Shown one piece after another: positions 1-33,143 of a stretch of DNA of 33,143 nucleotides. Source of the DNA: Desulfitobacteriaceae bacterium (GTDB lineage Bacteria; Bacillota; Dehalobacteriia; Dehalobacteriales; Dehalobacteriaceae); assembly GCA_028709045.1 (NCBI GenBank), contig JAQVXR010000006.1, forward strand, positions 1-33,143, in the 5' to 3' direction. Each line of letters begins with the position of its first letter. Within the stretch, counting starts at the first letter, position 1. The notes below the pieces were generated by a model. The model had not been told where the DNA came from. It did no database searches and saw only the letters and a program-made list of their open reading frames with translations. A program made the translations under genes and the position numbers.

Positions 1-14
1 TTAAGGGAAAAGTC

Positions 15-43
15 TTGACACAAAATTTGATTTGTGTTAAATT
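15..43 (+). promoter_or_regulatory. sigma-A-type promoter for rpmG-secE-nusG
   Basis: A perfect TTGACA (15-20) is followed after 17 bases by TAAATT (38-43), with a TG one base upstream of it (35-36), giving an extended -10. Transcription would start near base 50, about 50 bases before rpmG. A 7-bp inverted repeat, ACACAAA (18-24) and TTTGTGT (31-37), fills the spacer and could be an operator. The -10 matches consensus only partly, so the extended TG matters for the call. Confidence 0.7.
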
Positions 44-102
44 ATTCAAGGTAGTCTGTAGGTCTATGTTCTTTTGCGTAATTTAGTTAGGAGGTGGCAA
101 CA

Positions 103-252
103 ATGCGTGTAGCAGCTACTTTAGCCTGCACTGAGTGTAAAAGACGCAATTATATAACTATGAAAAACAAAAAAAACAATCCAGATCGTTTAGAACTAAA
201 GAAATACTGTAATCATTGTAAATCGCACACTACTCATAAAGAAACAAAATAA
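103..252 (+). CDS. rpmG: 50S ribosomal protein L33, zinc-ribbon type
   Basis: This is a 49-residue protein of the large ribosomal subunit, located near the E site. Two CxxC pairs (Cys9/Cys12 and Cys36/Cys39) make it the zinc-binding C+ form. The length and the basic composition are normal for L33. The ATG lies 6 bases after the strong GGAGG at 90-94 region of the ribosome binding site. It is the first gene of a unit with secE and nusG, the usual Firmicute order, and is driven by the promoter just upstream. The gene is short and easily overlooked, but the family assignment is secure. Confidence 0.95.
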
Positions 253-285
253 GCTAGGTCAATTTTAATATAAGGATGTGAGCTT

Positions 286-510
286 ATGGTTGCCGGGAAA
301 GTTGCAGCTGGCTCAAATAATGTCAAGTTCAAGGAACGCGCGGGTAAGTTTCTGCGTGGAGTTTGGTCGGAATTGAAAAAAGTCCATTGGCCCGATAAGA
401 AGCAAATAACTGTATACACTTCGGTTGTTTTGGTATCTGTATTTATCATTGCATTCGTCATTTGGATTGTTGATTCTGGCTTAACCTTTATTCTAAACCG
501 GGTGTTATAG
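286..510 (+). CDS. secE: preprotein translocase subunit SecE
   Basis: A 74-residue membrane protein that clamps and stabilises SecY in the SecYEG protein-export channel. The N-terminal half is basic and cytosolic and holds the conserved amphipathic segment with the Lys-Lys-Val-x-Trp-Pro motif near residues 31-36. One hydrophobic transmembrane helix follows at about residues 44-67. Gram-positive SecE has a single membrane span, so this length is typical and no domain is missing. The gene sits 33 bases after rpmG and just before nusG, as in most bacteria. Its partner gene secY lies about 25 kb downstream in the same superoperon. Confidence 0.95.
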   Translation: MVAGKVAAGSNNVKFKERAGKFLRGVWSELKKVHWPDKKQITVYTSVVLVSVFIIAFVIWIVDSGLTFILNRVL

Positions 511-530
511 AAAGAATATTGTAGTTTCTT

Positions 531-575
531 AAGGAGGTGGGGGACCTATAAAAAGATAGGGTCCCTTATGTTATG
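531..575 (+). promoter_or_regulatory. nusG ribosome binding site separated from its start by a hairpin
   Basis: A perfect Shine-Dalgarno, AAGGAGGTG at 531-539, lies 35 bases before the nusG ATG at 573. The gap holds a hairpin: GGGACC (541-546) pairs with GGTCCC (560-565), TAT (547-549) pairs with ATA (556-558), one G is bulged, and the loop is AAAAAG. If the stem is skipped, the effective spacing from GGAGG to ATG becomes 10 bases, close to ideal. No in-frame ATG, GTG or TTG lies between the stop at 549-551 and the ATG at 573. There is no T-run, so it is not a terminator. Confidence 0.65.
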
Positions 576-1100
576 GAAAAACAATGGTATGTAATTCATA
601 CTTATGCCGGCTATGAGAATAAGGTAAAAGCGAACCTGGAAAAAAGAGTTGATTCCATGAATATGGAAGAGAGTATTTTCCGGGTTGTTGTACCTATGGA
701 AGATGAGGTACAGGTTAAAGACGGGAAGAAAAAGATAACGAAGCGGAAAGTTTATCCCGGCTATGTTTTGGTGGAAATGATTATGACGGATGCTTCTTGG
801 TACGTAGTTCGAAATACACCGGGAGTTACAGGATTTGTCGGGACCGGAAACAAGCCTGTCCCTTTGCACACAGATGAAGTAAAAATTATTTTAAAGCAGA
901 TGGGTGTCATTGAGCCCAAAGTAAAAATTGATTTTGTCATTGGAGAGCATGTGCGCGTAACCAGTGGTCCCTTTGATAATTTTGTTGGCAATGTGGATGA
1001 AATTTACCCTGATAAGGGGAAATTAAAAGTAATGGTTTCAATGTTCGGAAGAGAGACCCCGGTAGAATTAGAATTTTCTCAAGTTGAAAAATTAAATTAA
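573..1100 (+). CDS. nusG: transcription termination/antitermination factor NusG
   Basis: A 175-residue elongation factor that binds the clamp of RNA polymerase and modulates pausing. The N-terminal NGN domain starts with the typical Trp-Tyr-Val-x-His-Thr-Tyr-Ala-Gly-Tyr-Glu segment (residues 5-15) and runs to about residue 115. The C-terminal KOW domain contains the Gly-Pro-Phe-Asp-Asn-Phe signature. The length is normal. The start at 573 is the only in-frame choice that keeps the NGN domain, but its Shine-Dalgarno is 35 bases away behind a hairpin. NusG could in principle be controlled through that hairpin; this is an inference. Confidence 0.96.
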   Translation: MEKQWYVIHTYAGYENKVKANLEKRVDSMNMEESIFRVVVPMEDEVQVKDGKKKITKRKVYPGYVLVEMIMTDASWYVVRNTPGVTGFVGTGNKPVPLHTDEVKIILKQMGVIEPKVKIDFVIGEHVRVTSGPFDNFVGNVDEIYPDKGKLKVMVSMFGRETPVELEFSQVEKLN

Positions 1101-1144
1101 AATTCCGCTCGCGGACAGTAAAGAATGTTTTGATGTCTCTAAGG

Positions 1145-1173
1145 GTGGGAGGGGATAATCCCCGCTAAACCAC
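1145..1173 (+). promoter_or_regulatory. candidate L1-binding operator in the rplK leader
   Basis: GTGGGAG (1145-1151) and ACCAC (1169-1173) flank a small hairpin in which GGGG (1151-1154) pairs with CCCC (1160-1163). The outer GTGG pairs with CCAC. The flanks resemble the L1-stalk helix of 23S rRNA, which in E. coli contains GUGGGAGG on one side and UACCAC on the other. Ribosomal protein L1 is known to repress its operon by binding such a mimic in the rplK leader. That this copy binds L1 is an inference. Confidence 0.6.
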
Positions 1174-1199
1174 AAACTAGGGTAAGGAGGTGTGAGGCT

Positions 1200-1625
1200 A
1201 TGGCAAAAAAAGTTATGGCAATGGTTAAGTTACAGATTCCTGGCGGTAAGGCAAATCCTGCACCGCCTGTCGGTCCTGCTTTAGGTCAGCATGGCGTCAA
1301 TATTATGGCTTTTTGCAAGGAGTTTAATGAAAGGACTGCAAAAGAAGCCGGGTTGATTATTCCGGCCGAAATTACTATTTATGCAGATCGTTCCTTCTCA
1401 TTTGTTTTAAAAACCCCCCCGGCAGCTGTATTATTAAAGAAAGCAGCCGGTATTGACAGCGGCTCCGGTGAGCCGAATAGAAAGAAGGTAGCCAAGCTTC
1501 CCAGGGAAAAAGTCCGGGAAATTGCTGAAATGAAAATGAAGGACCTAAATGCTGCAAGTGTTGATGCAGCTATGCGCATGGTTGAAGGTACTGCTCGAAG
1601 CATGGGTATTACCATAGTTGAGTAG
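1200..1625 (+). CDS. rplK: 50S ribosomal protein L11
   Basis: A 141-residue protein of the GTPase-associated centre that binds helices 43/44 of 23S rRNA and takes part in factor binding and the stringent response. The proline-rich N-terminal motif [16 protein letters not shown] is at residues 19-34, the site where thiostrepton-resistance changes occur in this family; it looks unaltered. The C-terminal RNA-binding domain carries the usual [10 protein letters not shown] segment. Length is standard. The ATG follows AAGGAGGTG at 1184-1192. It is co-transcribed with rplA, and the L1-operator-like hairpin lies just upstream. Confidence 0.97.
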
Positions 1626-1635
1626 TCCTTTCCCA

Positions 1636-1665
1636 GTGGGAGGAAGGTCTCTTCCGAATTACCAC
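1636..1665 (+). promoter_or_regulatory. second candidate L1-binding operator, next to the rplA ribosome binding site
   Basis: GTGGGAG (1636-1642) and ACCAC (1661-1665) again flank a hairpin, GGAAG (1642-1646) with CTTCC (1651-1655) and loop GTCT. The element shares its flanks with 1145-1173 but has an unrelated stem with similar pairing, so structure is kept while sequence varies. It ends directly before AAAGGAGG, the rplA Shine-Dalgarno, so a bound protein could block rplA translation. Binding by L1 is an inference from the 23S resemblance. Confidence 0.6.
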
Positions 1666-1680
1666 AAAGGAGGTTAAATA

Positions 1681-2379
1681 ATGCCGAAACATGGTAAGAA
1701 ATATCAAGATGCTCTAAAGACGTTTGACAGAAATAATTTATATGAACCCCAGGAGGCAGTTGCCCTGGTAAAAAAAGTTGCTCCGGCAAAATTTGACGAA
1801 ACAGTAGAGGTTGCTGTTAAGCTTAACCTTGACCCGAGACAAGCTGATCAACAGATTCGAGGTGCGGTAGTACTTCCCCATGGAACCGGCAAAAGCCGAA
1901 GTGTTTTAGTTTTTGCCAAAGGCGAAAAGGCTAAAGAGGCCGAAGAAGCTGGAGCCGATTTCGTTGGTGCCGAGGATATAGTGGCTAAAATTCAGGGAGG
2001 CTGGTTTGGTTTTGATGTGGCTGTTGCAACTCCTGATATGATGGGCGTTGTTGGTAAACTAGGACGTCTCTTAGGTCCGAAAGGTTTAATGCCTAACCCT
2101 AAAACCGGTACGGTCACTATGGATGTAGCCCGCGCGGTCAAGGAAGTTAAAGCGGGTAAGATTGAGTACCGACTCGATAAGGCGGCAATTATTCATGCGC
2201 CAATTGGGAAAGTTTCTTTTGACGAAAATAAACTGCTTGAAAACTATTTAACACTGGTCGAAGTGCTGCTTAAAGCAAAACCGGCGGTGGCAAAGGGACA
2301 GTATATTAAGAGTATTACCGTAGCCTCGACTATGAGTCCCGGGATACGAATTAACCCCTTAAAGCCGACGGGCAAATAA
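1681..2379 (+). CDS. rplA: 50S ribosomal protein L1
   Basis: A 232-residue protein that forms the mobile L1 stalk, helps release E-site tRNA and in many bacteria represses its own operon. The family core is recognisable: the [26 protein letters not shown] region near residues 119-144 with the signature [18 protein letters not shown], and a C-terminal SMSPGIRI-like end (here [10 protein letters not shown]). Domain I is made of both termini and domain II of the middle, as usual. The start ATG follows AAAGGAGG with 6-base spacing. Two L1-operator-like hairpins, one before rplK and one directly before this gene, fit autogenous control. Confidence 0.97.
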
Positions 2380-2392
2380 AGAAAGCCTGGTG

Positions 2393-2421
2393 TTGACATT
2401 ACCCAATCAGTGTGATAATAT
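2393..2421 (+). promoter_or_regulatory. sigma-A-type promoter for rplJL
   Basis: A perfect TTGACA (2393-2398) with a 17-base spacer leads to TAATAT (2416-2421). An alternative reading is GATAAT (2414-2419) with an upstream TGT. A 6-bp inverted repeat, CCCAAT (2402-2407) and ATTGGG (2420-2425), brackets the -10. The predicted start near 2428-2430 falls directly before the L10 leader RNA, which supports the call. Confidence 0.75.
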
Positions 2422-2429
2422 TGGGCACG

Positions 2430-2560
2430 AAAATTAAAAAAACCTGTACTGTAGACAGTAGGTGCAATCAGCTTAATGGAGAAATCCGCCTGCCGAGGTT
2501 GGGGAATATCGTTTAAAATAATTTTGAAATGATAACCTCTGCATGTCTGCAGGGGTTTTT
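2430..2560 (+). ncRNA. L10 leader RNA (autogenous regulation of rplJL)
   Basis: The untranslated region before rplJ carries the hallmark segments of the Firmicute L10 leader, including CTGTAGACAGTAGGTGCA near 2448-2465, CTTAATGG and CCTGCCGAGGTT at 2489-2500. TACTG pairs with CAGTA around loop TAGA. In this known class the L10(L12)4 complex binds the leader and reduces rplJL expression. GAGGTT (2495-2500) is complementary to AACCTC (2534-2539) in the left arm of the downstream terminator, so the two pairings are mutually exclusive. The exact ends are approximate. Confidence 0.85.
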
Positions 2561-2562
2561 AT
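2534..2562 (+). terminator. intrinsic terminator/attenuator of the L10 leader
   Basis: CCTCTGCA (2536-2543) pairs with TGCAGGGG (2548-2555) around loop TGTC, extended by AA/TT, and is followed by TTTTT (2556-2560). This is a strong hairpin-plus-T-run 27 bases before the rplJ start. Position and structure fit a regulated attenuator rather than an operon end. Confidence 0.85.
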
Positions 2563-2588
2563 TTAGTGAAAGCGGAGGAGGTGGAAAC

Positions 2589-3125
2589 GTGACGAAGAAA
2601 CCCCAATTATTAAGAAAAGAACAGGCTGTAAATGAAATAAAACAAAACATTGACCAATCTGCCTTTTCAGTTTTAACTGATTATAGGGGACTTGATGTAG
2701 CTGAAGTTACAGAACTGCGAGCCAAGCTGCGAGAAGCAGGAGTAACATACAAGGTTGCAAAGAACACTTTGATAAAATTGGCGGCTCATGATCTGGGCAT
2801 TATGGATGTTGACGAACACCTTGAAGGACCAACAGCAATTGCTTTTAGTGTCGATCCTGTAGTGACTGCCAAAATTTTAACTGAGTTTGCAAAAAACCAC
2901 AAAGACTTGGAAATTAAAACAGGGCTTCTGGACAAAAAACAGGTAAGTGTTGATGGTATTAAAGAATTGGCCAAATTGCCGCCGAAAGAAATTCTTTTGG
3001 GACAAGTTCTCGGGGCTATGCAGACGCCACTTTATGGTTTTGCCGGATCTTTGGCTGGCGTAATGAGAAAGTTTGTCTATGCATTAGATCAGATCAGAGA
3101 ACAAAAGGCAAATGCCGAAGCTTAA
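2589..3125 (+). CDS. rplJ: 50S ribosomal protein L10
   Basis: A 178-residue stalk-base protein that binds L11-region rRNA with its N-terminal domain and carries L7/L12 dimers on its C-terminal helix. The N-terminal domain shows the family pattern (SVLTDYRGLDVAEVTELRAK, and the KVAKNTL motif). The C-terminal helix, about residues 150-178, is rich in charged and hydrophobic residues. The GTG at 2589 is chosen because it follows GGAGGAGGTG by a few bases. A longer in-frame start at 2529 would lie upstream of the attenuator hairpin and adds a non-family extension. rplL follows 58 bases downstream. Confidence 0.96.
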   Translation: MTKKPQLLRKEQAVNEIKQNIDQSAFSVLTDYRGLDVAEVTELRAKLREAGVTYKVAKNTLIKLAAHDLGIMDVDEHLEGPTAIAFSVDPVVTAKILTEFAKNHKDLEIKTGLLDKKQVSVDGIKELAKLPPKEILLGQVLGAMQTPLYGFAGSLAGVMRKFVYALDQIREQKANAEA

Positions 3126-3183
3126 AAGAATCCATGGTATTACTTAATTAAAAAATTATAAGATTTTGAGGAGGATAATGATA

Positions 3184-3567
3184 ATGTCCAAAGTAAACGA
3201 GATTTTAGAAGCGGTTAAAGGTCTAACCGTCTTAGAATTGGCTGAATTGGTTAAGGCGTTTGAAGAAGAATTTGGTGTCAGCGCTGCTGCTCCTGTTGCT
3301 GTCGCTGCTGCTCCTGCAGCCGGGGCTGCTGCTCCTGCTGAGGCTGCCGCCGAACAGACCGAATTTGATGTTATAATCACCGCTGCCGGTGAAAAGAAGA
3401 TCAATGTGATCAAGGTTGTCAGAGAAATTACAGCTTTAGGACTGAAAGAAGCCAAGGCTCTTGTAGACGAAGCTCCCAAACCGGTTAAAGAAAAGGTTAG
3501 CAAGGAAGAAGCGGAAACTATTAAGGCCAAATTGGTTGAGGCCGGTGCGTCAGTAGAAGTAAAGTAA
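3184..3567 (+). CDS. rplL: 50S ribosomal protein L7/L12
   Basis: A 127-residue stalk protein, present in several copies per ribosome, that recruits translation GTPases. The N-terminal dimerisation domain (about residues 1-32) is followed by a long Ala/Pro-rich hinge (about 34-57) and the C-terminal factor-binding domain with [18 protein letters not shown]. The ATG at 3184 is chosen: it gives the family N-terminus MSKVNEIL and lies 9 bases after GAGGAGG (3168-3174). The earlier in-frame ATG at 3178 would be only 3 bases away. Low-complexity GCT/GCC codons encode the hinge. A terminator follows. Confidence 0.97.
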
Positions 3568-3580
3568 TTTCTGGTTCAAA

Positions 3581-3612
3581 AGGCACCTCCTTATGGGGTG
3601 CCTAAATTTTTT
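3581..3612 (+). terminator. terminator after rplL
   Basis: AGGCACC (3581-3587) pairs with GGTGCCT (3597-3603), with an inner CC/GG pair possible, followed by AAA and TTTTTT (3607-3612). It lies 14 bases after rplL. As in many bacteria, a partly efficient terminator here would lower rpoBC transcription relative to the stalk proteins. A new promoter follows at 3688. Confidence 0.8.
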
Positions 3613-3620
3613 GCACTAAG

Positions 3621-3679
3621 GGTCAGGTTTGACTAGGTGAAAATGTTTTGACAAAGCATTTTCAAGCTTCAACCTGGCC
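3621..3679 (+). repeat. 59-base imperfect palindrome between rplL and rpoB
   Basis: Outer arms GGTCAGGTTTGA (3621-3632) and TCAACCTGGCC (3669-3679) pair with one wobble and one bulge. Inner arms TGAAAATG (3638-3645) and CATTTTCA (3657-3664) pair perfectly around an 11-base loop. There is no T-run, so it is not a simple terminator. GGGTCAGGTT, the left outer end with one more G, recurs at 31444 and 31604. It may be a REP-like or MITE-like repeat or a regulatory hairpin; copies elsewhere in the genome cannot be seen from here. Confidence 0.5.
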
Positions 3680-3687
3680 TTTATACG

Positions 3688-3716
3688 TTGACAAAGCCCA
3701 TCTTTTGTGTTAGTAT
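3688..3716 (+). promoter_or_regulatory. sigma-A-type promoter for rpoBC
   Basis: A perfect TTGACA (3688-3693), a 17-base spacer and TAGTAT (3711-3716) with TG one base upstream (3708-3709) form an extended -10 promoter. Transcription would begin near 3723, giving a leader of about 130 bases before rpoB. The promoter lies just downstream of the rplL terminator, so it can supply rpoBC independently. Confidence 0.75.
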
Positions 3717-3722
3717 CAAAAA

Positions 3723-3854
3723 ATGGCTCATATTGGTTTCTTTGGGTATTTCCCCAGAATAAATGAAATTATTGCATAACGTCAAGCTAATATGGGAAGA
3801 ATACCAAAATGCGAAGCTTGGAAAAATTGGTTACCATTGAGGGGTGAGGTGTTG
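3723..3854 (+). promoter_or_regulatory. long, possibly structured rpoB leader
   Basis: The predicted leader has no convincing coding content. CATATT (3729-3734) can pair with AATATG (3789-3794), enclosing two small hairpins: TGGG/CCCA (3743-3746 with 3753-3756) and AATAA/TTATT (3758-3762 with 3769-3773). The stems are short and AT-rich, so the fold is uncertain. The last bases hold the ribosome binding site GGGGTGAGGTG (3841-3851). Confidence 0.35.
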
Positions 3855-6800
3855 ATGGCTTATCCATCCGCAGTAGGAACCAGGGAAAGAAGAAGTTATG
3901 CCCGGATCCAAGAAGTACTTGACATGCCAAACTTAATCGAGGTGCAAAAGAAATCTTACCGGTGGTTTCTCAATGAAGGACTAAAGGAAATATTCCATGA
4001 TATTTCCCCTATTCAGGATTTTACCGGAAATCTTGTTCTGGAGTTTGTAGGTTATACCTTAGGTGAATCCAAGTATTCCGTAGATGATTGTAAAGAACGA
4101 GATGTGACCTATGCGGCTCCTCTAAGGGTTAAGGTACGGTTGATTAACAAGGAAACCGGTGAGGTTAAGGAACAGGAAGTATTTATGGGTGACTTCCCGT
4201 TAATGACTGATAAAGGAACGTTTATTATTAACGGGGCGGAACGGGTAATAGTAAGCCAGTTAGTGCGTTCGCCCGGAGTATATTACAATGAATCTATTGA
4301 CCCCACCGGAGTCAGACTTTATGGGGCAACGATTATTCCGAACAGAGGTGCTTGGCTGGAATTTGAAACGGATGTTAATGAGAACATCTATGTCCGTGTC
4401 GATAGGACAAGGAAAATACCTGCTACTGTTTTGGTTCGTGCTTTGGGGTATAAGACTACTCCCCATATTCTGGACTTATTCGAAAATGACCGGCGGATTC
4501 AGGTTACCTTAGAAAAAGATAATACTGATTCTGAAGATGAGGCCCTCGTAGAAATATATAAACGTCTACGTCCAGGGGAGCCTCCGACTGTTGATTCGGC
4601 CAGGTCTTTATTATACACCTTATTTTTTGACCCTAAACGATACGATTTAGGTCATGTAGGCAGGTATAAACTGCACAAGAAGTTAGGACACGGTGTTTTA
4701 AGGCGAACTTCTGAAGACGGCAAAGTTTGGGACGAAAATATTCAAGCATATGTTCAGACAGAAATTACCGAAGAGATATCGAACGATTATATCAGGCACC
4801 TGACCAAACCTGATATTATCGAATCTATGCGGTACTTGTTAAAACTGATGAACGGTGAGCAAAAATCCGATGATATTGACCATCTGGGCAATAGGAGACT
4901 GCGTTCAGTTGGGGAACTATTGCAAAACCAGTTTCGGATCGGCCTTTCCCGTATGGAACGGGTGGTGCGCGAGCGCATGACAATTCAGGATGTTGATGTT
5001 ATTACTCCGCAAGTTTTAGTAAATATCAGGCCGGTTGTCGCCGCGATTAAAGAATTTTTTGGATCAAGTCAACTTTCACAGTTTATGGACCAAACGAATC
5101 CACTGGCAGAGTTAACTCATAAGCGGCGTTTAAGCGCATTGGGCCCTGGAGGTTTGTCCCGGGAAAGGGCAGGCTTCGAAGTGCGGGACGTGCATCACTC
5201 CCACTATGGCCGGATGTGTCCTATTGAGACTCCGGAAGGCCCTAACATCGGTCTGATCGGTTCGCTCAGTACTTTTGCTCGGATTAACGAATTTGGTTTT
5301 ATTGAAACTCCTTATCGAAAAGTTGATAAGGAACGGGGCATTGTATCTGAAACGATTGATTATTTAACAGCCGATGAAGAAGATAAATTTGTTGTTGCCC
5401 AGGCTAATGAACCCCTTGATGATGAAGGGCGTTTTGTAAATCAACGGGTTAATGCCCGGCATGGAAGTGAAATTCTTGTCATTCCTTCTGATCGGGTAGA
5501 TTATATGGATGTCAGTCCGAAACAGGTAGTTTCGGTTGCGACGGCTTTGATTCCTTTTCTCGAACACGATGATGCTAACCGGGCGTTAATGGGCGCAAAT
5601 ATGCAGCGTCAGGCAGTACCTCTTTTAAGAACTGATGCTCCGTTGGTGGGAACTGGGATTGAGTATAAAACCGCCCGGGATTCTCTGGTGGTGGAAATGG
5701 CAGATGGCCCCGGCATAGTAGAAAAGGTGACCGGGAATGAAGTTATTATCCGACTGGATAATGGAACGCTGAGAAGGCATAAATTATTAAAATTCCAGCG
5801 GTCAAATCAGGGCACCTGCATAAATCAAAAACCCATTGTTTTTCGTGGACAGAGAGTGGAAAAAGGTCAGGTAATTGCCGATGGCCCATCCACGGATTTT
5901 GGTGAATTAGCGTTAGGACGCAATGTCTTAGTGGCTTTTATGACATGGGAAGGTTATAACTATGAGGATGCGATTCTTCTCAGTGAAAAACTTGTCAAAG
6001 AAGACTATTTTACTTCTGTACATATTGAAGAATATGAATGTGATGCCCGAGACACAAAGCTTGGTCCGGAGGAGATTACCAGAGATATCCCCAATGTAGG
6101 GGAAGATATTCTGAAAGACCTTGATGACAGCGGTATTATTAGAGTTGGTGCAGAGGTTCGCCCGGCAGATATTTTGGTAGGCAAAGTAACCCCAAAAGGG
6201 GAGACGGAGCTTACTGCGGAAGAACGATTGCTCAGGGCAATTTTTGGGGAAAAAGCTCGCGAAGTTAGGGATACTTCTTTGAGGGTGCCTCATGGTGAAT
6301 CAGGAAAAGTTGTTGATGTTAAAGTTTTCTCTCGGGAAAACGGAGACGAACTGGCACCGGGAGTAAATAAACTGGTTCGGGTTTATGTAGCTCAAAAGCG
6401 AAAGATTTCTGTCGGTGATAAGATGGCGGGACGCCATGGCAACAAAGGCGTAGTATCCAGGATCTTACCGGAAGAAATGATGCCCTTTCTCCCAGACGGG
6501 ACCCCGGTTGAAATCGTTCTTAATCCCTTGGGGGTTCCTTCCCGAATGAATATTGGGCAGGTTCTGGAGTGCCACCTGGGATGGGCTGCCAAGAAGCTGG
6601 GGATACATATTGCGACACCTGTTTTTGATGGAGCCCGGGAAGATGATGTGCTTGATACATTAAAGGAAGCGGATCTCCCCCAAAAAGGAAAAACGATACT
6701 ATATGATGGCAGGACAGGCGAGCCTTTTGATAATGAAGTCACGGTGGGTTATGTCTATATGTTGAAACTGGCCCACTTAGTTGACGATAAAATTCATGCA

Positions 6801-7355
6801 CGGTCTACAGGGCCTTATTCATTGGTGACCCAACAGCCTTTAGGCGGGAAAGCACAGTTTGGCGGGCAGCGGTTTGGGGAGATGGAAGTTTGGGCGCTGG
6901 AGGCATATGGGTCCGCTTATACACTGCAGGAAATATTAACAGTGAAGTCTGACGATGTTGTCGGACGGGTAAAAACATATGAGGCAATTGTTAAAGGTGA
7001 GAACGTGCCGGAACCGGGTGTTCCGGAGTCATTTAAAGTGCTGATAAAGGAACTACAGAGTTTGGGATTGGATGTTAAGGTTCTTTCGGAAGAAGATGAA
7101 GAAATTGAGATAAAAGAAGAAGAAGAAGACATTGCTGAAACTGCCAAAGAATTAGGAATAGACATCCTGGGTGAGGAACGAGGCGGGAAACCTTCCAGAG
7201 AGGATGCTGAGGCTGATACTGCAGAGGAAGACGCTGAAGATGAGGCCGAGGAATTGGAATTGAATTTAGACGATTTGAAACCGCTAGATGCAGAGACTGA
7301 TGACGGGGATTTTAACTTTGCTGATCAGGATAAAGATTTAGACGAAGAGGATTAG
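3855..7355 (+). CDS. rpoB: DNA-directed RNA polymerase beta subunit
   Basis: A 1166-residue catalytic subunit that, with beta', forms the active centre of RNA polymerase. The rifampicin pocket begins with [14 protein letters not shown] at residue 403. Asp412, His422 and Ser427 match the E. coli positions Asp516, His526 and Ser531, so the pocket looks rifampicin sensitive. The conserved [17 protein letters not shown] segment near residues 854-870 is present. The last ~88 residues are an acidic, low-complexity tail (about half Asp/Glu). ATG 3855 is chosen because it follows GAGGTG and gives a family-like N-terminus; ATG 3792 has no ribosome binding site. rpoC follows 30 bases later. Confidence 0.97.
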
Positions 7356-7385
7356 AAGTGAAATTTCTCGAAGGGAGAGAGGCCC

Positions 7386-10300
7386 TTGTTAGATGTTAGT
7401 AACTTTGATCGTATGAGGATCGGACTGGCATCACCGGAACAGATTCACCAGTGGTCCCATGGGGAGGTAAAGAAACCGGAAACTATTAATTACCGTACGC
7501 TGAAACCGGAACGAGACGGCTTATTTTGCGAGCGAATTTTTGGACCGACGCGGGATTGGGAGTGCCATTGCGGAAAATATAAGCGAGTACGTTATAAGGG
7601 CATAGTCTGCGATCGGTGTGGAGTGGAAGTAACCAGGTCAAAAGTTCGCCGAGAACGCATGGGGCATATTGAACTGGCGGCGCCGGTATCTCATATCTGG
7701 TACTTTAAAGGAATTCCCAGCAGAATGGGTTTATTGCTTGATATGTCACCACGTTCCCTAGAAAAAGTACTATATTTTGTTTCCTATATAGTACTTGAGC
7801 CCGGAGATACTCCATTGATGAAAAAACAGCTTTTGACAGAAACAGAGTATCGTGATTATCGGGAAAAATACGGGCAACGTTTTTCTGCGGGTATGGGAGC
7901 AGAGGCCATAAAAGAAATGCTCGGGGAAATGAATATGGAAGAACTTGATCAAGAGCTGCGCACTGAATTAAAGGAAGTCAGTGGCCAGAGAAGGGTTCGG
8001 GCGATTCGCCGCCTGGAGGTTGTCGAGGCATTTCTCCATTCCGGTAACCGTCCTGAGTGGATGGTTATGAATGTTATTCCGGTAATTCCCCCGGAACTGC
8101 GTCCGATGGTACAGCTGGATGGAGGCCGCTTTGCCACATCCGATCTTAATGATTTATATCGCAGGGTAATTAATAGGAATAACCGTTTAAAGAGGCTTCT
8201 GGACTTGGGAGCTCCGGATATTATTGTGCGCAACGAAAAACGTATGCTTCAAGAAGCAGTGGATGCACTTATTGATAACGGACGGCGCGGTCGGCCGGTA
8301 ACGGGTCCGGGCAACCGACCCTTAAAATCATTAAGTGACATGTTAAAAGGAAAGCAAGGCCGTTTTCGCCAAAACCTATTAGGAAAACGGGTTGATTACT
8401 CCGGCCGGTCCGTTATAGTGGTGGGGCCGGAACTCAGCTTTCACCAGTGCGGCCTGCCAAAAGAAATGGCGCTTGAGTTGTTTAAGCCGTTTGTGATGAA
8501 GCGGTTGGTTAACGACGGTCATGCACATAACATTAAAAGTGCAAAAAGAATGGTAGAAAGGGTACGTTCGGAGGTTTGGGATGTCCTGGAAGAAGTTATT
8601 AAAGAACATCCGGTATTGCTGAATCGTGCACCTACCTTGCACAGGTTAGGAATTCAGGCGTTTGAACCGGTTCTTGTTGAAGGTCGGGCGCTACAAATTC
8701 ATCCCCTTGTTTGTACGGCATATAATGCGGATTTTGACGGAGATCAGATGGCGGTGCATGTGCCTCTTTCTGCTGAAGCTCAGGCAGAAGCCCGCCTTTT
8801 GATGCTTTCCGCATATAATATTTTGAATCCCAAAGACGGAAGGCCTGTGGCGGTACCCACTCAAGATATGGTACTTGGCTCCTATTACCTTACTGCAGTC
8901 AGAGACGGGGCTAAAGGAGAAGGCAAAGTTTTTCTAGGTTATAATGAGGCTTACCGCGCTTATCTGAACGGGGACGTGGACTTGCATGCCAAAGTATTTG
9001 TTCGAAAACCTGCCGAATGGGATTATGCAAATATTAATAAGGATGTAGTGGAATTTAAAAAAGATACGTTTGGGCATTACAAGCGTATAGAGACCAGTGT
9101 CGGAAGGTTGATTTTTAATTACGAAATTCCAATTCCCCGGGAACTGGGTTATTATAACCGTGAGGTTGATAAAAAGACACTGGCAAAGATTGTGGACCGG
9201 TGTTACCGAAGATTGGGTATTTCCGCCGCAGCAAAATTGATTGACGGGATTAAAAAGCTTGGTTTTAGTTATTCAACAAAAGCAGGTATTACTATTGGTG
9301 TAGATGATATCAAAGTTCCGGAGGCCAAAAAGACTATTTTAGCAAAGTCCGAAGCAATGGTTGAACAGGTGGAAGAACAATACCGCCGGGGTTTGATTAC
9401 CGATGATGAAAGATATCAAAAAGTAATTGGTATTTGGAATCAGGCGACAGATGATATTACTAAAGCATTGATGGCTCATTTGGATAAATTCAATCCTATT
9501 TTCATGATGGCGAACTCGGGTGCCCGGGGTAATGTGCAGCAGATCAGACAGTTGGCTGGGGCCCGAGGGTTAATGGCGGATCCTTCCGGGCGTATTATTG
9601 ACCTGCCTATTAAAGCTAATTTTAGAGAAGGGTTAACGGTATTGGAGTTCTTTATCTCTACCCATGGGGCAAGAAAGGGTTTGGCTGATACTGCTCTACG
9701 TACAGCAGACTCAGGGTATCTGACCAGACGCCTTGTTGATGTCTCCCAGGATGTGATTGTCCGGGAAGATGACTGTGGGGATATACATGGTATTTGGGTA
9801 AATGAGATTAAAGACGTAGAACCGTTAGCTGAACGAATTGAGGGTAGAGTGGCTAACCAAACTCTGATTGATGAAAAAACCGGAGAAGTGCTTTTGACTG
9901 AGGGTGAAGAGATTAGTGAGGAACAAGCGGCAAAAGCTGAAGAGTATCTTAAAACACTACCTCTGGAAAAGCGCAAAGTGAATATTCGTTCAGTCGTTAC
10001 CTGCCGGACAAGATATGGAGTTTGCCGTAAATGTTATGGACGGAATCTTGCTACCGGCGGGCCGGTTGATATCGGAGAAGCTGTAGGAATCATTGCCGCT
10101 CAATCTATCGGTGAGCCTGGAACTCAGCTTACAATGAGAACATTCCATACCGGTGGGGTTGCGGGGGACGATATTACGCAAGGTCTGCCCCGAGTTGAGG
10201 AATTATTTGAAGCGAGAAAACCTAAAGGCCAGGGCATTATTGCTGAAACCGACGGGGAAGTGCATATTGTCGAGAATAAAGGCCGCAGGGAAATTCGCCT

Positions 10301-10952
10301 CCTTAGAGACGGGGAAGAAAAAGACAGCTATCCGGTACCTTATGGCTCAAGGCTAAAGGTAGAGGAAGGGCAGTGGGTTGAAGCTGGGGATGATTTAACT
10401 GAAGGCTCCGTTAATCCCCATGATCTTTTGAAGGTAAAAGGTGTCCGGGGCGTTCAAATGTATCTGTTGAGAGAGGTTCAGCGGGTATACAGGCTCCAAG
10501 GGGTGGATATTAACGACAAGCATATTGAAGTAATTATTCGCCAGATGTTGAAAAAAGTCAAAATTGATGAAGCCGGAGATACAGGTTTATTACCAGGGGC
10601 TCTTGTTGATGTATTTGAATTTGAAGCAAGGAACCAGGCTGCAGAACAACAAGCCGGGCAGTCGGCTGTTGCCCGGCCGGTGCTTTTAGGAATAACAAAG
10701 GCATCTTTGGCTACCGATTCATTCCTGTCTGCCGCTTCCTTCCAGGAGACAACCAGGGTGCTTACCGATGCGGCCATCAAAGGTAAAGTTGATCCGTTAT
10801 TGGGATTAAAGGAGAACGTCATCATAGGCAAATTGATTCCTGCCGGAACGGGAATGTCCAGATACCGAAATATTAAGGTGGTATCTCCCGACCAGCAGCC
10901 TGAAGATATTGAGAGCTTCTTGACACCAAATGCTGAAAATGATAGTATATAA
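7386..10952 (+). CDS. rpoC: DNA-directed RNA polymerase beta' subunit
   Basis: A 1188-residue catalytic subunit of RNA polymerase. The N-terminal zinc site is Cys60, Cys62, Cys75 and Cys78. The absolutely conserved NADFDGDQ, whose three Asp residues hold the catalytic magnesium, is at 447-454. The second zinc site is Cys797, Cys873, Cys880 and Cys883. The bridge helix and trigger loop regions (GARGN..., then [20 protein letters not shown]) follow in the usual order. The start is a TTG at 7386 after a GGGAG-type site, giving the LLDV-like beginning known for Gram-positive beta'. The length matches Bacillus-type beta' without the proteobacterial insertion. Confidence 0.97.
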
Positions 10953-10981
10953 AAGTGTGTTGCGACAAGGAGGTTGAGCAG

Positions 10982-11227
10982 ATGAACCTTAGCGAGCTGA
11001 AGAACAGCCGAAAAACCGTAGGTACAAAGCAGGCAATAAAGGCTGTTCAAAAAGGTGATGCACAAAAGGTCTTTGTGGCGAGTGATGCTGAGCCCCGAGT
11101 AATAATGCCTCTGATTGAATTGTGTACAGAGAAAAATGTACCGGTTGAAAAAGTAGATTCAATGGAGGAATTAGGTAAAGCCTGCGGGGTTAATGTAGGG
11201 ACCGCTTCTGTTGCTGTTATTAAATAA
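10982..11227 (+). CDS. rplGB: L7Ae/L30e-family K-turn-binding ribosomal protein (YbxF-like)
   Basis: An 81-residue protein of the L7Ae/L30e/S12e/Gadd45 fold. The N-terminal [21 protein letters not shown] and the later [19 protein letters not shown] are typical of the Firmicute YbxF group. Members bind kink-turn RNA and associate with ribosomes, but their exact role in the cell is not settled. Its place between rpoC and rpsL is the conserved one. ATG 10982 is chosen because it follows AAGGAGG with 8-9 bases spacing; an upstream in-frame start would overlap the end of rpoC without a good site. The family is clear; the gene name follows Bacillus usage. Confidence 0.88.
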
Positions 11228-11270
11228 TGTAAATATAAAGTGTTGTTTCATCGGGAAGGAGGTGGAGTTA

Positions 11271-11657
11271 TTGCCAACTATTAATCAGCTAATAAGGAAA
11301 AGCAGAGAGGTGCTGGAGAAAAAATCAAATTCTCCCGCATTGAAAGAGAATCCCCAAAAAAGAGGCGTGTGTACAAGGGTTTATACTACCACACCAAAGA
11401 AACCAAATTCTGCCTTGAGAAAAGTTGCCCGTGTTCGTCTTACAAATGGGATAGAAGTAACAGCTTATATTCCTGGTATTGGGCACAATCTGCAGGAACA
11501 CTCGGTAGCCCTTGTCAGAGGGGGCAGAGTTAAGGACCTTCCCGGTGTTCGTTATCATATTGTGCGAGGAGCATTGGATACAGCCGGTGTCAATGAGCGG
11601 CGTCAAGCAAGATCAAAGTACGGCACCAAAAGGCCAAAAGCTAAGGCGAAGAAGTAA
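11271..11657 (+). CDS. rpsL: 30S ribosomal protein S12
   Basis: A 128-residue protein at the decoding centre that controls translational accuracy. The conserved [18 protein letters not shown] contains the Lys that corresponds to streptomycin-resistance position 42, and [15 protein letters not shown] contains the Lys and Asp of the second site (E. coli 87/88). All are wild type. The Asp there is the residue modified by RimO in some bacteria. TTG 11271 is chosen: it follows AAGGAGGTGG and gives the family start (M)[10 protein letters not shown] longer in-frame start overlaps the upstream gene. rpsG follows after 140 bases. Confidence 0.97.
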
Positions 11658-11797
11658 GGCTAAAGTCCTTGACATAGCCACGAGGAATACTACCTATTGA
11701 AAATAAGTACCGCCCAATTAATGGGCGGGTAGTCTATTTATGTATGTTTTGGTACTGATAGAGCAATACTATTACAAGTGTCAAAGGGGGGAATTGA
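11658..11797 (+). other. rpsL-rpsG intergenic region with a GC-rich hairpin
   Basis: CCGCCCA (11710-11716) pairs perfectly with TGGGCGG (11722-11728) around the loop ATTAA. The following bases are GTAGTCTATTTATG, with no T-run, so it is not a standard intrinsic terminator. A TTGACA at 11669-11674 has no good -10 at 16-18 bases. The region ends with the rpsG ribosome binding site AAGGGGGG. A role in processing or in rpsG translation control is possible but unproven. Confidence 0.5.
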
Positions 11798-12268
11798 ATG
11801 CCGAGAAGGGGAAATATACCTAAGAATGAATTGCTATCCGACCCGGTTTATAAAAGCAAGGTAGTGACAAAGTTAATCAACCAAATTATGCTTGACGGTA
11901 AGAAGGGTGTTGCCGAAGACATCGTTTACGGTGCCTTTGACATGGTTCAGGAAAAAACAGGCAAGGATGCAATTGAGGTTTTTGATACAGCCATGAAAAA
12001 TATTATGCCTGTGTTGGAAGTTAAAGCCCGCAGGGTAGGGGGTGCCAACTACCAGGTCCCCATAGAGGTTAGAGCGGACCGCAGGCAGACCCTTGGTATT
12101 CGCTGGTTGGTTTCTTACGCGCGGAAGCACGGCGGAAAAACCATGCGAGAAAAATTGGCCGGAGAGATTTTAGATGCGGCCAACAGTACCGGTGCTGCTG
12201 TGAAAAAACGTGAAGATACTCATAAAATGGCGGAGGCGAACAAAGCATTTGCGCATTACCGCTGGTAA
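11798..12268 (+). CDS. rpsG: 30S ribosomal protein S7
   Basis: A 156-residue primary binder of the 3' major domain of 16S rRNA that lies at the mRNA exit/E site. The N-terminal [21 protein letters not shown] and the central signature region [21 protein letters not shown] are textbook for this family. The C-terminus [15 protein letters not shown] is also complete. ATG 11798 follows AAGGGGGG by 6 bases. It is the second gene of the str operon and is followed 45 bases later by fusA. In E. coli S7 represses this operon; I see no S7 rRNA mimic here. Confidence 0.97.
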
Positions 12269-12313
12269 ATATTTTGACAGTAGAGGTAGGCAGTAAGGAG
12301 GTTTTAAGCAATA

Positions 12314-14386
12314 ATGGAACAATTATCGTTGAAGAATACACGTAATATTGGAATTATGGCACATATTGATGCAGGTAAAACCACAACTACCGAACGCATC
12401 CTGTTTTATACCGGACGGGTTCATCGGATCGGTGAGGTTCATGATGGTGCCGCGACGATGGATTGGATGGTACAAGAGCAGGAGCGGGGCATCACAATTA
12501 CCTCTGCTGCTACTACATGTTATTGGAAAGACCATCGCATTAACATTATTGATACGCCAGGGCACGTGGACTTTACCGTGGAAGTAGAACGGTCACTCCG
12601 GGTACTGGATGGAGCAGTTGCGGTATTTTGCTCTGTTGGGGGAGTGGAACCCCAGTCTGAAACAGTATGGAGACAAGCAGATCGCTATGGCGTACCGAGA
12701 ATTGCATACATTAACAAAATGGACCGGGTAGGTGCGGATTTTTATAGAGGCATTAATATGATTAAAGATAGGCTTGGAGCTAATCCCGTTCCGATTCAAC
12801 TGCCTATTGGTTCAGAAGATAAATTCAGAGGCATTGTGGACTTGATTAACAACAAGGCGTTTTACTTCGTAGATGATTTAGGTGCGAAGAGCACTGAGAG
12901 TGATATTCCGGAAGAAATGGCCCAAACTGTTGCCGAATATCGGGAAAAGCTAATTGAGGCAGTTGCGGATACCAGCGAAGAGTTAACCATAAAGTACCTG
13001 GAAGGTGAAGAAATCACCGAAGCTGAAATTAAAAATGCTATCCGGGAAGCTACGGTAAAGGTGAAAATGATACCTGTTTTATGCGGCTCTTCTTTTAAAA
13101 ATAAAGGAGTGCAACCGCTATTGGATGCTATTGTAGACTTCATGCCTGCTCCTATTGATGTTCCGGCAATACGTGGTGTGGATCCTGGGACAGAGGTAGA
13201 AGCGGAGCGGCATTCCAATGAGTCGGAACCGTTTTCTGCATTGGCTTTTAAAATCATGACTGACCCATATGTTGGAAAGTTGACTTTCTTTCGAATTTAT
13301 TCAGGGGTTTTAAAAAGCGGTTCTTATGTTTACAATTCCACAAAGGGTAAAAAAGAACGTGTTGGGCGTTTGCTACAAATGCATGCCAACCACCGGGAGG
13401 ACATCCAGGAGGCGCATGCGGGAAATATTTTGGCGGCAGTAGGATTGAAAGATACGTCAACAGGGGACACGCTGTGTGATGAAGCCAATCCGATTATTCT
13501 TGAATCTATGGATTTTCCGGAACCGGTTATTGATGTGGCAATTGAACCAAAGACGACGGCTGATCAAGAGAAAATGAGTCTTGCCCTGCAGAAGCTTTCG
13601 GAAGAAGACCCTACCTTCCGAGTGCGTAGTGATCAGGAAACCGGGCAGACGATTATTTCCGGTATGGGGGAATTGCATCTGGAGATTATAACAGATCGAT
13701 TGCTGAGAGAATTTCGAGTGGATGCAAATGTGGGGAAACCCCAGGTAGCCTATAGGGAAACCATTCGTTCTGCAGTCCGGGCTGTTGGTAAGTTTGTCCG
13801 TCAATCAGGAGGCCATGGTCAGTACGGACATTGTGTGGTAGAGTTTGAACCATTAGAACCCGGCTCCGGCTTTGAATTTGTCAGCAAGATTGTCGGAGGA
13901 GTCATTCCTAAAGAATACATCCCCGCAGTTGAGGCCGGGATTCGTGAGGCAACGGCTAACGGCATTCTGGCAGGGTTTCCGGTAGTGGACATAAAGGCGG
14001 TTTTGGTAGATGGTTCCTACCACGAAGTAGACTCCTCAGAAATGGCATTTAAAATTGCCGGTTCGCTGGCATTTAAAGAAGGAGCGAGAAAAGCTGCTCC
14101 GGTAATTCTTGAACCAATATTTAAACTGGAAGTGGTTGTACCTGAGGAATACATGGGTGATGTCATCGGTGATATCAGTAGTCGCCGAGGCAGGGTGGAG
14201 GGAATGGAGCCGAGATCAGGGTTACAAGTAATCAGAGGCTATGTTCCTCTATCCGAAATGTTTGGGTATGCCACTGACCTGCGGTCTAAAACCCAAGGCC
14301 GGGGTACCTATGTAATGCAGTTTGCCCGGTACGAAGAAGTGCCTAAGAATATTGCCGAAACAATTATTGTAAAACGGCAAGGATAA
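12314..14386 (+). CDS. fusA: elongation factor G
   Basis: A 690-residue GTPase that drives ribosomal translocation and, with RRF, ribosome recycling. G-domain motifs are AHIDAGKTT (16-24), RGITI in the switch region, DTPGH (80-84) and NKMD (134-137). They are followed by domain II, domain III with GMGELHLEI, domain IV and domain V ending in [20 protein letters not shown]. The length is that of bacterial EF-G1 and no domain is missing. The ribosome binding site GGAGG is 12 bases before the ATG, slightly long. tuf follows after 44 bases. Confidence 0.97.
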
Positions 14387-14430
14387 TTAGATAAATTAAA
14401 AAAAATGTAGACATGGAGGGAATAATTCTC

Positions 14431-15633
14431 ATGGCAAAACAAAAATTTGAAAGGACGAAACCACACGTCAACATAGGAACAATTGGCCACGTGGACCACG
14501 GCAAAACAACATTGACATCTGCCATTACACTAACATTGGCAAAAGCCGGTGGTGCTGTTGCTGCCGCTTATGACTCAATTGATTCTGCTCCGGAAGAAAG
14601 AGCCCGTGGTATTACCATTAATACCGCCCACGTTGAATACGAGACGGAGAAAAGACACTATGCCCATGTTGACTGTCCGGGACACGCCGACTATGTGAAA
14701 AACATGATTACCGGTGCGGCTCAGATGGACGGTGCCATTCTTGTGGTTTCTGCTGCAGACGGCCCAATGCCCCAGACTCGGGAGCATATCCTTCTCGCTC
14801 GTCAGGTAGGAGTACCTTATATTGTTGTCTACTTAAATAAAGCAGACCAAGTAGACGATGAGGAGTTAATGGAGCTGGTAGAGATGGAAGTGCGGGAACT
14901 GTTATCCGAATATGAGTTTCCCGGTGACGATATTCCCATTATTACCGGTTCTGCCTTAAAGGCAATGGAATGCGGTTGCGGTGAAAGAGATTGTGAAGCT
15001 TGCGGCAGCGTATGGAAATTGATGGATGCGGTTGACGAATACATCCCCACTCCGGAAAGAGACAAGGACAAAACGTTCTTGATGCCTATCGAAGACGTGT
15101 TCACCATTACCGGACGCGGTACCGTTGTTACCGGCAGGGTTGAACGAGGTCAGGTTAAAGTCGGTGATACCGTTCAGATTGTCGGCTTAATGGAAGAAAC
15201 CAAAAATACTGTAGTCACCGGTGTGGAAATGTTCCGTAAACTGTTGGATTATGCGGAAGCAGGAGACAACATCGGATGCCTTTTGAGAGGTATTGAAAGA
15301 AAAGAAGTTGAGCGGGGACAGGTATTGGCCAAACCCGGCAGTATTAACCCCCATACCAAATTTAGCGGTGAAGTTTACGTGCTGACCAAGGAAGAAGGTG
15401 GCCGTCATACTCCCTTCTTTAACGGTTATCGTCCCCAGTTCTATTTCCGGACAACCGACGTAACAGGTGTTGCCAATCTTCCCGAAGGCGTGGAAATGGT
15501 AATGCCGGGGGATAATATTAAAATGACTATTGAGCTGATTACCCCGATTGCTATTGAGGAAGGATTGCGTTTTGCGATTCGTGAGGGTGGTCGTACCGTT
15601 GGCGCCGGTGTTGTAACCGGAATTAGTGAATAA
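14431..15633 (+). CDS. tuf: elongation factor Tu, with a cysteine-containing insertion
   Basis: A 400-residue GTPase that delivers aminoacyl-tRNA to the ribosome. Motifs are GHVDHGKT (19-26), RGITI (59-63), DCPGH (81-85) and NKAD (136-139; NKCD in many homologues). GSALK lies at 173-177. Directly after it comes an unusual loop, [12 protein letters not shown] (181-192), with four cysteines at 181, 183, 188 and 191, where E. coli has a short Cys-free segment. From memory, similar loops occur in some Clostridia; metal binding is only a possibility. Domains II and III are complete. ATG 14431 is chosen over 14413 because it follows GGAGGG and gives [14 protein letters not shown]. Confidence 0.96.
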
Positions 15634-15839
15634 TTTTTCTGTAATGCGAAAAATAAATAGAAGGTTAACAAAGCATTTGCCGGATGGAAGTATGTGTAAA
15701 ACAGGGTAACTGTTTTGCGCTGCTTCCTCCTGGACTTATTGTAAACCGGAACGCGATGAAGTGGGAGGTTGCGTTATATAAGAACGGAAATTCTCACGGA
15801 GAAGGTCCGCGGAAAAACGGGCGAAAAGGAGGTTAATAC
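15634..15839 (+). promoter_or_regulatory. structured leader before the S10 operon
   Basis: The 206 bases after tuf contain a long hairpin: bases 15686-15704 pair with 15710-15727, giving 18 base pairs (some G-T) with one bulge and loop GGTAA. It is extended across an internal loop by CCGG (15680-15683) with CTGG (15730-15733). Two smaller stems follow: AACGC/GCGTT (15750-15754 with 15771-15775) and TTCTC/GAGAA (15791-15795 with 15799-15803). No T-run follows the big hairpin and no good promoter is visible. A leader controlling S10-operon expression or an RNA-processing site is plausible; no known family was recognised. Confidence 0.55.
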
Positions 15840-16148
15840 ATGGCAAAGCAGAAGATTCGGATCAGGTTGAAAGCATTTGATCATAAGATACTTGATCAAT
15901 CGGCCGAAAAGATTGTCGATACGGCAAAAAGAACCGGGGCACTTGTTTCAGGACCCATTCCTTTGCCTACAGAAAAAAATATTTTTACAATTCTTCGTTC
16001 TCCTCATGTTAATAAAGATTCCCGTGAACAATTTGAAATGAGAACCCATAAAAGATTAATCGATATTATTGAACCGACGCCTAAAACCGTTGATTCTTTA
16101 ATGAGATTGGATTTACCCGCCGGAGTAGATATAGAAATTAAATTATAA
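15840..16148 (+). CDS. rpsJ: 30S ribosomal protein S10 (NusE)
   Basis: A 102-residue protein of the small-subunit head that also acts as NusE in transcription antitermination and can bridge NusG to the ribosome. The sequence starts with [20 protein letters not shown] and contains the long loop [29 protein letters not shown] in parts; the motif [17 protein letters not shown] is diagnostic. Length is normal. The ATG follows AAAAGGAGG by about 7 bases. It is the first gene of the S10 operon, behind a 206-base structured leader. Confidence 0.97.
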
Positions 16149-16242
16149 CCCGTATGAAACACCAGGATGCGTGGACAATGTGTTTTTTACCAAGCGAGCA
16201 ATGCCGAAAACGGTATCTAGCAAGTGAAACGGAGGTGGAATT

Positions 16243-16872
16243 ATGGCTAAAGTGATTCTTGGCAGGAAAATTGGTATGACGCAGATTTTTGACCAGGAAG
16301 GGAAAATAGTTCCGGTTACTGCGATTGAGGCAGGGCCGTGTGTTATTACTCAAATAAAAGATGAATCCGCTAATGGGTATAATGCTATCCAAATAGGCTA
16401 TGGTGCTGTAAAGAATAAAAACGTAAACAAGCCCATGAAAGGATTTTTTAATAAAGTAAATGTTACGCCATTGCGATTTTTAAGAGAGTTTAGAGTGGAA
16501 AACCCTGGTGAATATCAGATCGGACAAGAATTAACTGTGGCGGATTTTGAAAATGGCAATAAGATTGATGTAATTGGAATATCTAAAGGGAAAGGTTTTG
16601 CCGGCACTATTAAAAGATGGGGGCACCAGCGTGGGCCTATGGCACATGGTTCAAAAAACCACCGCCGGCCTGCTTCTGCAGGAGCAAAAGGACCGGCACG
16701 GGTTTTTAAGGGTAAAAAATCACCTGGCCGTATGGGCGGCGAAAGAGTAACAGTGCAGAACCTTGAGGTTGTAAAGGTGTATCCGGAGCAAAACCTGCTT
16801 TTGGTCAAAGGGGCTGTTCCCGGATCCAAAAAGGGATTGTTGGTGGTTAGAACCGCTGTTAAAGCAGGTTAA
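16243..16872 (+). CDS. rplC: 50S ribosomal protein L3
   Basis: A 209-residue protein that binds near the 3' end of 23S rRNA and nucleates large-subunit assembly. It begins with the bacterial signature LGRKIGMTQIFDQEGK. A long extension toward the peptidyl-transferase centre includes GHQRGPMAHGSKNHRRP at about residues 126-142, with the conserved Gly-Ser-x-x-His of this loop, and KVKVYPEQNLLLVKG-like residues near the end. Length is normal. The start follows CGGAGGTGG by about 6 bases. The 94-base gap before it holds only weak hairpins. Confidence 0.97.
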   Translation: MAKVILGRKIGMTQIFDQEGKIVPVTAIEAGPCVITQIKDESANGYNAIQIGYGAVKNKNVNKPMKGFFNKVNVTPLRFLREFRVENPGEYQIGQELTVADFENGNKIDVIGISKGKGFAGTIKRWGHQRGPMAHGSKNHRRPASAGAKGPARVFKGKKSPGRMGGERVTVQNLEVVKVYPEQNLLLVKGAVPGSKKGLLVVRTAVKAG

Positions 16873-16898
16873 GGAACCCGTAGGAAAGGAGGGCTATC

Positions 16899-17525
16899 AT
16901 GCCTAAGGTTGCAATATATAACATGCAGGGAAACCAAGTCGGCGAATTGGACCTGAATGAAGAGATCTTTGGGACAGAAGTAAATAAGCCGTTATTGCAC
17001 CAAGCAGTTGTGGGGCACCTAGCTTCATTAAGGCGAGGTACCCATTCGACTAAAACACGGGCAATGGTTTCCGGTGGGGGGAGAAAACCCTGGAGACAGA
17101 AAGGCACGGGTCGAGCACGTGTCGGTTCAACACGCAACCCGGTTTGGACAAAGGGCGGTGTTGCATTTGGACCACATCCCCGGGAGTATGGATTTAAAAT
17201 GCCTAGGAAAGCCAGACGTGTGGCGTTAAAATCGGCTCTTACCGATAAAGTAAATAATGGGAACCTAATTGTTCTTGAAGAGTTGAATATGGCAGAACCA
17301 AAGACAAAAGAGATGGCACAAATACTTGGGGCATTAAAGGCTCCTAATGCATTGGTGATAACCGACATCGAAAATGCAAACGTTGAAAAATCGGCCCGAA
17401 ATATTCCGGGAGTTACACCGATTGATGCTGAAGGAATTAACGTCTATAATGTATTGGCCCATGAAAAATTAGTAATAACAAAAGAAGCTGTGGCCAGGGT
17501 TGAGGAGGTATTTGCTCATGCGTAA
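16899..17525 (+). CDS. rplD: 50S ribosomal protein L4
   Basis: A 208-residue protein lining the exit tunnel; in proteobacteria it represses the S10 operon. The tunnel loop includes [19 protein letters not shown] at about residues 63-81, the region where macrolide-resistance changes occur; no obvious change is seen. The C-terminal part ([20 protein letters not shown]) is typical. The last codons overlap the start of rplW by 8 bases, so the two are probably translationally coupled; the rplW ribosome binding site lies inside this gene. Confidence 0.97.
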
Positions 17526-17805
17526 TCCTCATGATGTTTTAGTGAAGCCTCTGGTATCTGAGAAATCAATAAGTCTTATGGAAGAAAATAAGTATCCGTT
17601 TGAAGTAAACAGGGAAGCTAATAAAATTGAGATTAAGTACGCAGTTCAGGAATTATTTAAAGTTACAGTGATAAATGTGACAACGATGAATGTCAAAGGC
17701 AAAATGAAGAGAATGGGCAGGTATGTTGGGAAACGCCCTGATAGGAAAAAAGCCATTGTGACCTTGAAACCCGGTGATAAAATTGAGGTTTTTGAAGGTC
17801 TGTAA
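17518..17805 (+). CDS. rplW: 50S ribosomal protein L23
   Basis: A 95-residue protein at the exit-tunnel rim, the docking site for trigger factor and SRP. The family N-terminus [16 protein letters not shown] and the C-terminal [22 protein letters not shown] are both present. ATG 17518 is chosen because it lies 9 bases after GAGGAGG (17502-17508), inside the end of rplD. A longer start at 17500 would overlap that ribosome binding site. rplB follows 26 bases downstream. Confidence 0.96.
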
Positions 17806-17831
17806 GCGGGTAGTAAAGGAGGGAATATTGA

Positions 17832-18662
17832 ATGGGAATCAAAAGTTTTAGGCCCACCTCGCCCGGGCGACGGGGAATGACGGTATCTACCTTTGAAGAA
17901 ATAACCAAGGATAAGCCGGAAAAGTCCCTTACAGAACCGTTAAAGAAGACGGGCGGACGGAATAATCGAGGAAAGATAACCACCCGGCATCATGGTGGCG
18001 GCCATAAAAGGCTTTATAGAATTATTGATTTTAAACGGGATAAAGATGGGGTTCCGGCTAAAGTTGCCAGCATCGAATATGACCCCAACAGAACAGCCAA
18101 CATTGCTCTTTTAAATTTTGCAGATGGGGAAAAGAGATATATTCTCGCTCCTAACGGTTTATCTGTTGGTGATACTGTGGTTTCCGGCCCTGATGCGGAT
18201 ATTAAAACAGGCAATGCACTGCCGCTTTCTAATATTCCGGTGGGTACGGTAGTTCATAACATTGAATTACGACCGGGAACCGGGGCAAAGATAGTCAGGA
18301 GTGCCGGCGCTTCAGCCCAATTGATGGCTAAGGAAGGGAAATATGCTACTTTAAGGATGCCATCAGGTGAAATGAGAATGGTCTTGGCCAGATGCAAGGC
18401 TACTATCGGGCAGGTCGGTAATATTGATCAAGAAAATATTACAGTTGGAAAAGCAGGCAGATCCAGATGGGTGGGTATCAGACCCAGCGTCCGAGGTGTG
18501 GTAATGAACCCGGTTGATCACCCACATGGCGGTGGTGAAGGACGTTCTCCGGTTGGACGTAACCCTGTTACTCCATGGGGTAAACCGGCACTGGGAGCGA
18601 AGACTCGTAAAAAGAACAAGGCGTCTGATAAGCTGATTGTAAAGCGTAGAGGTAAAAAATAA
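17832..18662 (+). CDS. rplB: 50S ribosomal protein L2
   Basis: A 276-residue primary rRNA-binding protein needed for subunit joining and for peptidyl-transferase assembly. The conserved N-terminal [20 protein letters not shown] and the [21 protein letters not shown]-like basic stretch (here [20 protein letters not shown]) are present. The signature HPHGGGEG begins at His230, the counterpart of E. coli His229, followed by the basic extension [19 protein letters not shown]. Length is standard. The ATG follows AAAGGAGGG by about 8 bases. Confidence 0.97.
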
Positions 18663-18711
18663 TTAGCGATTAGACATAGGAACTACTTGTTGAAGGGAGG
18701 CAAATGGTTCT

Positions 18712-18996
18712 ATGGGCAGGTCACTTAAAAAAGGACCGTATTGTGAAGAAAGTTTACTGGCAAAGGTTGAAAAAATGAATGAAACCGGCGAAAAGAAAGT
18801 GATAAAAACGTGGTCGCGCCGTTCTACAATATTTCCCCAAATGGTAGGACATACCATGGCTGTGCATGATGGCCGGAAACATGTTCCTATTTACATTACG
18901 GAAGATATGGTAGGTCATAAACTGGGTGAATTTGTATCTACCCGATTGTTTAAAGGTCATGGCGCTCATACCGAAAGGTCTTCTGCGTTGAAGTAA
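18712..18996 (+). CDS. rpsS: 30S ribosomal protein S19
   Basis: A 94-residue protein of the small-subunit head that forms a complex with S13 and contacts the A-site finger. The motif [21 protein letters not shown] at the N-terminus (residues 3-22 and on) and the central [21 protein letters not shown] region are diagnostic; the C-terminal FAPTRTFRGH equivalent reads [14 protein letters not shown]. Length is normal. It sits between rplB and rplV, 28 bases from the latter, as in all S10 operons. Confidence 0.97.
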
Positions 18997-19024
18997 TTCT
19001 CTTTGATGAGAGGAGGTAAGTTTT

Positions 19025-19366
19025 GTGGAAGTCAAAGCAGTGGCGAAATTTATTCGCATTTCTCCCCGTAAAGCCAAGCAGGTGATAGATTTAATCCGGG
19101 GGAAAAGCGTGGCTGAAGCATCGGCAATTTTGACGCTTGTTCCTAATCGGGCTAAGGAACCTATCGGAAAAGTGTTAAAATCGGCGGTGGCCAATGCTGA
19201 GCATAATGGAAATATGAACAGGGATAACCTGATTGTCGCAAAAGCATATGTTGACCAAGGTCCGACTCTCAAAAGATTCAAGCCTCGCGCTATGGGCCGG
19301 GCGGACCGCATGTTAAGGCGCACCAGCCACATTACTGTGGTGGTCAGCGAAAGGGAGGAGGGTTAA
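19025..19366 (+). CDS. rplV: 50S ribosomal protein L22
   Basis: A 113-residue protein that contacts all 23S domains and lines the exit tunnel with a beta-hairpin. The family pattern is present: [20 protein letters not shown], then the C-terminal [21 protein letters not shown]. The hairpin tip, where macrolide-resistance changes are known, shows no deletion or duplication. The start is GTG at 19025 after GAGAGGAGG. The stop is separated from the rpsC start by only 3 bases, and a GGAGGAGGG inside the end of this gene serves rpsC. Confidence 0.96.
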
Positions 19367-19369
19367 TTA

Positions 19370-20044
19370 GTGGGCCAGAAGGTTCATCCAAAGGGAATTC
19401 GGCTTGGTATCATTAAAGATTGGGATGCCAAGTGGTATTCTCAAAAGGATTATCAAAATTTTCTCCATGAAGATTTAAAAATTCGTAAATATGTTAAACA
19501 GAAGCTTTATGTTTCGGGAATATCCCGGGTAGAGATCGAACGTGCGGCTAACCGGGTCAAGGTGAACATTTATACTGCCAAACCGGGGATTGTCATTGGC
19601 CGGGGCGGTGCAGAAGTTGAAAGCTTGAAAAGGCAGCTTGAGGCCATGACTGGTAAAAAGATCAACGTTAATATTACAGAGGTTAAAAAGCCGGAATTGG
19701 ATGCTCAGCTGGTAGCAGAAAATGTGGCAGGGGCATTGGAAAAACGAATTGCCTTCCGTCGAGCGATGAAGCAAAATGTATCACGAACAATGCGTATGGG
19801 TGCTGAAGGAATAAAAATCATGTGTGCCGGACGTTTAGCCGGTGCAGAAATTGCCAGAACCGAGTGGTACAGTGAGGGAAAAGTTCCCCTTCATACCCTA
19901 CGGGCAGATATTGATTATGGTTTTGCAGAAGCTAATACCACTTATGGGAAAATTGGTGTCAAGGTGTGGATATATAAGGGAGAAGTACTTCCGGAAAAAG
20001 TTGAGAGAAAAGCAAAAAAGCAAGTTGTGGAGGGAGGCGAGTAA
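19370..20044 (+). CDS. rpsC: 30S ribosomal protein S3
   Basis: A 224-residue protein at the mRNA entry channel that contributes to mRNA unwinding. It starts [20 protein letters not shown]. The KH type 2 domain carries the GXXG-type motif in [15 protein letters not shown] at about residues 72-86. The C-terminal domain shows [19 protein letters not shown] and ends soon after [13 protein letters not shown]. The start is GTG at 19370, supported by GGGAGGAGGG just upstream. It is tightly packed between rplV and rplP with 3-base gaps on both sides. Confidence 0.97.
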
Positions 20045-20047
20045 TCC

Positions 20048-20482
20048 ATGTTAATTCCCAAAAGAGTAAAGTATCGCCGCCAACACCGTGGCCGGATGAG
20101 CGGGAAGGCTAATAAAGGAAACTTTGTGGCTTTTGGTGAATACGGGTTGCAAGCTGTGGAATCGGGTTGGATCACAAGCCGCCAGATTGAGGCTGCGCGT
20201 ATTGCTATGACCCGTTTCATGAAACGTGGCGGAAAAGTGTGGATTAAGATATTCCCCCATAAACCAGTAACTGTTAAACCTGCTGAAACCCGTATGGGTA
20301 GTGGTAAAGGTTCACCGGAATACTGGGTGGCAGTGGTGAAACCAGGACGCATCTTATTTGAGGTGGCCGGTATAGAGATGGAAGTAGCCAAAGAAGCAAT
20401 GAGATTGGCCCAGCATAAGCTGCCCATTAAAACTAAGTTTGTAATACGTGAAGAGACGGGCGGTGAAGCAGATGAAAATTAA
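20048..20482 (+). CDS. rplP: 50S ribosomal protein L16
   Basis: A 144-residue protein near the A site and the factor-binding region, late in large-subunit assembly. The sequence begins [19 protein letters not shown] and includes the conserved GYGLQA-like segment [23 protein letters not shown] and the motif [20 protein letters not shown] in parts. Length is normal. Its last 11 bases overlap the start of rpmC, indicating coupled translation. The start ATG follows GGAGGCGAG at the end of rpsC. Confidence 0.97.
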
Positions 20483-20675
20483 AGAGATTCGTGATTTAAC
20501 CAATGAGGAACTGCAAAGAAAAGCTACTGACTTAAAAGGTGAACTGTTTAATCTGCGTTTTCGTCTGGCTACCGGGCAGTTGGATAACCCGATGAACATT
20601 AAAGAGGTAAAAAGAACCATTGCCAAGGTGCAAACGGTTATTCGGGAACGTGAATTGAAGAATATTGAGGCGTAA
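20472..20675 (+). CDS. rpmC: 50S ribosomal protein L29
   Basis: A 67-residue, two-helix protein beside L23 at the tunnel exit. It starts [17 protein letters not shown] and contains [16 protein letters not shown], the family signature. ATG 20472 is chosen because it gives the standard start and length; an upstream start at 20448 would add eight atypical residues and lacks a ribosome binding site. The gene overlaps the end of rplP by 11 bases and has only a weak Shine-Dalgarno (GGCGGTGAAG), which fits coupling to rplP. Confidence 0.95.
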
Positions 20676-20706
20676 GTTCCTAAATCGCGGAAAGGAGGAA
20701 CCAGCT

Positions 20707-20970
20707 TTGATCGAAAGAAGTAACCGTAAAGTTCGGATTGGTCATGTGGTGAGTGATAAAATGGATAAAACGGTTGTGGTTCGTGTAGAAACCCGAACAT
20801 CTCATCCGCTATACGGTAGAATTATCAAAGTAAGTAAAAAATTTAAAGCGCATGATGAAAATAACGAATCACGTGTTGGCGATAAAGTGAGGATTATGGA
20901 GACGAGACCACTGTCTAAAGAAAAGCGCTGGAGAGTGGTAGAGATTTTGGAAAAAGCACCAATCGTATAA
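20707..20970 (+). CDS. rpsQ: 30S ribosomal protein S17
   Basis: An 87-residue primary binder of 16S rRNA with an OB fold. The core [27 protein letters not shown] is characteristic, as are the [32 protein letters not shown] residues that follow in shorter blocks. TTG 20707 is chosen: it lies 8 bases after AAAGGAGG (20691-20698) and gives a family-length protein. A longer in-frame start at 20665 overlaps the end of rpmC and has no site. The family assignment is secure, and the TTG start is likely. Confidence 0.95.
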
Positions 20971-21005
20971 AGTGGAATCTGCTCTGAAGAAAGGGGGCGG
21001 CATAA

Positions 21006-21374
21006 ATGATTCAAGCCGAAACCAGATTAAAAGTCGGCGATAATACCGGGGCAAAAGAACTTCTTTGCATTAAAGTGCTGGGAGGGTCCAGGAGACGGTA
21101 TGCCACGGTGGGCGATGTGATCGTTTGTACCGTAAAAGAAGCGACACCAGGAGGCGTTGTTAAGAAGGGCGAGTTAGTCAAAGCCGTTGTCGTCCGAACC
21201 AGCAAAGAAATAAAACGTCCCGATGGTTCCTATATTAGATTTGATGAAAATGCGGGTGTGATTATCAGTGATGCCGGTCAGCCAAGAGGTACGCGTATCT
21301 TTGGACCGGTAGCCCGGGAATTGCGTGAAAAGAATTATATGAAGATTGTCTCGTTGGCTCCTGAAGTACTGTAA
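21006..21374 (+). CDS. rplN: 50S ribosomal protein L14
   Basis: A 122-residue protein at the subunit interface that forms bridge B8 and is contacted by the silencing factor RsfS. The start [19 protein letters not shown] is nearly invariant in bacteria, and the central signature [21 protein letters not shown] and the late [13 protein letters not shown] are present. Length is exactly the usual 122 residues. The ATG follows AAGGGGGCGG. It opens the spc part of the cluster, but no promoter or break is visible before it. Confidence 0.97.
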
Positions 21375-21414
21375 TTGATTACAATGGCATTGAGACAATT
21401 GGAGGTGAATCAAA
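21375..21414 (+). promoter_or_regulatory. possible hairpin enclosing the rplX ribosome binding site
   Basis: TTGATT (21375-21380) is complementary to AATCAA (21408-21413), directly before the rplX TTG start. Inside lie CAAT/ATTG (21382-21385 with 21389-21392) and the ribosome binding site GGAGGTG (21401-21407). The stem is AT-rich and may be weak. If formed it would enclose the ribosome binding site and abut the start codon. Confidence 0.25.
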
Positions 21415-21744
21415 TTGCCTAATTCTAAGATACATGTAAAAAAAGGTGATACTGTGATAGTTATCGCCGGCAAGGATGCTGGAAAGAAAGGCAAGGTCCT
21501 TGCGGTTGAAACAAAAGGAAGCCGTGTAGTGGTGGAAGGAATAAACAAAGTAAAACGCCACACTAAACCAACCAAGGCTGCACCGCAGGGTGGTATTGTA
21601 GATCAAGAAGCAGCTATTGCCAGTTCAAATGTGATGCTGTTCTGCCCTAAATGTAACAGTGCAACAAGAATAGGGAAAAAAGATCTGGGCGATGGTAATT
21701 TTGTCCGGCAATGCAAAAAATGCGGCGAATTATTAGAAAAATAA
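21415..21744 (+). CDS. rplX: 50S ribosomal protein L24, with a Cys4 C-terminus
   Basis: A 109-residue assembly-initiator protein of the large subunit. The KOW motif is in the N-terminal half (KGDTVIVIAGKDAGKKGKV). The C-terminal tail carries two CxxC pairs, Cys77/Cys80 and Cys100/Cys103, forming a possible zinc ribbon; this tail occurs in many but not all bacterial L24 proteins. The start is TTG at 21415, 7 bases after GGAGGTG. No in-frame ATG is available near the conserved N-terminus. Confidence 0.95.
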   Translation: MPNSKIHVKKGDTVIVIAGKDAGKKGKVLAVETKGSRVVVEGINKVKRHTKPTKAAPQGGIVDQEAAIASSNVMLFCPKCNSATRIGKKDLGDGNFVRQCKKCGELLEK

Positions 21745-21768
21745 TTCGGGGGAAAGGAGGTACTATTT

Positions 21769-22311
21769 GTGGCAAGGCTGAAAGAAAAGTATCAGAAAGA
21801 AATTCGGCTGGCTTTAAAGGAAAAGTTTAATTATAAAAATGTCATGGAGATTCCCAAATTGGAAAAAGTAGTTATTAATATGGGTTTGGGAGAAGCGATT
21901 CAAAACCCCAAGGCATTAGATGCCGCCGTTAGCGACCTGACATTAATTTCCGGACAAAAACCTGTGATTACCAGAGCAAAGAAGTCGATTGCGGCTTTTA
22001 AAGTTCGAGAAGGTATGCCGATTGGTGCAAAAGTAACTCTGCGGGGCGACCGTATGTATGAGTTTGTAGATAAATTGATTTCTGTAGCCCTGCCCCGGGT
22101 ACGGGATTTTAAGGGTGTGTCTCCCAAGGCTTTTGACGGACGGGGAAATTACACCTTAGGACTACGGGAACAATTAATTTTTCCGGAAATTGAGTATGAT
22201 AAAATAGACAAGTTGCGCGGTATGGAGGTTGGGTTTGTGACAACAGCCCGGACAGATGAAGAATCACGGGAACTATTAAGATTAATGGGAATGCCTTTTA
22301 GGGAAGCATAG
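21769..22311 (+). CDS. rplE: 50S ribosomal protein L5
   Basis: A 180-residue protein of the central protuberance that binds 5S rRNA and contacts P-site tRNA. It begins [19 protein letters not shown] and contains the signature [14 protein letters not shown], the [22 protein letters not shown] region and the late [15 protein letters not shown]. Length is standard. The start is GTG at 21769 after AAAGGAGG. It is followed by the zinc-form S14 gene after 41 bases, the normal spc order. Confidence 0.97.
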
Positions 22312-22352
22312 CCAGATCTAATCCCAACCATAAGGCGTAAGGAGGGAAAATA

Positions 22353-22538
22353 GTGGCTAAAAAATCAATGATTGCCCGGCAGCAGGAAAAACCTAAATTT
22401 CAGGTAAGGGGATATAACAGGTGCAAGATATGCGGCCGGCCCCATGCCTATATGCGCAAATTTGGCATGTGCCGTATTTGCTTCCGACACCTAGCTTATA
22501 AAGGGGAAATACCCGGCATCACAAAATCCAGCTGGTAA
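22353..22538 (+). CDS. rpsZ: 30S ribosomal protein S14, zinc-binding type Z
   Basis: A 61-residue protein of the small-subunit head. The short length and the four zinc ligands Cys24, Cys27, Cys40 and Cys43 identify the zinc-dependent form, as opposed to the longer zinc-free RpsN used under zinc starvation. The core [19 protein letters not shown] and the end [11 protein letters not shown] are invariant in this group. The start is GTG at 22353, 7 bases after AAGGAGGG. Some annotations call the gene rpsN. No zinc-free copy is present in this window. Confidence 0.96.
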
Positions 22539-22567
22539 GGGATGCCATGGAAGGAGGTTTTGTGTAA

Positions 22568-22966
22568 ATGGTTATGACGGATCCAATTGCCGATTTCCTG
22601 ACAAGAATCCGTAATGCGAATACGGTTCGACAGGATAAAGTTGAAGTGCCGGCATCAAGAATTAAAAAAGGGCTGGCTAATATTCTTAAAGATGAAGGAT
22701 TCATTAAAGATGTGGAATATATTGAGGACGGTAAACAGGGGATCTTGAGGCTGTATCTCAAGTATGGGTCAAACCGGGAAAGGGTTATTACCGGTTTAAA
22801 AAGAATCAGCAAACCCGGACTAAGAGTATATGCCAGAAAGGATCAAATGCCCAAAGTATTAGGGGGATTAGGCGTTGCCGTAGTTTCCACTTCCAAAGGA
22901 TTAATGACGGATAAGCAAGCCCGTAAAGATGGCTTAGGCGGAGAAATCCTCTGCTATATCTGGTAG
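22568..22966 (+). CDS. rpsH: 30S ribosomal protein S8
   Basis: A 132-residue primary 16S rRNA binder; in E. coli it represses the spc operon. It starts [18 protein letters not shown] and ends with the conserved [20 protein letters not shown] block. Length is normal. ATG 22568 is chosen over ATG 22574 because it lies 10 bases after GGAGG (22553-22557) and homologues usually begin with [10 protein letters not shown] see no S8 rRNA-mimic hairpin in the short gaps around rplE. Confidence 0.97.
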
Positions 22967-23015
22967 ATAAGGGTAAATATGATAAGCGTACAAGTTGTGT
23001 TCAGGAGGTGTGAAC

Positions 23016-23558
23016 ATGTCTAGAATCGGAAAGATGCCGATTGAAATCCCCAATGGAGTCAACGTAAATATTGAAGGGGGTATGGTCAGCGTCAAGGGGC
23101 CTAAGGGACAGTTGGAGAGAACGTTCCATCCGGATATTGCGATAGCGATTGAAGATAATAAAGTTATGGTATCTCGTCCTTCTGATGATAAAAATCATCG
23201 GGCTCTCCATGGCTTGACCCGAGCTCTATTGAATAATATGGTGCAGGGTGTAACCAAAGGCTTTGAACGCAGGTTGGAACTGGTTGGGGTTGGTTACCGG
23301 GCAGCAAAACAAGGAAACAAACTGGTGCTGACTGTAGGATACTCCCACCCTGTAGAAATGGATCCCGGGAAAGATTTAAATGTTGAGGTTCCTGCCCCAA
23401 CAAAGATAATTGTTTCCGGTATCGATAAAGAAAAAGTAGGAGCTTTTGCCGCTAATATTCGCGCTGTACGCGAACCTGAGCCATACAAAGGAAAAGGGAT
23501 AAAATACGAGGGAGAACGGATCCGGCGTAAGGCGGGCAAGGCGGGCATTAAGAAATAA
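23016..23558 (+). CDS. rplF: 50S ribosomal protein L6
   Basis: A 180-residue protein near the sarcin-ricin loop and factor site, made of two similar domains. It begins [18 protein letters not shown]. The C-terminal signature is in [22 protein letters not shown] 23016 is chosen because it lies 7 bases after AGGAGGTG and matches the family start; an in-frame start at 22995 would add seven unrelated residues. rplR follows after 37 bases. Confidence 0.97.
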
Positions 23559-23595
23559 TCTTTCCAGAGTTGCTTAAGGAAGGGAGTGACCAACG

Positions 23596-23958
23596 GTGTT
23601 TAGAAAGATAGACCGTAAGACAATACGGATGAAAAAGCACCTGAGGGTGAGGAAAAAAATATCCGGTACGGCTGAATGCCCCCGGTTGAGTGTTTATCGA
23701 AGCGGAAAGCATATTTACACTCAAATAATAGATGACACCAAAGGCGTTACTTTGGTTGCGGCTTCCACTAAAGAACCGGCCTTGAAGGCGGAATATGGTG
23801 GAAATAAAGAAGCAGCTAAAAAGGTAGGACTGCTTACTGCCGAAAAAGCCCTGGAAAAAGGGATAAAGAGCGTGGTATTTGACCGTGGCGGATTAATTTA
23901 CCATGGGAGAGTTGCTGCCTTGGCGGAAGGGGCCAGGGAAGGTGGCCTGGAATTTTAA
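23596..23958 (+). CDS. rplR: 50S ribosomal protein L18
   Basis: A 120-residue protein that binds 5S rRNA with L5 and L25 homologues. The basic N-terminal tail [20 protein letters not shown] is followed by the core with [18 protein letters not shown] and the C-terminal [20 protein letters not shown] and AREGGLEF, all diagnostic. Length is standard. The start is GTG at 23596, after AAGGGAG. It lies between rplF and rpsE as usual. Confidence 0.97.
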
Positions 23959-23982
23959 TTTCGGGACAAAGGAGGGAAATTG

Positions 23983-24483
23983 ATGTCGAGAATTAACACA
24001 AGCAATCTCGAATTTAGCGAAAAAGTAGTTAACATAAACCGAGTTGCCAAAGTTGTTAAGGGCGGACGACGTTTTAGCTTTAGCGCTTTGGTTGTAGTCG
24101 GAGACGGCCAGGGTACCGTTGGTGCTGGTTTGGGAAAAGCCGGGGAAGTTCCGGAGGCGATTCGGAAAGGTATTGAAGATGCTAAGAAGAATTTAATTAG
24201 TGTTCCAATGGTAAATAGTACCATTCCTCATGAGATCATAGGAAAATTTGGTGCGGGTTCTGTCCTCTTAAAGCCCGCAGCAGAAGGTACAGGAGTAATT
24301 GCAGGCGGACCTGTACGTGCGGTACTGGAACTGGCCGGCATCAGAAACATTCTCACCAAATCACTGGGATCGAATAATGCAATCAATATGGTCCGGGCAA
24401 CCACACAAGGCCTTAGTTCTCTGAAAAAGGCGGAAGATGTGGCAAAGCTTCGCGGCAAATCAGTTGAAGAATTAATAGGGTAG
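23983..24483 (+). CDS. rpsE: 30S ribosomal protein S5
   Basis: A 166-residue protein at the mRNA entry channel with a role in accuracy. The N-terminal double-stranded RNA-binding-like domain contains [20 protein letters not shown], whose loop is the spectinomycin-resistance site and looks wild type. Next come [20 protein letters not shown] and a C-terminal domain with [19 protein letters not shown] 23983 is chosen over the adjacent TTG 23980 because it lies 7 bases after GGAGG (23971-23975). Confidence 0.97.
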
Positions 24484-24494
24484 GGGGGATGATA

Positions 24495-24683
24495 ATGGCA
24501 AAGCAGCTTAAAATCACCCTGGTGAGAAGCGTTATTGGTTATAATAAAAATCAACAGGCAAATGTAAGAGCCCTTGGATTAGGAAAGGTAAACAGCTCCG
24601 TGGTGCATAATGATACACCTGATATTCGCGGAAAAGTCAACAAGATACCCCACCTGTTGAAAGTAGAAGAGATCGACGAATAA
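24495..24683 (+). CDS. rpmD: 50S ribosomal protein L30
   Basis: A 62-residue protein of the large subunit, found in most but not all bacteria. The sequence [29 protein letters not shown] in short blocks and the ending [12 protein letters not shown]-like [14 protein letters not shown] match the family. ATG 24495 is chosen over 24489 because the latter touches the GGGGGG ribosome binding site at 24483-24488. It lies 11 bases after rpsE, the standard neighbour. Confidence 0.95.
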
Positions 24684-24710
24684 CCAACACATTCAAGGGA
24701 GGTGTAACGA

Positions 24711-25151
24711 TTGAATCTAAGCGAGTTGAAACCTGCTCCCGGTTCTCGGCCAAAGGCTACCCGGGTAGGCAGAGGAACCGGTTCCGGGTTGGGGAAAACT
24801 TCGGGACGGGGACATAAGGGCCAAAAATCCCGATCCGGTGGTGGTGTAAGGCCTGGGTTTGAAGGGGGCCAGATGCCTTTGCAACGGCGTCTCCCCAAAC
24901 GTGGATTTACAAATATCTTTAAAAAAGAGATTATTGAGGTTAGCCTTCAGGACTTAAACAGATTTGAAAACGGGACTGTTGTCACACCGGAAGTGCTGTT
25001 AGAAGCAGGAGTTATTAAAGCCGTTAAAGACGGAGTAAAAATTTTAGCTAACGGTGAACTGGAAAAATCTTTAACGGTTAAAGTCCAGAGAGTTAGCAAA
25101 ACGGCTGCTGAGAAAATTGCTGCGGCGGGTGGAAAAGTAGAGGTGATTTAA
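24711..25151 (+). CDS. rplO: 50S ribosomal protein L15
   Basis: A 146-residue late-assembly protein of the large subunit. The Gly/Arg-rich N-terminus has the pattern [20 protein letters not shown] followed by [20 protein letters not shown], and the C-terminal globular domain ends with a typical AGGKVEVI. Length is normal. The start is TTG at 24711 after GGGAGGTG. It is followed by secY after a single base, so translation of the two is probably coupled. Confidence 0.96.
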
Positions 25152-25152
25152 T

Positions 25153-26406
25153 ATGCTGTCAACTCTGCAAAGCGCATGGAAGATCGACGAGTTACGAAAG
25201 AAAATTGTCTTTACCTTATGGATGTTTCTTATCTTTAGGATAGGCGCTCATGTTCCGGTACCGGGAGTGGACTCGGAGGCATTAAAGGGACTATTGTCCC
25301 AAAACATTTTTGGATTTATCGATGTCGTGTCAGGCGGTGCTTTTAAAAAGTTTACCGTGTTTGCCATGGGGATTATGCCTTACATTAACGCATCCATTAT
25401 CATGCAGTTGTTGACAGTGGTTATTCCTTACTTTGAAAAACTGGCTAAGGAAGGCGTGGAAGGCAGAAAGAAGATTGTCCAATATACCAGATATGGAACC
25501 GTCGTCCTTGGATTTATCCAAGCCATTGGAATGTCCTTTTATTTAAAAGGTGCCCTGGTAGATCCGGGTGTCTTTTCCATCATTGTCATTGCCATTACTT
25601 TAACGGCAGGAACAGCATTTCTGATGTGGTTGGGTGAACTGATTACGGAAAAAGGCATTGGTAACGGTATTTCCCTAATTATTTTTGCCGGGATTGTGTC
25701 AAGGCTACCTGCAGGAATCAATACAATCTATCAATATTTAAGTACCGGAGAGACTAATTTCTTTGCCGTACTTTCTTTCTTGGTGATAGCGGTTGTGATT
25801 ATTGCCGCAGTTGTTGCCATTCAGGAGGGCCAAAGACGTATTCCCGTTCAATACGCAAAAAGAGTTGTCGGGCGTAAGGTATATGGTGGGCAGAGTACCC
25901 ACATTCCGTTAAAAGTAAACCAAGCCGGAGTAATTCCAGTAATTTTTGCCATGTCAATTCTGATGTTTCCAACGACGATTGCTGCTTATTTTCCCAATAA
26001 CTCTTTTGCCGTTTGGATAACCAACGTTTTAAGTTTCAGACACCCGTTTTATATGATAATTTATGCGATGTTAATTATCTTTTTCACCTATTTTTACACA
26101 GCCGTCACATTTAATCCTCAGGAAGTGGCTGACAACATGAAAAAATATGGTGGCTTTATCCCAGGGTTAAGACCGGGACGTCCTACGGCAGAATACATTG
26201 ATCGTGTATTGACCCGTGTTACCTTGGCAGGAGCAATATTTTTGGCATTTATTGCCCTACTACCAAATTTTGTGATGGCATTTACCGGATTGGATCTCTA
26301 TTTTGGTGGGACGTCATTGCTGATTGTTGTTGGTGTGGCACTAGAAACGATGAAGCAGTTGGAATCCCATTTATTAATGCGTCATTACCAAGGGTTTATG
26401 AAATAA
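25153..26406 (+). CDS. secY: preprotein translocase subunit SecY
   Basis: A 417-residue integral membrane protein that forms the protein-conducting channel of SecYEG. The hydrophobic profile fits ten membrane spans. The first span is near residues 18-36 and the plug region follows with the Gly-rich GGAFKKFTVFAMGIMPYINA. The long cytosolic loop with GGQSTHIPLKVNQAGVIPV and the C-terminal HLLMRHYQGFM, which contacts SecA and the ribosome, are present. The start is one base after the rplO stop; GAGGTG at the end of rplO serves as the ribosome binding site. Confidence 0.97.
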   Translation: MLSTLQSAWKIDELRKKIVFTLWMFLIFRIGAHVPVPGVDSEALKGLLSQNIFGFIDVVSGGAFKKFTVFAMGIMPYINASIIMQLLTVVIPYFEKLAKEGVEGRKKIVQYTRYGTVVLGFIQAIGMSFYLKGALVDPGVFSIIVIAITLTAGTAFLMWLGELITEKGIGNGISLIIFAGIVSRLPAGINTIYQYLSTGETNFFAVLSFLVIAVVIIAAVVAIQEGQRRIPVQYAKRVVGRKVYGGQSTHIPLKVNQAGVIPVIFAMSILMFPTTIAAYFPNNSFAVWITNVLSFRHPFYMIIYAMLIIFFTYFYTAVTFNPQEVADNMKKYGGFIPGLRPGRPTAEYIDRVLTRVTLAGAIFLAFIALLPNFVMAFTGLDLYFGGTSLLIVVGVALETMKQLESHLLMRHYQGFMK

Positions 26407-26432
26407 GAACAATAGGTTTTGAGCCTAAGTAG

Positions 26433-27844
<1,412 letters not shown>

Positions 27845-27861
27845 GGGTTGGGGTATGTTGT

Positions 27862-28131
27862 ATGGATGATAGAGTAGTAATCGGCCAACTGGTAAAATCC
27901 AAATCAGGTCGTGACAAAGGTAGATATTTTCTTGTATTATCAATTGACCCCGAAAAACGGATTGCCTTTTTAGTTGACGGGGAAAAGAGAGGGATAAACA
28001 ATCCCAAGAAAAAAAATATCTGCCATATTCAAGTAACGAATGTTGTAAAAAAGGAATTTGCCCAAAAGGTTAAAGAGGGTTTTTTGCCGAGCGACCGGGA
28101 TTTAAGAAGGTATCTAAAGAGTGGTAGTTGA
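27862..28131 (+). CDS. KOW-domain RNA-binding protein (L14e-like, YbzG-type)
   Basis: An 89-residue basic protein with an N-terminal KOW-like segment, GQLVKSKSGRDKGRYFLVL, as in the archaeal/eukaryotic L14e family and Bacillus YbzG. The C-terminal half is charged and has no motif I recognise. The conserved location between map and infA suggests a role with the ribosome, but the function is not established. The ribosome binding site is weak (GGGGTTGGGG), so expression may depend on coupling to map, which ends 17 bases upstream. Confidence 0.8.
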   Translation: MDDRVVIGQLVKSKSGRDKGRYFLVLSIDPEKRIAFLVDGEKRGINNPKKKNICHIQVTNVVKKEFAQKVKEGFLPSDRDLRRYLKSGS

Positions 28132-28171
28132 CTAAAGTCTAGGATGGGTGTACAAGGAGGTTGGTAAGTGA

Positions 28172-28390
28172 ATGTCAAAGCAGGATGCCATAGAAGTTGA
28201 AGGTACAGTGGTAGAACCTCTACCGAATGCTATGTTTAAGATTGAGTTGGCAAACGGGCACAAAGTATTGGCCCATGTTTCCGGAAAAATTCGGATGCAC
28301 TTTATTAGAATCCTGCCGGGGGATCGGGTAACAGTTGAATTAAGTCCCTACGATTTGAAAAGAGGCCGAATCATTTATCGATATAAATAA
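28172..28390 (+). CDS. infA: translation initiation factor IF-1
   Basis: A 72-residue OB-fold protein that binds the ribosomal A site during initiation with IF-2 and IF-3. The sequence is close to invariant: [20 protein letters not shown], then [20 protein letters not shown] and [19 protein letters not shown]. Length is exactly the usual 72 residues. ATG 28172 lies about 10 bases after AAGGAGG. It is followed by rpmJ, as in most Gram-positive bacteria. Confidence 0.97.
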
Positions 28391-28425
28391 GCACTCGGTA
28401 AGGGAACAAGTAAGGAGGGTCATCA

Positions 28426-28539
28426 TTGAAAGTTAGAGCCTCAGTTAAAAAAATATGTGAAAAGTGTAAGATTATAAAAAGAAAAGGCAAAGTGATGGTT
28501 ATTTGTGAAAATACCAAGCATAAGCAGAAACAGGGTTAG
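28426..28539 (+). CDS. rpmJ: 50S ribosomal protein L36, zinc-binding
   Basis: A 37-residue protein of the large subunit. The zinc ligands are Cys11, Cys14, Cys27 and His32, so this is the C+ form. The sequence [18 protein letters not shown] and the following [17 protein letters not shown] match the family from end to end. The start is TTG at 28426, 6 bases after AAGGAGGG; the coding region is too short for many gene finders. It lies between infA and rpsM, the standard place. Confidence 0.94.
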
Positions 28540-28586
28540 GGAGAAAGTTTGATACAGAAAAATTTAAGCGGAGGTGGATAAACTAC

Positions 28587-28958
28587 ATGGCACGTATTTC
28601 AGGCGTGGACCTGCCCAGAGATAAGCGGGTGGAGATTGCGCTTACCTATATTTTTGGTATTGGCCTTTCAACATCCCAAAAAGTCCTCGCCCAAGCAGGG
28701 GTTAATCCTGATACCCGGGTGCGGGATCTGACGGAAGACGAAGTTGGCAAGATTCGTGAAATTATTGATAAGACATGCCAAGTAGAGGGCGACTTGCGCA
28801 GGGAAATTGCTCTAAATATCAAAAGGTTAATGGAAATTGGCTCTTACCGGGGGATTCGTCACCGGAGAGGGATGCCTGTACGGGGGCAAAAGACAAAAAC
28901 AAATGCGCGGACAAGAAAAGGTCCCAAGCGGACTGTCGGTGTCAGACGTAAAAAGTAA
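28587..28958 (+). CDS. rpsM: 30S ribosomal protein S13
   Basis: A 123-residue protein of the small-subunit head that forms intersubunit bridges and contacts P-site tRNA through its basic tail. It begins [20 protein letters not shown] and contains the helix-two-turn-helix region with [16 protein letters not shown], then [20 protein letters not shown] and the basic C-terminus [15 protein letters not shown]. Length is normal. The ATG follows GCGGAGGTGG. It opens the alpha part of the cluster. Confidence 0.97.
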
Positions 28959-28979
28959 ATAGAAAGGAGGCCTTTTGCA

Positions 28980-29366
28980 TTGGCTCGGAGACAAACTCGT
29001 AGAAGACGGGAACGTAAAAATGTTGAGTATGGTGTTGCTCATATCCAATCTACTTTTAATAATACCTTAATAGTAATTACTGATAAGACAGGGAATGCTA
29101 TTTCCTGGTCGAGCGCTGGAGCAATGGGGTTTAAAGGGTCGAGGAAGAGCACTCCTTTTGCGGCTCAGATGGCTGCAGAAACATGTGCCAAAGAAGCCAT
29201 GGAACACGGGATGAGGCAGGTAGAATGTTTGGTAAAGGGACCCGGATCAGGCCGGGAAGCGGCAATTCGTTCTCTGCAGGCGGCCGGTTTGGAGGTCAGT
29301 ATGATTAAAGATGTAACCCCGATTCCCCATAATGGCTGCAGACCGCCAAAAAGAAGAAGAGTTTAG
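28980..29366 (+). CDS. rpsK: 30S ribosomal protein S11
   Basis: A 128-residue protein of the platform that lines the mRNA exit path. Diagnostic segments are [36 protein letters not shown] and the end [18 protein letters not shown], which includes the Asn-Gly that is converted to isoaspartate in E. coli. The start is TTG at 28980, about 8 bases after AAAGGAGG; a short family-specific N-terminus [17 protein letters not shown] follows. rpsD begins 14 bases downstream. Confidence 0.96.
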
Positions 29367-29380
29367 GAGGTATCCAATAG

Positions 29381-30007
29381 ATGGCAAGATATACAGGTGC
29401 TGTTTGCAGGTTGTGCCGGCGGGAAGGAGCCAAGTTATTTCTAAAAGGAGATCGCTGTTACTCAGACAAGTGTTCCTTTGTGAAACAAGGTTATGCTCCC
29501 GGACAGCACGGGCAGTCCAGGAAAAAGGTTTCGGAATATGGAATTCAGTTACGGGAAAAACAAAAGGCTCGCAGAATTTACGGAGTATTGGAAAAGCAGT
29601 TTAGCAATTACTTTGATAAGGCTGAACGCCAAAAAGGTGTTACAGGTGAAAACCTTTTAAGGCTGTTGGAAAGGCGCTTGGATAACGTAGTTTACCGGCT
29701 TGGATTTGCCAATTCCCGTACCGAAGCTCGTCAGCTTGTTCGTCACGGCCACTTTACCGTTAACGGCAGAAAGGTAAACATTCCTTCTTATCAAGTGCGT
29801 GTCGGGGAAGAAATCAGTGTTAGTGAGAAAAGCAGAAAGTCTCCTAAGATTCAGGAGATTTCCGAATTAGCGGCACATAAAACTGTTCCGGCATGGCTGG
29901 AGCTGGATAAAGAGCAATTGAGTGGCAAGGTAGTATCTATACCCAATAGGGAAGATATTGATGCTCCCATTGCCGAACATCTTATCGTTGAGCTATACTC
30001 CCGTTAA
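29381..30007 (+). CDS. rpsD: 30S ribosomal protein S4, zinc-binding type
   Basis: A 208-residue primary 16S rRNA binder with roles in accuracy, mRNA unwinding and antitermination. The N-terminus carries a zinc site, Cys9, Cys12, Cys26 and Cys31. The S4 RNA-binding domain spans about residues 94-155 with [20 protein letters not shown]. In Bacillus subtilis rpsD lies elsewhere in the genome; here it is inside the alpha operon between rpsK and rpoA, as in many Clostridia. I saw no obvious S4-binding pseudoknot. Confidence 0.97.
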
Positions 30008-30063
30008 TGGTTAGTGATAGGATAGTTTATTTTGTGATCGGTATCGAGAAGGAGGGCGAGTAG

Positions 30064-31011
30064 GTGTTAGAAATTGAAAAGCCCAAAATCCAGTGTATAG
30101 AGATGACTGACGACAAAGAATACGGGAAGTTTGTTGTTGAGCCTTTGGAAAGAGGTTACGGAATAACATTAGGGAATTCCCTGCGGCGGGTGCTTTTATC
30201 ATCTCTACCCGGAGCAGCAGTGACAGCAGTTAAAATTGACGGTGTCCTGCACGAGTTTTCCAATATTCCGGGTGTTATGGAAGATACAACTGATATTATC
30301 TTGGCGTTAAAGGGACTTTCCGTTAAGATGTATACTGATGAACCGCGCCAAATATATATTGAAGCTGATGGACCAGGTGATGTTAAAGCGGCTGATATTA
30401 AGGGAGATGCGGATGTAGAAATATTAAATACCGACCATCATATTGCCACTTTAGATGAGTCAGGACATCTCTTCATGGAGATTAGTGTGGAAAAAGGGCG
30501 CGGTTATGTTTCTGCTGAGAAAAATAAAAAGGAAGAGCACGTTATTGGAGTAATCCCTGTTGATTCCTTGTTTTCTCCTGTTACTAAAGTGAACTACAAG
30601 GTTGAAGACACTAGAGTTGGCCAGGAAACGGACTATGATAAGCTTACTTTAGAGGTATGGACAGACGGGACGATTGCTCCTGACGAGGCTGTTAGTTCCA
30701 GCGCCAAAATCCTGAATGATCATCTAAAATTATTTATCGGCCTGACAGAATCAATATCTGATGAAGTCACAATGGTAGAAAAGGAAGAAGAAAAGAAAGA
30801 CAAGCTCCTGGAATTAACTATTGAAGAACTTGATCTTTCAGTTCGCTCATATAACTGTCTGAAGCGAGCGGGAATAAACACTGCTCAGGAACTGATTCAG
30901 AAGACTGAAGAAGACATGATGAAAGTACGTAATCTGGGCAAAAAATCCTTGGAAGAAGTGCAGGAAAAATTAGACGCGCTAGGACTCAGTCTTAAAAAGA
31001 GCGACGAATAG
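30064..31011 (+). CDS. rpoA: DNA-directed RNA polymerase alpha subunit
   Basis: A 315-residue subunit that nucleates RNA polymerase assembly and contacts UP elements and activators. The N-terminal dimerisation domain shows [20 protein letters not shown]. The flexible linker includes the charged KEEEKKDKL. The C-terminal domain (about residues 250-308) carries [20 protein letters not shown] with the Arg that matches the DNA-binding E. coli Arg265, and [10 protein letters not shown]. The start is GTG at 30064, about 5 bases after AAGGAGGG. Confidence 0.97.
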
Positions 31012-31035
31012 TCAAAAGCAAAGGAGGTTGGGGAT

Positions 31036-31374
31036 ATGGCATATCGTAAGCTAGGAAGAACCAGCAGCCACCGTCGGGCTATGTTTCGAAACGCTGTTAC
31101 TTCTTTGTTTGATAAAGAAAAGATTCAAACTACAGAACCAAGGGCAAAGGAATTAAGAAGTATTGCGGAAAAAATGATTACTCTTGCCAAAAAGGGAGAT
31201 TTACAGTCCCGCCGGATGGCACTAGCTTATTTAATGGATGAAGATGTTGTTACAAAGCTCTTTAACACCATTGCAAGCCGATATACAGATCGGCAGGGCG
31301 GCTACCTGCGTATCGTCAAGCTGGAAAAGCGCCGGGGAGATGCAGCCCAAATGGTTTTGATGGAGTTGGTTTAA
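31036..31374 (+). CDS. rplQ: 50S ribosomal protein L17
   Basis: A 112-residue protein on the back of the large subunit near the tunnel exit. It begins [20 protein letters not shown] and contains [20 protein letters not shown], both diagnostic; it ends [14 protein letters not shown]. Length is normal for Firmicutes. The ATG follows AAAGGAGG. This is the last ribosomal gene of the run and is followed by a convincing terminator, so it ends the superoperon. Confidence 0.97.
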
Positions 31375-31404
31375 AAAACAACCAGGATGAGAATCTATTT
31401 TGAA

Positions 31405-31441
31405 GTAAGAGTCAGGAGAATGGTTCCTGGCTTTACTTTTT
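31405..31441 (+). terminator. intrinsic terminator at the end of the ribosomal superoperon
   Basis: GTAAGAGTCAGGA (31405-31417) pairs with TCCTGGCTTTAC (31425-31436) with one bulged G and one G-T pair, and TTTTT follows at 31437-31441. It begins 31 bases after the rplQ stop. Downstream ecfA1 therefore probably has its own promoter or depends on read-through. Confidence 0.85.
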
Positions 31442-31630
31442 AGGGGTCAGGTTTTCCTATTTGAAAAAATAGCGATATTTTTAACAATTGAGTATGTGAA
31501 AAAGAGTACACCTAAGGAAAAAGTGGGGTCCTGCTATTTAGAAACTAGATACTGAATGGGAAATCATTTCCAAAGGAGCAGTTTAAGCCCCTGTTATTGG
31601 GTCGGGTCAGGTTATCAAGGAGGTCTGAAC
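31442..31630 (+). other. structured intergenic region before ecfA1
   Basis: No coding region or clear promoter is seen. CTATTT (31457-31462) pairs with AAATAG (31467-31472) around a GAAA loop. A larger fold has GGGG (31525-31528) with CCCC (31588-31591), CTGCT (31531-31535) with AGCAG (31577-31581), and an inner hairpin GGAAA/TTTCC (31559-31563 with 31567-31571). GGGTCAGGTT occurs at 31444 and 31604, the same word that begins the palindrome before rpoB. The ecfA1 ribosome binding site AAGGAGGT is at 31617-31624. No known riboswitch class was recognised. Confidence 0.45.
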
Positions 31631-32458
31631 TTGATTTTTGTAAGGAATCTTTCTTATGTTTACAAATCCCCAAAAGAAGAGATTAAAGCTCTTGACAACG
31701 TTAATCTTGAGATTAAAAAGGGAGAGTGGCTGACTGTAATTGGGCCTAACGGCTCCGGAAAATCCACATTGGCTAGGCATTTTAATGCTTTACTGATACC
31801 GACTATAGGGTCTGTCATAGTAGATGGCAAAGATACAAGTGATCCACAGTTGATACCTAAGATTCGCCAAAAAGTTGCTTTTGTCTTTCAAAACCCTGAT
31901 AACCAGTTGGTAGCAACTACAGTGGAAGAGGATATAGCTTTTGGCCCGGAGAATCTAGGTATTGCATCGGATGAGATTGTAAAAAGAGTCCAAGATGCCC
32001 TCCAAGTTACAGGTATGGCAGAACATCAAAAAGCTGCTCCTCACCTTTTATCCGGGGGTCAAAAACAGAGGGTAGCCATTGCTGGCGCTTTAGCCATGCA
32101 CCCTGAGTATTTAGTGATGGATGAGGCTACAGCAATGCTGGATCCTCAGGGGAGAAGGGAAGTTCTTGCGACCTTATCCCGATTGAACAAGGAGTTAGGT
32201 TTAACGGTTATTTATATTACCCATTTTATGGAGGAAGCTGTGCTCGCCCATAGAATTGCTGTTATGAATAAGGGACGAGTTTTTTTCATCGGGTCGCCCC
32301 GGGAGGTTTTTTCCCGCGTTAAAGATCTGGAAGCAGTTGGTTTAGATGTACCGGATATTGCAGTGATTGCCTCAAAGCTGAAAGAAAAAGGCTATATCAA
32401 TCAAAGTGGCATTATTACTATTGATGAGATGGTGAATGCACTATGCCGATTGAAATAA
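31631..32458 (+). CDS. ecfA1: ECF transporter ATPase component EcfA1
   Basis: A 275-residue ABC-type ATPase that powers energy-coupling-factor vitamin and metal uptake at the membrane, as a pair with EcfA2 and with EcfT. Visible motifs are Walker A GPNGSGKST (38-46), Q-loop Gln87, signature LSGGQ (140-144), Walker B ending DEAT (164-167) and the switch His198. DEAT instead of DEPT is typical of this subunit. TTG 31631 is chosen because it lies 7 bases after GGAGG and gives a normal length; the longer in-frame start at 31556 adds a non-family extension. It overlaps ecfA2 by 16 bases. Confidence 0.93.
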   Translation: MIFVRNLSYVYKSPKEEIKALDNVNLEIKKGEWLTVIGPNGSGKSTLARHFNALLIPTIGSVIVDGKDTSDPQLIPKIRQKVAFVFQNPDNQLVATTVEEDIAFGPENLGIASDEIVKRVQDALQVTGMAEHQKAAPHLLSGGQKQRVAIAGALAMHPEYLVMDEATAMLDPQGRREVLATLSRLNKELGLTVIYITHFMEEAVLAHRIAVMNKGRVFFIGSPREVFSRVKDLEAVGLDVPDIAVIASKLKEKGYINQSGIITIDEMVNALCRLK

Positions 32459-33143
32459 AAAATGTTTCTTATATTTACATGCCTAATACACCCTATGAGA
32501 AACTGGCTCTTAAGAATATAAATCTTTCAATTGAAAAGGGAGAATTTATTGGATTAATTGGCCACACCGGTTCCGGTAAATCTACATTGGTTCAGCTTTT
32601 TAACGGGTTATTGAAACCGGCAAAGGGGACGATTTTTGTTGACGGGAAAAACCTTTGGGAGAAAAAGCATGTATCCCCTGAGGTTTGCCGAAAGGTAGGG
32701 TTAGTTTTTCAATATCCGGAGTACCAGCTTTTTGCAGAGACAGTTTTTGAAGATGTTGCCTTTGGCCCGAGGAACTTGAAATTGCCTGAGAGTGAACTAC
32801 CTTCTTTGGTAAAAGAGTCATTAGATATTATGGGTATAGACTATGCCCAGTTCAAAGACCGATCACCATTTTCCTTGAGCGGGGGTCAAAAGCGCAAAGC
32901 AGCTATTGCAGGGGTCATTGCCATGCAACCGGATATTTTGGTGTTAGATGAGCCTACAGCCGGTCTGGACCCGGCCGGACGAAATGATATGATCAAATTG
33001 GCGCAGCATTTGCACAGAAAAAAAGGAAGGACGATTATCTGGATCACCCACAATATGAATGAAGTTGCTCAACTGGCGACCAGGCTGGTAGTAATGAGCG
33101 AGGGGCAAATAATCACTGAGGGAAGTCCCCGGGAAATTTTTGC
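32443..33143 (+). CDS. ecfA2: ECF transporter ATPase component EcfA2 (3' end cut by the window)
   Basis: The frame from ATG 32443 stays open to the window edge, giving 233 residues without a stop; the family is usually about 285-290 long. Walker A GHTGSGKST is at residues 40-48, Q-loop Gln90, signature LSGGQ at 145-149, Walker B ILVLDEP at 165-171 and switch His203. It forms the heterodimer with EcfA1. The start overlaps the end of ecfA1 by 16 bases, so translation is probably coupled. By analogy with other Firmicutes, ecfT, truA, rplM and rpsI are likely to follow outside the window. Confidence 0.93.
   Translation, partial: MPIEIKNVSYIYMPNTPYEKLALKNINLSIEKGEFIGLIGHTGSGKSTLVQLFNGLLKPAKGTIFVDGKNLWEKKHVSPEVCRKVGLVFQYPEYQLFAETVFEDVAFGPRNLKLPESELPSLVKESLDIMGIDYAQFKDRSPFSLSGGQKRKAAIAGVIAMQPDILVLDEPTAGLDPAGRNDMIKLAQHLHRKKGRTIIWITHNMNEVAQLATRLVVMSEGQIITEGSPREIF

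Follow-up and report, generated by a model that had tools for sequence, protein, structure and literature searches.

A predicted uL1 operator at the rplA ribosome binding site, with a sister site before rplK, in a Desulfitobacteriaceae bacterium

Results

Two irregular stem-loops in the rplK-rplA region

The stretch of DNA analysed here as a whole (33,143 nucleotides; contig JAQVXR010000006.1 of assembly GCA_028709045.1), termed the window, begins with the gene order rpmG-secE-nusG-rplK-rplA, followed by an L10 leader and rplJ-rplL-rpoB, the names being taken from the translations. Irregular stem-loops precede both rplK and rplA (Table 1), the latter located in a 55-nt intergenic spacer that, by direct reading, also contains a full Shine-Dalgarno (SD) sequence. 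In the rplK-proximal structure, the strands GGGGA and UCCCC enclose the apical loop UAA. Entries 1zho and 2hw8, which we take to be L1-mRNA complexes, contain T. thermophilus L1, a homologue of the L1 protein encoded in the window. Two other ribosomal protein leaders were recorded in the window: the L10 leader (RF00557, 69.1 bits) at positions 2431 to 2570 in the rplA-rplJ interval, where a terminator-like stem spans 2534 to 2557, and an S10-Clostridia ribosomal protein leader (RF03136, 39.3 bits) at 15748 to 15824.

Table 1. Positions of the predicted uL1 operators and neighbouring features in the window
Feature	Positions	Strand	Sequence or remark	Basis
uL1 operator (predicted) before rplK	1145-1173	+	GUGG-GA-GGGGA/UCCCC-G-CUAAA-CCAC	sequence, fold, genome pattern scan
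rplK Shine-Dalgarno	1184-1190	+	AAGGAGG, about 10 nt past hairpin	direct read
rplK (uL11)	1200-1625	+	stop TAG 1623-1625	ORF
UCCUUU	1626-1631	+	could pair with SD AAAGGA (1666-1671); not conserved, probably incidental	fold, relatives
uL1 operator (predicted) before rplA	1636-1665	+	GUGG-GA-GGAAG/CUUCC-G-AAUUA-CCAC	sequence, fold, conservation, covariation
Parts of rplA element: outer strand, GA and stem	1636-1655	+	GTGG 1636-1639, GA 1640-1641, stem GGAAG 1642-1646 / CTTCC 1651-1655	direct read
Parts of rplA element: loop and 3' strand	1647-1665	+	loop GTCT 1647-1650, G 1656, AATTA 1657-1661, CCAC 1662-1665	direct read
rplA Shine-Dalgarno	1666-1673	+	AAAGGAGG, immediately 3' of hairpin	direct read
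rplA (uL1), presumed repressor	1681-2379	+	ATG 1681	ORF, PF00687 match, solved L1 homologues

The initial annotation had pointed out that the same flanks surround unrelated, yet paired, stems at the rplK and rplA sites, and this was borne out by direct reading and by RNA folding of the window, which recovered the inner stems GGAAG/CUUCC (rplA site) and GGGGA/UCCCC (rplK site). Its description of an L1-operator-like element at the rplA ribosome binding site likewise holds, as the hairpin directly abuts AAAGGAGG, is conserved, and has a covarying inner stem. Compared with shuffled sequences, the stability of the hairpins is unremarkable and not significant (z-scores of -1.6 and -1.7 for the two sites).

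Specificity of the motif and likeness to the 23S rRNA L1-stalk site

The pattern GTGGGAGN{6,25}ACCAC has two matches in the 2.8-Mb assembly, namely, the rplK and rplA sites themselves, and a backwards control pattern has one. A genome search with the covariance model returned only the same two sites; with whole-genome E-values of 0.06 and 0.67, this search is weak on its own. A comparable site is present in 165 of 194 real rplK-rplA spacers versus 4 of 3880 mononucleotide-shuffled trials, and across 187 distinct complete loci (736 kb) the anchors-only scan described below produced two other same-strand and two reverse-strand matches. A search of positions 1050 to 1760 against Rfam 15 matched no family up to an E-value of 5 at either site.

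Since no 23S gene was detected in the window's own assembly, the comparison with the L1-stalk site of 23S rRNA (H76-H78) was made with relatives. The 23S stretch that recurs in genomes of the same family reads GTGGGAGACTAAG...GGAGTCGCTGGTGGGATACCAC and has the layout GUGG-GA-GACU..AGUC-G...GAUA-CCAC; locus L212 was confirmed by Rfam to be LSU rRNA. Like the mRNA sites, the rRNA site has the strands GUGGGAG and AUACCAC around a stem followed by G, whereas it differs from them in its location within rRNA, its larger apical part, and the longer 3' strand of its internal loop. The irregular stem-loop with its asymmetric internal loop thus matches the 23S L1 site, and both copies lie near a ribosome binding site, upstream of rplK and of rplA, as is characteristic of uL1 sites.

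Covariation of the inner stem

The alignment used for covariation comprised 129 distinct sites; standard pairs occupy 95.2% of its pair cells, a value favoured by the fact that the sites were fitted to the model's structure. Cells in which both sides had changed numbered 81, compared with 27.4 in shuffles, none of 500 shuffles reaching 81, and pairing dropped to 43 to 70% when partners were slid by one to three columns. In a register test that involved no fitting to the structure, the first three stem positions were all paired in 63% of the rplA sites at the best offset and in 7 to 30% at the other offsets tested. Changes in the inner stem, for which stem-breaking substitutions had been the concern, therefore keep pairing. 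As the outer helix never varies across the aligned sites, the covariation comes wholly from the inner stem; the constancy of the outer helix is consistent with rRNA mimicry and is no proof of pairing. Conservation accompanied by covariation across related genomes, as expected of a uL1 site, is thus observed for the inner stem.

Distribution of the two sites in Bacillota and relatives

The distribution was followed in 80 rplA loci obtained from genome contigs and 90 from a Bacillota draw, the latter consisting of the 30 best profile matches and 60 loci picked regardless of the site, so that it is not a strictly random sample; the set of relatives contained 36 close and class-level loci, including that of the window. 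A first scan demanded a gapless stem of 3 bp and missed real sites, for which reason the later scan used the anchors only. Covariance model R1 proved narrow, missing the E. coli site and matching the 23S site via the outer strands only; the counts are therefore based on anchored motif scans.

With the anchors-only scan, an rplA site was found in 87 of the 90 Bacillota loci: 68 possessed the rplA site only, 19 both sites, 2 the rplK site only, and 1 neither. The closer relatives had an rplA site in 34 of 35 cases (29 with both sites, 5 with the rplA site only), the remaining locus having the rplK site only. Absence from close relatives was looked for and not encountered in the three other genomes of the same family, all of which carry both sites, and the element is present in nearly all Bacillota examined. 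These family members share the rplA stem GGAAG/CUUCC, though with differing loops, and have GGGG/CCCC as the rplK stem, so the two sites are inherited independently of each other. Calling the rplA element the "second" one is misleading, as in Bacillota the rplA site is common and the rplK site optional. Individual Bacillota loci showed peculiarities: in L135 and L146 the two strands of the rplA site lie far apart, and L166 has no recognisable site. Locus L208 has an rplK site only.

Occurrence of the rplK site was linked to the distance between nusG and rplK. Over 186 loci, none of the 60 in which the two genes are less than 30 nt apart carried it, versus 79 of the 97 with 60 nt or more between them; L010, L028, L031, and L044 are examples lacking the rplK site, and the window, L114, and L110 are examples having it. 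This link is partly a matter of mere room for the site. The pattern points to the rplA site as the permanent operator, to which an rplK site is added when rplK is separated from nusG. The rplA and rplK sites also differ in their position relative to the SD sequence. Among the fetched rplA loci, the motif adjoins the rplA SD almost everywhere, the distance from hairpin to SD being 0 to 2 nt in 162 of 176 rplA sites, versus 4 to 14 nt, with a mode of 9 to 10 nt, in 76 of 82 rplK sites.

Discussion

The analysis shows two structures that are conserved, covary in the inner stem, and resemble the 23S rRNA site. The rplA hairpin is real and well conserved, and it very probably has a function. We consider it highly likely that the element at rplA, a copy of the L1-stalk site of 23S rRNA, serves uL1 as a translational operator, with a sister site at rplK. 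From the mimicry, the position, and the published mechanism, we infer that L1 binds and represses as follows. L1 present in excess of free 23S rRNA sites would bind the hairpin, and since the rplA SD begins immediately after the outer helix, bound L1 would block access of the 30S subunit to rplA; the sister site would act likewise on rplK. Occlusion of the SD and separate control of rplK and rplA would be the consequences, direct occlusion being most plausible for rplA because there the helix ends 0 to 2 nt before the SD.

The E. coli L11 operon offers a contrast. Its site before rplK follows the same plan (GGG-GA-GCCUCU..AGAGGC-GUUAUUA-CCC, ahead of the rplK SD), but it is a single site with the outer helix GGG/CCC, and no rplA site exists, there being no room for one in a rplK-rplA spacer of 3 nt. 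The initial annotation had invoked this single site as a contrast, fairly so, as the site and the short spacer before rplA were both seen. Control of the E. coli type, i.e., a single site plus translational coupling, does not describe the window, which has two sites and the longer spacer. Even if L1 binds the rplA site, rplA could mainly be coupled to rplK, the rplA site only adding to repression exerted at the rplK site. The coupling of rplA to rplK in E. coli (PMC12548453) and the presence of both sites in the window are in line with such an arrangement, which we nevertheless regard as unlikely: the spacer here measures 55 nt and includes a full SD, compared with 3 nt in E. coli, and 68 of the 90 Bacillota loci have the rplA site without an rplK site, which leaves the rplA site to act by itself in those loci.

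Readings that dispense with L1 fare worse. The hexamer UCCUUU just after rplK could mask the rplA SD by pairing with AAAGGA, to be opened by ribosomes finishing rplK, and folding of the window does predict this pairing. Across 169 rplA sites, however, it occurs near shuffle level, it is not predicted in the same-family genome G001, and it leaves the fixed GUGGGA and ACCAC unexplained; masking of this kind is very improbable, and the anti-SD pairing was rejected as a general feature. The location of the hairpin between two genes would also suit a transcription terminator, an attenuator, or an RNA processing site, a notion we find scarcely credible: what comes after the hairpin is AAAGGAGG, with no U-run, a terminator scan reported nothing at positions 1636 to 1665, and the unchanging loop strands correspond to those of the 23S L1 site and to no processing signal.

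A uL1-binding operator at rplA is an element of a known kind in a known place. A review locates uL1 sites before rplK in Proteobacteria and before rplA in Actinobacteria and Cyanobacteria (PMC10931766). The same 2024 review, which also describes the mechanism, states with reference to Fu et al. 2013 that in Firmicutes rplK and rplA can each be preceded by an L1 site of their own, and with reference to Mikhaylina et al. 2021 that T. thermophilus and T. maritima likewise have two uL1 sites. Because of the former statement, the suggestion that the dual layout was undescribed for this group has to be abandoned; the layout is essentially known. Going by the review's description, the Firmicutes operators agree with those reported here in group, gene pair, both positions, and the irregular stem-loop with an internal bulge, with no difference in kind found; the rplK-rplA operons of T. 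thermophilus and T. maritima, likened by the same description, also have two sites, each before one gene, in phyla other than that of the window. In streptococci, the 5' untranslated region of rplK-rplA reportedly adopts a fold similar to the E. coli one (PMC6431027).

What is added here is modest: the rplA site predominates, the rplK site follows the nusG gap, and each of the two keeps a fixed SD spacing of its own. No statement of any of these was found, although Fu et al. 2013, known through its citation in PMC10931766, may contain part of them. We tentatively propose, giving it somewhat less than even chances, that throughout Bacillota the rplA site is primary and near-universal, that the rplK site follows the separation from nusG, and that the sites keep two fixed SD geometries (0 to 2 versus approximately 9 to 10 nt). 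If true, these geometries would mean that repression works somewhat differently at the two sites. There is also a gap in annotation, as neither L1 site is covered by any Rfam 15 family. For the biology of the operon, the arrangement means that a ribosomal protein probably controls each gene via that gene's own rRNA-mimicking site, and rplK and rplA would need no translational coupling.
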